The notes beneath the pieces were generated by a model that searched no databases, was not told the origin of the DNA, and was given only the letters and a program-made list of their open reading frames with translations. Shown piece after piece: positions 1-64,000 of a stretch of 64,000 nucleotides of DNA (its first letter is position 1; every line of letters begins with the position of its first letter). The position numbers and the translations under genes were made by a program. Source of the stretch: Rhizobium sp. BK196 (GTDB lineage: Bacteria > Pseudomonadota > Alphaproteobacteria > Rhizobiales > Rhizobiaceae); assembly GCF_014193255.1 (NCBI RefSeq), contig NZ_JACHZB010000003.1, forward strand, positions 186,001 through 250,000, read 5' to 3'.

Positions 1-169
1 CAAACCCTATGTCACCGACATCAGACCCGAAAATTCGAGCGGACTCATCAAGGAACCGGGCCTTTTTGCCACGGTCTATCTGAAGCCCGATCCAGCTGCC
101 GAACCCGATGGTTGGACAGTGCTGATCGACGAATTCGGGGACATTACCGTGGAGAAGGCGACCAACTGA
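1..169 (+). CDS. C-terminal end of an unrecognised protein (partial)
   Basis: An open frame runs in from the left edge (codons begin at base 2) and stops at TGA 167-169, giving 55 residues that end in DITVEKATN. The codon use is that of the neighbouring genes, so I take it as the 3' end of a real gene. The visible part is acidic, with no membrane segment and no motif I recognise. The next gene starts 31 bases downstream on the same strand, so the two may be co-transcribed. No function is proposed. Confidence 0.6.
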   Translation, partial: KPYVTDIRPENSSGLIKEPGLFATVYLKPDPAAEPDGWTVLIDEFGDITVEKATN

Positions 170-200
170 GCGTCGCAGGTCCATTCATTGGGGCTAAGCC

Positions 201-1220
201 ATGAAACTCGGCTTTCGCGAAGGCGTTCTCCACGACGAGACACGGCCGGACTGGAACGAGACCGGCCCAAGACCTGTCCGCTGGTCCGTCTGGTATCCGG
301 CAGCCGAGGGATCGATCGAAACCGAAATCCCGGGACGAAGCTGGTTCCGAAGGCCCGCGGTCGCCCGCGATGCGCCCGTTCAGCCGGCGACGAAGCTCTA
401 CTCGCTGGTCCTGCTGTCGCACGGCACCGGCGGCTCAGCTGCAGGGCTGGAATGGCTCGCCCGCCGCCTGGTCGATCGTGGATTTATCGCGCTCGGCGTC
501 GACCACCACGGCAATACCGGCGGCGAAGCCTATCGCGCCGAGGGCTTTGCCTGCCTTTGGGAGCGCGCGCCCGATCTCAGCCTCATGCTCGATCGCCAAA
601 AAGACTGGCAAGGTGATCTTGCCGGGCATATCGATACCAGGAGCGTATTCGCCGCCGGCTTTTCAGCAGGAGCCTATACGGTGATGCTGCTTCTCGGCGC
701 GGTCGCGCAATTCTCGCAGTTCGAACAATCCAGATTGAAGCCTGGGGGGCCGCGCGGCCCGAGGGAATTTCCTGACCTCGCCGATCATATTCCGTCGCTG
801 CTTCGCACGAGCACGGCATTTCGCGATTCATGGTCACGGATGTCGCGATCCTATCGCGACGACAGGATCAAGGCGGCGCTGGTCTGCGCGCCGGGAAGAT
901 CGGTGCGTGGCTTCAGCGAAGAGAGCCTGAGAGCCATCGACAAGCCTGCGCTCATTCTGGTCGGCGACGCCGACGACACGGCCCCCGTCGAAGAGTGTTC
1001 AAAATGGCTGCATGCGCGGCTTGATCGAAGCACCTTTAAGATACTCCAGGGCGGTCTTGGGCATTATATCTTCCTGCCCGAGGGCACGGCGTTGGGGCTT
1101 TCCTTCGCAGAGCAGCTCTTCACCGACGCTGCAGGCGTAGAGCGTGCTGATGTCCACCAGGAAATCGCCGAACTATCGGATGTGTTCTTTCGCGGAATAG
1201 ACGCTCCGGTGGACACCTGA
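201..1220 (+). CDS. alpha/beta hydrolase, dienelactone hydrolase-like
   Basis: This 339-residue protein has the features of an alpha/beta hydrolase. An oxyanion-type segment (LLSHGTGGSAAGLEWLA) lies near residue 75. A nucleophile elbow GFSAG puts the probable catalytic Ser near residue 154. A late segment LILVGDADDTAPVEE carries the likely acid, and GLGHYIF near residue 285 the likely His. Family relatives include dienelactone hydrolases and PAF-acetylhydrolase-like esterases. The substrate cannot be read from the sequence. No signal peptide is visible, so it is probably cytoplasmic. It is followed by a strong bidirectional terminator. Confidence 0.85.
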   Translation: MKLGFREGVLHDETRPDWNETGPRPVRWSVWYPAAEGSIETEIPGRSWFRRPAVARDAPVQPATKLYSLVLLSHGTGGSAAGLEWLARRLVDRGFIALGVDHHGNTGGEAYRAEGFACLWERAPDLSLMLDRQKDWQGDLAGHIDTRSVFAAGFSAGAYTVMLLLGAVAQFSQFEQSRLKPGGPRGPREFPDLADHIPSLLRTSTAFRDSWSRMSRSYRDDRIKAALVCAPGRSVRGFSEESLRAIDKPALILVGDADDTAPVEECSKWLHARLDRSTFKILQGGLGHYIFLPEGTALGLSFAEQLFTDAAGVERADVHQEIAELSDVFFRGIDAPVDT

Positions 1221-1225
1221 AAAAG

Positions 1226-1251
1226 AAAAGCCCCGTTTCCGGGGCTTTCTA
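1226..1251. terminator. bidirectional Rho-independent terminator
   Basis: The inverted repeat AAAGCCCC-gtttcc-GGGGCTTT lies between the converging hydrolase gene and prfB. On the minus strand it is followed by a clear T-rich run, so it ends prfB well. On the plus strand the tail is shorter (TTTCTAT). Confidence 0.85.
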
Positions 1252-1272
1252 TCTCAGGTCCGCCTTTACCGC

Positions 1273-2404
1273 TCAGTCGACGTCATCGACGACAGCGTCG
1301 GCCGCACCGCTGATGCGGTGAGCAAGTGCTGCTTCCATGAACTCGTTCAGGTCGCCGTCGAGCACTTCGTCAGGAGCCGTGCTCGCAACTCCGGTTCGCA
1401 GGTCCTTGACGAGCTGGTAGGGTTGCAGAACGTAGGAGCGGATCTGGTGTCCCCAGCCGATATCCGTCTTGGAAGCGGCTTCGGCGTTGGCGGCATCCTC
1501 GCGCTTCTTCAGCTCCGCTTCGTACATGCGGGCGCGCAGCATGTCCCAAGCCTTGGCGCGGTTCTTGTGCTGCGAACGCTCCTGTTGGCACTGCACGACG
1601 ATTCCGGTCGGGATATGCGTGATGCGCACGGCCGAGTCCGTTGTATTGACGTGCTGGCCGCCGGCACCCGATGAACGGTAGGTGTCGATACGGCAGTCGC
1701 TTTCGTTGATCTCGATCTGGATCGAGTCATCAACGACAGGATAGACCCAAATCGACGAGAAGGACGTGTGGCGGCGCGCATTGCTGTCGTAGGGCGAGAT
1801 ACGCACCAAGCGGTGCACGCCCGATTCGGTCTTCAGCCAGCCATAGGCGTTGTGGCCCTTGACCAGCAGCGTTGCGGACTTGATGCCGGCTTCTTCGCCG
1901 TCATGGACTTCCAGAAGCTCGACCTTGAAGCGCTGGCGCTCGGCCCAGCGAGTGTACATGCGCAGAAGCATGTTCGCCCAGTCCTGGCTTTCGGTGCCGC
2001 CTGCGCCGGAATGGACTTCCAGATAGGTGTCGTTGCCATCGGCCTCGCCTGATAGCATGGCTTCGACCTGTCGACGGGCTGCCTCGGCCTGCAGGCTTTT
2101 CAGCGCGGCCTCAGCTTCCTTGACGATGCTTTCGTCGCCTTCTTCTTCCCCGAGATCGATGAGTTCGACATTGTCGGAAAGCTGCTGTTCCAGCGCCTTG
2201 ACGCCATTGATGCCGTCATCAAGCTGCTGGCGCTCGCGCATCAGCTTCTGGGCTTCCTGCGCATCGTTCCAGAGGTTGGGGTCCTCTGCCTTGTTGTTCA
2301 ACCAGTCCAGTCGTCTTACCGCCTGGTCCCAGTCAAAGATGCCTCCTCAGCAGGGTGATAGCCTGCTTGGTTTCATCGACTACGTTCTGGATTTCCGCTC
2401 GCAT
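1273..2404 (-). CDS. prfB: peptide chain release factor 2 (programmed +1 frameshift)
   Basis: RF2 releases peptides at UGA and UAA. The GGQ loop is present ([17 protein letters not shown]), and the stop-recognition tripeptide reads SPY where E. coli RF2 has SPF. Translation starts at ATG 2404 (AGGA upstream) with [14 protein letters not shown]. After 23 codons it meets an in-frame UGA at 2335-2333. The slip site CTT-TGA-C is preceded by the Shine-Dalgarno-like AGGAGG, with the same spacing as in E. coli prfB. A +1 shift joins this to the main frame ([11 protein letters not shown]...), giving about 376 residues, the normal RF2 length. A call starting at the in-frame TTG 2301 would lose the N-terminus. 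It lies downstream of mrcA on the same strand. Confidence 0.97.
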
Positions 2405-2471
2405 TTTCCTGCTTCTTTGCTTCGGTATTCTGTGAGTGCCGGGGTATTCTGCAAGGCTCGTGACATAGAGA

Positions 2472-2505
2472 CGCCCGCCGTGGATGTAAAGAGCCGCGGC
2501 GGGCG
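2472..2505. other. GC-rich hairpin between mrcA and prfB
   Basis: A perfect 9-bp inverted repeat (CGCCCGCCG / CGGCGGGCG) with a 16-base loop lies in the 120-base gap between mrcA and prfB. No U-run follows on either strand, so it is not a standard terminator. It could be a partial transcription barrier or an mRNA-stabilising element. This role is inference. Confidence 0.4.
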
Positions 2506-2524
2506 CAGAGGAAATCGGTCTCGA

Positions 2525-4984
2525 TCAGAACAGGCCGGGTGTGTTGGTCTGGACCGCCTGGTTTGCCTGTGGCGACGTGCGCAGGATTTCTTCCGGCGCC
2601 ATCGTGCCGTCCATGCCGATGACAGAGAAGCTGTCAGCCGGCCCGGTGCCTGGCTTGAAGGCCTCGATGATGGTGCCCGGCTCGCCATCGACAGCAGCCA
2701 TGCCGGTCTTGCGGTTGATCGCGATCATGTTCATGCCGGCCGGGACCACGAATTTGGATTCCGGCATATCCTTGACGGCCGCCTGCATGAATTCATTGAA
2801 GATCGGCGCGGAGAGAACGCCACCCGTGCCGCCGCGGCCGAGCGGGGCCGGCGTATCGAAGCCCAAGTAGAGGCCTGCAACCAGATCCGGCGTGAAGCCG
2901 ACGAACCAGGCGTCCTTCTCATCGTTGGTCGTACCGGTCTTGCCGGCAACATCGCGGCCAGAGAGATCGACCTTACCGGCAGCCGTACCGCGCTGGATGA
3001 CGCCCTGCATCATAGAGGTGATCTGGTAGGAGGTCATCGGATCGAGAACCTGTTCGCGGTTATCGACGATGTTGGGCTCTTCCTGGTTCTGCCAGTCGCC
3101 GGCGTTGCAGCCTTCGCAGAGACGCTCTTCATGCCTGAAGATTGTCTTGCCGTAACGGTCCTGGATACGGTCGATCAGCGTCGGCTTGATCTGCTTGCCG
3201 CCATTGGCGATGACCGAGTAAGCCGAAACCATACGCAGCACCGTTGTTTCGCCCGAGCCGAGCGACATGGCGAGCAGCGGCGGCATCTTGTCATAAATGC
3301 CGAAGCGTTCGGCATATTCGGCAACGATATTCATGCCGAGGTCATTGGCGAGGCGCACCGTCATCAGGTTGCGCGAATTTTCGATACCGGAGCGCAGCGT
3401 CGAGGGGCCGCCGACTTCGCCGCCGTAGTTTTCCGGCTTCCAGACCTGACCGCCCGAAACGATCTCGATCGGCGCGTCCATGATGACCGAGGCCGGCGTA
3501 TAGCCGTTGTCCATCGCGGCGGCGTAAACGAAGGGCTTGAAGGAGGAGCCCGGCTGGCGCATCGCCTGCGTGGCGCGGTTGAATTCCGACTGGGCATAGG
3601 AGAAGCCCCCGACCATAGCGAGAACGCGGCCGGTCTTCGGGTCCATGGCGACGAGACCACCCTGTACCTTCGGCGGCTGGCGCAGACGATAGGAGGTCGA
3701 ATTGTCGCCGCCGAGGCGCTCGACGTAGACGACATCTCCGGCCGAGACGGCGCCGACCGGTGACTTCGTCGTTTTGCGGTCGCCGGCGGCGGAGCGGAAT
3801 GCCCACTGCATATCCTTGGCTGCAATCGAACCACGCTCACGTTCGGCTGCGACTTTGCCGCCTCCATCCTTGGGTGGCTGAAGGCCGATATCGACGCTGT
3901 CATTGGAAACGGCGAGCACGACCGCCAGTCGCCATTCCGGCACGTCCGAGAGAGCGGGTACTTCGGCGAGCGCCGGACCCCAGTCGCCAGACGTGCTGAT
4001 CTGCTTAATAGGTCCGTGGAAACCACGGCGCTCGTCGTAATTGATCAGGCCATCCTGCAGCGCCTTGCGCGCAAAGAGCTGCATCTGCGGATCGAGCGAG
4101 GTGCGCACCGAAAGGCCGCCTTCATAAAGTGACTTCTCACCATACTGATCAATGAGCTGGCGACGGACAGCCTCGGCGAAATAATCAGACGCGAAAAGAG
4201 ACGGTCCGCTGGTGCGGGCGGTGACGCCGAGCGGCTGCTTTTTGGCATCCTCGCCGTCGCTCTGGCTCACATAACCGTTCTCGACCATGCGGTCGATAAC
4301 CCAATTGCGGCGCTCGAGCGCAGCCTCCGGATGACGGAAGGGATGGTAGTTGGCCGGGCCTTTCGGCAGCGATGCGAGATAGGCGGATTCGGCGACCGTC
4401 AGCTCGGTGACCGACTTGTTGAAATAAGTGAGCGAGGCACTGCCGATACCGTAGGAGTTCAGGCCGAAAAAGATCTCATTGAGGTAAAGCTCGAGGATCT
4501 TGTCCTTGCTGTAGGCCTGCTCGATACGGAAGGACAGGATTGCTTCCTTGATCTTGCGGTCAATCGTCTGGTCGGAGGTCAGAAGAAAATTCTTCGCCAC
4601 CTGTTGGGTAATCGTCGATGCACCGACCGGCCGGCGTCCGGAGCCGAAATTCTGAAGATTGACGAGAATGGCGCGGCCAAGACCGGTCAGATCGACGCCG
4701 GGATGGTTGTAGAAATTCTTGTCTTCGGCCGAAAGGAAGGCAGCCTTCACGCGGTCCGGAATGGCCTGGATCGGCAGGAAGAGGCGCTTTTCCTTGGCGT
4801 ATTCGGCCATGAGCGCACCGTTACCGGCGTGAACGCGGGTGGTAACCGGTGGCGCATAGCTGTTAAGCACCGCATAGTCAGGAAGATCCTTCGCGACATT
4901 AGCAAGATAGACGGCAATAACAGCCGCAGCGCCCAGGAACAGGACGCAGGCTATCCCGAAGAAATATCCAAGAAGTCTAACCAT
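2525..4984 (-). CDS. mrcA: penicillin-binding protein 1A (bifunctional transglycosylase/transpeptidase)
   Basis: This 819-residue class A PBP polymerises and crosslinks peptidoglycan at the inner membrane. There is one N-terminal membrane helix (about residues 5-29). The GT51 transglycosylase domain follows, with SAEDKNFYNHPGVD, GASTITQQVAKNF and ELYLNEIFFG. The transpeptidase domain has the SxxK box in QPGSSFKPF (Ser about 480), the SRN box in ENSRNLMTV and the KTGTT box (about 680). Length and domain order are normal for PBP1a. It lies between amiC and prfB on the same strand, an arrangement common in alpha-proteobacteria, and the 269-base gap from amiC probably holds its own promoter. Confidence 0.96.
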   Translation of the reverse strand: MVRLLGYFFGIACVLFLGAAAVIAVYLANVAKDLPDYAVLNSYAPPVTTRVHAGNGALMAEYAKEKRLFLPIQAIPDRVKAAFLSAEDKNFYNHPGVDLTGLGRAILVNLQNFGSGRRPVGASTITQQVAKNFLLTSDQTIDRKIKEAILSFRIEQAYSKDKILELYLNEIFFGLNSYGIGSASLTYFNKSVTELTVAESAYLASLPKGPANYHPFRHPEAALERRNWVIDRMVENGYVSQSDGEDAKKQPLGVTARTSGPSLFASDYFAEAVRRQLIDQYGEKSLYEGGLSVRTSLDPQMQLFARKALQDGLINYDERRGFHGPIKQISTSGDWGPALAEVPALSDVPEWRLAVVLAVSNDSVDIGLQPPKDGGGKVAAERERGSIAAKDMQWAFRSAAGDRKTTKSPVGAVSAGDVVYVERLGGDNSTSYRLRQPPKVQGGLVAMDPKTGRVLAMVGGFSYAQSEFNRATQAMRQPGSSFKPFVYAAAMDNGYTPASVIMDAPIEIVSGGQVWKPENYGGEVGGPSTLRSGIENSRNLMTVRLANDLGMNIVAEYAERFGIYDKMPPLLAMSLGSGETTVLRMVSAYSVIANGGKQIKPTLIDRIQDRYGKTIFRHEERLCEGCNAGDWQNQEEPNIVDNREQVLDPMTSYQITSMMQGVIQRGTAAGKVDLSGRDVAGKTGTTNDEKDAWFVGFTPDLVAGLYLGFDTPAPLGRGGTGGVLSAPIFNEFMQAAVKDMPESKFVVPAGMNMIAINRKTGMAAVDGEPGTIIEAFKPGTGPADSFSVIGMDGTMAPEEILRTSPQANQAVQTNTPGLF

Positions 4985-5253
4985 ATTTTTTCAGCTACCG
5001 GTATTTCTAATCATTAGATCGGCGCGGCCGCACAATCGCACAGATCATGTCTCTTTGCACGCTGCGCGGCTTACTCCATGCGCGTGGGCGCTACAAGCCG
5101 ATTTCGTCTCACTTACGCGAAACTTATAGAGCGGAGTAACGGCGCGAATGTGAGGAAAATAGGGCCTGGTCTGCTACTTTCCCCTCCCATTCGGCAGGGA
5201 CGCGGGTTTCGGCCGAGGTGTCACTTCCGGGCAACGCCCTGAAGACGCAGAGC

Positions 5254-6504
5254 CTAACCGCCGTTCGCCATCACGCTCGCGCGATAACGCTTCACCGCAT
5301 CGGTCAAGAGATCAGCCATCTTCAACCGCCAAGCATCATCAAGCAGACGCTTTTCGTCCTCGACATTGGAGAGGAACCCGAGTTCAAGCAGGATCGACGG
5401 AACGTCCGGCGCCTGCAATACGCGAAAACCGGCGTGACGATGCGGGTTGTTGATCGTGCCGATCTGATCTTTGAAGGATGCGAGTACGCTTTCGGCAAGC
5501 GAGATCGAGAACGCCTGCGTCTCACGCCGTGTCAGGTCGAGAAGGATATCTGCGACTTCAGGCGGCTCGGTTACCGTCTCCTTGCCGGCAATCTGGTCCG
5601 AAAGGTTCTCGCGTTCTGCGAGATCGGCGGCGAGCTTGTCCGAGGCCTTGTCGGAAATCGTATAGACCGTTGCGCCGCGAATATCTTTCTGCTTCAGCGT
5701 ATCTGCGTGCAGGGAAATCAAGAGCCCAGCATGGTTCTGCCGGGCGATCAGCACACGCTGCGACAGCGACAGGAATTCGTCATCGTCGCGCGTCAGGAAG
5801 GCCTTGATGCCCGGCTCCTTGTTCAAGCGATCGGCCAGCGCCTTGGCGAAGGCGAGCGTCACCAGCTTTTCCTCGGTCTTAGTATCGACGCCGATGGCCC
5901 CCGTGTCGATACCACCGTGGCCGGCATCGACGGCAATGACGAAATCCCCGGGTGCTGCCTTTTCCGGCTGGGGAATGGCGCTCGTCGTCTCAGCCGCACC
6001 GGACTGGTCGTTCCAGGACTGGGTCTTCACCAATTCGGCGAACTTCTGCTTGTCGATCATCTCGGCATCGAGCACCAGCCGGTGGCCATTGCCGCTCTCA
6101 TCCGTCTGCACCTTGGCAAGGGCGAGCTGGACAGGGCGCGCCGCCGTCAACACGATGCGGGCGCTTCCTTCGTCCATGGCGCCATAACGGATGTCCTTGA
6201 AGAGGCCGCGCGCCTCCAGGTCTTTGGCGGGAAAGCCGAAAGCAGTTGCGGGCAGGTCGACAACGATGCGCTCGGGATTGGCGATGTAGTGGACGGAAAA
6301 ACGAGGCTCACGATCGAAATCGATGACGATGCGGGTTCTCGCTTCATCGCCGACTATACGCGCTCCGTAAGCCAGCAAGGAATTCTTTGTACCGGCTGCG
6401 CTGCCGGGAACCGCGCAAAGCGATGCAAAGGCGAAAAGCCACCCCACAAACCCCAGTTTTCGCCCTGCTGACAACTCCGCCGCGATTCGAAACCTCTTAA
6501 ACAA
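5254..6504 (-). CDS. amiC: N-acetylmuramoyl-L-alanine amidase with AMIN domain
   Basis: This 416-residue periplasmic amidase cleaves the amide bond between MurNAc and the stem peptide and so helps separate daughter cells. It has a hydrophobic export signal (about residues 18-38, ending near GSAAG) and an AMIN domain (about 45-150). The Amidase_3 catalytic domain carries the zinc-site segments VIAVDAGHGGIDTGA and ISLHADTL and the late ILLELGFLSN. The start is the TTG at 6504, because no ATG or GTG gives a complete signal peptide. It is divergent from rne across a 628-base gap and upstream of mrcA on the same strand, so two peptidoglycan enzymes sit together. Confidence 0.93.
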   Translation of the reverse strand: MFKRFRIAAELSAGRKLGFVGWLFAFASLCAVPGSAAGTKNSLLAYGARIVGDEARTRIVIDFDREPRFSVHYIANPERIVVDLPATAFGFPAKDLEARGLFKDIRYGAMDEGSARIVLTAARPVQLALAKVQTDESGNGHRLVLDAEMIDKQKFAELVKTQSWNDQSGAAETTSAIPQPEKAAPGDFVIAVDAGHGGIDTGAIGVDTKTEEKLVTLAFAKALADRLNKEPGIKAFLTRDDDEFLSLSQRVLIARQNHAGLLISLHADTLKQKDIRGATVYTISDKASDKLAADLAERENLSDQIAGKETVTEPPEVADILLDLTRRETQAFSISLAESVLASFKDQIGTINNPHRHAGFRVLQAPDVPSILLELGFLSNVEDEKRLLDDAWRLKMADLLTDAVKRYRASVMANGG

Positions 6505-7132
6505 TAGCCCGCCACACCCTATTTATTCCTGCGATGGACCTTACATCGTCCCTGCGAACGCCCGCTAGAGGCGAGCGAGCGCACCGACCCGCGAATCGGG
6601 TTCGCTTATCCCCGATAAGTGTATGGGATTCGAAATCCATCAATATTATGGCACATTTGGCTTTTCCCTTGCTATTGTGACAGAGAAAACATACAACGAA
6701 TTTTAGGGTAAAGTGTTGACGGGATAGAGTCGCCGCGAGGCAGCCAGCCGACCCCGGACCTGGCGCTACAACCGGTAATCGTCCGCCGTCTAATGCATTT
6801 TTACCCGAGAACTGGATCCTGATTTTCCGGCCTCATGCTGGGATTTCATCGGTGGATCAGCCACCACGCTCTCAGGGAGCAAACTCATCGGACCCGAAAC
6901 GGGTCTTCGTCATTGTCGATCACGCTTGGTTGTTGATGGTTTCGCAGCAGGTTTTATCTGAAGTGTACAGGCCCCGGAACAAAACGGTTCCGGCTGCGGT
7001 CTGGCTGCTGCCCTCTCCCTCGCACCAATCGCGACTTTCATTATCCGGCGCGGCCACGGCGGACCGCATTCTTCCTGTGTCAATAGCAGTCGGGAATGCG
7101 CTCTCGCGGCCTCGCCGAGGAGCTCAGCTTAC
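6505..7132 (+). promoter_or_regulatory. long divergent amiC/rne intergenic region, probable structured rne leader
   Basis: This 628-base gap has no convincing protein gene. The amiC-proximal half contains short inverted repeats: CTTATC-ccc-GATAAG near 6603-6618, and GACCCG-cgaat-CGGGTTC just before it. The rne-proximal half could fold into several hairpins, including GACCCG/CGGGTC (about 6890-6905), CCGGAAC-aaaacg-GTTCCGG (about 6974-6993) and GCATTC/GAATGC (about 7067-7100). RNase E genes are known to be autoregulated through cleavage of a long 5' leader, and this layout would fit. That it applies here is inference. The rne ribosome binding site is the GAGGAG about 10 bases before ATG 7133. 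Confidence 0.5.
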
Positions 7133-9985
7133 ATGGCAGACAAAATGCTTATCGATGCGTCTCACGAGGAAGAGACGCGCGTCGTTGTCGTTCGCGGAAA
7201 TCGTATAGAAGAATTTGACTTCGAATCGCAGCACAAGAAGCAGATTCGCGGCAACATCTATCTTGCAAAAGTAACGAGGGTCGAGCCCTCGCTGCAGGCC
7301 GCTTTCGTCGATTATGGCGGCAACCGGCACGGCTTCCTGGCCTTTGCCGAAATCCATCCCGATTATTACCAGATCCCGCTTGCCGATCGTCAGGCCCTGC
7401 TTCGCGCCGAAGCCGAGGAGCATCGCCGCGACGAGGATGTCGAGCATGTCGAGACCGCTCCGGTCGTCGATCTCTCGACACAGGAACAGCCCGATATCGG
7501 CATCGTTCCGGTCGAACAGCCCGCGGCAGCTGCTGCGGAAGATGTAACAGCACACACCGAAGAGGCTGCGCCCGTCGCTGAAGAAGCCCCGGCCAAGAAG
7601 CCTCGCGCCCGCCGCAGCCGCAAGAAGGCAGCCGAGCCGGTTGCTGAAGAAGCGTCGGCGCCGGAAGCATCGGTTGCCGACAACGATGACGAAGGTTCGA
7701 CCGGCGGCGAGATGGCCGCGATGGTCGAAACCGACACCATCTCCGAGGATGTCGACGTTTCCAAGCGCCGTCAGGATGACGACGACGATGACGACGACCA
7801 TGGCGAAGAAGAAGTCATCGAATCGGTCGGCGCCGAAGACGCGATGGAAGAGGTTCCGGACCGCGTGCAGCGCAAGCCGCGCAAGCAGTACCGCATCCAG
7901 GAGGTCATCAAGCGCCGCCAGATCCTGCTGGTGCAGGTCGCCAAGGAAGAACGCGGCAACAAGGGCGCTGCCCTCACCACCTATCTTTCGCTCGCAGGCC
8001 GCTATTCGGTTCTGATGCCGAACACGGCGCGCGGCGGCGGCATTTCCCGCAAGATCACCAACCCCCAGGACCGCAAGCGGCTGAAGGAAATCGCCCGCAT
8101 GCTCGAGGTGCCGCAGGGCATGGGCGTGATCCTGCGCACGGCCGGTGCGAACCGCACCAAGGTCGAGGTCAAGCGCGACTTCGAATATCTGATGCGCCTG
8201 TGGGAGAACGTCCGCACGCTGACGCTCGCTTCGACGGCTCCCTGCCTCGTCTACGAGGAAGGCTCGCTCATCAAGCGTTCGATCCGCGACCTCTATAACA
8301 AGGATATCGGCGAGATCATCGTCTCCGGCGAAGAAGGCTACCGTGAAGCGAAAGACTTCATGAAGATGCTGATGCCAAGCCATGCCAAGGTGGTTCAGCC
8401 CTACCGCGACATCCATCCGATCTTCTCTCGCTCCGGCATCGAGGCGCAGCTCGATCGCATGCTGCAGCCGCAGGTAACGCTGAAGTCCGGCGGCTATCTG
8501 ATCATGAACCAGACGGAGGCGCTGGTTTCGATCGACGTCAATTCCGGCCGCTCGACCCGCGAGCACTCGATCGAGGACACGGCTCTCCAGACTAACCTCG
8601 AGGCTGCAGACGAAGTCGCCCGTCAGCTCCGCCTGCGTGACCTTGCCGGGCTTATCGTCATCGACTTCATCGACATGGAAGAAAAGCGCAACAACCGCGC
8701 TGTCGAGAAGAAGCTGAAGGAATGCCTGAAGAACGACCGCGCCCGCATCCAGGTCGGCCGTATCTCACATTTCGGCCTTCTGGAAATGTCGCGCCAGCGC
8801 ATCCGCGCTTCCGTTCTCGAATCGACGACGCAGGTCTGCTCGCATTGCGGCGGCACCGGCCATGTCCGTTCTCAATCCTCGGTCGCTCTGCATGTGCTGC
8901 GCGGCATCGAGGAATATCTGCTCAAGAACACGACGCACAATATCACCGTGCGCACGACGCCTGACATCGCGCTCTATCTGCTCAACCATAAGCGTCAGAC
9001 GATCGTTGATTATGAAGCCCGCTTCGGTGTGGCGATCATCATCGATGCGGACGGCTCGGTGGGTGCTCAGCACTTCGCGATCGATCGCGGCGAGCCGGTC
9101 GAAAACCCGGTCAAGATCGAAAGCCTCTTCAACTTCGCCGCCATCCCCGACGACGATGATGACGATGTCGTCATCGAACATGACGAGGAGGAGGACGAAG
9201 AGCTGGAAGAAAAGCCCGCTGCCGCGGAGCGTCCGGCCGCCCGCGCAGAGGGCGAAGGCGAAGGTGGTCGCAAGCGCAAGCGCCGCCGCCGCCGCCGTGG
9301 CCGCAACGGCAATGCTGAGCAGCAGGTTGCCGCCGACGCAGTCTCCGGCGAGGCTGACGATGGCGATGAGGGCGAGGACGAAGGCAGCGAAGGCGACAAC
9401 GATACCGCCGAGGCACCGGCCGAAGCCCGCGCCGACAGCGAAGACTCCCAGCGCCGCAAGCGCCGCCGTCGCGGCAAGCGTGGCGGTCGCCGCAACCGTG
9501 GTGATGAAGGCGCTGAGACCAGTGCAGCTGCGGAAGACGGTGAGGCGGATGAAGGCGATGATAGCGCCGACGGTGAAGCGCCCGAAACGGAAGCAGACGT
9601 GATCGAAGTTATCGCGGCGGAAACCGTCGAGAGCCAGTCTGCGATGGCTGCGATCGAAGGGAGCGAAAGCGTGGCCGAGGAGGTCAAACCCGCCCGCGGC
9701 CGTGGTCGTCGCAAGGCCACAGCACCCTCGCCCGTCGAGGAGCCAGTGATTGAAGTGCCCGTCACTGAGGCGCTTGTCGTCGATGCAGAGCCGGAAGCGG
9801 TGGAAGCTTCTGCGGATCTCGCGACGCCGGCACAGGAAGAGGCAAAGCCTGTTCGTGCCAACCGCGGCTCCAATATCTCATCCTCCGAACCGACGGTCAC
9901 CTCCACCCGCACCGAAGGCGCGGAAGCCGAGGGCGAAGCCAAGCCGAAAAAGGCTGGCTGGTGGCAGCGTCGAGGCTTCTTCTGA
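7133..9985 (+). CDS. rne: ribonuclease E
   Basis: This 950-residue protein is the endoribonuclease scaffold of the RNA degradosome. The S1 domain begins at about residue 40 and is interrupted near 88-248 by a charged, mostly acidic, low-complexity insertion containing a run of Asp. It then resumes with YRIQEVIKRRQILLVQV. The catalytic DNase I-like region shows SIDVNSG (about 465) and FIDMEEKRNN (about 512) with the metal-binding aspartates. The zinc-link is CSHCGG (about 568). The C-terminal 300 residues alternate acidic and Arg-rich blocks, expected for an unstructured RNA- and partner-binding tail. The last residues, GWWQRRGFF, resemble the GWW end through which Caulobacter RNase E binds PNPase. 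A terminator follows. Confidence 0.97.
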   Translation: MADKMLIDASHEEETRVVVVRGNRIEEFDFESQHKKQIRGNIYLAKVTRVEPSLQAAFVDYGGNRHGFLAFAEIHPDYYQIPLADRQALLRAEAEEHRRDEDVEHVETAPVVDLSTQEQPDIGIVPVEQPAAAAAEDVTAHTEEAAPVAEEAPAKKPRARRSRKKAAEPVAEEASAPEASVADNDDEGSTGGEMAAMVETDTISEDVDVSKRRQDDDDDDDDHGEEEVIESVGAEDAMEEVPDRVQRKPRKQYRIQEVIKRRQILLVQVAKEERGNKGAALTTYLSLAGRYSVLMPNTARGGGISRKITNPQDRKRLKEIARMLEVPQGMGVILRTAGANRTKVEVKRDFEYLMRLWENVRTLTLASTAPCLVYEEGSLIKRSIRDLYNKDIGEIIVSGEEGYREAKDFMKMLMPSHAKVVQPYRDIHPIFSRSGIEAQLDRMLQPQVTLKSGGYLIMNQTEALVSIDVNSGRSTREHSIEDTALQTNLEAADEVARQLRLRDLAGLIVIDFIDMEEKRNNRAVEKKLKECLKNDRARIQVGRISHFGLLEMSRQRIRASVLESTTQVCSHCGGTGHVRSQSSVALHVLRGIEEYLLKNTTHNITVRTTPDIALYLLNHKRQTIVDYEARFGVAIIIDADGSVGAQHFAIDRGEPVENPVKIESLFNFAAIPDDDDDDVVIEHDEEEDEELEEKPAAAERPAARAEGEGEGGRKRKRRRRRRGRNGNAEQQVAADAVSGEADDGDEGEDEGSEGDNDTAEAPAEARADSEDSQRRKRRRRGKRGGRRNRGDEGAETSAAAEDGEADEGDDSADGEAPETEADVIEVIAAETVESQSAMAAIEGSESVAEEVKPARGRGRRKATAPSPVEEPVIEVPVTEALVVDAEPEAVEASADLATPAQEEAKPVRANRGSNISSSEPTVTSTRTEGAEAEGEAKPKKAGWWQRRGFF

Positions 9986-10013
9986 AAGCTGATTTTCGGC
10001 GGTAAATGACATG

Positions 10014-10046
10014 ATCCGGCTGCGGCAACGCGGCCGGATTTTTTTG
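10014..10046 (+). terminator. Rho-independent terminator of rne
   Basis: The inverted repeat ATCCGGC / GCCGGAT encloses a 12-base loop and is followed by a run of seven T. It lies about 28 bases after the rne stop codon. Confidence 0.9.
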
Positions 10047-10091
10047 TGCCGTCGAATGAGGAATGCTCAGCCTGTGGCAGGCAGGGCTAGA

Positions 10092-10689
10092 TTAGCGTGT
10101 GCGGCCGAACCAGACGGAGGTTTCCGCTTCCGGGACGAGAGGCGGGAGCAGGCGCTCGAAACCACGGGAGGACCAGAAGCACAGACCACCCTCGTTGTCG
10201 GCATTGACGCCGAGGTGAATGCCGCGCACACCTGCCTGACGCGCTTCAGATATTCAATGCTCCAGAAGACGGCTTCCAACACCCTGACCCTGCGGGCGTG
10301 GCATCAGGTTCATGTGGGTATGGGCCGGATGGGACTCAACGATCTTCCCACATGGTGTGCGGATGACGGATCGCAAAGCTGCGCGCTTGGGATCGCCAGC
10401 CGGATCGGCATATTGATCGCGCAGCGCTGGCCACCATTCGCGTTCAAGTCGAGCTTCGAGTGTGGCTGTATCGTAAGCGCCGACGATGTAGCCGACGATG
10501 CCCAGCTTATCCTCTGCAACGATCGTCATTTCTGGGTTGAGCACGACCTAGGGGCGCAGAATAGATATGGCCGACAAGGCGGCTATCGCCATAGAGGCGG
10601 CTCGCATCCCGACCGCCAGCGCCGGTCGCAAGCGAAATGCCGTAGATCTGATCGAGGTCGTCCCGCCGTGCGTTCCGAAACACCTGCAT
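10092..10689 (-). pseudogene. decayed GNAT-family acetyltransferase gene
   Basis: Read from ATG 10689, the frame gives MQVFRNARRDDLDQIYGIS and continues to HIYSAP near 10556. Family similarity then continues only in another frame (VVLNPEMTIVAEDKLG), so about one extra base lies near 10550. This second frame runs to the acetyl-CoA loop region QGQGVGSRLLEH. There a TGA near 10255, where Trp would be expected, interrupts it. The same frame then continues with RQAGVRGIHLGVNADNEGG and ends at TAA 10094-10092. One frameshift and one nonsense codon make an intact product unlikely. Its ATG overlaps the aidB stop (TGATG), so it was once translationally coupled to aidB. Confidence 0.8.
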
Positions 10690-12347
10690 CAGGCAGCTGG
10701 CGGGTAAAGCAGGTCGACGATATAGCTGGCGTCGAAGCGGGAATCGAGCATGCCGTAGGTCGAACGCCAGCCGCCCGCAAGACGGGTCTCGATGAAGGCG
10801 TCGGCAATGCGCCCTGCCCCAAGCCGGTAAAGCTCGGCAGCACCGGCAACGAGCGCCAGCTGCTCAACGAGCAGGCGGGCAGCGCCCTCGTCCTGTTCGC
10901 AGAGCGCGATCGCGGCGCGCAGCACGTCGATCGTCTTCTTGCCGGCCGGCCCGAGATCGCGCGCAAAACCTGCAAACACGGTCTCGAACAAATCCTTGCC
11001 ACGGTTCAGCACACGCAGCACATCGAGCGCCATGACGTTGCCAGAACCTTCCCAGATCGCATTGACGGGCGCCTCGCGATAATGGCGGGCGATCGGACGT
11101 TCTTCGATGTAACCGCTACCCCCGATGCACTCCATCGCCTCATAGATCAGCGACGGGGCGATCTTGCAGCACCAATATTTGGCGACCGGCGTCATCACGC
11201 GGGCATAGGCGGCATCTTCAGCGTTGCCACGGGCCTTGTCGAAGGCATCTGCCAAGCGGAAGGAGAGAGCCGTGGCGGCTGCCACATCGAGCGCCATATC
11301 TGCAAGCACCCGGGTCATGATCGGCTGGTTGACCAGCATCTTGCCGAAAACGCTGCGGCCGCGGGTGTGATGCACGGCTTCGGCGAGCGATGCGCGCATG
11401 ATACCCGAGGAGGCGAGCGCGCAATCGAGCCGCGTCAGCGTCACCATATCGAGGATGGTGCGGATGCCGGCGTCGGGACCGCCGAGCAGGAAACCGAACG
11501 TATCGGTGAATTCCACTTCGGACGAAGCATTCGAGCGGTTGCCGACCTTGTCCTTCAGGCGCTGGAACTGCAGGCCATTGGCAGAACCATCCTCAAGCAG
11601 GCGCGGCACCAGGAAGCAGCCCATGCCCTCCTTGGTCTGTGCCAACATGATGAAGGCGTCGCTCATGGGCGCGGACATGAACCACTTGTGGCCGGACAGC
11701 CGGTAAATGCCTTCGCTGACTTTTTCCGCCACGGTCTTGTTGGCGCGGACATCCGTGCCGCCCTGCTTTTCCGTCATGCCCATACCGATCGTCACGGCCG
11801 ATTTCTGCATGGCCGGGCGGTTGGACGAGTCATATTTGCGTGACAGGATCTTCGGCGCCCAGTCCTTCTGAACGGCCGGTGAAGCCGAGAGCGCGGCAAC
11901 AGATGCGCTTGTCATCGTCAACGGGCAAAGATGGCCGGATTCGAGTTGCGCCGTCAGATAGAAGCGGGCGGCGCGAATATGGTGGGCCTGGTCCTTGGCC
12001 TCCGTATCCGCCTGCGGATCCCAGACGGAAGAATGCAGGCCGGACGCCATGGAACGGCGCATCAGCGCATGCCAGGCGGGATGGAATTCGACGATATCAA
12101 GACGTTCGCCGCGCGGGCCATGGGTGCGCAGCTGCGGCGTCCCCTGGTTTGCCATGCGCGCCAGTTCCTGCGCTTCCGGCGAGGTGACGAAGCGGCCCAT
12201 GTTTTCAAGGTCTTCACGGATAGTGCGCGGCAGCGTTGCGGTCAGATCGACGATCAGCGGATCGGATCGATAGGCATTGATTCCCGACCAGAGGCTCGGC
12301 TGGTTGAGTTCGGCGAGTTTGTCTTCAGTCCGGTTTGCGGAGGTCAT
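10689..12347 (-). CDS. aidB: acyl-CoA dehydrogenase family protein, AidB-like
   Basis: This 552-residue flavoprotein of the acyl-CoA dehydrogenase superfamily matches the AidB branch in length and motifs. It has MGMTEKQGGTDVRANKT in the flavin-binding middle domain and GHKWFMSAPMSDAF after it. The C-terminal helical domain has ECIGGSGYIEERPIARHYREAPVNAIWEGSGN, quoted here as adjoining motifs. In E. coli AidB binds DNA and is induced by alkylating agents, but its enzymatic role is unsettled. No Ada-type gene is nearby. The call to AidB rather than a general isovaleryl-CoA dehydrogenase is from recalled family features. Confidence 0.85.
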   Translation of the reverse strand: MTSANRTEDKLAELNQPSLWSGINAYRSDPLIVDLTATLPRTIREDLENMGRFVTSPEAQELARMANQGTPQLRTHGPRGERLDIVEFHPAWHALMRRSMASGLHSSVWDPQADTEAKDQAHHIRAARFYLTAQLESGHLCPLTMTSASVAALSASPAVQKDWAPKILSRKYDSSNRPAMQKSAVTIGMGMTEKQGGTDVRANKTVAEKVSEGIYRLSGHKWFMSAPMSDAFIMLAQTKEGMGCFLVPRLLEDGSANGLQFQRLKDKVGNRSNASSEVEFTDTFGFLLGGPDAGIRTILDMVTLTRLDCALASSGIMRASLAEAVHHTRGRSVFGKMLVNQPIMTRVLADMALDVAAATALSFRLADAFDKARGNAEDAAYARVMTPVAKYWCCKIAPSLIYEAMECIGGSGYIEERPIARHYREAPVNAIWEGSGNVMALDVLRVLNRGKDLFETVFAGFARDLGPAGKKTIDVLRAAIALCEQDEGAARLLVEQLALVAGAAELYRLGAGRIADAFIETRLAGGWRSTYGMLDSRFDASYIVDLLYPPAA

Positions 12348-12410
12348 CGTTCGCTTCTATTTCATGAGCCCGGCAAGGGAAACCGGAAGTTAGTGATACG
12401 CAGATTTCTG

Positions 12411-12519
12411 CTCTACAGCGCCGCGCGTCTTTCAGAGGTGCAAAAGACGCTGTAGCACTTTTAATTGCTGCATAATTTTATCCTTAAATCGATTCCGATT
12501 TAATGAATCATGCAGTAGC
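12411..12519. repeat. mosaic palindromic intergenic repeat (RIME-like), copy A
   Basis: Two nested palindromes stand side by side upstream of pyrB. The first pairs CTACAGCG (12413-12420) with CGCTGTAG (12448-12455). The second pairs GCTGCAT (12467-12473) with ATGCAG (12510-12515) and has an inner perfect repeat TTAAATCG-attc-CGATTTAA (12484-12503). From memory this resembles a high-copy intergenic element in Rhizobium genomes (Rhizobium-specific intergenic mosaic elements). No coding function is seen. Confidence 0.65.
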
Positions 12520-12628
12520 GGGATTCGACGGAAAATGCATGGGGAACATAGAATTTGCGTGCAGCACAAGCTTGCCCCTTCCCCCCGCACTCTTTATAGA
12601 CCCCGCGAAGACAATAAGAGGCAGGGTC

Positions 12629-13585
12629 ATGGTCTTTTTCCCCCACCGCCACCTCATTGGCATCAAAGGCCTCACCGAGCAGGATATTACCTATCTTCTC
12701 GACAAGGCCGACGAAGCCGTCAAGATCAGCCGGCAGAGAGAGAAGAAGACGTCGACCCTTCGGGGACTGACGCAGATCAACCTCTTCTTCGAGGCATCGA
12801 CACGAACGCAAGCCTCCTTCGAACTCGCCGGCAAGCGCCTCGGCGCAGACGTGATGAACATGTCGGTCGGCAACTCCTCGGTAAAGAAGGGCGAGACGCT
12901 GATCGACACAGCGATGACGCTGAACGCGATGCGACCGGACGTTCTGATCATCCGCCACTCCAGCGCCGGTGCCGCCGCACTTCTCGCCCAGAAGGTCTCC
13001 TGCTCCGTCGTCAATGCCGGCGACGGCCAGCATGAACATCCCACGCAAGCGCTGCTCGACGCGTTGACGATCCGCCGCGCCAAGGGCCGGCTCTCACGGA
13101 TCGTCGTGGCGATCTGCGGCGACGTCCTGCATTCGCGTGTGGCGCGCTCGAACATCCTGCTTCTGAACGCCATGGGCGCAAGGGTGCGCGTTGTCGCTCC
13201 TGCCACGCTGCTGCCGGCCGGTATTGCCGAGATGGGCGTCGAGGTCTTCCATTCGATGAAGGAAGGGCTGAAGGACGCCGATGTGGTCATGATGCTACGG
13301 CTGCAGCGCGAGCGCATGTCCGGCGCCTTCGTGCCATCGGTGCGCGAATATTATCATTTCTACGGCCTCGACGCGGAAACGCTGAAGGCAGCGAAGGAAG
13401 ATGCGCTCGTCATGCATCCGGGACCGATGAACCGCGGCGTGGAGATCGCCTCCGAGGTCGCCGACGGCCCGCAGAGCGTGATTGCCGAACAGGTGGAAAT
13501 GGGGGTCGCCGTACGCATGGCCGTCATGGAGGCACTGCTCGTCTCCCAGAACCAGGGTCCCCGCACCGATGGAGTGGGCGCATGA
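12629..13585 (+). CDS. pyrB: aspartate carbamoyltransferase catalytic subunit
   Basis: This enzyme joins carbamoyl phosphate and aspartate in the second step of pyrimidine synthesis. The carbamoyl-phosphate motif [13 protein letters not shown] is present, with [14 protein letters not shown] and [11 protein letters not shown] further on. I start at ATG 12629 (GAGGCAGGG upstream), which gives 318 residues, the usual length. An in-frame ATG at 12503 would add 42 residues and begins inside the palindromic repeat, so I reject it. Its stop overlaps the pyrC start by four bases (ATGA), as in the pyrB-pyrC' pairs of other proteobacteria. Confidence 0.96.
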
Positions 13586-14874
13586 GCAATCTCGTCCTCA
13601 AGAACGTCCGTATCATCGATCCTTCCCGCAATGTCGATGAGATCGGCACTGTTATTGTCAAGGACGGCCTCATCGTCGCGGCCGGCAAGGATGCACAGAA
13701 CCAGGGCGCGCCCGAAGGTGCTACCGTGCGCGATTGCACCGGCCTCGTCGCAACGCCTGGCCTGGTGGATGCGCGCGTCCATATCGGCGAACCGGGCGGC
13801 GAGTATCGCGAGACCATCGCTTCGGCAAGCCGGGCCGCGGCAGCGGGCGGTGTGACTTCCATCATCATGATGCCGGATACGCATCCCGTCATCGACGACA
13901 TCGCGCTCGTCGAGTTCGTCAAGAAGACGGCACGGGATACGGCCGTCATCAACGTCTATCCGGCAGCAGCAATCACCAAGGGGCTCGCCGGTGAGGAGAT
14001 GACGGAAATCGGCCTCTTGATGCAGGCAGGCGCGGTTGCCTTCACCGACGCGCATTCCAGCATCTCCGATACGCAAGTGCTGCGCCGGGTGATGACCTAT
14101 GCACGCGAATTCGGCGCCGTCATTTCCTGTGCCACGCGTGACAAATATCTTGGCGCCAATGGCGTCATGCATGAAGGACTGCTTGCAAGCTGGCTCGGCC
14201 TCTCCGGCATTCCCAAGGAAGCGGAGCTGATCCCGCTCGAACGCGACCTGCGCATCGCGCAGCTGACGCGCGGCAATTACCACGCGGCGATGATCTCAGT
14301 GCCGGAATCGGTCGAGGCGATCGAGCTTGCCCGCTCGCGCGGCGTGAGGGTCACCTGTGGCGTCTCGATCAACAATCTGGCGCTCAACGAGAACGACATC
14401 GGCGAATACCGCACTTTCTTCAAGCTCTATCCGCCATTGCGCTCAGAAGACGATCGGGTTGCAATGGTGGATGCACTGGCAAAAGGCGCGATCGATATCA
14501 TCGTCTCCTCGCATGACCCGCAGGATGTCGATACGAAGCGCCTGCCCTTCGCCGAGGCCGAAGATGGTGCCGTCGGACTGGAGACGATGCTTGCGGCAGC
14601 GCTACGGCTTTATCACAGCGAGCAGGTCAGCCTGATGCGGCTCATAGATGCCATGTCGACGCGGCCGGCGCAGATCTTCGGCCTCGATGCCGGCACGTTG
14701 AAGCCCGGCGCCAAGGCCGATATCGCGCTGATCGATCTCGAAGAACCTTGGCTTGTCTCCAAGGACATGCTTCTCTCCCGCTCGAAGAACACGCCGTTCG
14801 AGGATGCGCGCTTCAGCGGGCGGGCCGTTGCGACCTATGTCGGGGGCAGGCTGGTTCACGCATTGCAGGACTGA
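13582..14874 (+). CDS. pyrC: dihydroorotase-like protein PyrC', probably non-catalytic
   Basis: This 430-residue protein is a class I dihydroorotase homologue by length and overall sequence, ending in [13 protein letters not shown]-like and GRLVHALQD segments. Most metal ligands are missing by motif comparison with active enzymes. The HxH pair reads RVH in [11 protein letters not shown]. The Asp motif FSDDG reads FTDAH. The two later His sites read SCATRD and HAAMIS. The ATDHAPH motif reads VSSHDPQ. Pseudomonas PyrC' lacks activity in the same way and is needed as a structural partner of aspartate transcarbamoylase. The four-base overlap with pyrB fits that role. A true dihydroorotase should then exist elsewhere in the genome. 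Confidence 0.9.
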
Positions 14875-14927
14875 GGACTGCCCTGCCCTTCCGGGCATTC
14901 TCTCGGCAAAAGACTTGGGGAACAAAA

Positions 14928-15548
14928 ATGATATCTGATCTTGTCACCTGGCAGATTACCCTGCCTCTGGCGCTTGCCGCCGTCGTCGTTGGCTACCTGC
15001 TCGGCTCTATCCCGTTTGGCCTTATTCTTACGCGCGCCGCCGGCCTTGGCGACGTGCGCAGCATCGGCTCCGGCAATATCGGCGCGACCAATGTCCTGCG
15101 TACCGGCAACAAGAAGCTCGCTGCCGCAACCCTGCTGCTCGATGCGCTGAAAGCCGCTGCGGCCGCTTGGATCATGGCTTATTTCGCGGGAGAGGAAGCA
15201 GGCATCATCGCCGGTTTCTTTGCCTTCATCGGCCACCTGTTCCCGGTCTGGATCGGCTTCAAGGGCGGCAAGGGTGTTGCCACCTATATCGGCACGCTGC
15301 TTGGCGTCGCGCCGCTCATGGTGCTGCTCTTTGCAGCCGTTTGGCTGGGGACTGCCTTTATCAGTCGCTATTCCTCGCTTTCCGCTCTCGTTGCGATGCT
15401 TGTCATTCCGGTTGCATTGTGGATATTGGGCGACGAAAAGGTTGCGGCGACCATGGCGATCATGACCGTCATCTCGTACTGGAAGCACAAGGCCAATATC
15501 ACTCGCCTGATAAGCGGGACGGAAAGCAAGATCGGGGCTAAGGGGTGA
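14928..15548 (+). CDS. plsY: glycerol-3-phosphate acyltransferase PlsY
   Basis: This 206-residue inner-membrane enzyme transfers the acyl group from acyl-phosphate to glycerol-3-phosphate, the first step of phospholipid synthesis. It has about five membrane segments and the conserved loops [22 protein letters not shown] and [11 protein letters not shown] start at ATG 14928, preceded by TTGGGG, because a longer frame would run back into pyrC. It follows pyrC by 53 bases and overlaps dprA at its stop (TGATG), so pyrB-pyrC-plsY-dprA may form one transcript. Confidence 0.95.
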
Positions 15549-16696
15549 TGGACGCGCTCAGCGCAAGGCCAAAAGGAACTGCGCTGACGGAGAGGCAGAG
15601 GATCGCCTGGCTGAGGCTGATCCGCTCCGACAATGTCGGCCCCGCGACCTTCCGCGATCTCATCAACCATTTCGGCTCGGCGGAGGCAGCACTCTCCATG
15701 CTGCCGGAATTATCGGCACGCGGTGGCGCCACCCGTTCGATCCGCATCGCCACCGAAGCCGAAGCGTACCGCGAACTCGAGGCGGCGCAGCGCTTCGGCG
15801 CCCGCTTCGTCGGCATCGGCGAGCCTGATTATCCGCAGGCGCTCCGCCAGATCGACGGCGCGCCGCCGTTGCTCGCGGTCAAAGGCGATCTTTCCGTGCT
15901 AAACAAGCCAGCGGTCGGCATCGTAGGCTCGCGCAATGCATCTGTCAGCGGCGCGAAATTCGCGGCGATGATTGCCCGAGACTGCGGCCGGGTCGGCTAT
16001 GCCATCGTCTCCGGCCTTGCCCGTGGCATCGACACGGCCGCCCATCGAGCGAGCCTCGATACCGGCACGATTGCCGCAATGGCAGGAGGGCTGAACCAGC
16101 CCTACCCGCCTGAAAATGTCGGGCTGTTAGAGGAGATATGGAATGGCAACGGGCTCGCCGTCAGCGAGATGCCTTTCGGCTGGGAGCCGCGTGCACGTGA
16201 TTTTCCCCGTCGCAACCGGTTGATTGCGGGCATCTCGCTTGGCGTTGTGGTCGTGGAGGCAGCAGTTCGTTCCGGTTCGCTTATCACGGCGCGGATGGCT
16301 GGCGAATTCGGTCGGCTTGTTTTTGCCGTGCCAGGTTCGCCGCTCGATCCGCGCTGCCACGGCACGAACGGCCTTCTAAAGGACGGGGCGATGATCGTCA
16401 CTTCGCCCGAGGATGTCGTGGAAGCACTGGCGCCGCTCACCCAACCCGATCTCTTTTCGCTGCCGTCTGCCGAGGAACCGAAACGCGAAAGCGGCAGGAT
16501 AGCGCTTCCGCCAGACGAAACGGACCGCACGCTCGTCATCGATGCGCTCGGTCCGACGCCGGTGGAGGTCGACGATATCATTCGTCACACCGCTCTTTCG
16601 GCTTCTGCTGTCTATCTTGTTCTTCTGGAGCTGGATATGGCCGGGCGGCTCCATCGCCATGCGGGCGGACAGGTTTCAATTTCCATGACCGACTGA
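15548..16696 (+). CDS. dprA: DNA processing protein DprA
   Basis: This 382-residue protein loads RecA onto incoming single-stranded DNA during transformation in competent bacteria. Its role in rhizobia is not established. The Rossmann-like DprA domain has VGIVGSRNASVSG, SGLARGIDTAAH, AGGLNQPYPPEN and FPRRNRLIAGIS. A C-terminal winged-helix part (about residues 315-382) is also typical. The start is ATG 15548, overlapping the plsY stop; a GTG at 15545 is an alternative. Its last bases overlap the end of the small convergent gene at 16676. Confidence 0.95.
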   Translation: MDALSARPKGTALTERQRIAWLRLIRSDNVGPATFRDLINHFGSAEAALSMLPELSARGGATRSIRIATEAEAYRELEAAQRFGARFVGIGEPDYPQALRQIDGAPPLLAVKGDLSVLNKPAVGIVGSRNASVSGAKFAAMIARDCGRVGYAIVSGLARGIDTAAHRASLDTGTIAAMAGGLNQPYPPENVGLLEEIWNGNGLAVSEMPFGWEPRARDFPRRNRLIAGISLGVVVVEAAVRSGSLITARMAGEFGRLVFAVPGSPLDPRCHGTNGLLKDGAMIVTSPEDVVEALAPLTQPDLFSLPSAEEPKRESGRIALPPDETDRTLVIDALGPTPVEVDDIIRHTALSASAVYLVLLELDMAGRLHRHAGGQVSISMTD

Positions 16697-16882
16697 GTTG
16701 TCATTGATGCGTGACTGCAGGTCTCCGGCTTCCACAAAGGCCATTTCGATGAGATAGCAGAGCATCTCCGCATTTTCGCGCTCGGCCACCTTCTGCAACT
16801 CTTGGAGCATCTGGCGAATGAAAGTAATGTTTTCAAGCGATGCGGAACGAGCGGTGTCTTTTCCTGCAACCTTAGGCGCCAT
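16676..16882 (-). CDS. small conserved hypothetical protein
   Basis: This 68-residue protein begins MAPKVAGKDTARSASLEN and is helical and charged, with no signal peptide or membrane segment. The start at ATG 16882 has AGAGAGAC just upstream; an upstream in-frame start at 16933 would add 17 residues without a better site. It converges on dprA and overlaps its end by 21 bases. I believe related small proteins occur in other Rhizobiales, but I know no function for them. Confidence 0.7.
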   Translation of the reverse strand: MAPKVAGKDTARSASLENITFIRQMLQELQKVAERENAEMLCYLIEMAFVEAGDLQSRINDNSVGHGN

Positions 16883-17138
16883 AATTGTCTCTCTGAAAAC
16901 GGAGAGGGCTGCCTTGCCAAGAGCCCGAACCACACTTCAAAAACGATAGCTCATTCATCGTGAATTGCAATATCATATAAATCTCGCAATGGTTGCAGCA
17001 CCCGGCAAAGAGGTAAAATTGAAGCAAACCTCTTGACCGGAGCGAATTCCCTGTCCATGTCGGAGGGCCGGTATTCATGTTGCAGTGCGTGTTGCGCCTG
17101 CTTCTTCGCCGGATCGGCATCTTTTTTAGAGAATCATC

Positions 17139-19814
17139 ATGAATGTTGTAGTGGTGGAATCGCCTGCCAAGGCCAAGACGATCAATAAGTATCTGGGTCC
17201 AGGATACAAAGTGCTCGCCTCCTTCGGCCATGTGCGCGATCTGCCTGCCAAGGATGGATCAGTTCTTCCGGATCAGGATTTCGAAATGCTGTGGGAGGTG
17301 GATGGCGCCTCTTCCAAGCGCATGAAGGATATTGCCGACGCGGTGAAATCCTCCGATGCCCTGTTCCTTGCGACTGACCCTGATCGCGAAGGTGAAGCTA
17401 TCTCCTGGCATGTGCTCGATCTTCTGAACAAGAAGCGGGTCATCAACGGCAAGCCGGTCAAGCGCGTCGTCTTCAACGCCATTACCAAGAAGGCCGTGCT
17501 CGACGCGATGGCCGATCCGCGCGATATCGATGTCCCGTTGGTTGACGCCTATCTGGCACGCCGCGCCCTCGACTATCTCGTCGGTTTCAATCTGTCGCCA
17601 GTTCTCTGGCGCAAGCTGCCCGGCGCGCGTTCGGCCGGCCGCGTGCAATCAGTTGCGCTGCGCCTCGTCTGCGACCGTGAATCCGAGATCGAACGTTTCA
17701 TCTCCGAGGAATACTGGAATCTTTCGGCGCTCTTGAAGACACCGCGCGGAGACGATTTCGAAGCAAGGCTCGTTACCGCCAATGGCAAGCGGCTGCAGCC
17801 GCGATCGATCGGCAACGCCGAGGAAGCCGGGAGGCTGAAGGCGCTGCTGGAAGAAGCAAGCTATGTCGTCGAAAGCGTCGAGGCAAAGCCCGTCAAGCGC
17901 AATCCGGCCCCGCCGTTTACGACTTCAACTTTGCAGCAGGCGGCCTCCTCCAAGCTTGGCTTCTCGGCATCACGCACCATGCAGATTGCACAGAAGCTTT
18001 ACGAGGGTGTGGATATCGGCGGCGAGACCGTCGGTCTGATCACCTATATGCGTACGGACGGCGTCCAGATGGCGCCTGAAGCGATCGATGCGGCACGACG
18101 CGCCATCGGCGAGCAATTCGGTGACCGCTACCTGCCGGAAAAGGCGCGCTTCTACTCCACCAAGGCGAAAAACGCTCAGGAGGCACACGAAGCAATCCGC
18201 CCGACCGACTTCAACCGTTCGCCGGACCGCGTCCGCAAGTTTCTCGATGCCGACCAGATCCGCCTCTATGACCTGATCTGGAAGCGCGGCATTGCCAGCC
18301 AGATGGCGTCGGCTGAAATCGAACGCACCACGGCGGAAATCATCGCTGACAACAACGGCCAGAAGGCCGGCCTGCGTGCCGTCGGGTCCGTTATCCGCTT
18401 TGACGGCTTCATCGCCGCCTATACCGACCAGAAGGAAGATGGCGAGCAGAGCGACGACGCTGACGACGAGGATGGCCGCCTGCCGGAGATCAATGCGCGC
18501 GAGAATCTTGCCAAGCAGAAAATCAATTCCACGCAGCACTTTACCGAACCGCCGCCGCGTTACTCAGAAGCCTCGCTCATCAAGAAGATGGAAGAGCTTG
18601 GCATTGGCCGTCCGTCCACTTATGCCGCGACGCTGGCGACGCTGCGCGACCGCGACTATGTGACGATCGACAAGCGCAAGCTCATTCCGCAGGCGAAGGG
18701 GCGTCTCGTTACCGCCTTCCTCGAAAGCTTCTTCACCAAGTATGTCGAATATGATTTTACGGCCGATCTCGAAGAGAAGCTCGACCGGATTTCGGCCGGC
18801 GAACTGAACTGGAAGCAGGTACTTCGCGATTTCTGGAAGGATTTCTTCTCGCAGATCGAGGACACCAAGGAACTGCGCGTCACCAACGTTCTGGATTCGC
18901 TCAACGAGGCGCTGGCTCCGCTCGTCTTCCCCAAACGCGAAGACGGCAGTGATCCGCGCATCTGCCAGGTCTGCGGCACCGGCAACCTATCGCTGAAGCT
19001 CGGCAAATACGGCGCCTTCGTTGGCTGCTCGAATTATCCGGAATGCAACTATACCCGCCAGCTTTCCTCCGAAAACGGCGGCGAGGCCGAAGGTGCTGCG
19101 CTGAACGAGCCGAAGAGCCTTGGCACCGACCCGACCACCGGCGAAGAACTGACGCTGCGTTCGGGCCGTTTCGGGCCCTATATCCAGCGTGGCGATGGCA
19201 AGGATGCAAAGCGCTCCTCGCTGCCGAAGGGCTGGAAGCCCGAGGATATCGACTACGAGAAGGCGATGGCGCTGATCTCGCTGCCGCGCGATATCGGCAA
19301 ACATCCGGAATCCGGCAAGATGATCTCTTCCGGGCTCGGTCGCTACGGACCGTTCCTGCTGCATGACGGTACCTACGCCAATCTGGAAAGCATCGAGGAC
19401 GTCTTCTCGGTCGGCCTCAACCGCGCCGTGACGCTGATAGCTGAAAAGCAGGCCAAGGCGCCGGGCGCAGGTCGCGGCACGCCGGCAGCCCTGAAGGAAC
19501 TGGGCGATCATCCTGATGGCGGTCCGATCACCGTCCGCGACGGACGCTACGGCCCCTATGTCAACTGGGGCAAGGTCAATGCGACGCTGCCGAAGGGCAA
19601 GGATCCGCAGGCCATCACCGTCGAAGAGGCGCTGGCGCTGATTGCGGAAAAGGCCGGCAAGGCTCCGGCCGGCAAGACCAAGGCCAAGACAGCTGCGAAG
19701 GCTAAGCCAGCCGCGAAGCCGAAGGCCGCGGCGGCCGAAGCAAAGACGACGAAGACCGCTGCAAAGCCCAAGGCAACCAAGGCAAAAGCGCCGGCGAAAA
19801 CGAAAAAGAGCTGA
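17139..19814 (+). CDS. topA: DNA topoisomerase I
   Basis: This 891-residue type IA topoisomerase relaxes negative supercoils. The Toprim domain opens the protein (VVVESPAKAKTINKYLG, then ATDPDREGEAISWH). The active-site Tyr lies in LITYMRTDGVQM (about residue 302). The C-terminal region has one four-cysteine zinc finger (CQVCGTGNL...CSNYPEC). Topoisomerase repeats follow (RSGRFGPYIQ, SSGLGRYGPFLL, RDGRYGPYVNWG), then a Lys/Ala-rich tail of about 55 residues. Length and order are normal for alpha-proteobacteria. It is followed closely by rnr. Confidence 0.97.
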   Translation: MNVVVVESPAKAKTINKYLGPGYKVLASFGHVRDLPAKDGSVLPDQDFEMLWEVDGASSKRMKDIADAVKSSDALFLATDPDREGEAISWHVLDLLNKKRVINGKPVKRVVFNAITKKAVLDAMADPRDIDVPLVDAYLARRALDYLVGFNLSPVLWRKLPGARSAGRVQSVALRLVCDRESEIERFISEEYWNLSALLKTPRGDDFEARLVTANGKRLQPRSIGNAEEAGRLKALLEEASYVVESVEAKPVKRNPAPPFTTSTLQQAASSKLGFSASRTMQIAQKLYEGVDIGGETVGLITYMRTDGVQMAPEAIDAARRAIGEQFGDRYLPEKARFYSTKAKNAQEAHEAIRPTDFNRSPDRVRKFLDADQIRLYDLIWKRGIASQMASAEIERTTAEIIADNNGQKAGLRAVGSVIRFDGFIAAYTDQKEDGEQSDDADDEDGRLPEINARENLAKQKINSTQHFTEPPPRYSEASLIKKMEELGIGRPSTYAATLATLRDRDYVTIDKRKLIPQAKGRLVTAFLESFFTKYVEYDFTADLEEKLDRISAGELNWKQVLRDFWKDFFSQIEDTKELRVTNVLDSLNEALAPLVFPKREDGSDPRICQVCGTGNLSLKLGKYGAFVGCSNYPECNYTRQLSSENGGEAEGAALNEPKSLGTDPTTGEELTLRSGRFGPYIQRGDGKDAKRSSLPKGWKPEDIDYEKAMALISLPRDIGKHPESGKMISSGLGRYGPFLLHDGTYANLESIEDVFSVGLNRAVTLIAEKQAKAPGAGRGTPAALKELGDHPDGGPITVRDGRYGPYVNWGKVNATLPKGKDPQAITVEEALALIAEKAGKAPAGKTKAKTAAKAKPAAKPKAAAAEAKTTKTAAKPKATKAKAPAKTKKS

Positions 19815-19849
19815 GAGTGGCTAGAGAACCGCGCGAAACTACGAGAGCC

Positions 19850-22186
19850 ATGGGCAAGCGCCCGGGAAAATTCGGACGCGCGAGCAGGGAGCCTGCGCCT
19901 GAGCCACTGAACATCGTGCACGGCATTCTGCCGCCGCGAGACGTCATCCTGCGCTTCATCGCCGAACATCCGCAGAAAGCCTCCAAGCGCGAGCTCGCCA
20001 AGGCCTTCGGGCTGAAGGGCGAAAGCCGCGTCGAGCTTAAGCACCTGCTGCAAGAGCTGGAGCAGGAAGGCATGCTGCAGAAGACCCGCAAGTCGTTGAT
20101 CCGGCCCGGTGCGCTGCCGCCCGTCACCGTGCTCGACATCACTACGCGCGATAAGGATGGCGAGCTGATCGGCCGCCCGGCCGAATGGCCGGAGGATCAG
20201 GGCGTGGCCCCTGCCGTTTCCATTCGCCAGCAATCGCCGGCGGGCCGTCAGGGCAAGGGTAAGTCGCCGGTTGCGGGCATGGGTGACCGTATCCTTGCCA
20301 AGATATTCCCGGCAGTCGACCGCGGCGGGCCGGCCTATACCGCCCGCATCATCAAGGTGATCGACAAGCGTCGGGGTGCCACCATGGGTGTCTTCAAGGA
20401 CGCGCCGGGTGGTGCCGGACGCCTGCTACCGATCGACCGGCGCGGCGAGGAAATGCTGATCGACCCCGATTATAAGGGCGATGCCAAGGACGGCGATCTC
20501 GTCGAAGTGGAGATTGCGCGTCTTGGCCGTTTCGGCCTAGCTCGTGCCAAAGTGCTTTCGGTCATCGGCTCCGTCGGTTCGGAAAAGGCGATCTCGATGA
20601 TTGCCATTCATGCGCATGGCATTCCGCATGTCTTCCCGCCAGCCGCCGTCGCAGAGGCGGATGACGCCAAGCCGGCCACCATGTCGCATCGAGAAGACTG
20701 GCGTGACCTGCCGCTGATCACAATCGACCCGGCCGATGCCAAGGACCATGACGACGCCGTCTATGCCGAGGATGATCCGTCCGAGGACAATGCGGGCGGC
20801 GTTATCGTCACCGTCGCAATTGCCGACGTCTCCTGGTATGTGCGGCCGAATTCGCCGCTCGACAGGGAAGCGTTGAAGCGCGGCAACTCCGTCTATTTTC
20901 CGGATCGCGTCGTACCGATGCTGCCGGAACGCATCTCCAACGATCTCTGCTCGCTGAAGGAAGGCGTCGATCGCCCTGCCCTTGCCGTGCGCATGGTCTT
21001 CTCAAAGGACGGCCGCAAGATCGGCCACACCTTCCACCGCATCATGATGAAGAGCGCTGCCAAGCTGTCCTACCAGCAGGCGCAGGCGGCGATCGACGGC
21101 AAGCCCGACGACAAGACCGGGCCGATGCTGGAGCCGATCCTCAAGCCACTCTGGCACGCCTACGAGACGATGAAGCGCGGCCGCGACCGGCGCCAGCCGC
21201 TCGAGCTCGACATGCCCGAGCGCAAGATCCTGCTGAAGCCCGACGGCACCATCGACCGGGTCTTCGTGCCGCCGCGGCTCGATGCGCATAAACTGATCGA
21301 AGAAATGATGATCCAGGCGAACGTCTGCGCTGCCGAGACATTGGAAAAAAAGCGCCAGCCGCTGATCTACCGTATCCACGATATGCCGACGCTTGCCAAG
21401 CAGGAGGTGCTGCGCGAGTTCCTCGCTACACTCGGCATCTCGCTTGCCAAGGGCGGCAATATGCGAGCCAACAGCTTCAACGGCATCCTCGCCAAGGCGG
21501 ACAACACGCCGCACCAGACGATGGTCAACGAGATGGTACTGCGCTCGCAGAGCCAAGCGATCTACAGTCCTGAAAATATCGGCCATTTCGGCCTGAACCT
21601 GATGAAGTATGCGCATTTTACCTCGCCGATCCGGCGTTATGCCGACCTTATCGTGCATCGTGCGCTGGTCGGTTCACTCGGCTTCGGCGAAGGCGGCATC
21701 ACGCCGGACGAAGAAGCGACGCTCGACGACATCGCCGCCGAAATCTCTACTTTCGAGCGCCGAGCGATGGCTGCAGAACGCGAGACGGTCGATCGCCTCA
21801 TCGCTCATCACCTTGCCGGGCGTGTCGGCCAGGAATTTGAGGGGCGCGTTTCAGGCGTTACCAAGGCCGGCCTGTTTATCCTGCTGCCGGACTATGGTGC
21901 AGACGGCTTCATCCCCATATCTACGCTCGGCACCGACTATTTCATCTATGACGAGGCGCATCAGGCACTGACTGGCGAAAAGACCGGTCTCGGTTATCGT
22001 CTCGGCGATGATGTAACGGTGCGGCTGGCCGAGGCGATCCCGCTTGCGGGCGCCTTGCGCTTCGAGATGCTGAGCGAGGCACGCAAGATGCCGACGGCAG
22101 TGCGTTCCTTCCACAAGGCGGGACGGCGTGACGCAGGCCGCGCTCGCAAGAAGGTAGGAACAAGGCCGCCGCGCGGGCGACGCTAG
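19850..22186 (+). CDS. rnr: ribonuclease R
   Basis: This 3'-5' exoribonuclease degrades structured RNA. An N-terminal winged-helix part (about residues 25-75) is followed by cold-shock-like domains. The RNB catalytic domain has IDPADAKDHDDAVYAED (about residue 291) with the metal-binding aspartates. A C-terminal S1 domain (about 660-745) and a basic tail complete it. I prefer ATG 19850 (778 residues). The frame is open back to a GTG at 19817, only 3 bases after the topA stop, which would give 789 residues. The close spacing suggests an operon with topA. Confidence 0.95.
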   Translation: MGKRPGKFGRASREPAPEPLNIVHGILPPRDVILRFIAEHPQKASKRELAKAFGLKGESRVELKHLLQELEQEGMLQKTRKSLIRPGALPPVTVLDITTRDKDGELIGRPAEWPEDQGVAPAVSIRQQSPAGRQGKGKSPVAGMGDRILAKIFPAVDRGGPAYTARIIKVIDKRRGATMGVFKDAPGGAGRLLPIDRRGEEMLIDPDYKGDAKDGDLVEVEIARLGRFGLARAKVLSVIGSVGSEKAISMIAIHAHGIPHVFPPAAVAEADDAKPATMSHREDWRDLPLITIDPADAKDHDDAVYAEDDPSEDNAGGVIVTVAIADVSWYVRPNSPLDREALKRGNSVYFPDRVVPMLPERISNDLCSLKEGVDRPALAVRMVFSKDGRKIGHTFHRIMMKSAAKLSYQQAQAAIDGKPDDKTGPMLEPILKPLWHAYETMKRGRDRRQPLELDMPERKILLKPDGTIDRVFVPPRLDAHKLIEEMMIQANVCAAETLEKKRQPLIYRIHDMPTLAKQEVLREFLATLGISLAKGGNMRANSFNGILAKADNTPHQTMVNEMVLRSQSQAIYSPENIGHFGLNLMKYAHFTSPIRRYADLIVHRALVGSLGFGEGGITPDEEATLDDIAAEISTFERRAMAAERETVDRLIAHHLAGRVGQEFEGRVSGVTKAGLFILLPDYGADGFIPISTLGTDYFIYDEAHQALTGEKTGLGYRLGDDVTVRLAEAIPLAGALRFEMLSEARKMPTAVRSFHKAGRRDAGRARKKVGTRPPRGRR

Positions 22187-22206
22187 TTCCGAGAAGGGAA
22201 AGACTG

Positions 22207-22659
22207 ATGAGCACATCGACAAGCGAGGTCGTCCGCTACGGGGATACGTCCGACGTCGAGCGCCCGCTCGGACGCTCCATCATGCGCGGCATGTTGAACC
22301 GCTGTCCGGCCTGCGGAAGCGGCAAGCTGTTTCGCGCATTCCTCAAGCCGGTCGACCATTGCGCCGCTTGCGGCGAGGCAATGTATCACCAGCGTGCCGA
22401 CGATCTGCCGCCCTATCTCGTCATCCTCGTACTCGGCCACGTTGTGATCGGCGGCTTCATGCTGACTGATATGGTCTTCGTGTTGCCGGTCTGGGTGCAT
22501 CTTGCCATCTGGGCACCGATCACCGTCATCACGGCGCTCGTCTCGATCCAGCCTATCAAAGGCGGCGTCATAGGCTTGCAGTGGGCGTTGAAGATGCATG
22601 GTTTCGGCGGCCATGATGATGAGCCCGACGACTACGACACACCCCGCCGCCAAGCTTGA
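22207..22659 (+). CDS. DUF983 family membrane protein
   Basis: This 150-residue protein has a zinc-ribbon-like N-terminal part (CPACGSGKLF and CAACGEAMY), followed by two membrane helices (about residues 78-98 and 103-122). This matches the DUF983 family, whose function is unknown. The start ATG has AAGGGA upstream and lies 20 bases after the rnr stop, so it probably shares that transcript. Confidence 0.88.
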   Translation: MSTSTSEVVRYGDTSDVERPLGRSIMRGMLNRCPACGSGKLFRAFLKPVDHCAACGEAMYHQRADDLPPYLVILVLGHVVIGGFMLTDMVFVLPVWVHLAIWAPITVITALVSIQPIKGGVIGLQWALKMHGFGGHDDEPDDYDTPRRQA

Positions 22660-22909
22660 ACACCTTCACCTTCCAGACATATTTCGCGTGTAGTGGCAGC
22701 GGCCAAAGCGTCAGGGCTTGTAGCCGACTGTCGCAGAGGAAAGATACGCTCATCATTTCTTGTATGGGGAAAGCTTAGACTCAAGAAATCGCCGGCGGAT
22801 GCCAGAACTATTGTGAAACCCTGCCCGTCACTTGGATTTGGCATGCCTATGTCTTTCTATGTGGCATCAGACGGACGATTCGTCCGCATACTTCTCTAAG
22901 GATGGATAA

Positions 22910-24094
22910 ATGTCTCAGCCGAGGAACGGCACACCGGGCGATGTCGAGGAAATCCATTGGCCTTCTCTGGTGGCAGCCGTCTCGTCCATCTCCGCCGTGG
23001 GCATTGCGATCGGCCTGGGACTTCCTCTGCTCAGCATTATTCTCGAAAAGCGCGGCATTTCCTCCACCCTTATCGGCCTCAACACCGCGATGGCCGGTAT
23101 CGCTGCGATGGTAGCGGCGCCGATCACCACCAAGCTTGCCCACAAATACGGTGTAGCGCCGACAATGATGTGGGCGGTGCTGATCTCGGCCCTCAGCGCA
23201 CTCGGGTTTTACTATGCGCAGGACTTCTGGATGTGGTTCCCGCTGCGCTTCGCCTTCCACGGCGCGACGACCACGCTCTTCATCCTCTCCGAATTCTGGA
23301 TCAACGCCGCTTCACCGCCATCAAAGCGCGGATTCGTGCTCGGCATCTATGCCACGGTCTTGTCCATCGGTTTTGCGGCAGGACCGCTGATCTTCTCATT
23401 GCTCGGCAGTGACGGCGTCCTTCCCTTTCTGGTCGGTGCCGGCGCGATCCTGCTTGCCGCCATCCCGATCTTCATCGCCCGCTATGAGAGCCCCGTTCTG
23501 GACGAGAAGCCGGAACTGCACTTCATGCGCTACGTCTTCCTGGTGCCAACCGCAACGGCAGCCGTCTTCATCTTCGGCGCGGTCGAGGCCGGCGGTCTCT
23601 CGCTCTTTCCTATCTTTGCGGTGCGCGCGCATTTCACCGAATCGCAAGCCGCTCTGCTCCTCACCATGATGGGTGTCGGCAATGTCATCTTCCAGATCCC
23701 GCTTGGCCTGCTTTCTGACCGCATCAAGGACAAGCGTCCCCTGCTGGCGCTGATGGCCCTCACCGGTTTCGTCGGCACGATGATGCTGCCGATCCTCGTC
23801 AACAACTGGCTTCTCATGGCCGGCATCCTGCTTTTCTGGGGCGGCTGCGTCTCGGGCCTCTACACTGTTGGACTCAGCCATCTCGGCTCGCGGCTGACCG
23901 GTTCGGACCTTGCGGCCGCCAATGCGGCCTTCGTTTTCTGTTATGCCGTCGGCACAGTTGCAGGTCCCCAGGTGATCGGTGCGGCCATCGACCTTGCCGG
24001 AAACAACGGTTTTGCCTATGCAATTGCCGGTTTCTTCGGGCTTTATGCCTTGCTCGCCGGCATAAGACTGCTTTTCCTGGGAAAGCGGGCTTGA
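22910..24094 (+). CDS. MFS transporter
   Basis: This 394-residue polytopic membrane protein has about 12 hydrophobic segments and the cytoplasmic-loop motif of the major facilitator superfamily in degenerate form (LSDRIKDKRPLL between helices 8 and 9). The substrate is not apparent; by general form it resembles the YcaD/MFS_1 group of drug or sugar-type exporters. The start has AAGGA upstream. The 250-base gap before it contains a short hairpin (CGGACGA/TCGTCCG) but no gene. Confidence 0.88.
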   Translation: MSQPRNGTPGDVEEIHWPSLVAAVSSISAVGIAIGLGLPLLSIILEKRGISSTLIGLNTAMAGIAAMVAAPITTKLAHKYGVAPTMMWAVLISALSALGFYYAQDFWMWFPLRFAFHGATTTLFILSEFWINAASPPSKRGFVLGIYATVLSIGFAAGPLIFSLLGSDGVLPFLVGAGAILLAAIPIFIARYESPVLDEKPELHFMRYVFLVPTATAAVFIFGAVEAGGLSLFPIFAVRAHFTESQAALLLTMMGVGNVIFQIPLGLLSDRIKDKRPLLALMALTGFVGTMMLPILVNNWLLMAGILLFWGGCVSGLYTVGLSHLGSRLTGSDLAAANAAFVFCYAVGTVAGPQVIGAAIDLAGNNGFAYAIAGFFGLYALLAGIRLLFLGKRA

Positions 24095-24187
24095 CTTTTC
24101 GGGCGAGATTCGTAGTTTCGCGCCAGAATTTGCCGTGGAGCCTATCCGGCTTTCCACGGCTTTCATTTTCTTAAAGGCAGGACGACC

Positions 24188-24355
24188 ATGGCCAAGGCTA
24201 CCACCATCAAGATCAAGCTTCTGTCGACGGCCGACACCGGTTTCTTCTACGTCACGACGAAGAACAGCCGTACGATGACGGACAAGATGACGAAGACCAA
24301 GTACGACCCGATTGCCAAGAAGCATGTCGAGTTCAAGGAAACCAAGATCAAGTAA
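24188..24355 (+). CDS. rpmG: 50S ribosomal protein L33
   Basis: This 55-residue basic protein begins [18 protein letters not shown] and ends FKETKIK. The pattern [15 protein letters not shown] is typical of bL33. The zinc-binding cysteines of some L33 proteins are absent, so it is the Cys-free form. The ribosome binding site AAAGGCAGGA is close upstream. A strong terminator follows after 23 bases, so it is probably transcribed on its own or with the MFS gene. Confidence 0.97.
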
Positions 24356-24378
24356 TTACCTGATCTCACGGCTCTTTC

Positions 24379-24413
24379 AAAAAGCGCGCGCCTCCGGTAG
24401 CGCGCTTTTTGTT
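24379..24413 (+). terminator. Rho-independent terminator of rpmG
   Basis: The perfect inverted repeat AAAAAGCGCGC / GCGCGCTTTTT has a 10-base loop. The T-run at its right end makes it a plus-strand terminator, and the A-run on the left lets it act on the minus strand too. Confidence 0.92.
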
Positions 24414-24453
24414 TGCACTGGACCTGCTGATGACAATGTTGGCGCAAACAAAG

Positions 24454-24643
24454 AAAAACGCCGCCCTTCCATCTTCGGGAAGCGACGGCGTTTTTACGAA
24501 AAGGGGGTCGGCCAGCATGCAAAACGGCACGAGGAACCGTTTAAGATTGCGTACCAGCCGACCGACCCCACGACCCAGGAGATGCGGCGGACCTGAGCAT
24601 CATGGGGTATCGACAGCTCCTCCACGGGAGCGTTTTCTGTTCT
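24454..24643 (-). ncRNA. candidate small regulatory RNA with own promoter and terminator
   Basis: On the minus strand a promoter (24650-24679) is followed by about 190 bases without a credible reading frame and with strong local structure. A small hairpin GCTCC/GGAGC lies near the 5' end. A long-range stem GGGGTCGG/CCGACCCC (24562-24569 with 24504-24511) encloses an inner hairpin AAACGG/CCGTTT. The transcript ends in a terminator with stem AAAAACGCCG/CGGCGTTTTT (24454-24495). I could not match it to SRP RNA, 6S RNA or tmRNA. It lies between rpmG and pleD. The transcript start is estimated from the promoter spacing. Confidence 0.5.
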
Positions 24644-24649
24644 AAGCCG

Positions 24650-24679
24650 ATAATTTGCGCAAAAATGAAAGAAAATCAA
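24650..24679 (-). promoter_or_regulatory. sigma70-type promoter for the candidate sRNA
   Basis: On the minus strand a -35 element TTGATT (24679-24674) and a -10 element AATTAT (24655-24650) are separated by 18 bases. A transcript start near 24643 is expected. Confidence 0.5.
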
Positions 24680-25114
24680 CAAATTCTTAATGGTAGAATT
24701 TCTGAGTATGATTCTATGGTTAAAAGTCCAGTTTTGGCACGTGTAAAGGCACAACCAAACCTCTTTTACCAAAAGGACAATATTTGATATCAGCAAGAAT
24801 TTCAGAAATATATTACAATAATACCTCAAATCCTCCCCTTACGTGAGGCCTCGCCGCTACGTTTTGCGAAATACGATTTACACAGGCCAGACAATCAGGA
24901 TGCGACTATAGTCCGCTCTTCTTTTCGCGTTCGCCACCTCTAGCCTCCGGGAACAGGCGATACGTGTTATCCAAAGAAACACGCTTTAAAGTCCATTTTT
25001 CGGCTGTCGGGTTGAAAAACCGGCGCCTTCGTTGCAGCCAACAAAATTAAATATTCGTAAGGTTCAGCTATCCAGTGGATAACTGACAGCGACGCATTAT
25101 GGAACGCTGTATCG
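24680..25114. other. gene-free, partly AT-rich stretch before pleD
   Basis: About 435 bases hold no convincing gene. The part up to about 24835 is clearly richer in A and T than the flanking genes, and short open frames in it have no ribosome binding site and no codon bias. The rest, up to the pleD stop at 25115, is of mixed composition and has only a weak hairpin (TTATCCACTGGATAA near 25065-25081), which lacks a T-run. Confidence 0.5.
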
Positions 25115-26488
25115 TCAGGCAGCCGAGGCCACGACGCGGTTACGGCCGGTGTTCTTCGCCTCATAAAGCGCAAGGTCTGCCTGCTTCATGAGCTGGTCGG
25201 GCGTTAGGACTGAAGCGATGCGCGAGGATATGCCGAAAGAGGCGGTAATATTCAGCGTTTCGCCCGATGACTTCAGCAGGAACGGCGTGCTTTCAATGGC
25301 CGCGCGCAGGCGCTCGGCAACGGCCGCGGCAATTTCCGGCGAGGTGTCCGGCATGACGACGACGAACTCCTCCCCACCGTAGCGGCAAGCAAGATCAGCG
25401 CCACGGACGGTTGAGCGCACGCGGTTTGCGAATTCCTTCAGCACCTGGTCGCCGCCGTCATGGCCGTAGGTGTCGTTGACCTGCTTGAAGCGGTCGATAT
25501 CGGTGATCAGCACGGAGAGCGGCCTGCCCCGCGCCATCGAGCGGTTGAAGAGCACGTTGAGATGGTTGTCGAGATAACGGCGATTATTAAGACCGGTCAG
25601 CGGATCGGTGACGGCGAGTTCGATCGTCTGCTTGACGCTGGCGCGCAGGCGGTCGTTGTAGCGCTTGCGGCGGATCTGCGTCAGACTGCGGGCGACCAGC
25701 TCGTTCGGATCGACAGGGCGCACGATATAGTCATTGACGCCTAGATCGAGCGCGCGGATGACCATCTCGTCGGCGCCCTGCTCGGTGACGATCAGGATCG
25801 GGAGGAAACGGGTCCGTTCCAGCGAGCGGAACTGCGAACAAAGTCTGAGCGGATCGTATTCATCAAAATTGGCGTTGACGATGACGAGTTCGAAGGCGTT
25901 CTCCGCGGCTTCGAAAAGAGCTGCCTGCGGATCGGAGATGGCGACCACGTCTGCCACGGGCTTCAGCGTCTTGATGATGCGTTCCTGTGAGTTGGCGCGG
26001 CTGTCAACCAGCAGCACCTGTCCCGCCTCGTCGACGCGTCCATCGCCGGCGCGCATCAACTCGTCCAAGCCCATCGTATGGGCGCTCTCGGCGCGCACGC
26101 GCAGTTCGTCACTCAGCGTCTTCAGGCGCAGGAGGCTTTTTACGCGGGAGATGAGCTGCAGGTCGTTGACGGGCTTCGTCAGGAAGTCATCGGCACCGGC
26201 CTTCAGGCCTCGCACGCGGTCGGCCGACTGATCGAGCGCCGTGACCATGATGACAGGAATATGGGCGGTCTTCGGATTGGCCTTCAGCCGCTCGCAGACT
26301 TCGAAACCGTCAATACCGGGCATCATGATGTCGAGCAGGATGAGATCGACCTGGTTGCGCTCGCAGATCGCCAATGCCTCGTAGCCGTCGGCAGAGGTCA
26401 GCACGTCGAAATATTCGGCCAGAAGCCGCGCTTCGAGCAGCTTCACATTTGCCGGAATATCATCAACAACCAATATTCGCGCAGTCAT
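25115..26488 (-). CDS. pleD: response regulator diguanylate cyclase PleD
   Basis: This 457-residue protein makes cyclic di-GMP in response to phosphorylation and in Caulobacter controls the swarmer-to-stalked change. The first receiver domain (about residues 1-120) has the acceptor Asp in LILLDIMMPGIDG. A second, degenerate receiver (about 155-275) follows. The C-terminal GGDEF domain has the active signature GGEEF (about 369-373), with the product-inhibition site RGAD just before it. It follows divK by 17 bases on the same strand, as in Caulobacter, so the two are likely co-transcribed. Confidence 0.97.
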   Translation of the reverse strand: MTARILVVDDIPANVKLLEARLLAEYFDVLTSADGYEALAICERNQVDLILLDIMMPGIDGFEVCERLKANPKTAHIPVIMVTALDQSADRVRGLKAGADDFLTKPVNDLQLISRVKSLLRLKTLSDELRVRAESAHTMGLDELMRAGDGRVDEAGQVLLVDSRANSQERIIKTLKPVADVVAISDPQAALFEAAENAFELVIVNANFDEYDPLRLCSQFRSLERTRFLPILIVTEQGADEMVIRALDLGVNDYIVRPVDPNELVARSLTQIRRKRYNDRLRASVKQTIELAVTDPLTGLNNRRYLDNHLNVLFNRSMARGRPLSVLITDIDRFKQVNDTYGHDGGDQVLKEFANRVRSTVRGADLACRYGGEEFVVVMPDTSPEIAAAVAERLRAAIESTPFLLKSSGETLNITASFGISSRIASVLTPDQLMKQADLALYEAKNTGRNRVVASAA

Positions 26489-26505
26489 GAATCTTTTCCG
26501 ATTCC

Positions 26506-26877
26506 TCAGGCGTCGCCCAAATAAGTCTTTATCGTCTCAATGAATTTCGGAACGGAGATCGGCTTCGAGACATAGGCCTCGCAACCGCCCTGCCTGATCC
26601 GCTCCTCGTCGCCCTTCATGGCAAAGGCCGTAACGGCGATGACCGGGATCACATGCAGTTCATCATCTTCCTTCAGCCACTTGGTGACTTCGAGGCCGGA
26701 AACTTCCGGAAGCTGAATATCCATAAGAATAAGATCGGGACGATGTTTGCGCGCAAGATCCAGCGCTTCCATGCCGTTGCGGGTCTGGATCGTGGTATAG
26801 CCTGAGGCCTCGATGAGGTCGCGAAAGAGCTTCATGTTGAGCTCGTTATCTTCTACAATCATCACCTGTTTGGGCAT
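26506..26877 (-). CDS. divK: single-domain response regulator DivK
   Basis: This 123-residue protein is a receiver domain alone. The acidic pocket is at VEDNELN, the phospho-acceptor Asp in [13 protein letters not shown], and the conserved Thr/Lys in [11 protein letters not shown] and YVSKPISV. In Caulobacter DivK acts with DivJ, PleC and DivL to control CtrA, and an equivalent role is likely here. It is the first gene of the divK-pleD pair and is divergent from the DUF3572 gene across 132 bases. Confidence 0.97.
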
Positions 26878-27009
26878 GATCAGCTGTCCCTACGTCCGCT
26901 CTTGAAGCCAAATGTCCATGATAAAGACATTAGCTGACAAATGGCTCCATGAAACCGATAGTGCAAGCTACCGGTATTTGGTTGAAGAAAAGGTAACTCG
27001 ACCACCGCA

Positions 27010-27324
27010 ATGCAAAGCAATTTCAAGACTTCGAAACAACTTGCGGCGACAGCAGATCCGCAAGAAACGGCCATCGCCGTCCTCGGCTGGCTTGCGAACG
27101 ATCCGGATCTCTTCGGTCGCTTCCTGGCATTGACAGGGGTGGAACCGCAGCAGGTGCGCAATGCCATCAATGACCCCGGCTTTCTAGCCGGTATGCTGGA
27201 TTTCCTGATGAACCATGAGCCGACGGCGATCGCTTTCTGTGAAGCGACGAACACGACGCCGGAAGCGCTGACCGCGGCATGGCGCCACTTCTCGCCGCCA
27301 GGCCTCGACTCCGGAGAATACTGA
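27010..27324 (+). CDS. DUF3572 family protein
   Basis: This 104-residue helical protein has AVLGWLANDPDLFGRFLALTG and GFLAGMLDFLMNHEPT, the pattern of the alpha-proteobacterial DUF3572 family, often found beside divK. It has no signal peptide or membrane helix. Its function is unknown. It overlaps the start region of the following HAD-like gene. Confidence 0.85.
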   Translation: MQSNFKTSKQLAATADPQETAIAVLGWLANDPDLFGRFLALTGVEPQQVRNAINDPGFLAGMLDFLMNHEPTAIAFCEATNTTPEALTAAWRHFSPPGLDSGEY

Positions 27325-27998
27325 TCGCGAGCGCCGAATTCGACATTTCGCATATCCGCCTTGGCGACAGGCCGCTCATCGTCTGCGATGTCGATGATGT
27401 GGTGCTGCAATTCATCGATCCTTTTCAGTTGTATCTCAAAGGTCTCGGCCACGAATTTCTGCCGCGCTCCTTCCGCCTTCATGGCAACATCGTCTCGCTG
27501 GCAGACGGGCTTGCGCTTGAGGATCAGCATGTCAGCCGGCTGATCCTGGAATTCTTCGAGGCCCAGGAGAGCTGGCAAAGGCCTATCGATCCCGTCGTTT
27601 CGACGCTCGAACGCTTGTCTGATGATGCCGACGTCCTGTTCCTCACCGCGATGCCGCCGCGTTTTTCCGCCCATCGTCGCCGCCTTCTCGACAGCGCCGG
27701 CCTCACCTTTCCGTTGCTCGCCAGCGAACAGCCGAAGGGACCGATCGTGCAGGCGCTGCATGGCAGTCGCGATCTTCCGGTCATCTTTATCGATGATATG
27801 GCGCGCAACCTGCATTCCGTTAGGGAACATGTGGCAGATTGCCTGCTCATCCATCTCATGCCTGACACACCCGTTCACCGGTTCGCGCCAGCCGCCGCCG
27901 AGGATATCGCGCGGGCAAGAGACTGGTCTCATGCCGCCGAACTCATCGACCAACATCTTGCGGCACACGCGATCAGGCGTGCAAATCCAGCCGCATGA
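27279..27998 (+). CDS. HAD-superfamily hydrolase-like protein
   Basis: The protein (up to 239 residues) begins its fold with VCDVDDVVLQF, the DxD nucleophile motif of HAD phosphatases. A Thr motif follows in VLFLTAMPPRF, then a Lys in EQPKGPIVQAL, then an acidic motif IFIDDMARN. All four HAD motifs are therefore present. The substrate is unknown. The start is uncertain: ATG 27279 overlaps DUF3572 by 46 bases, and a CTG at 27321 overlapping the DUF3572 stop would also leave the fold complete. Its end overlaps the end of the convergent GNAT gene. Confidence 0.8.
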   Translation: MAPLLAARPRLRRILIASAEFDISHIRLGDRPLIVCDVDDVVLQFIDPFQLYLKGLGHEFLPRSFRLHGNIVSLADGLALEDQHVSRLILEFFEAQESWQRPIDPVVSTLERLSDDADVLFLTAMPPRFSAHRRRLLDSAGLTFPLLASEQPKGPIVQALHGSRDLPVIFIDDMARNLHSVREHVADCLLIHLMPDTPVHRFAPAAAEDIARARDWSHAAELIDQHLAAHAIRRANPAA

Positions 27999-28566
27999 GC
28001 GGTCGGCCATCCTTACGCCGCGCGATCGTCTCGAAACCGGCCTTATCGAAAATCGCCGTCGAGCCGATGCAAAGCGTGACGGATTTCGACTGCTTCACAT
28101 GGTCGATAGGACAGGCTTCCAGCAGCCGCGCGCCCTGGCCGCGGGCATAGTCGATGGCGCCAGAAAGCAATCTATGGCTCAAGCCTTTTCCGCGCAGCTT
28201 CGGCAACAGGAAGAAGCAACTGACTGCCCAGATCGCGGGATCATGAGCGTCACCCTCCTCGAGTGGCCGCGAGACCGTTCGCGGCGAATTGAACTGCGGC
28301 ACGTCGTGGCGCGGCCCCACTTGAACCCAGGCCACAGGCTCACCCTCGGTATAACAGAGAATGCCCGGCGGCGGTCCCGACGTAATGCGGTCCTGCATAT
28401 GGGCCTTACGCTGAGAAGGCTCCATCTTTGTGCGGACGGCATGTGGAAGACGCAGCGCCACGCACCAGCAATGATAGAAGGCGCCCTGCGGGCCGAACAG
28501 CTTTTCAAAATCGCCCCAGCGCTCGGACGTGACAGGTTCGAAAAGAAGATCGATATCCACGGCCAA
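27973..28566 (-). CDS. GNAT family N-acetyltransferase
   Basis: The protein (195-197 residues) has the acetyl-CoA-binding motif of GNAT enzymes, LRGKGLSHRLLSGAIDYARG (about residues 124-143), preceded by the beta strand AVSCFFLLP. A late GSTAIFDKAGFETIAR matches the C-terminal part of the fold. Many related proteins act on small molecules or antibiotics, but the substrate here is unknown. The first codon is TTG 28566 or GTG 28560; GGAGGAG lies upstream of both. It is divergent from dinB. Confidence 0.85.
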   Translation of the reverse strand: MAVDIDLLFEPVTSERWGDFEKLFGPQGAFYHCWCVALRLPHAVRTKMEPSQRKAHMQDRITSGPPPGILCYTEGEPVAWVQVGPRHDVPQFNSPRTVSRPLEEGDAHDPAIWAVSCFFLLPKLRGKGLSHRLLSGAIDYARGQGARLLEACPIDHVKQSKSVTLCIGSTAIFDKAGFETIARRKDGRPLMRLDLHA

Positions 28567-28616
28567 GCTCTCCTCCCTCTCTTGAGACTCGAAAGCTTAG
28601 GGCGTAATGTCGCAGT

Positions 28617-28631
28617 GTTCAACCTTTGTTC
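28617..28631 (+). promoter_or_regulatory. LexA (SOS) box of dinB
   Basis: The direct repeat GTTC-AACCTTT-GTTC exactly matches the alpha-proteobacterial LexA operator GTTC-N7-GTTC. It ends 5 bases before ATG 28637 of dinB. This position favours 28637 over the in-frame ATG 28607 as the true start. Confidence 0.85.
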
Positions 28632-28636
28632 TCACC

Positions 28637-29926
28637 ATGACGCCCGCATCTGACAAGACACCCGGCTTCTGTCGCGACTGCCTTGCCGAGCAGAGAGGAG
28701 ACGCGCGCCGCTGCCATGCCTGCGGCAGCCCGCGTCTGGTGCGCCACAAAGAACTCTATGATCTGACACTCGCGCATATCGATTGTGACGCTTTTTATGC
28801 CGCCGTGGAGAAACGGGACAATCCGGAGCTTGCCGACAAGCCTGTGATCATCGGCGGCGGCAAGCGTGGGGTCGTCTCAACTGCCTGTTATATCGCCCGC
28901 ATCCACGGCGTCCGCTCGGCCATGCCGATGTTCAAGGCGCTAGAAGCCTGCCCGCAGGCGGTCGTCATCCGCCCGGACATGGAGAAATATGTCAAGGTCG
29001 GGCGGCAGGTCCGCGCGCTGATGCAGGAGCTGACGCCGCTTGTGCAGCCGCTCTCCATCGACGAGGCCTTCCTGGAACTCGGCGGCACTGAACGGCTGCA
29101 TCACGATCCGCCGTCCCGCACACTGGCGAAGTTCGCCCGCCGCGTCGAGAAGGAAATCGGCATTACCGTCTCGGTCGGTCTTTCCTATTGCAAATTCCTG
29201 GCGAAGGTCGCCTCCGATCTGCAAAAGCCGCGTGGTTTTTCCGTCATTGGGCAAGAAGAAGCAGTCGGGTTTCTGGCCCCTCGCGCGGTGACGACCATCT
29301 GGGGCGTCGGCAAGGCCCTTGCCGCAACGCTTGAGGCAGACGGCATCCACACGATCGGCCAGCTGCAGCAAATGGAGGAGAACGACCTGATGCGCCGTTA
29401 CGGCAGCATCGGCCAGCGGCTTTCCCGCCTGTCACGCGGCATCGACGACCGGGAGGTGCATATCAACGATGCCGCCAAGAGCGTTTCGGCCGAAACTACC
29501 TTTTTCGATGATATTTCGCGTCACGACGATCTGGTGCCGATCCTGCGCAATCTCTCGGAAAAGGTCGCCTGGCGGCTGAAGAAGAGCGGCATTGCCGGCC
29601 AGACGGTCGTGCTGAAGATGAAGACGGCCGATTTCAAATCGCGCACCCGCAACCGGCGCCTTGAAGATCCGACACAACTGGCCGACAAGATCTTCCGCAC
29701 TGGGCTCGATCTTCTGGGGAAGGAAACGGACGGCACGAAATTCCGGCTGATCGGCATCGGTGTCACCGATCTCGGAGACGCCCGCCGCGCCGACCCGCCC
29801 GATCTCATCGACCAGCAATCCGGCCGGCGCGCGGCGGCAGAAGCCGCCATGGACAAGTTGCGCGACAAGTTCGGCAAAGGCACGGTCGAAACCGGCTATA
29901 CTTTTGGCGGCAAAGGGAACCGCTAA
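28637..29926 (+). CDS. dinB: DNA polymerase IV with N-terminal zinc finger
   Basis: This 429-residue Y-family polymerase copies damaged templates. An N-terminal four-cysteine finger (CRDC...CHACG, about residues 11-33) precedes the palm, a feature of alpha-proteobacterial DinB. Catalytic acidic residues lie in [13 protein letters not shown] (about 45-57) and [10 protein letters not shown] (about 140). The little-finger domain is complete ([25 protein letters not shown]). The LexA box directly upstream shows SOS control. No good Shine-Dalgarno sequence is visible at the chosen start, so the message may be leaderless or nearly so. Confidence 0.95.
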
Positions 29927-30067
29927 CGCATGTCGCGCAAAAGTGTGCAGCGGTTTTGCGATAAAGACATGCGAAAAATAAAGACCTAAAGCGTGGCAAG
30001 CGAATCTGAAAGATCGCGACACGCTTAAGCGCATGGCATCGGCCCGAAAATCAGAATCGATTTTCGG
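29927..30067. repeat. mosaic palindromic intergenic repeat (RIME-like), copy B
   Basis: Three palindromes follow one another between the converging dinB and CelD-TPR genes. CGCATGTC pairs with GACATGCG (29927-29973), with an inner CGCAAAA/TTTTGCG. TAAAGCGTG pairs with CACGCTTA (29987-30027). CCGAAAATC pairs with GATTTTCGG (30044-30067). From memory the text closely resembles a very common Rhizobium intergenic mosaic element. It may also act as the transcription end for both genes. Confidence 0.75.
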
Positions 30068-30119
30068 AAAGGCTGATGTGTAGATTCAAAGAGTTAGAGC
30101 GTCCTTTGTGCGTCCGAAT

Positions 30120-31850
30120 TTAGGCCGGCACCGTGGACACTTCCTGCAGCGCCGCTTCCCTGTTCTTCGCAGCCTGCGCATAACCGGGTTCGATCGCGAT
30201 GGCACGATCATAGCTTTCCAGCGCCTCATCGCGGCGCCCCAATCGCCGTAAGACATTGCCGCGATTGTTGAGGGCGACGGCGTGGCGGGCATCGAGTGCG
30301 ATTGCCCTATCGTAGCTTGCGAGCGCCTGATCGAAATTCGAAAGCCGCGCCTGGATATTGCCGCGATTGCAATAGGCCGAGGCAGATGTCGGTTTCGCCT
30401 CGATCGCCTTGTCGACGCAGACTGCTGCGCCACGCAGATCGCCCTTCTGCAAGAGCAGCAATGCCAGATGCTGCAGAGCATCGAAATGATCCGGCATGAC
30501 TGAGATCACGTCGCGATAGCCAGCTTCCGCAGCAGCAAGATCGCCAGCCCGATGACGTTCGGCGGCGGCATTGAAATGGATTTCGGGATCACCGGTCAGC
30601 CTTGGCCGCTGCTCCGCCTCGATTTTCGCCAGCAATAACGTGGCTTGTGCATGTTTCTCGTCGACGGCCAGGATCTGCCGACAGCAGAGTTCGGCGGCGG
30701 TCGGGTTTCCATTCCTGAAGAAATGCACCCCCTGATGCATGGCGATGCCAAGCGAGCGCGGATCGAGACGGTCGCCTATATTGCGGCCTGACAGCGTAGA
30801 GATCTGCAGCTTCTCGACGAGATGATGCTCCGACCCGAGTAGATCCTTATAGCTGTAATTGCCGGTGCCCATGTCGTAGATGCGGTAGCCATTCTCGACC
30901 GCCCAGCGCAGATTGTAGCAATGGAGCATGAAGCCGGGGCTGATCGAGCGGCGGAAGGTCAGGTCCCGGCTTCCGAGGAAGCACATCATTGACTTGCGGT
31001 GGGGATCCAGGAAGATGATGAAGGTACCAACCGGCTTGTCCCGATGCCAGAGGATCGGCATGAAGACCGTGCCGTGCTCGATGCAGGCCGGCAGCATATG
31101 ACGGCTGCTGTCAAGAATGAACTTTCCGTAGCGCGGTTGGCGCTCGCCCCATTGCAGGTTCCACATCTCATAGAAGAGCGCGAGGTCACGCTCCATCGTC
31201 TCGGCGGTGGCGTGGGTGATGCACAGTTCGTTCTGCGGGGCGACGAGATCGCGCAGCGCTTTTCGCGCATTGCGGCGGGTCTGCGGACCGAGACGCTCAT
31301 CGAGGAAGGTCTCGAAATCATCGCTGAGCGGCACATAGACATAGACGTCGTGGTCGATATTTTCACCGATCGAGGTGATATGCGCCCGGCGAGCGACCTT
31401 CCTTCTTGAAAATTCGGAAGCCGGAAAAGCTTCAAGAAGCGCTCTCAGCCTCTCCTCTGACATATAGACATCGTCAAGGTCGAGATGTTTCCAGTTGAAG
31501 GTCTGCAAGCAATCGGCAAAGGCGCTGAGCGCCGCTTCGGCATCCTCGGGACGTGTCAGGAGGCCGTTGTAGCCGGCATAGGGTGTGCCGCCGAGCCGCA
31601 GGATATTGACGAGGCCCTGCCCTTCCTCGAATTCGATATGCAGTTGGATGGGCAGGAAAGCGACGTATCGCTCATCCTCCTCCTGCCGCTTGACTGCGAG
31701 AACGAACCACGAGGCGCGTCGCTCCAGCCACTTGGCGATCCAGTGCCAGGAGAGGAAGTAGTTCCCCTCCGGATCGGCAGCGTATACCTCGTTCCAATTA
31801 TCTTTCAGGGCATGCAGATCATCGAACGCAGAAACAATATCGACATGCAT
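30120..31850 (-). CDS. CelD/BcsL-type acetyltransferase fused to TPR repeats
   Basis: This 576-residue protein has two parts. Residues 1 to about 360 match the GNAT_6 (CelD/BioF2-like) fold, with GNYFLSWHWIAKWLE, LGPQTRRNARKALRDL and MGTGNYSYKDLLGSEHH. Residues from about 385 on are tetratricopeptide repeats, the last three clear (ASAYCNRGNIQARLSNFDQA, AVALNNRGNVLRRLGRRDEA, YAQAAKNREAALQ). CelD-type proteins are linked to exopolysaccharide or cellulose production, but no such genes are near. Start at ATG 31850 with GGGGGAG upstream; an earlier in-frame ATG lacks a binding site. The fusion suggests a protein-bound substrate or a complex. Confidence 0.85.
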   Translation of the reverse strand: MHVDIVSAFDDLHALKDNWNEVYAADPEGNYFLSWHWIAKWLERRASWFVLAVKRQEEDERYVAFLPIQLHIEFEEGQGLVNILRLGGTPYAGYNGLLTRPEDAEAALSAFADCLQTFNWKHLDLDDVYMSEERLRALLEAFPASEFSRRKVARRAHITSIGENIDHDVYVYVPLSDDFETFLDERLGPQTRRNARKALRDLVAPQNELCITHATAETMERDLALFYEMWNLQWGERQPRYGKFILDSSRHMLPACIEHGTVFMPILWHRDKPVGTFIIFLDPHRKSMMCFLGSRDLTFRRSISPGFMLHCYNLRWAVENGYRIYDMGTGNYSYKDLLGSEHHLVEKLQISTLSGRNIGDRLDPRSLGIAMHQGVHFFRNGNPTAAELCCRQILAVDEKHAQATLLLAKIEAEQRPRLTGDPEIHFNAAAERHRAGDLAAAEAGYRDVISVMPDHFDALQHLALLLLQKGDLRGAAVCVDKAIEAKPTSASAYCNRGNIQARLSNFDQALASYDRAIALDARHAVALNNRGNVLRRLGRRDEALESYDRAIAIEPGYAQAAKNREAALQEVSTVPA

Positions 31851-32002
31851 TCCAAGTCTCCCCCAAGACTTCCGGTATTTTAGATTTGCATAAAATTGAA
31901 TATCCCACAATCTCGTGATCGAAGCGCCGCCGTGTATTCAAGCCTTCGTTAAACTTCGCGTGCTTAACTCGCGTCGTTTTTGTGCATGTGGTGTATTGCG
32001 TC

Positions 32003-33253
32003 ATGTCTGTGCGTGTAAGCGTCCTTATCGGGTTGCTGTCGGCAACCGCTCTTGTCCATCCGGCTTTTGCAGCAGACGCGCGCACGCTGCAGATTTTCGT
32101 GTCGAAGGATAAGCAGTCGCTGGCCGTCTATGACGGTGCGGAGGTCGTGGCGACCTCCAAGATCTCGAGCGGCAAGGACGGGCACACGACGCCGAGCGGC
32201 ATCTTCTCCGTCATCGAAAAGCAGAAGTACCACGAATCCAACATTTATTCGAACGCGCCGATGCCCTTCATGCAGCGGCTGACATGGTCCGGCATCGCGC
32301 TGCACGAGTCTAATTCCGTGCCGCGCTATCCGGCCTCGCATGGCTGCGTGCGCATGCCGGGCGAATTTGCGAAATCGCTCTACAAGATGACTGAGATGGG
32401 CGTGCCCGTCATCATTACCGACAGTGAGCTGACACCAGAGCCGATTGAGCATCCGACCTTGTTCCGCCCCGACCGGCCCGAACCGGCGCCACTGCTATCG
32501 GACGTGGAACTGCGGCCTGCCATCAGTGACGCGAAGACGCAGGTGCAGGTCGCCATGAACGAGACGACGGCTGCCCTGCCGATGCCGCAGTTCCAGCTGC
32601 AGGCGCCCGCTTCGGATACCGCGCCGATCAGCATGCTGATGACGCGCCGGACGCTGCGTGAAAACGTCATCGATATCCAAACCCTGCTGAACCAGCTCGG
32701 CTTTGCCGCGGGCGCACCTGACGGGCTGGCCGGCCCTGCAACCGTTCAGGCCATCAATGCTTTCAAGGCACTGCGGCCAAAGGAATTTGCCCGCGACAAA
32801 GGTCTGATCACGGATACTCTCCTTAGGGAAGTTTACGCAGCGGCAGGCAAAGGCGAACCTCCGAATGGGGTCATCATGGTGCGGAAGGATTTCAAGCCGC
32901 TCTTCGAGGCCCCCATTGGCATCGCCGATCCAGGCCTTGCTCTCGGCACGCACTTTTTCTCGCTGCATTCAGTCGATGAGGCGGCCGGCACGGCGGATTG
33001 GCTGGGCGTAACGCTGGAAAACAACCTGTCCCGCGAGACGGTGAGGCGGCTCGGCATTGTCAATCAGGAAAGCTCCATCATCAGCGGCCGTCCAATCGCC
33101 AGAGCGCTCAGCCGCATCTCGATGTCTGAAGAAATCCGTCGCCGGATCGACGCACTGATCTCGCCCGGCTCGACTCTGACAATATCAGATACAGGGGTCG
33201 GCTCCGAAACCGGTGACGGCACGGAATTCATCACCATCACGCGCGAGAGCTAA
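32003..33253 (+). CDS. L,D-transpeptidase with peptidoglycan-binding domain
   Basis: This 416-residue exported protein starts with a signal peptide (VSVLIGLLSATALVHPAFA, then ADAR). The YkuD catalytic domain has the signature SHGCVRMP, with the nucleophile Cys near residue 114. A peptidoglycan-binding repeat (IDIQTLLNQLGFAAGAPDG, about 222-255) follows. Such enzymes make 3-3 crosslinks or attach proteins to peptidoglycan. I start at ATG 32003 because the signal peptide begins there; an ATG at 31982 adds seven residues. The last 150 residues match nothing I know. It is divergent from the CelD-TPR gene. Confidence 0.9.
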   Translation: MSVRVSVLIGLLSATALVHPAFAADARTLQIFVSKDKQSLAVYDGAEVVATSKISSGKDGHTTPSGIFSVIEKQKYHESNIYSNAPMPFMQRLTWSGIALHESNSVPRYPASHGCVRMPGEFAKSLYKMTEMGVPVIITDSELTPEPIEHPTLFRPDRPEPAPLLSDVELRPAISDAKTQVQVAMNETTAALPMPQFQLQAPASDTAPISMLMTRRTLRENVIDIQTLLNQLGFAAGAPDGLAGPATVQAINAFKALRPKEFARDKGLITDTLLREVYAAAGKGEPPNGVIMVRKDFKPLFEAPIGIADPGLALGTHFFSLHSVDEAAGTADWLGVTLENNLSRETVRRLGIVNQESSIISGRPIARALSRISMSEEIRRRIDALISPGSTLTISDTGVGSETGDGTEFITITRES

Positions 33254-33256
33254 GGC

Positions 33257-33662
33257 TTACCAAAGCTTCTCACCGGCGCGCTCGTCGTAGCTTCGGCGGG
33301 CAGTGATGATCTTCGCCTGGTTCGTCTCTGTCCAGACCACGAGCGCCTTGATCGTGTCATGCAGCGTGCAGCCGAGCTCGGTCAGAGCGTAATCAACCCT
33401 TGGCGGAACAATAGGATAGACTGTCCGCTCGATCAGCCCCGGCTTCATGCTCGAGCTGGCGCAATGTCGTCGTCAGCATGCGCTGGCTGATGCCATCGAT
33501 CCTCTTGCGCAATTCGGTGAAACGCAGGGTGCGTTTTTCGAGCAGGGCAATGACCAGCAGCGACCATTTGTCGGCAATGCGATCGAGGATCTGGCGCACC
33601 TCGCACTCCTCCCGCGAATCCCACCGGTAGATATCGTAATCGCGATCGGTGCTGCAGCAGTC
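33257..33662 (-). pseudogene. frameshifted HxlR-family transcriptional regulator
   Basis: Two frames together spell an HxlR winged-helix regulator. The first reads YDIYRWDSREECEVRQILDR, then ADKWSLLVIALLEKRTLRF, then SQRMLTTTLRQLE. The second continues GLIERTVYPIVPPRVDYALT and ends with DERAGEKLW. They join at a run of four G on the minus strand (bases 33437-33440), where removing one G restores a continuous protein. No ATG lies in frame upstream of the first segment, so the 5' end also looks lost. A sequencing error in the G-run is possible. It converges on the L,D-transpeptidase gene. Confidence 0.75.
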
Positions 33663-33720
33663 ACTTGGGCTTCGGCAGAAGCCGCTGCGCGGATGCTTCC
33701 CGCCGCCTGCAGGCCGGCTG

Positions 33721-33757
33721 AAAAACAGCCGACCGGCGCACTGCCGGTCGCTCTTTT
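33721..33757. terminator. Rho-independent terminator of dnaE
   Basis: The perfect stem CGACCGGC / GCCGGTCG has a five-base loop. On the minus strand it is followed by GGCTGTTTTT, ending dnaE transcription four bases past its stop. On the plus strand it is followed by CTCTTTT. Confidence 0.85.
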
Positions 33758-33760
33758 CGT

Positions 33761-36700
33761 TCAGACGAGTTCGACGTCGACGACACCAGGAGCGGCCCGC
33801 AAGGCGGCGGCGATCTCCGGCGTGATGCGGTATTTGTCCTGCAGCACGACTTCAACCTCGCGCTTGCCCTCCTCCTTGATCACGATGAAGGAGACCAAGC
33901 CATCGCCCTTGGCGTTCAGGTGCGCGGCAACGGCACGCAGCGGGCCGGAGTCGCGCACATAGACACGCAGCGCCTTCTGCATCTGCAGCGATTTTTCCTC
34001 CAGCGACTGGATGGTCTGCAGACGCAGGCTGACGCCTTCCGGTCGCTCTTCGCCGATCGCGGTGATAACGAAGGATTTTCCGGGCTCCAGTATGTCACGA
34101 TACTGGTTCAGCATTTCGGAGAAGAGCACGGCTTCGTACTGGCCGGAGGAATCCGAGAAGACGATGATGCCCATCTTGTTACCGGTGCGTGTCTTGCGCT
34201 CCTGCTTCGAAATGACGGTGCCCGCCAGTCGCCCGTTCGCAGCACCCTGCTTCACCGCCGTCGAGAAATCCGCGAAAGTCTGCACGCGCATCTTCTGCAG
34301 GATGTTGTTGTAGCTGTCGAGCGGATGGGCGGTCAGGTAGAAGCCCAACACCTGGAATTCCTTGAGCAGCCGCTCGGAGGCAAGCCAGGGCGAGAACGGC
34401 GGCAGGGCGATCTTTTCCGGGCCAGAGGAAAGCGCTCCGCCGAAAATATCCGACTGGCCGCTGAGCTTGTTTTCCTGGGCGCGCTGCGCATAGCCGAGCA
34501 CGCGGTCGAGACCTGCCGAAAGCTGGGCGCGATCCAGGTTGAAGCAATCGAAGGCCCCGGCATAGATCAGGCTTTCCAGCACGCGGCGGTTCACCTGGCG
34601 CGGATCGATGCGCAGGCAGAAATCCTCAATGCTGGCAAAGGGCTTATCGCCGCGCATTTCGACGATGTGGTCAACCGCGGATTCGCCAACGCCCTTGAGA
34701 GCTGCAAGCGCATAATAGATGCGGTTATCGCCGGTCTCGAAATGCCGGAACGAGGTCTGGACGGAAGGCGCAATGACCTCGATACCGAGGCGCTTAGCAT
34801 CCTGGCGGAAGTCGTTGACCTTTTCGGTGTTCGACATGTCGAGCGTCATCGAAGCGGCCAGGAACTCGACCGGATAATGCGCCTTCATATAGGCCGTCTG
34901 GTAGGAGACGATGGCGTAGGCGGCCGCGTGCGACTTGTTGAAGCCGTAGTTTGCGAACTTCGCGAGCAGTTCAAAGATATTGTCGGCCTGCGGCTTCGAC
35001 ACGCCGTTCTTGACCGCACCGACGACGAAACGTTCGCGCTGCTGGTCCATTTCGGCCTTGATCTTCTTGCCCATGGCGCGGCGCAGAAGATCGGCTTCGC
35101 CAAGCGAGTAGCCCGACAGGACCTGGGCGATCTGCATCACCTGTTCCTGGTAGACGATAACGCCCTGCGTTTCCTTGAGCAGATGATCGATCATCGGGTG
35201 GATCGATTCGAGTTCCTCGTCGCCATGCTTGCGGGCGTTGTAGGTCGGGATGTTTTCCATCGGACCCGGACGATAAAGCGCGACCAGCGCGATAATGTCT
35301 TCGATGCAGTCCGGCTTCATGCCGATCAGCGCCTTGCGCATGCCCGCACTTTCCACCTGAAACACGCCGACCGTTTCACCGCGCGACAGCATCTCATAGG
35401 TCTTCTTGTCGTCGAGCGGGATCTTGGCGAGATCCACCTCGATGCCGCGCTTCTTGCAGAAATCGACGGCGACCTTGAGCACAGTCAGCGTCTTCAGGCC
35501 GAGGAAGTCGAACTTCACGAGACCGGCCTGTTCAACCCACTTCATGTTGAACTGAGTGACCGGCATGTCGGAACGCGGATCGCGATACATCGGCACGAGC
35601 TTCGACAGCGGGCGGTCGCCGATCACGATACCGGCGGCGTGAGTCGAAGCGTGGCGGTAGAGGCCTTCGATCTTCTGGGCGATATCCAGAAGGCGGGCGA
35701 CGACCGGCTCCTTGGCCGCCTCTTCCTGGAGCTTCGGCTCTTCCTCGATCGCCTTGGAAAGCGGCGTCGGGTTTGCCGGGTTATTCGGCACCAGTTTGCA
35801 GATCTTGTCGACCTGACCGTAGGGCATTTCCAGGACGCGGCCGACGTCGCGCAGTGCGGCGCGCGCCTGGAGCGAACCGAAAGTAATGATCTGCGCCACC
35901 TGCTCGCGCCCATATTTACGCTGCACGTAACGGATCACCTCTTCACGGCGGTCCTGGCAGAAGTCGATATCGAAGTCCGGCATCGAGACGCGTTCCGGAT
36001 TGAGGAAGCGTTCGAAGAGCAGCGAGAAACGCAGCGGATCGACGTCAGTGATGGTCAATGCATAGGCGACCAGCGAACCCGCACCCGAGCCGCGGCCAGG
36101 ACCGACGGGAATGTCATTCTGCTTGGCCCACTTGATGAAGTCCGCAACGATCAGGAAGTAGCCGGGGAACTTCATGCGCTCGATGACGCTGAGCTCGAAT
36201 TCCAGCCGCTCGCGGTAATCCTTCTCCTCGTAACCCGCCGACATGCCGAGCGTGGCCAAACGCATATCGAGCCCCTCCTGTGCCTGGCGGCGGAGTTCCA
36301 GCGCCTCGGCGCGTTCGGCCTCTTCAGGATCGTCCGTGGCGCCAGTGAAGCGCGGTAGGATCGGCTTGCGGGTCTTCAGAATGAAGGAGCAGCGTCGGGC
36401 GATCTCGACAGTATTTTCCAACGCCTCCGGGAGATCGGCGAAGAGCTTTTCCATCTCCGCACGGCTCTTCAGATAGTGATCGGGCGACAGGCGGAAACGG
36501 CTGTCGTCGGACACGATGGCGTTGTGGGCGACCGCCATCAGTGCGTCGTGAGCGTCATAATCGTCACGCGTCGGGAAGAAGGCTTCGTTGGTCGCGACCA
36601 GCGGCAGGTCGTGCTTGTAGGCAAGGCCGACGATCTTCTGTTCGTGCCGCTTGTCGTAAGTGCCGTGCCGCTGTAACTCGACATAAAGCCGGTCCCCGAA

Positions 36701-37246
36701 GATGCGCTTCAGCGTCAGGAGCCGGGTCTCCGCATGCGCGGCATGACCGTCCTTGAGCGGCATGTCGATCGGCCCGGTCGAGGCACCCGTCAACGCTATC
36801 AGGCCTTCCGTGCCGATCTCATCCAGCCACGAGGCGCGGATGTGAATTGTCGAGTTGCCCTCGCCGCCGAGATAGGCGCGGCTGACAAGATCGACCAGCC
36901 GCTCATAGCCTGCGTCGGTCGCGGACAGAAGTACGATGGAAGGCAGCTTGACCAGCGCCTGCTGACCTCCCCGCTTTTCGGTTTCGAGGCCGTCTTCCAT
37001 ATCGATCGATACCTGGCAGCCGATGATTGGCTGGAGCCCGTCATCCATCGCTTTCTGGGAAAACTCCAGGGCGACGAAGAGATTGTTGGTATCGGTGATG
37101 GCAATGGCTGGCTGATTGTCGCTCGCTGCCTTGTAGAGGATCTTTTTGAGAGGCAATGCGCCTTCAAGCAGCGAATAGGCGGAATGAACCCTCAGATGCA
37201 CGAAGCCTGGCTTTCCGCCGATCGCACCCTGTTCCGCATCCGCCAT
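33761..37246 (-). CDS. dnaE: DNA polymerase III subunit alpha
   Basis: This 1161-residue protein is the replicative polymerase (DnaE1 type by length; the mutagenic DnaE2 type is shorter). The PHP domain opens it (FVHLRVHSAYSLLEGALPL). Polymerase motifs include VGPGRGSGAGSLVAYAL and SMPDFDIDFCQDRREEVI, with the catalytic aspartates in the latter. An OB-fold (about residues 985-1060) follows near the C-terminus. The start at ATG 37246 has GGAAGGG upstream; an ATG at 37270 lacks one. It is transcribed leftward, as are lolC/E, lolD and proS, but DUF5680 and an SOS peptide gene separate it from them. Confidence 0.96.
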   Translation of the reverse strand: MADAEQGAIGGKPGFVHLRVHSAYSLLEGALPLKKILYKAASDNQPAIAITDTNNLFVALEFSQKAMDDGLQPIIGCQVSIDMEDGLETEKRGGQQALVKLPSIVLLSATDAGYERLVDLVSRAYLGGEGNSTIHIRASWLDEIGTEGLIALTGASTGPIDMPLKDGHAAHAETRLLTLKRIFGDRLYVELQRHGTYDKRHEQKIVGLAYKHDLPLVATNEAFFPTRDDYDAHDALMAVAHNAIVSDDSRFRLSPDHYLKSRAEMEKLFADLPEALENTVEIARRCSFILKTRKPILPRFTGATDDPEEAERAEALELRRQAQEGLDMRLATLGMSAGYEEKDYRERLEFELSVIERMKFPGYFLIVADFIKWAKQNDIPVGPGRGSGAGSLVAYALTITDVDPLRFSLLFERFLNPERVSMPDFDIDFCQDRREEVIRYVQRKYGREQVAQIITFGSLQARAALRDVGRVLEMPYGQVDKICKLVPNNPANPTPLSKAIEEEPKLQEEAAKEPVVARLLDIAQKIEGLYRHASTHAAGIVIGDRPLSKLVPMYRDPRSDMPVTQFNMKWVEQAGLVKFDFLGLKTLTVLKVAVDFCKKRGIEVDLAKIPLDDKKTYEMLSRGETVGVFQVESAGMRKALIGMKPDCIEDIIALVALYRPGPMENIPTYNARKHGDEELESIHPMIDHLLKETQGVIVYQEQVMQIAQVLSGYSLGEADLLRRAMGKKIKAEMDQQRERFVVGAVKNGVSKPQADNIFELLAKFANYGFNKSHAAAYAIVSYQTAYMKAHYPVEFLAASMTLDMSNTEKVNDFRQDAKRLGIEVIAPSVQTSFRHFETGDNRIYYALAALKGVGESAVDHIVEMRGDKPFASIEDFCLRIDPRQVNRRVLESLIYAGAFDCFNLDRAQLSAGLDRVLGYAQRAQENKLSGQSDIFGGALSSGPEKIALPPFSPWLASERLLKEFQVLGFYLTAHPLDSYNNILQKMRVQTFADFSTAVKQGAANGRLAGTVISKQERKTRTGNKMGIIVFSDSSGQYEAVLFSEMLNQYRDILEPGKSFVITAIGEERPEGVSLRLQTIQSLEEKSLQMQKALRVYVRDSGPLRAVAAHLNAKGDGLVSFIVIKEEGKREVEVVLQDKYRITPEIAAALRAAPGVVDVELV

Positions 37247-37312
37247 GACGTGCCCTTCCAACTGCATCAATAAAGAATGCGCATTGTCGGCATCGGAGGC
37301 GATTCTGTCCAG

Positions 37313-37354
37313 AAAAAGTCCTGCTTCGGGACCGCATGGCTGCCATGCGATCCC
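37313..37354 (-). terminator. terminator-like hairpins after the SOS peptide gene
   Basis: Just after the 28-codon gene, on the minus strand, an 11-of-12-bp stem (37328-37354) can form. Overlapping it is a shorter stem, GTCC/GGAC with a 7-base loop, directly followed by TTTTT (37317-37313). The two are mutually exclusive, so this could be a terminator or an attenuator before dnaE. Confidence 0.55.
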
Positions 37355-37362
37355 CTGAATTC

Positions 37363-37449
37363 TTACATTGCCATCACGATCAGCGAGAAGCTGGCAACGA
37401 ACATTGCGATGGAGGTGAATGCTGCGATATCACGGATCATGTCAGTCAT
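37363..37449 (-). CDS. 28-residue SOS-controlled single-helix membrane peptide
   Basis: ATG 37449 is preceded by an excellent ribosome binding site (AAAGGAGAGCCAG). It opens a 28-codon frame that starts MTDMIRDIAAF and ends LIVMAM, with stop TAA 37365-37363. Residues 8-28 form one continuous hydrophobic stretch, enough for one membrane helix. A -35 box and a perfect LexA box lie upstream, and a terminator-like hairpin follows. Short SOS-induced membrane peptides are known elsewhere: Caulobacter SidA blocks division through FtsW/FtsN, and E. coli TisB depolarises the membrane. I see no sequence reason to call this an orthologue of either. Expression and function are inference. Confidence 0.7.
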   Translation of the reverse strand: MTDMIRDIAAFTSIAMFVASFSLIVMAM

Positions 37450-37481
37450 CTGGCTCTCCTTTGCTCTTATGTTTTTAGTTT

Positions 37482-37505
37482 GTTCCATGTATGTTCTGTT
37501 GTCAA
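37482..37505 (-). promoter_or_regulatory. LexA box and -35 element of the SOS peptide promoter
   Basis: The direct repeat GTTC-CATGTAT-GTTC (37482-37496; GAAC-N7-GAAC on the minus strand) is a perfect alpha-proteobacterial LexA operator. On the minus strand a consensus -35 TTGACA (37505-37500) directly precedes it, so the box lies in the promoter spacer where LexA would block polymerase. The -10 is less clear (AAACTA at 18-base spacing). The divergent DUF5680 gene, starting 62 bases away, could share this control. Confidence 0.75.
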
Positions 37506-37558
37506 CAGGATTCCACCCCGCTTCTGCGGGACATGGTTAACATCGGAGCAGAGGGACT

Positions 37559-38020
37559 ATGGACGTTCTGGAACTCAACAGCTTCATTGTCGAAGCCAAA
37601 TCGCAGACATATGTCGCCGGCGCCAAGTCGCAGCCGTCTTATCGGATCGGTGCCCACGATATCGGCTACAAGCGTGGCATCTGGCGGTATCTCGACAGCT
37701 ATTTCGGCGGTACGGATTTTGCCGGTCAGGAAGTCGTGTGGCTGGAGGAAAAGCCGGTCTGGGCGATGAATTATTTCGGGCGGATCATCGAGCCCGATAT
37801 CATCGACGGAACTGTCGCCGGCGCGATCATTAGCGCCGCGCTGTCACAGCTCTACAAGCAGGGCCGCTTCCTTGGCGGCATGGTCTTCGATCATTCGCTG
37901 GGGCGCTATGTCGATGCGAGCGAAGGCGACTGCACGCATTTCCGTGGCCACGAATTCATTCTCGTAGGTGGTCAAAAGGCCTATGAGCTCGATTATCGCG
38001 GCGGGCTGATTATCCCCTGA
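37559..38020 (+). CDS. DUF5680 domain-containing protein
   Basis: This 153-residue protein begins MDVLELNSFIVEAKSQTYV and contains GIWRYLDSYFGGTDFAGQEVVW split by short loops and FILVGGQKAYELDYRGG. The pattern is that of DUF5680, a small cytoplasmic alpha/beta domain sometimes fused to helix-turn-helix regulators. Here it stands alone. Its function is unknown. It is divergent from the SOS peptide gene and converges on lolD, whose stop lies 4 bases away. Confidence 0.8.
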   Translation: MDVLELNSFIVEAKSQTYVAGAKSQPSYRIGAHDIGYKRGIWRYLDSYFGGTDFAGQEVVWLEEKPVWAMNYFGRIIEPDIIDGTVAGAIISAALSQLYKQGRFLGGMVFDHSLGRYVDASEGDCTHFRGHEFILVGGQKAYELDYRGGLIIP

Positions 38021-38023
38021 TGA

Positions 38024-38707
38024 TCAGAAATCCACGACCTTGCCGTCGGAGATCGTGACGCGCCGGTCCATGCGCCGGGCAAGCTCGTGGTTGTGTGTGG
38101 CGATCAGCGCGGCAAGGCCGGACTGACGCACCAGAGCCTCCAGAGCGTCGAAGACATAGCTCGCGGTTTCCGGGTCGAGATTGCCGGTCGGCTCGTCCGC
38201 CAGAAGCAGGCTCGGCGCATTGGCAACGGCGCGCGCAATGGCCACGCGCTGCTGCTCACCGCCGGAAAGCTCGCCTGGGCGATGCGTACCGCGGTGGCCG
38301 ATGCGCATGTAATCCAGAAGCATCTTTGCCCGCTCGCTCGCTTCCTTCCATGAGAGGCCGGCGATGAGCTGCGGCATCATGATGTTCTCCTGCGCCGAGA
38401 ATTCCGGCAGCAGGTGATGGAACTGATAAACAAAGCCGATCTCGCCGCGGCGGATGGCGGTGCGCTTGTCATCGGAGAGGCCATCACAGGGGCGGCCGTT
38501 GACCGTGACTTCTCCGCCATCAGGATGCTCCAGCAGGCCAGCCACATGCAAAAGCGTCGACTTGCCCGTGCCTGACGGTGCAACCAGCGCCACCATCTCA
38601 CCGCTCGTCAGCGAGAAATCCGCGCCCTTGAGGATGGTCAGCAGCGTTTCGCCCTGTCCGTAATGGCGCTCGACGCCCGAAAGCTTGAGAACGACGTTCC
38701 GTTTCAT
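38024..38707 (-). CDS. lolD: lipoprotein-releasing system ATP-binding protein LolD
   Basis: This 227-residue ABC ATPase powers release of lipoproteins from the inner membrane to LolA. Walker A ([11 protein letters not shown]), the signature [14 protein letters not shown] and Walker B ([12 protein letters not shown]) are intact, and the switch His is in ATHNHELA. I start at ATG 38707 ([16 protein letters not shown] upstream). An in-frame ATG at 38746 would add 13 residues not expected in the family. It follows the permease gene by 55 bases. Confidence 0.94.
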
Positions 38708-38762
38708 GAATGCGGCATTCCTTGGATTTGGCCTTGGATCATGCATGACCTTGGATCCTGGC

Positions 38763-40067
38763 CTATTCGTAACGGAGGGCCTGGACGGGGTCGAGGCGGG
38801 AGGCGCGCCAGGCGGGGAAGATCGTCGCGATGAAAGAGAGCGTCAGCGCCATGATGACGACAGAAACTGTTTCGCTCACATCCATTTCCGCCGGCAACTG
38901 GCTCAGGAAATAGAGCTGCGGATCGAAAAGCACTGTGCCCGATACCCAGGAGAAGAACTGGCGGATGGATTCGATGTTGATGCAGACGAACACGCCGAGC
39001 AGCACGCCGGCGATCGTGCCGACGATGCCGATCGCAGCCCCCGTCATAAAGAAGATGCGCATGATGGCGCCGGAGCTTGCGCCCATGGTACGCAGGATCG
39101 CGATATCGCTGCCCTTGTCTTTCACCAGCATGATGAGACCGGAGATGATGTTAAGCGCAGCGACGAGCACGATCAGCGTCAGGATCATGAACATCACATT
39201 GCGCTCGACCTGCAGGGCGGAGAAGAAGGTCTGGTTGCGCTGGCGCCAGTCGGTGATGGCGATCTGCCGGCCGGCCGCCTCCTCCACCTTGGGCCTCAGA
39301 TTGTCGATATCATCAGGGTTGTTGACGAAGAGTTCGATCGACTGCACCAGCCCGTCGGCATTGAAATAAAGCTGCGATTCCTCGAGTGGCATATAGATGA
39401 TCGAGGCATCGTATTCCGACATGCCGATCTCGAAGAGGCCGGAAATTTTGTAGGACTTGATACGCGGATTGACACCCATCGGCGTTACGTCACCCTCCGG
39501 TGATGTCAGCGTAATCAGGTCGCCCGCCCGCAGTCCCAGCTGATCGGCCATGCGGCTTCCGACCAGAACGCCGTCGCCCGCGGCAAAACCCACCATATCG
39601 CCGGACTTGATGTTATCGGAAACCGTCTTGAGCTTGGTCAGGTCTTCGGCCCGAGTGCCGCGCACGAGCGCGCCAGTGCTGCCGCCCGTCTGCGAAGAGG
39701 CCAGCACCTGGCCCTCCACCAATGGCAGCGCCATCTTGATACCGGGCACCGCCTCGAATTTCTTCACGAGGTCCGCATAGTCGGTGAAGGGACCATCGAC
39801 TGGCTGGATGATCATGTGGCCGTTGATGCCGAGGATGCGGGAGACGAGTTCCGTGCGGAACCCGTTCATCACGGCCATGACTATGATCAGCGTTGCAACA
39901 CCCAGCATGATGCCGACGAAGGAGAAGCCGGCAATGACCGATATAAAAGCCTCCTTGCGGCGGGCGCGCAGATAACGCCACGCCACCAGACGTTCGAAGG
40001 TAGAGAATGGCTTGCCAGCCGGACCCAAGCCGGATTTGGAACTCCGGTCCACTGCTGCCTCTGCCAT
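38763..40067 (-). CDS. lolC: lipoprotein-releasing system transmembrane protein LolC/LolE
   Basis: This 434-residue inner-membrane permease has four membrane helices around a large periplasmic domain: one near residues 42-64, three near 290-400. [21 protein letters not shown] at the start and [10 protein letters not shown] at the end are typical of the family. E. coli uses the pair LolC and LolE, while alpha-proteobacteria usually have one gene serving both roles, as here. It is followed by lolD and preceded by proS on the same strand, 17 bases away. Confidence 0.94.
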
Positions 40068-40084
40068 TTCGCCTCCGTCCTACT

Positions 40085-41407
40085 TTAAGCCACGAACCTG
40101 TTGATCGCCGCCTCGATGGTCATCGTTTCGCGGGCGCCAGTCTTGCGGTTCTTTACTTCCACTTCGCCGTTTGCGACCGCGCGCGGACCGGCGATGATCT
40201 GGTACGGCACGCCGATCAGATCGGCGGTCGCAAACTTGGTGCCGGCACGATCGTCCGTGTCGTCATAGAGCACGTCCTTGCCCGCCTTCGTCAGCGCTGC
40301 GTAGATCAGTTCGCAGGTGCCGTCACAGGCCTCGTCGCCCGCCTTCATGTTGATGACCACGACATCGAAGGGCGCGACCGACTCCGGCCAGATGATTCCG
40401 TTCTCATCATGCGATGCTTCGATGATGGCGGGAACAAGGCGCGTCGGTCCGATACCGTAGGAACCCATGTGAACGAAGTGTTCCTTGCCATCGGGTCCTT
40501 GGACTTTCGCACCCATCGGCTCGGAATACTTGGTACCGAAATAGAAAATATGGCCGACTTCGATACCGCGCGCAGAAAGACGCTCGCCCTCCGGAATGGC
40601 GTTGAAGGCGGCCTCGTCATGCATTTCGGAGGTCGCGGCGTAGAGCGACGTCCACTTGCTAAAGATCGACTTCAGACGGTCGACGCTGTCGAAATCGGTG
40701 TTTCCCGCGGGGATATCGAAGTTGACGAAATCCCTGTGGCAGAACACTTCCGACTCGCCGGTATCGGCGAGGATGATGAATTCATGGCTGAGATTGCCGC
40801 CGATCGGGCCGGTATCGGCGCGCATCGGAATGGCGCGCAGGCCGAGACGATCGAAGGTGCGCAGGTAGGCGGTGAACATCTTGTTGTAGGAATGTTCCGC
40901 ACCTTCGCGCGTCAGATCGAAGGAATAGGCGTCCTTCATCAAGAATTCGCGCGAGCGCATGGTGCCGAAGCGCGGACGGACCTCGTCACGGAATTTCAGC
41001 TGGATGTGATAGAGATTGAGCGGCAGGTCCTTGTAGGACTTGACCGACGAACGGAAGATATCCGTGATCATTTCTTCATTGGTCGGGCCGTAGAGCATCG
41101 GGCGGTCCTGACGGTCCTTGATGCGCAGCATCTCCTTGCCGTAGGCATCGTAACGACCGCTCTCCTGCCAGAGCTCCGCGGACTGCAACGTCGGCATCAG
41201 GAGTTCTATCGCGCCCGCGCGGTTCTGCTCCTCACGGATGATGTTGTTGACCTTGTCCAGCACCTTCTTGCCGAGCGGCAGCCATGAATAGATACCCTGC
41301 GACTGCTGGCGGATCATGCCGGCGCGCAGCATCAGCCGATGGGAGACGATTTCCGCCTCCTTGGGATTTTCCTTAAGGATGGGTACGAAGAAGCGGGACA
41401 GACGCAT
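40085..41407 (-). CDS. proS: prolyl-tRNA synthetase
   Basis: This 440-residue class II synthetase charges tRNA-Pro. Motif 2 lies in [22 protein letters not shown] and adjoining residues (described as two halves here), and motif 3 in [17 protein letters not shown]-terminal anticodon-binding domain (about 340-440) ends the protein. It lacks the large editing insertion of E. coli ProS, which explains the shorter length usual in alpha-proteobacteria. The leader is about 170 bases from the proposed promoter. Confidence 0.96.
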
Positions 41408-41584
41408 GGCGGATTCCGGTATAGTTGAGACGCCGCTTACCCAAGCGGAATCGACGGTATTTATTAAAGATGGGAGCGTTCATAGCCGCTTCGCGGCAGG
41501 AAAGAAACCCGCGACCAGCGCAAGCTGACTCCCGCAGACGCATGTTAGCACCTACAAATTGAGCTGGCGCGAAAAAACGCGTAT

Positions 41585-41614
41585 TTATAAGGGCTTGAAG
41601 GTAAATCTTGTCAA
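41585..41614 (-). promoter_or_regulatory. sigma70-type promoter of proS
   Basis: On the minus strand TTGACA (41614-41609) and TTATAA (41590-41585) are 18 bases apart, close to consensus. Transcription would start near 41578, leaving a leader of about 170 bases before ATG 41407. No competing gene lies on this strand in between. Confidence 0.65.
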
Positions 41615-41994
41615 CAGAAAAATTTTGCGTGACTGTAGCAAAAATGCAAAAAAAGCTGATGACAAAGCACATTCTTTGAGCTAGCTTTAGCCCACAAAAC
41701 AGGCAGGAAGGTTAAATTCTTGCCGTACTCGCGGTCAAGTCTTGGGAGGATCAGATCTTAGGCGCGCTTGTCGCTGCCCCGGTAACGGTTAAGGATCACG
41801 CGATACTTAAAACAAGGCTTTTAGCCTTGTTTTTTTTTGCTTTTTCGGTTCCCAACAGACCCGAAAACCAGCCTCATCTTTCGTTAGGTAAAACTGCTTT
41901 CCGTTACGCAAGGTCATTGCCTCATTTGCATGACATGCGTGTGACGGTTTCGCGGCACCTTTACATCTGCTCAAAGATTGAGCAAAAGTCATTT
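41615..41994. other. gene-poor gap between proS promoter and DUF1467 gene
   Basis: These 380 bases hold no gene I can support. They include a strong hairpin (41811-41838, listed separately) and an open minus-strand frame ending at 41807. From ATG 41917 that frame would give 36 residues rich in Lys, but its ribosome binding site is only 2 bases away and its end falls in the hairpin. The left part is AT-rich. Confidence 0.4.
41811..41838 (+). terminator. strong orphan Rho-independent terminator
   Basis: The perfect stem AACAAGGCT-ttt-AGCCTTGTT is followed by an uninterrupted T-run on the plus strand. No annotated plus-strand gene ends here. On the minus strand, where DUF1467 ends 157 bases before it, only about four T follow. 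It may close the DUF1467 transcript imperfectly, or end an unseen plus-strand RNA. Confidence 0.7.
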
Positions 41995-42270
41995 CTAATA
42001 GAAGCTAGGCCCTATTTGCGGAAGTGCATCGAAGCCGAAACCGAAATAGGTCGAGCAGATGTACCAGATACCGTAGATGGCGCCGGAGATGAACGTCGTC
42101 AGCGAGAAGACGAAAAGCGGGCGGAAACGGGTCGGCGCGCTCGGCACGGTCCCCAGCACAACATCATTATCCTCCGCCTGCGTACGAAGACCAATCGGCA
42201 GGACAGCGAAAAGCGTGATCCACCAGATGATAAAATAGACTGCGAATCCTTGGAGGAAGGCCTGAAACAT
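41995..42270 (-). CDS. DUF1467 family membrane protein
   Basis: This 91-residue protein has two membrane helices (FAVYFIIWWITLFAVLPIGL near the start and FVFSLTTFISGAIYGIWYIC further on). This matches the alpha-proteobacterial DUF1467 family, regularly found near proS and mce. I start at ATG 42270 (MFQAFLQGF), since the 24 extra upstream residues are not membrane-like. Its function is unknown. Confidence 0.85.
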   Translation of the reverse strand: MFQAFLQGFAVYFIIWWITLFAVLPIGLRTQAEDNDVVLGTVPSAPTRFRPLFVFSLTTFISGAIYGIWYICSTYFGFGFDALPQIGPSFY

Positions 42271-42380
42271 CTTGGTCTCGTCGGTATCGCGCCTTGGCGC
42301 TTCGTTTCGCGTGCTTATAAGCGGGAATGACGGCCAATTCAAAGGCTACGAATAATTTAGGTCACTCTGCCGCAGTGCGA

Positions 42381-42785
42381 TCAGGCCTGTTCCAGCTCAA
42401 TGAGCGTTCCGAAGAAGTCCTTCGGGTGGAGAAAGAGCACCGGCTTGCCGTGAGCGCCGATCTTCGGCTCACCATTGCCAAGCACCCTCGCCCCTGATGC
42501 CGCCAACCTGTCGCGCGCGACCAGAATATCGTCGACCTCATAGCAGATATGATGCATGCCGCCGGACGGGTTCTTCTCGAGGAAGGCCGCAATCGGCGAG
42601 GCTTCACCGAGCGGCTCCAGCAGTTCCACCTTGGTATTCGGCAGTTCCACGAAGACGACCATCACGCCATGCTCCGGCAAAGCTTGCGGCTCGGAGACCG
42701 CGGCGCCCAGCGTGTCGCGATAGCTTGCAGCCGCAGCAGTCAGATCAGGCACGGCGATGGCGATATGGTTCACCCGGCCAATCAT
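42381..42785 (-). CDS. mce: methylmalonyl-CoA epimerase
   Basis: This 134-residue VOC-fold enzyme interconverts (R)- and (S)-methylmalonyl-CoA in propionate metabolism. MIGRVNHIAIAVPDL opens the first half, with the metal-binding His. Further ligands lie in SGGMHHICYEVDD and in the acidic FFGTLIELEQA at the end. The start ATG lies 3 bases after the rnj stop; a GTG just before it is possible. Close spacing indicates one operon with rnj and birA. Confidence 0.94.
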   Translation of the reverse strand: MIGRVNHIAIAVPDLTAAAASYRDTLGAAVSEPQALPEHGVMVVFVELPNTKVELLEPLGEASPIAAFLEKNPSGGMHHICYEVDDILVARDRLAASGARVLGNGEPKIGAHGKPVLFLHPKDFFGTLIELEQA

Positions 42786-42788
42786 CAC

Positions 42789-44459
42789 TCAGACCCTGGT
42801 GATGAAAACGGTGACGACCGGCTTCTTGCCCCACGCGTTGTTGGCGGCGGAGCGAACGGCGCGGCGCAGGGCCTCCTGTACCATGTCGATATCCTTGCGG
42901 CGGGCGCGTGGAATGCTCTCGAACGCGCCAATCGCGGCATCGAACAGCATATCCTCCATATCCTCGCCTTCGTCATCATAGGCCGGCAGGCCGATCGCCA
43001 CGAGATCGGGCTCCCCTATGATGTCGTAGCGGTTATCCAGCACAATGCTGACGGCGACATGACCGACATAAGCGAGCTTCTTGCGCTCGCCGATGCCCAT
43101 TTCGTCAAAGTCACCGATCAGTGACCCGTCCTTGTAGATGCGACCGTGCGGCGCTTCATCGATCACCTCGACCGGTCCCGGCGCCAGCCTCAGCACATCC
43201 CCGTTGCGCACGCGCGGTACGGTCGGAATACCCGATTGTTCGGCAAGCTCCTTGTGCGCCGTCAGGTGCGTTGCCTCGCCATGCACCGGCACGACGACCT
43301 TCGGCCGCGTCCACTCGTACATCTTCTGCAGTTCGTTGCGACGCGGATGGCCGGAGACATGCACCAGCGCCTCCGTGTCGGTAATGATATGAACCCCCTG
43401 CTCGACGAGGCCATTCTTGATGTCCTGAATCGCCTTCTCGTTACCGGGGATGGCACGCGAGGAGAAGACTACGATATCGCCGGCGGCAAAGGCTACGTTG
43501 CGCATCTCATCGCGGGAAAGCTTGGCAAGGGCAGCGCGCGGCTCGCCCTGGCTGCCGGTGAGAATGACGACGACTTTGTCACGCGGGATGAAACCATAAT
43601 CCTCTTCGGAGATGAACGGCTTTATGCCTTCCATCAGGCCGATATCCTGAGCGACGTCACATACCCGCTTGAGCGAGCTTCCCAGCAGCAGCACTTCGCG
43701 ACCCGCAGCTTCGGCGGCTTCGGCGACAGTGCGGATACGGCCGACATTGGAGGAGAAGGTGGTGATCGCCACGCGACCTTCGGCATCTTCGATAATCTTG
43801 CGCAGGCTCTCCGAGACATCCTTTTCCGAGGGCGACACGCCGTCGCGCAGCGCATTAGTGGAATCGCAGAGAAGCGCCAGCACGCCTTCATCACCGAGCT
43901 GACGGAAACGGGTCTCGTCCGTCAGCGGCCCGAGCGACGGCTCGTGATCGATCTTCCAGTCGCCGGTGTGGATGACATTGCCGAGCGGTGTGCGGATCAT
44001 CAGCGACATCGGCTCGGGGATAGAATGGTTGACGGCAACGCCCTCAATGCTGAAGGGCCCGGCATTGATCCTATCACCGGCTTTGAAAATGGTCACCGGC
44101 ACTTCACCGATCGCATCCTTCTCGAAATTGCGCTTGGCTTCCAGGAGCCCAGCCGTGAAAGGTGAGGCGTAGACCGGCACATTGAGGCCCGGCCAGAGGT
44201 CGGCGAGCGCGCCGTAATGGTCCTCATGAGCGTGAGTGATGATGATCGCCTTGAGGTTCTTGCGCTCATTGGCAAGGAAACGGATGTCGGGCAGGACGAG
44301 ATCCACACCCGGCAGATCCGGCCCCGGAAAGGTGACGCCGCAATCTACCATGATCCACTGGCGATGATCCGCCGGGCCGTAGCCGTACAGCGCGAGATTC
44401 ATACCAATCTCGCCGACGCCGCCCAGGGGCAGAAATACCAGTTCGTCCTGTTTCGCCAT
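42789..44459 (-). CDS. rnj: ribonuclease J
   Basis: This 556-residue metallo-beta-lactamase-fold RNase combines endonuclease and 5'-3' exonuclease action and matures rRNA and mRNA in alpha-proteobacteria. The zinc motif is ITHAHEDHYGAL (about residue 75), with further ligands in VIHTGDWKID and LVHVSGHPRRNELQ. The beta-CASP region follows (TFSSNVGRIRTVAEAA, ILTGSQGEPRAAL). The start is ATG 44459 by family comparison. A GTG at 44477, overlapping the birA stop by one base, would add six residues and be translationally coupled. Confidence 0.95.
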   Translation of the reverse strand: MAKQDELVFLPLGGVGEIGMNLALYGYGPADHRQWIMVDCGVTFPGPDLPGVDLVLPDIRFLANERKNLKAIIITHAHEDHYGALADLWPGLNVPVYASPFTAGLLEAKRNFEKDAIGEVPVTIFKAGDRINAGPFSIEGVAVNHSIPEPMSLMIRTPLGNVIHTGDWKIDHEPSLGPLTDETRFRQLGDEGVLALLCDSTNALRDGVSPSEKDVSESLRKIIEDAEGRVAITTFSSNVGRIRTVAEAAEAAGREVLLLGSSLKRVCDVAQDIGLMEGIKPFISEEDYGFIPRDKVVVILTGSQGEPRAALAKLSRDEMRNVAFAAGDIVVFSSRAIPGNEKAIQDIKNGLVEQGVHIITDTEALVHVSGHPRRNELQKMYEWTRPKVVVPVHGEATHLTAHKELAEQSGIPTVPRVRNGDVLRLAPGPVEVIDEAPHGRIYKDGSLIGDFDEMGIGERKKLAYVGHVAVSIVLDNRYDIIGEPDLVAIGLPAYDDEGEDMEDMLFDAAIGAFESIPRARRKDIDMVQEALRRAVRSAANNAWGKKPVVTVFITRV

Positions 44460-44476
44460 AACGTTTGTTTTTTCCA

Positions 44477-45241
44477 CTATCCAAAGAATACATCGCCGGC
44501 TGCAATCGGCATTATCCTGCCTTCGCCGGTATCGAGCATCAACAGGCCATTATCATCTATTCCGGCGAAAAACCCGGAAATCGACCTGTCGGGCAAATTC
44601 ACGGTTATCTTTTCGCCAATGCCACAGGCAACCGCACGCCACCGCGCCGTGATCTCGCTGATACCCCGCCCTTCATCCCAGATATTCAGCGCCTCGGTCA
44701 TGGAGGCGAAGAGATGAGCGAAGAGTTCTTCGGGTGAAGCCGCACTTCCCTGATCGCGCAGGCAGGTGACGGGATAGATCGGGTTATCGGGCATGACGGC
44801 TACGTTGATGCCGATGCCAATCACGACAGCGTGGCGCCCGTCAACCAGCCGCTCACCTTCTACCAAGATGCCGCAGGTCTTCTTGCGTCCAATCAGGATA
44901 TCGTTCGGCCACTTCACCTCTACGGGCTGGGCGCCGGGCGGCAGAACGCTGCGAACTGCCTGATGAACCGCGACGGCGATTGCCAGCGGCAGGGAGGCGA
45001 GGCGCTCCATCGGTGCGGGGTCGATGAGCAGAAGGGAGGCGTAGAGATTGCCGCGCTCGGAAACCCAGGGACGGCCCCGGCGGCCCCGGCCGCCGGTTTG
45101 TCGTTCGGCGGTCACCCAGAGCAGACCGCCGTCCCCTGCCCGAGCCCGGGCAAGGCATTCCGTATTTGTTGAGGACGTTTCCGACAAGGCCTCGTGCCTG
45201 ACATCGCCGAGCGATATCCGGCGCCGCTTGTCGGAAGCCAT
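44477..45241 (-). CDS. birA: biotin--[acetyl-CoA-carboxylase] ligase
   Basis: This 254-residue enzyme attaches biotin to carboxylase carrier domains. The biotin/ATP loop GGRGRRGRPW, the strand VKWPNDILIGRKKTCGIL and VVIGIGINVAV are intact. The N-terminal DNA-binding domain of E. coli BirA is absent, so this is the short, non-repressor type. It overlaps nuoN by one base, which places it at the end of the nuo operon, as in other rhizobia. Confidence 0.94.
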   Translation of the reverse strand: MASDKRRRISLGDVRHEALSETSSTNTECLARARAGDGGLLWVTAERQTGGRGRRGRPWVSERGNLYASLLLIDPAPMERLASLPLAIAVAVHQAVRSVLPPGAQPVEVKWPNDILIGRKKTCGILVEGERLVDGRHAVVIGIGINVAVMPDNPIYPVTCLRDQGSAASPEELFAHLFASMTEALNIWDEGRGISEITARWRAVACGIGEKITVNLPDRSISGFFAGIDDNGLLMLDTGEGRIMPIAAGDVFFG

Positions 45242-46686
45242 CAGAAGAGCGTCGCCGCAGCAAGCTCGGCCGCGCCGCCGATCGGACCACCGATGAGAAC
45301 ATAGGCCGCAACGAAGAGACCGGAAAGACCGAAGACGAGACGCAGCGAACCGGAGACTCGGGCAAATTCGCCGGACGCCTCATCGAACCACATCAGCTTG
45401 ATGACGCGCAGGTAGTAGTAAGCACCGACGACCGATGCCAGAACACCGATGACGGCAAGCGTATAGAGCTTGGCCTCGATGGCGGCAACGAAGACGAAGT
45501 ACTTCGCGAAGAAGCCGGCGAGCGGCGGGATACCGGCAAGCGAGAACATCAGTGCGGTCAGCACGACAGCCATAAAGGGGTTCGTCGTCGACAGGCCGGC
45601 AAGATCGCTGACATTCTCGACAACCGTACCATCCTTGCGGCGCATTGACATGATGATGGCGAAGGAGCCGAGGGTCATGACCATGTAGATCGCCATGTAA
45701 AGCATGACGCCGGCAACGCCCGTCTGGTTTCCGGCGGCGAGACCGACCAGCGCGTAACCCATGTGACCTATCGAGGAATAGGCCATCAGTCGTTTGATGT
45801 TCTTCTGGCCGATGGCCGCAAATGAACCGAGCAGCATGGAAGCGATCGAAATGAAGACGATGACCTGCTGCCAATCTGATAGCACCGGCTGGAAGGCGGT
45901 GATGACGATACGGGTCATCATCGCCATGGCGGCAACCTTCGGCGCGCTCGCGAGGAAGGCAGTGACCGGGGTCGGTGCGCCTTCATAAACGTCCGGCGTC
46001 CACATGTGGAACGGAACGGCCGAGATCTTGAAGGCAATGCCGGCGAGGATGAAGACGAGGCCGAAGATCAGGCCGAGCGAACGTGCTCCTTCGACCGTGA
46101 GCGCCTGCGCAACCTCGGCGAAATGCGTGTGCCCGGTGAAGCCGTATACCAGCGACATGCCATAGAGCAGCATGCCCGAGGAAAGCGCGCCAAGGACGAA
46201 ATACTTCAGGCCGGCTTCGGTCGACTTCAGGCTATTGCGGTTGATCGCAGCGATGACGTAGATCGCCAGAGACTGCAGTTCAAGGCCGAGATAGAGCGCG
46301 ATCAGGTCGTTGGCCGAGATCATCAGCATGATGCCGAGCGTACACAGCACCAGAAGAATCGGGAACTCGAACTTGTCGAGCTGATTTTCCCGAGCATGAC
46401 CCATCGACATGAACAGCGCGACGAGGGAGCCGATCAGTGCCAGCACCTTCATGAAGCGTGCAAAGCCATCGGCGAGATAGACGCCGCCATAAGCAAGGCC
46501 GTCGCCGGGAACGAAGATCAGCCACAGGCCGGAGATGGCAATCACGATCATCGCCAGCGCGCTGACGAGCGGACCGGACCGCTCGCCCGAGAAAACGCCG
46601 ATCATGAGCAGCAGAAGTGCACCGATCGCGAGGATGATTTCCGGCGCGGACAGGTACAGGCTCAGGGAGATTGTTTCAGCGGTCAT
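45241..46686 (-). CDS. nuoN: NADH-quinone oxidoreductase subunit N
   Basis: This 481-residue antiporter-like membrane subunit of complex I has about 14 helices. The proton-channel part shows [15 protein letters not shown], with the Glu of helix 5, and [15 protein letters not shown]. It is the last nuo gene, 14 bases after nuoM, with birA overlapping its end. Confidence 0.96.
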
Positions 46687-46700
46687 GTCCTAAAGTCCCG

Positions 46701-48212
46701 TCATTTCATCGACAGCGCAACATTCTGCGCTGCCTGCACTGCGGCCGAATAGCTGTTGATCAGATGGTCTACCGAAGCTGCGGTCGCATCGAAGACCGGA
46801 GCCGGATAGACGCCGAAGAAGATGGTGAGCGCGATCAGCGGATAAAGGATGATCTGTTCTCGAGGCGAAAGGTCGAGCAGAGCCTTCAGCTTCTCCTTCT
46901 CCAGTGCGCCAAAGATCACCCGGCGATAGAGCCAGAGCGCGTAGGCGGCCGAGAGGATGACGCCGGTGGCGGCAAAAAGCGCAACCCAGGTGTTGGCGCG
47001 GAAGACGCCGATCAGCGTCAGGAATTCGCCGATGAAGCCCGAAGTGCCGGGCAGACCGACATTCGCCATGGTGAAGACCATGAAGGCGACCGCGTATTTC
47101 GGCATGTTGTTGACCAGGCCGCCATAGGCAGCGATCTCGCGCGTATGGGTGCGGTCATAGACGACGCCGACGCAGAGGAAGAGCGCGCCCGAGACGATGC
47201 CGTGCGACAGCATCTGGAAGATCGAACCCTGCAGACCCTGAGCGTTGGCAGCGAAAATGCCCATCGTCACGTAGCCCATGTGAGCCACCGAGGAATAGGC
47301 GATCAGCTTCTTGATGTCGTCCTGCATCATCGCGACCAGCGAGGTGTAGATGATAGCGATAACGGACATCGCGAAGACGAGCGGCGCGAAATAGTCCGAC
47401 GCGACGGGGAACATGCCGATCGAGAAGCGGATCAGGCCGTAACCGCCGAGCTTCAGGAGCACGCCTGCCAGGATGACGGAACCAGCGGTCGGCGCCTGGA
47501 CGTGCGCGTCAGGGAGCCAGGTGTGGACCGGCCACATCGGCATCTTCACCGCGAAGGAGGCGAAGAAGGCAAGCCACAGCCAGGTCTGCATTGCCGGCGG
47601 GAACTTGTAGTCCAGAAGCTGGGCGATATCGGTCGTGCCCGACTGCCAGTACATGGCCATGATGGCGAGCAGCATCAGCACCGAGCCGAGCAGCGTATAG
47701 AGGAAGAACTTGTAGCTCGCATAAACGCGGTTCGCACCGCCCCAGACGCCGATGATCAGGAACATCGGAATGAGGCCGCCTTCGAAGAAGACGTAGAAGA
47801 GAACGATATCAAGCGAGACGAAGACACCGACCATCATCACTTCGAGGATGAGGAAGGCGATCATGTATTCCTTCAGGCGCTTCTCGATCGAGAGCCAGCT
47901 TGCGAGCACGCAGAAGGGCATCAGGAAGGTCGAGAGGATAATGAACAGCATGGAGATGCCGTCTACACCGACATGGTAACCGATGCCGGTGCCGAGCCAG
48001 CTATGCTGCTCGATCATCTGGAAGCCCGGATTGGCGTTGTCGAAGCCGATCCAGATGAAGAGCGAGAGAATGAAAGTGAAGACCGTGGTGATCAAGGAGA
48101 TCCACAGCACGTTCTTGCGGCCATTCTCGGTTTCGCCGTTCATCAGCAACAGAAGCACCACGCCGACGAGCGGCAGGAAGGTGACCGTTGAAAGAATAGG
48201 CCAATCGGTCAT
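46701..48212 (-). CDS. nuoM: NADH-quinone oxidoreductase subunit M
   Basis: This 503-residue antiporter-like proton-pumping subunit has about 14 helices. [17 protein letters not shown] carries the conserved Glu of helix 5. [19 protein letters not shown] carries the channel Lys region, and [16 protein letters not shown] follows. It overlaps nuoL by one base, so the two are translationally coupled. Confidence 0.97.
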
Positions 48213-50209
48213 CAGAAGGAACTCCCGAGCATCATCCAGGTAACGAGCGCCGCAACGCCGATCAGCATCGCGAAGGCATAGTGATAGAGGTAACCGGTCT
48301 GCAGGCGTACGACACGGTCGGTGACGTTGACGACGCGGGCGGCAATGCCGTTCGGACCGTAGGTATCGATGACGCCGACATCACCCTTCTTCCACAGGAA
48401 GTTGCCGAGCGCCTTGGCGCTGCGGACAAAGAGGAAATCGTAGAGTTCGTCGAAGTACCACTTGTTGAGCAGGAACTGGTAGAGCACACGGTGCTGCTGG
48501 GCGAGCTTGCGCGGCGTCGAGGGCGACCTGATGTACATGTACCAGGCGGTGACGAAGCCAAGCAGCATGGCAATGAAGGGGCTAAGGCCAACCCAGGCCG
48601 GGACGTGATGGAACTCTTCCACCAGCTCGTTTTCGGCACCGGTGAAGAGCGCCCCCTTCCAGAACTCGGCATATTCCTCGCCGTAGAAGCGGCCTTCGAA
48701 GAGCACGCCCGCCAAGACCGCACCGATCGCAAGGATGTAGAGCGGCACCAGCATGACCTGCGGCGATTCATGGACATGATGCATGACCTCATGCGAAGCG
48801 CGCGGCTTGCCGTAGAAGGTCATGAAGATCAGACGCCAGGAATAGAAGCTCGTGAAGAGAGCGGCAATGACCAGCAATGTGAAGGCGAAACCTGCAACCG
48901 GCGAATGCGCTGCATAGGCAGCCTCGATGATGACATCCTTCGAGAAGAAGCCTGCGAAGCCGACCGGGGTGAAGGGGATGCCGACACCGGTGATCGCCAG
49001 CGTGCCGATGATCATCATCCAGAACGTCATCTTGATATGCGGACGCAGGCCACCCATGTAGCGCATGTCCTGCTCGCCATCGACGGCGTGGATGACCGAG
49101 CCGGCGCATAGGAAGAGCAGTGCCTTGAAGAAGGCGTGCGTGAAGAGGTGGAAGATTGCCGCGCCGTAAGCACCGACGCCAAGAGCAACGAACATGTAGC
49201 CGAGCTGCGAGCAGGTCGAGTAGGCGATGACGCGCTTAATGTCGTTCTGCACGAGGCCGACGGTCGCCGCGAAGAAAGCGGTGATCGCACCGATCACTGT
49301 CACGACGACGAGCGCATCATGCGAGAGTTCGAAGATCGGCGACATGCGGGCGACGAGGAAGACGCCGGCGGTCACCATGGTTGCGGCATGGATGAGTGCG
49401 GACACCGGGGTTGGGCCTTCCATGGCGTCCGGCAGCCAGGTGTGCAGCAGGAACTGCGCCGACTTACCCATTGCGCCCATGAAGAGCAGCAGGCAGGCAC
49501 CGGTCAGTGCGTGCGCCTTGTCGAGATGCATGCCGAAAAGGTTCAGGATCACTTCACCGGCTTCACCGCCGCCTTCCGCCGGAGCGAAGGTCGAAGCATT
49601 GGCGAAGATCGTGTCGAAATTGATCGAGCCGAACAGCACGAAGACGGTGGCAATGCCGAGCACGAAGCCGAAGTCGCCGACGCGGTTGACGATGAAGGCC
49701 TTTATCGCAGCCGCCGAGGCCGAGGGCTTTTTGTACCAGAAACCGATCAGCAGATACGAGGCCAGACCTACGCCTTCCCAGCCGAAGAACATCTGGGCGA
49801 GGTTGTCGGAGGTCACCAGCATCAGCATGGCGAAGGTGAAGAGCGACAGATAGGCGAAGAAGCGCGGCCGGTGCGGATCGGTGTGCATGTAACCAATCGA
49901 ATAGACGTGCACCAGCGTCGAGACCGTATTGACGACGATCAGCATGACCGAGGTCAGTGTATCGACACGCAGCGACCAGGAGACATCGATACCACCAGAT
50001 TGGATCCAGCGGAGAACCTCGACCTTGATCGCACCTTCCGGATGGCCGAGCGCAACCGTGAAGAAGACGACCCAGGATAGGATGGCGGCGATGATCATCA
50101 GGCCGCTGGTGACATATTCCGACGCCTTGGCGCCGATCGCGCGGCCGAAGAGGCCCGCGATGATCGCGCCGATCAGGGGAAGGAAGACGATAGCCTTATA
50201 GAGGAACAT
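48212..50209 (-). CDS. nuoL: NADH-quinone oxidoreductase subunit L
   Basis: This 665-residue subunit is the distal proton-pumping module and carries the long lateral helix at its C-terminal side. [40 protein letters not shown] and [18 protein letters not shown] are intact antiporter motifs. The C-terminal 170 residues are more variable, ending in a final helix. It lies 7 bases after nuoK. Confidence 0.97.
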
Positions 50210-50216
50210 GAGCCGC

Positions 50217-50525
50217 TCAGCCCTTCATCATATTAACGTCTTCGACCGCGATCGAACCGCGGTTGCGGTAGAAGACAACGAGAATTGCAAGACCGATCGC
50301 CGCTTCAGCAGCAGCAACAGTCAGAATGAACAGTGCGAACACTTGGCCGACGATGTCGTTAAGAAACGACGAGAAGGCGACCATGTTGATGTTGACCGAC
50401 AGCAGGATCAGTTCGACCGACATCAGGATGACGATGATGTTCTTCCGGTTCAGGAAGATCCCGAAGATGCCGATCGTGAAGAGGATGGCGCTGACCGTGA
50501 GATAATGGGAAAGTCCGATGACCAT
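50217..50525 (-). CDS. nuoK: NADH-quinone oxidoreductase subunit K
   Basis: This 102-residue MrpC-like subunit has three helices. The essential membrane glutamates are in [18 protein letters not shown] and [15 protein letters not shown]. Length is normal. It lies 25 bases after nuoJ. Confidence 0.97.
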
Positions 50526-50550
50526 GTTCTTTGTTCCTTGACCTCTCGGT

Positions 50551-51168
50551 TCAGCTCACGCCCTGACCCGGCTTGACCTTGACCACCTCTACGGCGGTCG
50601 CGGGCGTGCGGGCAACCTGGCGGGAAATATTCTGCCGCTTGATGTTGGTGCGATGCTTCAGCGTCAGCACGATCGCGCCGATCATGGCGACCAGCAGGAT
50701 CAGACCAGCGATCTGGAAGAAGTAGACGTAATTCGTGTAGAGCACGTCGCCGAGCGCGGCCGTATTGGTGCGTTCGGTGAGCGCCGGGATCGGCATGGCG
50801 ACCGTCTTGGCGATCTCCGGCGAGATCGCGCTGCCGCCGATGACGACGATCAGTTCGGCTGCGAGGATGAGACCGATGAGCGCGCCGATCGGCGCATATT
50901 CGAGAACACCGGCGCGAAGCTCGGTGAAGTCGATGTCGAGCATCATCACCACGAAGAGGAAGAGAACAGCGACCGCGCCCACATAGACGACAAGCAGGAT
51001 CATCGCCAGGAATTCGGCACCCAGCAGCAGGAAGAGACCCGCCGCATTGAAGAACACCAGGATCAGGAACAGAACCGAGTGAACCGGGTTCTTCGCCCAG
51101 ATGACCATGAACGCCGACGCTATCGCGACAAAGGCGAAAAGATAGAAAAATAGAGCCTGCAGACCCAT
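50551..51168 (-). CDS. nuoJ: NADH-quinone oxidoreductase subunit J
   Basis: This 205-residue membrane subunit has five helices, with [20 protein letters not shown] and [20 protein letters not shown] in the first half. The basic tail after the last helix ([15 protein letters not shown]) faces the cytoplasm. A 142-base gap separates it from nuoI, the second largest spacing in the operon, without a clear gene in it. Confidence 0.96.
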
Positions 51169-51310
51169 GTTGGTGCCTTTTTCATCTTCCCCCGGGCAGC
51201 CGGGAGTTTCCCTGCCCGATAGGACTTCGCGCAGCTTCCGCCGACAAAGCCCCGGTGCATGTTAACCGCAGTGGACGAGAGCGTCCGATCAGCGGCATTT
51301 CAAATTTCAA

Positions 51311-51802
51311 TCAACGATACGGCGCATCCATCGCCATGTTGCGGGCGATTTCACGCTCCCACCGGTCACCGTTGTCGAGCAGCCTCTGCTTGTCGAAGTA
51401 GAGCTCTTCGCGGGTCTCGGTGGCGAATTCGAAATTCGGGCCTTCGACGATCGCATCGACCGGGCAAGCTTCCTGGCAGAAGCCGCAATAGATGCATTTC
51501 ACCATATCGATGTCGTAACGCACCGTGCGGCGCGTGCCGTCATTGCGGCGCGGGCCGGCTTCGATGGTGATCGCCTGAGCGGGACAGATCGCTTCGCACA
51601 GCTTGCAGGCGATGCAGCGCTCTTCGCCGTTGGGATAACGGCGCAGCGCATGTTCGCCACGAAAGCGCGGGCTGACCGGACCCTTTTCGAAGGGATAGTT
51701 GATCGTCGCCTTCTGTTTGAAGAAATAGCGCATCGACAGGAAGAAGGCGCCGACGAATTCCTTGAGGAAAAGCGAGTTGATGGAGGCGGACAGGCTTCCC
51801 AT
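51311..51802 (-). CDS. nuoI: NADH-quinone oxidoreductase subunit I
   Basis: This 163-residue 8Fe ferredoxin-like subunit carries clusters N6a and N6b in [12 protein letters not shown] and [12 protein letters not shown], passing electrons towards NuoB. The start is ATG 51802 ([10 protein letters not shown]); an upstream start adds two residues. Length is normal for alpha-proteobacteria. It follows nuoH by 37 bases. Confidence 0.97.
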
Positions 51803-51839
51803 CTTCAATCTCCAATTTTGCCGGAAACGAGGTTGGACA

Positions 51840-52886
51840 TCAGCCGGCCCATCCCGTCAGTTTCAGCACGAATGCAACGATGACGACCATGGCGAGCGAC
51901 AGCGGAAGGAAAACCTTCCAGCCGAGGCGCATGAGCTGGTCGTAGCGGTAGCGGGGCACAAAAGCCTTGACCATGGCGAACATGAAGAACACCAGGCACG
52001 CCTTCAGCATGAACCAGATGATGCCCGGTACCCAGTTAATGAGCCAGAAATCAACCGGCGGCAGCCAGCCCCCCAGGAAGAGGATCGTCGTCAGCGAGCA
52101 CATCAGGACGACGGCCGCATATTCACCGAGCATGAACATCATGTACGGAGCAGAACCGTATTCGACCATGAAACCGGCGACGAGTTCGGATTCTGCTTCC
52201 GGAAGGTCGAAGGGCGGGCGGTTGGTCTCGGCGAGCGCCGAGATGAAGAAGACGACGAACATCGGGAACAGCGACAGCCAATGCCAGTCGAGGAACGAGT
52301 TCGGCAGTCCGAGCATGGTGCCAAGGCCCGTATGCTGCGCATTGACGATATCGGTCAGGTTCAGCGAACCGACGCAGAGAAGGACGGTGACGATAACGAA
52401 GCCGATCGAAACCTCATAGGACACCATCTGCGCTGCCGAGCGCAGCGCGCCGAGAAATGGATACTTCGAGTTCGAAGCCCACCCACCCATGATGATGCCG
52501 TAGACCTCGAGCGATGAGATCGCGAAGATATACAGAATGCCGACATTGATGTTGGCGATCACCCAGCCGTCGGCCAGCGGCACAACCGCCCAGGTCGACA
52601 GCGCAAGAAGCACGGTGACGAGCGGAGCAAGCAGGAAGACCGCCTTGTTGGCGCCAGCGGGGATGACCGGCTCTTTGAAGACGAACTTCAGAAGGTCTGC
52701 GAAGGACTGGAACAGGCCGAAGGGGCCGACGACGTTCGGACCGCGGCGGAGCTGGACGGCAGCCCAGATCTTGCGGTCGGCAAGCAGGACGTAAGCGATG
52801 AAGACCAGCAGGCAGACGAGCAGCAGCAGCGACTGACCGATCATGATGATCGCCGGCCAGACATAGGTCGAGAAGAAAGAATCCAT
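51840..52886 (-). CDS. nuoH: NADH-quinone oxidoreductase subunit H
   Basis: This 348-residue membrane subunit forms part of the quinone chamber and links the redox arm to the pumps. [40 protein letters not shown] and [20 protein letters not shown] are hallmark loops. It has eight helices. It lies 12 bases after nuoG. Confidence 0.97.
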
Positions 52887-52898
52887 GAGTTCCTGCCC

Positions 52899-54980
52899 TT
52901 ACTCTGCCGCGACTTTGAAATTGTTGCGGGCCAATGCCGAGCACTCGGCCATGACAGCCGAGGCGCGCGCTATCGGGTTCGTCAAATAGAAGTCTTTGAC
53001 CGGCGACGCAAACCCGGATTTGTTCATCTTACCGGCTTTTTTCGCCAGTGCGGCAATTTGGGCGCTGTCACCTTCGGCGATCTCGTCGATGGCAGCAAAA
53101 TGCGGGAATGCTGCGTAGAGCTTGCCGCGCAATTCACCAAGCGAATCAAAAGGAAGCTTCTTGCCCAGCACGTCGGACAGGGCACGGATGATCGCCCAGT
53201 CTTCGCGGGCATCGCCCGGTGCGAAACCGGCGCGGTTGCCCATCTGGACGCGGCCTTCGGTGTTGACCCAGGTGCCGGACTTTTCCGTGTAGGCGGCGGC
53301 CGGCAGGATGACATCGGCGCCATGCGCACCATTGTCGCCATGCGAGCCGATATAGACCGTGAACTTCGCCGTCTTTGCCGAGACATCAAACTCATCGGCG
53401 CCGAGCAGGAAGAGCACGTCCATGGTCTTCAGCATCTCAGCGGCATTGACGCCCTTAGCGCCCGGCACGAAGCCGAGGTCTAGGCCGCCGACCCGCGATG
53501 CGGCGGTGTGCAGCACCGCAAAGCCGTTCCAGCCTTCCGCGATTGCGCCGACATTGACGGCGAGTTTGGCGGCGGTGGCCAGAACGCCTGCGCCATCCGT
53601 GCGCGTGAGAGCGCCCTGACCGATGATGATCATCGGCTTGGAGGCCTTGGAGAGGACTTCGGCGAAGGCGTGGCCGCCGTCGAGAATGTCCTTCAGCGTA
53701 TCAGGGCCTGCGCCGAGGTAATCATACTTGTAACGCATCTCGCCGCCCTCGCCGATCACACCGATCGGGAAGCCGCCTCGACGGTAACGCTTGCGGATGC
53801 GGGCGTTGAGGATAGCCGCTTCGAAGCGCGGGTTGGCGCCGATGATAAGGAGCGCATCAGCCTGTTCGATGCCCGCGATGGTCGGATTGAAGAGGTAGCT
53901 TGCGCGGCCGAGCGACGGATCAAGTGCCGCCCCATCCTGGCGACAGTCGAGGTTCTCGGAACCGAGCGACTTGACCAGTTCGGAAAGGGCATACATTTCT
54001 TCGACCGAAGCGAGGTCGCCGGCAATCGCGCCGATCTTATCGCCAGAGGTTGCCGAAACGGCAGCCTTGATGGCGCCGAAGGCTTCGCTCCAGCTCGCCG
54101 GCTGCAGGCGACCGCCCTTGCGGACGTAAGGCCGGTCGAGGCGCTGCGTCTTCAGGCCGTCCCAGACGTGGCGGGTCTTGTCCGAAATCCACTCTTCGTT
54201 CACGGCCTCGTTGACGCGCGGCAGGATGCGCATGACTTCGCGGCCCCGCGTATCGACGCGGATTGCAGAGCCGACGGCGTCCATGACGTCGATCGATTCC
54301 GTCTTGTTCAGTTCCCACGGGCGGGCCGTGAAGGCGAAGGGCTTCGAAGTCAGTGCGCCGACCGGGCAGAGGTCAACGACGTTGCCCTGCAGCTCGGAGG
54401 TCATGGCCTGCTCGAGATAGGTGGTGATTTCGGCGTCTTCGCCGCGGCCGATCAGGCCGAGCTCGGAAATGCCTGCCACTTCCGTCGTGAAACGGACGCA
54501 ACGCGTGCAGTGAATGCAGCGGTTCATAACCGTCTTGACGAGCGGCCCAATATACTTGTCTTCGACGGCGCGCTTGTCTTCCTGATAGCGCGAGGTGTCG
54601 ATACCGAAGGCCATGGCCTGGTCCTGCAGATCGCATTCGCCGCCCTGGTCGCATATCGGGCAATCGAGCGGATGGTTGATCAGCAGGAATTCCATCACGC
54701 CTTCGCGGGCCTTCTTGACCATCGGCGTGTTGGTGAAGACTTCAGGCAGTTCGCCGTTCGGACCGCCTCGAATATCGCGCACGCCCATGGCGCAGGAAGC
54801 CTGCGGCTTCGGCGGACCGCCCTTGACCTCGACGAGGCACATACGGCAATTGCCGGCAACCGACAGACGCTCATGGAAGCAGAAGCGCGGAACTTCAGCA
54901 CCGGCCTCTTCGCACGCCTGAATCAGCGTGTAATGATCCGGAACTTCGATCTCGTTACCGTCAATCTTCAGTTTTGCCAT
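52899..54980 (-). CDS. nuoG: NADH-quinone oxidoreductase subunit G
   Basis: This 693-residue iron-sulfur subunit carries several clusters. The N-terminal [2Fe-2S] site lies in FCFHERLSVAGNCRMCLVEV. The His/Cys [4Fe-4S] site lies in HPLDCPICDQGGECDLQDQA. A further [4Fe-4S] site is in CIHCTRCVRF. The rest is a molybdopterin-oxidoreductase-like domain that no longer binds the cofactor. I start at ATG 54980 (MAKLKIDGNEIEVPD); an in-frame start two codons earlier is possible. Confidence 0.97.
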   Translation of the reverse strand: MAKLKIDGNEIEVPDHYTLIQACEEAGAEVPRFCFHERLSVAGNCRMCLVEVKGGPPKPQASCAMGVRDIRGGPNGELPEVFTNTPMVKKAREGVMEFLLINHPLDCPICDQGGECDLQDQAMAFGIDTSRYQEDKRAVEDKYIGPLVKTVMNRCIHCTRCVRFTTEVAGISELGLIGRGEDAEITTYLEQAMTSELQGNVVDLCPVGALTSKPFAFTARPWELNKTESIDVMDAVGSAIRVDTRGREVMRILPRVNEAVNEEWISDKTRHVWDGLKTQRLDRPYVRKGGRLQPASWSEAFGAIKAAVSATSGDKIGAIAGDLASVEEMYALSELVKSLGSENLDCRQDGAALDPSLGRASYLFNPTIAGIEQADALLIIGANPRFEAAILNARIRKRYRRGGFPIGVIGEGGEMRYKYDYLGAGPDTLKDILDGGHAFAEVLSKASKPMIIIGQGALTRTDGAGVLATAAKLAVNVGAIAEGWNGFAVLHTAASRVGGLDLGFVPGAKGVNAAEMLKTMDVLFLLGADEFDVSAKTAKFTVYIGSHGDNGAHGADVILPAAAYTEKSGTWVNTEGRVQMGNRAGFAPGDAREDWAIIRALSDVLGKKLPFDSLGELRGKLYAAFPHFAAIDEIAEGDSAQIAALAKKAGKMNKSGFASPVKDFYLTNPIARASAVMAECSALARNNFKVAAE

Positions 54981-54986
54981 CGTCAC

Positions 54987-55187
54987 TCAGTCCTGTTTCC
55001 CATTCGCCGGGCACCGGCAAACAAACCTATTTTTGCAACATCCATATTGCCAAGACAGACCTTTCGTCCGTCCTGGCGCCGGAATTGCCCAAATTCTCTT
55101 TCGCTGGTTCCGAGACCCGAAACCCGCCATCGGCACCACGATCCGGAGCCCCCTGCCCCGTCGCTCGGATGCCATTCCTCCGACCAT
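54987..55187 (-). CDS. possible small Cys-containing protein between nuo genes
   Basis: A 66-codon frame from ATG 55187 fills nearly the whole 223-base gap before nuoG and stops 6 bases before the nuoG start. It is basic and ends with four cysteines close together (CCKNRFVCRCPANGK). The stop position and the large gap in a compact operon favour a real or once-real gene. The composition, with many Arg and Gly, is also what a non-coding GC-rich frame would give. I recognise no family. Confidence 0.3.
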   Translation of the reverse strand: MVGGMASERRGRGLRIVVPMAGFGSRNQRKRIWAIPAPGRTKGLSWQYGCCKNRFVCRCPANGKQD

Positions 55188-55203
55188 CGCCTGTGGCCGG
55201 AAA

Positions 55204-55860
55204 CTACTTCTTCCTGCGACCCCGTGTCGCCAGCACCTTCGCCTGGCCAACCCAGTCATCGCGCAGGATGCGACCGTCGAAACCGAGTTCGGCGTCCAGG
55301 CTCACAACGTCGCCGTCGCTCCATGCCGCAATATCGGCAAAAGTGCGGATGCCTCTTTTGTTCAGCACCTGCTCCAGCTTCGGACCGATGCCGGCGATCA
55401 GCTTCAGGTCGTCAACCTTCCTGGACCTTGTGCCGGGCTTCGCCTTGGCAACCGTAGGCTTCGCGGCTTCCGCTGCCGGGGCCTTGCTGGAAACCACCGT
55501 CAGCTTCGGCTTTGCCGCCTTACGAACCGGCGCAACCGTTTCAGCCGGGCGAATATTTTCCGGACGGATATCCATCTCGGGTGTTTCTTCGTCAGGCGGC
55601 GTTTCATCGAGCGCTGCGGCCGCCATGTTCGCCGTCTCGAACGCGCCCTGCAGCGCGCCGAAGAAAACGCCGGCCATCTGCGTGGAAATGCCAAAACCGA
55701 TCGCTGTGGCTGCGGCAAATGCCGCAGCTGGATGCGCCATCAGCGGATGAACGGGCATCGCGCGCGCATTTTCCAGCATGCCGGCAGCAAGACGGCCGAA
55801 GTCAGCCGCGAAATCGGATGCCCCTTCTCCCACCTTGCTGTCGGGTGCCTTGATCGTCAT
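55204..55860 (-). CDS. helix-hairpin-helix protein inside the nuo operon
   Basis: This 218-residue protein starts at ATG 55860, 4 bases after nuoF. Residues about 35-80 are helical and Ala-rich and could be a membrane-associated segment. A Pro/Ala/Lys linker follows. Residues about 150-218 form a helix-hairpin-helix domain (LKLIAGIGPKLEQVLNKRGI ... RILRDDWVGQAKVLA). The same domain ends NuoE here ([20 protein letters not shown]). Such proteins are usual in alpha-proteobacterial nuo operons, but I know no established function. A complex I accessory or assembly role is inferred from position and the shared domain. Confidence 0.8.
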   Translation of the reverse strand: MTIKAPDSKVGEGASDFAADFGRLAAGMLENARAMPVHPLMAHPAAAFAAATAIGFGISTQMAGVFFGALQGAFETANMAAAALDETPPDEETPEMDIRPENIRPAETVAPVRKAAKPKLTVVSSKAPAAEAAKPTVAKAKPGTRSRKVDDLKLIAGIGPKLEQVLNKRGIRTFADIAAWSDGDVVSLDAELGFDGRILRDDWVGQAKVLATRGRRKK

Positions 55861-55864
55861 GTAC

Positions 55865-57169
55865 TTACTCGGCCGCCTCCAGAACCGCACCGTGATCGAG
55901 CGCATTGGCCGTATACTGGTCGATGCGGGCTTCGATCTCTGGACGGAAGTTACGGATCAGACCCTGCACCGGCCATGCGGCGGCGTCGCCGAGCGCACAG
56001 ATGGTGTGGCCTTCTATCTGCTTGGTGACCTGGAACAGCATGTCGATTTCGCGCTTCTGGGCGTTGCCGCGCGCCATGCGCTCCATCACGCGCCACATCC
56101 AGCCCGTGCCTTCGCGGCACGGCGTGCACTGGCCGCAGCTCTCATGCTTGAAGAAGGCGGAGATACGGGCGATGGCCTTGATGACGTCGGTGGACTTGTC
56201 CATGACGATCGAGGCGGCCGTACCGAAGGAGGAACCGACAGCGCGCAGACCGTCGAAGTCCATCGGGCAGTCGATGATGTCCTTGGCCGGAACGATCGGG
56301 CACGATGCACCGCCCGGAATGACGGCAAGCAGATTGTCCCAGCCCCCACGAATGCCGCCGGCGTGCTTGTCCACCAGTTCGCGGAAGGTGATGCCCATGC
56401 TCTCTTCAACGGTGCACGGCTTGTTGACGTGACCGGAGAGCATGAAGAGCTTGGTTCCAACGTTGTTCGGACGGCCGATGGACGAGAACCAGCCCGCACC
56501 ACGGCGCAGGATGGTTGGGGCGACGGCGATCGATTCAACATTGTTGACCGTCGTCGGGCAGCCGTAGAGACCCATATTGGCCGGGAACGGCGGCTTCAGG
56601 CGCGGCTGGCCCTTCTTGCCTTCAAGGCTTTCGAGCAGCGCGGTTTCTTCGCCGCAGATATAAGCACCGGCGCCATGATGGACATAGATGTCCATGTCCC
56701 AACCGAGCTTGTTGTTCTTGCCGAGAAGGCCGGCATCGTAGCATTCGTCGATTGCGGCCTGCAGGGCTTCGCGCTCACGGATATATTCGCCGCGCACATA
56801 GATATAGGCGGCGTTGGCGCCCATGGCGAAGCTTGCGACCACACAGCCTTCGATCAGCGTATGCGGATCGTTGCGCATGATGTCGCGGTCCTTGCAGGTG
56901 CCGGGCTCGGATTCGTCGGCGTTGACGACGAGGTAATGCGGACGGCCGTCGCTCTGCTTGGGCATGAACGACCATTTGAGGCCTGTCGGGAAGCCTGCGC
57001 CGCCACGACCGCGAAGGCCGGAAGCCTTCATCTCGTCGACGATCCAGTCACGGCCCTTTTCGAGGATCTGCTTGGTGCCGTCCCAGTGGCCGCGGCTCAT
57101 CGCCCCCTTCAGGGATTTGTCCTTGAGGCCGTAGATGTTGGTAAAGATGCGGTCCTTATCTTCTAACAT
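55865..57169 (-). CDS. nuoF: NADH-quinone oxidoreductase subunit F
   Basis: This 434-residue subunit binds NADH and FMN and is the electron entry site. The nucleotide-binding glycine-rich loop is [20 protein letters not shown]. The FMN region includes [16 protein letters not shown]. The [4Fe-4S] cluster N3 is held by [15 protein letters not shown] with a later Cys in [12 protein letters not shown]. It lies 12 bases after nuoE. Confidence 0.97.
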
Positions 57170-57181
57170 GCTTCACACCTC

Positions 57182-58327
57182 TTACCGCGGCTTCTTGCCG
57201 AAGACCTTGATATATTCCGCTTCGCCGCCCTTGGCGAGCGCCTTGGCCTGCTTGACCCAGTCGTCGCGCTCGATGCGGCCGCGGAAATTCAGGAAACCAT
57301 CGACCCATTCGCGTTCGGCCTTCTTCCAGCCCGCGATCTGCGAGAAGGTGAAGATGCCGATTTCATTCAACGTTGCTTCGATCTTCGGACCGACGCCGGA
57401 AATCATCTTGAGATCATCGGGAGCGGCGGGCTTCTCGATGCCGGCCGGACGATTCTTGTCGGTCAGCGCGGGCTTGGCAGCAACCTCAGGGGCAGCCTTC
57501 GGCGCCGGCTCGGAAGCGGCGGTGCCAGAGAGCGGCTGAACTTCGGCAGCCTTCGCATTCTTCGCCGATGCTTTGGGAGACGTTGCCGGCGTCTTCAGCG
57601 ACGCATTGGTCTCGGCGTCGGTGCTCTTCGGACGTGCCGCCTCGGAAGGCGGAACCGGCGCGCCGTCTGCCGGTGCAGTCGCTGGAGCCTTGTCAACCCA
57701 GGTGCGGCTAACGGCAACATCGCCCAGCAGGGTCGTCGGGCCACCTTCGGGCGAGGACAGGTGACGGTCGATCTGCGGGCCAACCTTGACGCTCGCCCCA
57801 TTGCCGGCCGCGAACGTATCGATGATCTCTTCCAGGCGCTCCGGCGTCAGGTCCTCGTAGGTATCCTTGCCGATCATCACCATCGGAGCGTTGACGCAAG
57901 CCCCGAGACATTCGACCTCTTCCCAGGAGAGCGTGCCCTCGGCGTTGCGCTCGAACGGGTGCTGATGGATCTTGCTGCGGCAGACGCCCATCAACTTTTC
58001 CGAGCCACGCAGCATGCAGGGCGTCGTGCCGCAGACCTGCACGTGAGCGCGGGTACCGACGGGATGAAGCTGGAACTGGGTGTAGAAGGTCGCGACCTCG
58101 AGAACGCGGATATAGGCCATGTCCAGCATGTCGGCAATCTTTTCGATCGCCGGGCGGGTGACCCAACCATCCTGCTCTTGCGCACGCATCAACAGCGGAA
58201 TGACCGCGGACTGCTGACGGCCTGCGGGATATTTCTGAATCGTCTTTTCCGCCCAGACCGCATTTTCATCGCTGAAAGCGAATGCGGCCGGCTGGAATTG
58301 ATCTTCGGCTAATCGACGAACGGACAT
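57182..58327 (-). CDS. nuoE: NADH-quinone oxidoreductase subunit E with long C-terminal extension
   Basis: The first 170 residues are the thioredoxin-like [2Fe-2S] subunit ([40 protein letters not shown]). E. coli NuoE ends there, but this protein has 381 residues. The extension is an Ala/Pro/Lys-rich linker (about 210-305) and a helix-hairpin-helix domain (about 310-381, [20 protein letters not shown]). This domain is paralogous to the end of the protein at 55204-55860. Such an extension is known in rhizobial NuoE annotations; its role is unknown. Confidence 0.96.
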
Positions 58328-58343
58328 TCTTCCTCACGCCTTG

Positions 58344-58616
58344 TCAGTTTAGCGTTCCACACCGCGAAGCAGTCAGAGACTGCATTTCACAGGCATAGGC
58401 CGACTGGTCTTTTTGCATAAATACCACGAACTTGCCGCCATTCGGCACGGCGGCCTTGATTTGATAGCCCATGGACAAAAGCTCACCCATGGACGATTGC
58501 TCTGCCGGCGGCTGCGCCTCTTCATGGCCCAGCGGTGTGCCGAGCTTTCCGGCATCCTGTGCAAAGGCAGCGGAGGCCGAAAGAAGAAAGGCTGTCGCGA
58601 GCGGCAGAGCCTGCAT
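58344..58616 (-). CDS. small exported protein in the nuo operon
   Basis: This 90-residue protein has a clear signal peptide ([19 protein letters not shown], then QDAG), leaving a mature part of about 71 residues with two cysteines (YACEMQSLTASRCGTLN) that could form a disulfide. Its ATG overlaps the nuoD stop (TAATG), so it is translationally coupled to nuoD, and nuoE follows after 16 bases. I recognise no domain. A periplasmic protein inside a complex I operon is unusual. Confidence 0.8.
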   Translation of the reverse strand: MQALPLATAFLLSASAAFAQDAGKLGTPLGHEEAQPPAEQSSMGELLSMGYQIKAAVPNGGKFVVFMQKDQSAYACEMQSLTASRCGTLN

Positions 58617-59806
58617 TAGCGGTCCACCTCACCGAAGACGATGTCGAGCGAGCCGAGAACGGCCGCGACGTCGGCAAGCTGGTGACCACGGCACATGAAG
58701 TCCATCGCCTGCAGATGCGCATAACCCGGAGCGCGGATCTTGCAGCGATAGGGCTTATTGGTGCCGTCGGAGACGAGATAGACGCCAAATTCGCCCTTCG
58801 GCGCTTCGACAGCAGCGTAAACCTCACCGGCCGGAACGTGATAGCCTTCGGTATAGAGCTTGAAGTGGTGGATCAGCGCTTCCATCGAACGCTTCATCTC
58901 GCCGCGCTTCGGCGGAACGACCTTGCCATCGATCGAGGAGAACGGTCCCGCCTTGGCATCACCGAGCAGACGATTGACGCACTGCTTCATGATCTTCACC
59001 GATTCGCGCATCTCGATCATGCGGATCAGGTAACGATCGTAGTTGTCGCCGTTCTTGCCGACCGGAATGTCGAACTCAAGATCCGAATAGCATTCATAGG
59101 GCTGCGCGCGACGCAGGTCCCAGGCAGCACCCGAACCGCGCACCATGACGCCCGAGAAGCCCCAGGCCCAGCAATCCTCCAGCGAGACAACGCCGATATC
59201 GACGTTGCGCTGCTTGAAGATGCGGTTGCCGGTCAGAAGATCGTCGATATCGTCGAGCTTGCCCGGAAATTCGTCGCACCATTTGCCGATATCCTGCACG
59301 AGCTGTTCCGGCAGGTCCTGATGAACGCCACCCGGACGGAAATAAGCGGCATGCATGCGGGAGCCACTGGCGCGCTCATAGAACACCATCAGCTTTTCGC
59401 GCTCTTCGAAACCCCAGAGCGGCGGCGTCAGCGCGCCGACGTCCATGGCCTGCGTCGTGACGTTCAAAAGATGCGACAGGATACGGCCGATTTCCGAGTA
59501 GAGGACGCGGATCAGCTGGCCGCGAATCGGGATCTCAATGCCGAGCAGCCTTTCCACAGCCAGAGCATAGGCATGCTCCTGGTTCATCGGCGCCACGTAG
59601 TCGAGGCGATCGAAGTAGGGAACAGCCTGCAGGTAGGTCTTGGTTTCGATCAGCTTTTCTGTGCCGCGGTGCAGCAGGCCGATATGCGGATCGACGCGTT
59701 CCACGATTTCGCCGTCAAGCTCAAGGACAAGACGCAGAACGCCGTGCGCTGCCGGATGCTGCGGCCCGAAATTGATGTTGAAGTTACGGACGTTATGTTC
59801 GGTCAT
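58616..59806 (-). CDS. nuoD: NADH-quinone oxidoreductase subunit D
   Basis: This 396-residue subunit forms the quinone-reducing site with Nuo[21 protein letters not shown] carries the conserved His pair at the quinone site. [13 protein letters not shown] and [15 protein letters not shown] are also typical. It is not fused to NuoC, as in E. coli, but separate. It lies 67 bases after nuoC. Confidence 0.97.
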
Positions 59807-59873
59807 GGCGATGGGCTCGCTTTTTCAGGTAGTCAGTGAACAACGGGCTCTCGGCCCGCCACACGCCTCAAAC

Positions 59874-60476
59874 TTACTGTTTCGCCTTTTCGTCGCCGGG
59901 CAGCACGTATTCCGTGCCTTCCCAAGGGGACAAGAAATCGAAATTACGGAATTCCTGCTTCAGTTCCACCGGCTCGTAAACGACGCGCTTTGCCGCATCG
60001 TCGTAGCGAACTTCGACGAAACCGGTCGTCGGGAAATCTTTGCGCAGCGGATGACCTTCGAAACCGTAATCGGTCAGGATACGGCGCAGGTCCGGGTGGC
60101 CGGTGAAGAGCACGCCGTACATGTCCCAGGTCTCCCGCTCGAACCAGTCGGCGCCCGGATAGACGGCGCAGGCGGATGGAACCGGCGTATCTTCGTCTGT
60201 CGCCACCTTCACGCGGATGCGCAGGTTCTGCTTCGGAGACAGGAGATGATAGACGACATCGAAGCGCAGTTCGCGCTGCGGCCAGTCCACACCACAGACG
60301 TCCGTCAGGTTGACGAAGCCGCACTTGGCGTCGTCGCGCAGGAAGGTCAGCAGCGGGATCAGATTGTCGCCAGTCGTCGTCAGCGTCAGCTCGCCATATT
60401 TGAGCTGCGAGGCGGCAATCAGGTTGCCGCGCGCTTGCGAAAGGTACGACGAAAGCTCAGTGAGGGCTTCGCTCAT
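59874..60476 (-). CDS. nuoC: NADH-quinone oxidoreductase subunit C
   Basis: This 200-residue hydrophilic subunit (30-kDa type) has [20 protein letters not shown], the family signature, followed by [19 protein letters not shown] (adjoining motif). It supports NuoD in the connecting arm. It lies 18 bases after nuoB. Confidence 0.97.
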
Positions 60477-60494
60477 AATTTTCTGTCCTTGCCC

Positions 60495-61079
60495 TTAGCG
60501 TTCGATCGTGCCGGTGCGGCGGATCTTCTTCTGCAGCAGCAGCACGCCGTAAAGCAATGCTTCCGCCGTGGGGGGACAGCCCGGCACGTAGATGTCGATC
60601 GGTACGACGCGATCACAGCCGCGAACGACCGAATAGGAATAGTGATAGTAGCCGCCGCCGTTGGCGCAGGAGCCCATCGAGATGACGTAGCGCGGCTCGG
60701 GCATCTGGTCATAGACCTTGCGAAGCGCAGGCGCCATCTTGTTGGTCAGCGTGCCGGCGACAATCATGACGTCGGACTGGCGCGGCGAAGCGCGCGGCGC
60801 AAAGCCGAAGCGTTCGACGTCGTAGCGCGGCATCGAGAGCTGCATCATCTCCACAGCGCAGCAGGCAAGACCGAAGGTCATCCACATCAGCGAGCCGGTA
60901 CGAGCCCAGTTGATCAGCTCATCGGTCGAGGTGACAAGAAAACCCTTGTCGGCGAGCTCGTTGTTGATCTCACCGAAGAACGCGTCATTGCTGCCGATCG
61001 GCTTGCCGGTCGAGGGATCGATAATCCCCTTCGGCTGCTGCGCTACCAGCGGCTGATTGCTAGCGGGGGCTACTCCCAT
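60495..61079 (-). CDS. nuoB: NADH-quinone oxidoreductase subunit B
   Basis: This 194-residue subunit holds cluster N2, the last in the chain, with the tandem cysteines in [10 protein letters not shown] and further ligands in [10 protein letters not shown] and [10 protein letters not shown] start at ATG 61079 (MGVAPASNQ), which overlaps the nuoA end by 10 bases. A start at 61100 would overlap more and has no family support. Confidence 0.97.
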
Positions 61080-61435
61080 TCCAGGGCTCCCTTCTTCCAT
61101 TCATAGATAAAGCCGATGGTCAGCACGAGAAGGAAGACCATCATGGACCAGAAGCCGAACCAGCCGATGGCGCCGAAGGAAACGGCCCATGGGAAGAGGA
61201 AGGCGACTTCAAGGTCGAAGATGATGAAGAGAATCGACACGAGGTAGAAGCGGATGTCGAACTTCATACGTGCGTCGTCGAATGCGTTGAAGCCGCATTC
61301 GTAAGCCGAAAGCTTTTCGGAATCGGGCGCCTTGAAGGCAACGGCAAACGGCGCAATGAGAAGCGCCAGGCCAATTACGAGCGCGATGCCGATGAAAATA
61401 GCGATCGGAATATAGGAACTGAGTAGTTCAGTCAT
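61070..61435 (-). CDS. nuoA: NADH-quinone oxidoreductase subunit A
   Basis: This 121-residue membrane subunit has three helices, with [16 protein letters not shown] in the loop and [16 protein letters not shown], including the membrane acidic residues. It is the first gene of the nuo operon. I start at ATG 61435 ([10 protein letters not shown]); two nearby in-frame ATG at 61438 and 61444 are alternatives. The 248 bases between it and the tRNA genes should hold the operon promoter, but I see no clear consensus. Confidence 0.95.
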
Positions 61436-61683
61436 CATGTTCATCCCTGCTTGCGGGCGGCGCCTGGCGGCGCAACTGGGCAAATGCCCGGCAAGCGAAC
61501 GTGCGTTGCAACAAGCCGTGGTTAGCGCAGCCGGAGCCCCGGCGCAAGACTTTTACAGAAGCTATTCGAACAGCGTCAGACGGACGTTATCAAGCAGATG
61601 CAACGATGTCGCGACAAATCCGCAAATGTCGCGGAAGGCCGCATGGCTGACCCTCGGAAACTGCATGGCTTTTTGAAGAAAAA

Positions 61684-61760
61684 TGGCGCGAGTGACGGGG
61701 CTCGAACCCGCGACCTCCGGCGTGACAGGCCGGCACTCTAACCGACTGAGCTACACCCGC
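61684..61760 (-). tRNA. tRNA-Asp (anticodon GTC), copy 1
   Basis: The minus strand folds into a full cloverleaf. The acceptor stem is GCGGGTG/CACTCGC, the anticodon stem CCGGC/GCCGG encloses CTGTCAC with anticodon GTC, and the T-loop is GGTTCGA. CCA is encoded. It is identical to copy 2, 71 bases away. Confidence 0.97.
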
Positions 61761-61831
61761 GCATTGGACCTTTCGGACCTTGAGGATATCACGAACCGGA
61801 CAGACGGCGTCAATTTGACGCCTGCTTGAAA

Positions 61832-61908
61832 TGGCGCGAGTGACGGGGCTCGAACCCGCGACCTCCGGCGTGACAGGCCGGCACTCTAACCGACTGAGCT
61901 ACACCCGC
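61832..61908 (-). tRNA. tRNA-Asp (anticodon GTC), copy 2
   Basis: The sequence is the same 77 bases as copy 1, with CCA encoded, and lies upstream of it on the minus strand. The two are probably processed from one precursor. The 71-base spacer contains a small hairpin (GGCGTCAATTTGACGCC). Confidence 0.97.
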
Positions 61909-62236
61909 ATTCTTTCAAGCAATCCGGTGCTGAGCACCTCATCCGAACGGGCTGGCCGCTTGGATGAGCGGCTAACTAAGGGGTTCGCCTTTTAGTGTCA
62001 AGCAGGTTTGGAGACAAAACCATGACAGTCCTGAAATTGTTTCGGAAGGCCTTCCCGATCCTCCCGACAAATCGGCGATTCTGCTTTGCCTGCGGACCTG
62101 AGATCCACTGCGTCAGGTTTTTCCACAAGCAGCCCGCACGAAGCGGCGGGATGCCTGAAACGCCCGCGACAGAGCTTCGCAACGGAAGCCCGAATAGCAT
62201 GCGCCCTCTCAGAGTCTGAAGTCCGTTGCTGCCGCC
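61909..62236. other. gap between tRNA genes and cupin gene
   Basis: These 328 bases hold no gene I can support. Two overlapping short frames of 60-75 codons exist on opposite strands but have unlikely composition and no ribosome binding sites. The promoter of the tRNA pair should lie in the left part. Confidence 0.4.
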
Positions 62237-62638
62237 TCAGGCCTTGCCGGCATATTGCTCGTCACTGACCTGCTCCAGCCAGTCCGCCACGCTGCCGTCC
62301 AATGCTTCCTGGATGGCGATGTGGCTCATGGCGGTCTCGGGGCTCGCCCCATGCCAGTGCTTCTCGCCCGGTGGGAACCAGACGACATCACCCGAGCGGA
62401 TTTCCCTGATTTCGCCGCCCCATGTCTGAACGAAGCCTCTGCCTGAGGTAACGATCAGCGTCTGCCCCAGGGGATGCGTATGCCAGGAGGTTCGGGCGCC
62501 CGGCTCGAAGGTTACGTGAGCGGCCCGCACACGCGCAGGCTCCGGCGCCTCGACAAGCGGATCGAGACGAACGGAGCCGGTGAAATAATCGGCCTGGCCC
62601 TTCGTGGAAGGGCGCGAGCCTGCAGTCTTGATATCCAT
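62237..62638 (-). CDS. cupin domain-containing protein
   Basis: This 133-residue protein is a single cupin barrel. Motif 1 is [20 protein letters not shown] with two metal-binding His and a Gln in place of the usual Glu. Motif 2 is [16 protein letters not shown] with the last His. It is of the quercetinase/YhhW-like or carboxymuconolactone-associated type; the substrate is unknown. The start ATG 62638 has AGGAAAG upstream. It is divergent from the aldo/keto reductase gene across 149 bases, an arrangement that suggests shared control. Confidence 0.88.
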
Positions 62639-62787
62639 GATCTTTCCTGTTCTTCCGTCGGCTGCGGTTGAATCGTCACCGACAAGGATATTTGATCGCA
62701 GCAGACGATCCAAGCGCGATCGGCGATTGTCGCCCTACCCGGCGCCTGCTACTTCGAGAACCTTTCATCACCATCGGAGAAATTTCC

Positions 62788-63774
62788 ATGAAACATCATG
62801 CTTTTGGCCGCCTGCCCTTTACCATCACCAATATCGGCTTCGGCGCCTGGCAGATCGGCGGCTCCTGGGGCGATGTCAGCGAAGCGGACGGCCGCGCTGC
62901 CTTGAATGCCGCACTCGACGCCGGCATGACCTTCATCGACACCGCCGACGTTTATGGTGACGGCCGTTCCGAAAAGATCATTGCCGATGTGCTGAAGGCG
63001 CGTGGCGGCGAACGCCCGATGGTCGCGACCAAGGCCGGCCGCCGTCTGAACCCGCATGTCACTGAGGGCTACACCAAGGCCAATCTGGAAGGTTTCATCG
63101 ACCGCAGCCTCAAGAATCTGCAGGTGGACAGCCTCGACCTCGTACAGCTTCACTGCCCGCCGACGGAGGTGCTCTATCGACCGGAAGTCTTTGGGGGTCT
63201 GGACGAGTTGCAGAAGGCCGGCAAGATCAAGGGCTATGGCGTCAGCGTCGAGAAGGTCGAGGAAGCTCTGAAAGCGATCGGATATCCCGGTGTCGTCAGC
63301 ATCCAGATCATCTACAACATCTTCCGTCAGCGTCCCGATCATCTGTTCTTCAGCGAAGCCCGGCGCAAGAACGTGGCGATCATCGCTCGCGTGCCGCTTG
63401 CCAGCGGCCTCCTCTCCGGCAAGATCACCGGCGACACGACGTTCGCAAGCGACGACCACCGCAATTTCAACCGCAATGGCGAGGCCTTCGATGTCGGCGA
63501 GACCTTCGCAGGCGTGCCCTTCGAGGTCGGCCTGCAGGCCGTCGAGGAAGTGCGCAAGCTCGTTCCAGCCGGCACCAGCATGGCGGCCTTTGCGCTTCGC
63601 TGGATCCTGATGGCGGAAGCAGTCACGGTAGTCATCCCCGGCGCACGCAATGTCGAGCAGGCCAAGGCCAATGCGGCCGCCGCCGATCTCGCGCCGCTGT
63701 CGGCCGACGTCATGGCCGCAACGCGTGAAATCTACGGGCGACTGATTGCGCCGCATGTGCATCAGCGCTGGTAG
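62788..63774 (+). CDS. aldo/keto reductase
   Basis: This 328-residue NAD(P)H-dependent oxidoreductase has the TIM-barrel catalytic tetrad: Asp and Tyr in FIDTADVYGDGRSE, Lys in VATKAGRR and His in LVQLHCPP. The C-terminal cofactor-binding part includes VVIPGARNVEQAKANAA. It belongs to the YajO/AKR11-12-like bacterial group; the substrate is unknown. I start at ATG 62788 (MKHHAFGRLPF) because the frame upstream lacks family similarity. A terminator follows. Confidence 0.92.
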   Translation: MKHHAFGRLPFTITNIGFGAWQIGGSWGDVSEADGRAALNAALDAGMTFIDTADVYGDGRSEKIIADVLKARGGERPMVATKAGRRLNPHVTEGYTKANLEGFIDRSLKNLQVDSLDLVQLHCPPTEVLYRPEVFGGLDELQKAGKIKGYGVSVEKVEEALKAIGYPGVVSIQIIYNIFRQRPDHLFFSEARRKNVAIIARVPLASGLLSGKITGDTTFASDDHRNFNRNGEAFDVGETFAGVPFEVGLQAVEEVRKLVPAGTSMAAFALRWILMAEAVTVVIPGARNVEQAKANAAAADLAPLSADVMAATREIYGRLIAPHVHQRW

Positions 63775-63790
63775 CTCTGACAAGAATCAA

Positions 63791-63824
63791 TGGAAAGGCC
63801 GGGCAAGAGTCCGGCCTTTCCATT
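63791..63824. terminator. bidirectional terminator after the aldo/keto reductase gene
   Basis: The perfect stem GGAAAGGCCGG / CCGGCCTTTCC has an 8-base loop and lies between two converging genes. The T-rich tails are short on both sides (ATTTCAT and ATTGATTCTTG). Confidence 0.75.
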
Positions 63825-63840
63825 TCATGGGACTACGAAC

Positions 63841-64000
63841 TCAGTTCGTGGCGGCCATGTTGACCGGGAAGAACAGGGTTTCGCCCGAAGAGTCACTCAC
63901 ACCGTCATTGTCGGTCACGGCATAGGCCTTGCCCGACGCGTCGAAGGCAAAACCTTCCAGCTTGTCGAGAACGTAGCCGTTGGTGGCCGACTTCAGATCG
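63841..64000 (-). CDS. phytase/esterase-like family protein, C-terminal part (partial)
   Basis: The visible 52 residues end at TGA 63843-63841 and include YVLDKLEGFAFDASGKAYA, then VTDNDGVSDSSGETLFFPV. This is the end of the 'esterase-like activity of phytase' family, usually large secreted beta-propeller proteins. The start lies beyond the right edge. It converges on the aldo/keto reductase gene. Confidence 0.8.
   Translation of the reverse strand, partial: DLKSATNGYVLDKLEGFAFDASGKAYAVTDNDGVSDSSGETLFFPVNMAATN

Follow-up and report, generated by a model that had tools for sequence, protein, structure and literature searches.

The window, that is, the whole 64,000-nucleotide stretch of Rhizobium sp. 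BK196 DNA that was analyzed, carries dnaE1 on its minus strand (33761..37246; TIGR00594, 1201 bits). This gene encodes the alpha subunit of the main replicative polymerase III; its start codon, ATG 37246, is our choice, and the source genome contains two weaker dnaE homologs at other places. A divergent DUF5680 gene occupies 37559..38020 on the plus strand (PF18931, E 1.5e-25). Between these two genes, a sidA-like coding sequence of 28 codons and a stop lies on the minus strand at 37363..37449, beginning at ATG 37449, ending with TAA at 37365-37363 and encoding MTDMIRDIAAFTSIAMFVASFSLIVMAM. The first-pass annotation had described this frame as a peptide whose residues 8–28 form one hydrophobic helix, and direct reading bears this out: the stretch contains no charged residue, its best 17-residue Kyte-Doolittle mean is 2.11, and the charged residues of the N-terminus are D3, R6, and D7. 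An alternative in-frame start, ATG 37488, would yield 41 residues and falls within the LexA box. Since 13 of the 19 relatives that were printed in gene orientation have no room for 41 residues in their entire open frame, the 28-residue start is favored. Based on the comparisons below, we regard the frame as a real, conserved gene, brought to light here although Pfam and NCBIfam searches with the 28-residue peptide gave no match; a phage search with this single peptide also returned nothing.

Upstream of the gene and on the same strand, the consensus −35 element TTGACA (37500..37505), a perfect LexA box within the promoter spacer (37482..37496), and a ribosome-binding site ahead of ATG 37449, all claimed in the first-pass annotation, are indeed present. 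The box, GAACATACATGGAAC, reads GAAC-N7-GAAC, equal to GTTC-N7-GTTC on the plus strand, and the Shine-Dalgarno sequence is AAAGGAG (37456..37462); all three elements have counterparts in relatives. The putative −10 element CAAACT (minus strand, 37477..37482), read by eye at 17-nt spacing, is poor, and a promoter scanner called no promoter for the 28-residue gene. Moreover, a third LexA-type half-site, AAAC (minus strand, 37471..37474), lies 11 bp further on, so that three GAAC-type half-sites at 11-bp steps span window positions 37471-37496, and the AAC of the third is invariant across the 12 promoters aligned. This spacing and invariance suggest that LexA may bind cooperatively at the promoter. 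A second, overlapping perfect box occurs in 17 of the 62 promoters that have a perfect box.

The bare box pattern is not improbable. GTTC-N7-GTTC occurs three times in the window against 1.77 expected, and 85 + 74 times in the genome against 77 + 62 for the reversed control pattern; the view that a match is significant by itself was therefore rejected, and the proof rests on conservation. The other two perfect matches in the window (28617 and 56454) lie inside long ORFs and are thus probably not regulatory. The source genome has one lexA match, and because a box with the same pattern, GAACACATATGGAAC, stands 45 nt before the likely lexA start codon, the motif fits this organism.

Downstream, the terminator-like hairpins proposed at first reading were recovered in part. 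A 12-bp hairpin (minus strand, 37328..37354; −22.5 kcal/mol, z −4.96) follows the stop codon of the peptide, with no U-tract directly after it, and a weaker 5-pair stem (37333-37317) followed by a T-run was called by the scanner. The two overlap within window positions 37317-37354 and, since they use common bases, could form alternative structures. As judged by eye, the 12-bp stem recurs in two loci of the same genus (L002 and L003). The remaining 13 printed loci have different sequences at this position, some of which also fold strongly (raw folding energies of −30.9 kcal/mol for L015 and −24.7 kcal/mol for L011 over 63 nt). The hairpins are at most a putative terminator of the 28-residue gene.

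To follow the gene through the family, we compared the coordinates of peptide matches in 151 genomes with those of dnaE, for which 150 genomes gave a match. With the single sequence as query, 77 genomes matched at E ≤ 1, and the matches lay just upstream of dnaE in 42/42 cases at E ≤ 1e-3 and in 53/54 at E ≤ 0.01. In 63 genomes altogether, the peptide precedes the dnaE match by 141–855 bp and shares its strand. The 30 best dnaE-linked loci preserve peptide length as well as promoter layout, and the LexA box is perfect in 27 and one mismatch off in the other three. Among promoters having a perfect box, an SD-like motif is present in all 27 dnaE-linked and all 35 dnaE-distant ones, and TTGA[CA] lies no more than 12 nt ahead of the box in 22/27 and 25/35, respectively (control 13-mers, 1.3%). 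A broader profile (A4), built from 36 homologs and blind to the promoter, found the peptide in 140 of the 151 genomes at E ≤ 0.02. Across 14 disjoint pairs, pN was 0.12 and pS 0.48 (pooled dN/dS 0.17, a ratio of distances), with substitutions distributed 75:22:149 over the codon positions of the true frame, whereas the wrong frames (pS 0.21/pN 0.21 and pS 0.06/pN 0.27) showed no comparable silent excess. Because the excess appears in the true frame alone, the substitution pattern indicates that the protein is under purifying selection. Collectively, frame and LexA box are kept in relatives, as the first-pass annotation had expected of a genuine gene.

The profile search also revealed copies away from dnaE. 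Among the 150 profile matches listed, 89 genomes have one adjoining dnaE and 48 have one elsewhere only. The count of adjoining matches takes in one that is doubtful, at a distance of 1456 bp (G085, E 1e-4), and omits three genomes whose weak matches lay outside those listed. A further match elsewhere is present in 8 of the 89, and one of the 48 (G074) itself gave no dnaE match. In the first 15 dnaE-distant loci read, a perfect box lies within 140 bp in 11; of 46 further distant matches, 40 were read, and the 100 bp upstream hold a perfect box in 35, a one-mismatch box in two, and no box in three. The box sits mostly at −48 or −50, and none of 351 equal-sized control windows taken downstream within the same loci contains a perfect one. 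At the genome level, a perfect box accompanies a copy that was read in 45 of the 48 elsewhere-only genomes. The neighbors of seven distant copies are diverse: three of the copies stand beside gamma-glutamyltranspeptidase, and the other four beside phytochelatin synthase, lipoyl ligase, an ABC transporter, and carbamoyl-phosphate synthase, respectively. Judged from these sequences, the conserved unit is the LexA box with the peptide, not the peptide with dnaE.

We also read the dnaE region in 40 genomes among those without a single-sequence match there. A profile-supported peptide stands at dnaE in nine and none was seen in 31; many genomes without a peptide at dnaE carry one elsewhere according to the profile search. 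The nine divergent dnaE-linked copies have a perfect box within 120 bp in six cases. The box of L248 has one mismatch, and that of L239 is perfect but farther up, 94 bp before the ATG. For L259 (G048, MSDILQDMAALVSIGSFLVASAFWLGAM), no box with up to one mismatch was found within 120 bp, and this copy may have lost its SOS control or come under an altered form of it. In addition, six copies (L283, L284, L285, L302, L307, and L323) form a second SidA-like group starting with MRD, and four of the genomes with such copies also have a dnaE-linked one. The MRD-type copies show no perfect LexA box in the 140 or 100 bp scanned upstream; by analogy with DidA, they are possibly division inhibitors under other control.

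Eleven of the 151 family genomes gave no profile match. The peptide is missing in 7/8 genomes of at most 2.0 Mb versus 4/143 larger ones, and in 4/6 genomes without a lexA match versus 7/145 with one (Fisher p 2e-4), where two of the four belong to one genus and some genomes are drafts. This is weak evidence that peptide loss is tied to lexA loss, and genome size explains more of the loss; one genome (G031) keeps box and peptide with no lexA match. In six other genomes (G039, G110, G114, G135, G144, and G150), the lexA match begins only at profile position 57–78, and the DNA-binding half may have diverged or the gene may be broken.

The first-pass annotation had named SidA of Caulobacter as an analogue, and the relation proved to go further. 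The family Caulobacteraceae was recognized by a CtrA identity of 88% (best of 45 genomes) and by names; 38 of its 40 genomes gave a dnaE match, and 30 loci were read. An ORF of about 29 residues with a LexA box lies upstream of dnaE in 28 of these, the box being perfect in 16 and one mismatch off in 12. Scanning a named genome collection with the Caulobacteraceae peptides gave 143 confirmed loci, of which 80 were kept. In 79 of the 80, dnaE lies within 700 bp, the remaining one running off its contig, and a box within 110 bp is perfect in 55, has one mismatch in 24, and is absent in one. Three of the named loci are C. vibrioides records: the box is perfect in L191 and L213, and L174 (strain T5M6) has one-mismatch boxes alone. 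In T5M6, the gene order is nucleoside hydrolase, 29-residue ORF, dnaE. The literature places a nucleoside hydrolase at CCNA_02005 (PMC3667746), sidA at CCNA_02004 (PMC10769358), and dnaE at CC1926 (PMC1839093), where the correspondence of CCNA to CC tags was deduced from gene content and order, and gives SidA a length of 29 residues (PMC4211646).

The rhizobial profile was compared by hhalign with that of the Caulobacteraceae peptides, which were taken to be SidA from their position and length. The alignment spans 21 columns with no gap (E 1e-6 for one comparison, probability 91%), although profile E-values are optimistic for so short a peptide and a chance match in genome G495 reaches 1.8e-5. 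Divergent family members, such as L249 (MLAFAKDCLSLAAVSGFVYAFSLLICVV) and MQEIAKDVLSLVAISGFLFAFSLIIHAV, bridge the rhizobial and Caulobacter forms. The common core reads R/K-D/E, two variable residues, A/S, F/L, one variable residue, S/A, V/I, two variable residues, F, and V/I. From this sequence relationship and the common position, we conclude that the 28-residue peptide is related to SidA and not only analogous to it. The open-access literature searched contained no description of a rhizobial SidA, a search that could miss published statements on SidA conservation.

Relatives in the wider class were sought in 387 genomes. With rhizobial peptides only, the first profile search matched 181 genomes at a lax E ≤ 5, and outside the family nothing was judged above noise but G455, dnaE-linked by coordinates (E 0.083). 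As reading anchored at dnaE revealed, class relatives are too diverged for the rhizobial-only profile. The broader profile matched nine genomes at E ≤ 0.005, two of them of the source organism's own genus and five with coordinates that link them to dnaE: three from the Caulobacter family, itself represented in the profile (G202, G383, and G450), together with G424 (family f11) and G455 (family f3). Sequence support beyond the family and Caulobacteraceae thus amounts to one genome each in f3 and f11. The G442 match falls in a 583-residue frame, and the match G495:C37:135874-135930 (L040) was rejected as chance, its frame having neither a start codon nor a LexA box. In other alphaproteobacterial families, dnaE is preceded by a perfect box with a small hydrophobic ORF in 10 of the 68 loci read (L061–L128), from families f2, f3, f11, f36, f49, f69, and f105; in f2, f36, f49, f69, and f105, homology is by place, box, and size only.

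We lean slightly toward the view that SidA is an ancient SOS division checkpoint of the Alphaproteobacteria, near-universal in larger-genome Rhizobiaceae, mostly lost on genome reduction and sometimes duplicated under other control. If true, a SidA-type peptide would fill the place of the missing SOS division brake in rhizobia and might play a part when cells elongate during symbiosis. Already known in itself, the SidA kind is shown by the rhizobial gene to be older and wider than the Caulobacter model; what is new is its extension to rhizobia, with patterns of relocation and loss.

A trace of the gene also exists in Sinorhizobium meliloti. The record CP090106.1 of strain Ak57 (L335) carries the 28-residue MADFVRDLAAFASMSLFIVSISVIALGL upstream of dnaE, behind two overlapping perfect boxes; the ORF is absent from the gene table shown, which is itself incomplete. 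This record is titled S. meliloti pSymB and is 3.7 Mb long; with dnaE, rpmG, and a gene for proline--tRNA ligase among its contents, it looks like a misnamed chromosome. In S. meliloti, Ribo-seq detected a translated novel sORF25 in the dnaE1 5′-UTR, for which a uORF role was suggested (PMC10117765). As judged by its place, sORF25 is probably the same gene as the Ak57 ORF. The earlier statement that no such peptide had been described in rhizobia at dnaE must therefore be narrowed: sORF25 is listed there, while the words SOS, LexA, and SidA do not occur in the main text of that paper (PMC10117765).

SidA halts division of Caulobacter cells for as long as their DNA is damaged. In Caulobacter, LexA cleavage releases sidA, and SidA keeps FtsW/FtsI/FtsN inactive (PMC4211646). 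We consider it likely that the rhizobial peptide is a SidA ortholog that is released by LexA cleavage and blocks septation via the same three proteins. This reading builds on the gene itself, its purifying selection, its LexA box, and its homology and synteny with sidA, as read from the sequences; damage induction, membrane insertion, the target, and division arrest in rhizobia would follow by analogy. LexA bound to the box between the promoter elements would repress the gene. Upon DNA damage, activated RecA would bring about LexA cleavage and free the gene, and an mRNA with a short leader of about 20–30 nt would yield the 28-residue peptide. Its helix, residues 8–28, would insert into the inner membrane with the charged N-terminus probably in the cytoplasm. 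The peptide would then keep the FtsW/FtsI/FtsN septum-synthesis complex inactive, and the cell would filament until repair ends.

Several other explanations were weighed. A chance ORF beside a chance box would fit the lack of enrichment of the bare motif in window and genome, yet the conserved frame and box, the dN/dS of 0.17, and the dnaE linkage leave this explanation a practically negligible probability. The constant position upstream of dnaE in many genomes, together with the uORF role suggested for sORF25 (PMC10117765), would suit a peptide that serves as a leader or uORF and adjusts dnaE1 expression. However, 48 of the 151 genomes have a listed profile match away from dnaE only, a perfect LexA box accompanies a copy that was read in 45 of these, and the neighbors of the distant copies vary. 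Because box and peptide are kept together away from dnaE, a dnaE leader is very improbable.

The first-pass annotation had left the choice between a division inhibitor and a membrane-active toxin. TisB is a small single-helix SOS-controlled peptide, and the similar size, topology, and control would also accord with a TisB/DinQ-like toxin that depolarizes the membrane and leads to persistence. In contrast to tisB, which has a long structured leader, the LexA box here ends 32 nt before the ATG, which would imply a short leader with no room for one of the tisB type. Moreover, the homology is with SidA. A toxin is thus quite improbable, whereas the sequence relationship and common position with SidA favor division inhibition. 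We also regard it as unlikely that the SidA-descended SOS peptide has come to act on another envelope target, for example in Rhizobiales polar growth, in place of FtsW/I/N. Rhizobiales grow at the pole, and the FVWMVC stretch typical of Caulobacter peptides is replaced in the rhizobial one; with this difference in the helix's second half, the contacts with the target may be other ones. However, the N-terminal half and its spacing are retained without a gap, and intermediates join the rhizobial and Caulobacter forms.

As a SidA ortholog, the peptide would give rhizobia a concrete, testable candidate for the stop of division after damage, and their SOS division block becomes directly testable. 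Furthermore, natural homologs form a series along which the helix changes in its second half, and this series can be of use in mapping the FtsW/FtsN contact.

Comparison with known systems places the peptide as follows. YneA of Bacillus and SosA of Staphylococcus are SOS-induced division inhibitors, as is proposed for the rhizobial peptide, but they belong to another phylum and are larger than 28 residues; they were set apart by description. TisB and DinQ of E. coli share small size and the predicted SOS induction and membrane location, and represent a toxin class with antisense-RNA and leader control. DidA of Caulobacter is a small single-helix FtsW/I/N inhibitor, as the rhizobial peptide would be; in contrast, it has 71 residues and is controlled by DriD rather than LexA (PMC4211646). 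The S. meliloti sORF25 shares the site in the dnaE1 5′-UTR, where Ak57 carries a homolog of the 28-residue peptide, and differs in the uORF role that its authors suggest (PMC10117765). Finally, SidA (CCNA_02004) resembles the rhizobial peptide in being a single-helix peptide of about 29 residues with a LexA box and a site upstream of dnaE, and both contain the core R[DE]xxA[FL]x[SA][VI]xxF. The rhizobial peptide differs in its length of 28 residues, in having FVAS in place of the FVWM of most Caulobacter peptides in the second half of the helix, and in that 48 of the 151 family genomes have a listed match away from dnaE only.
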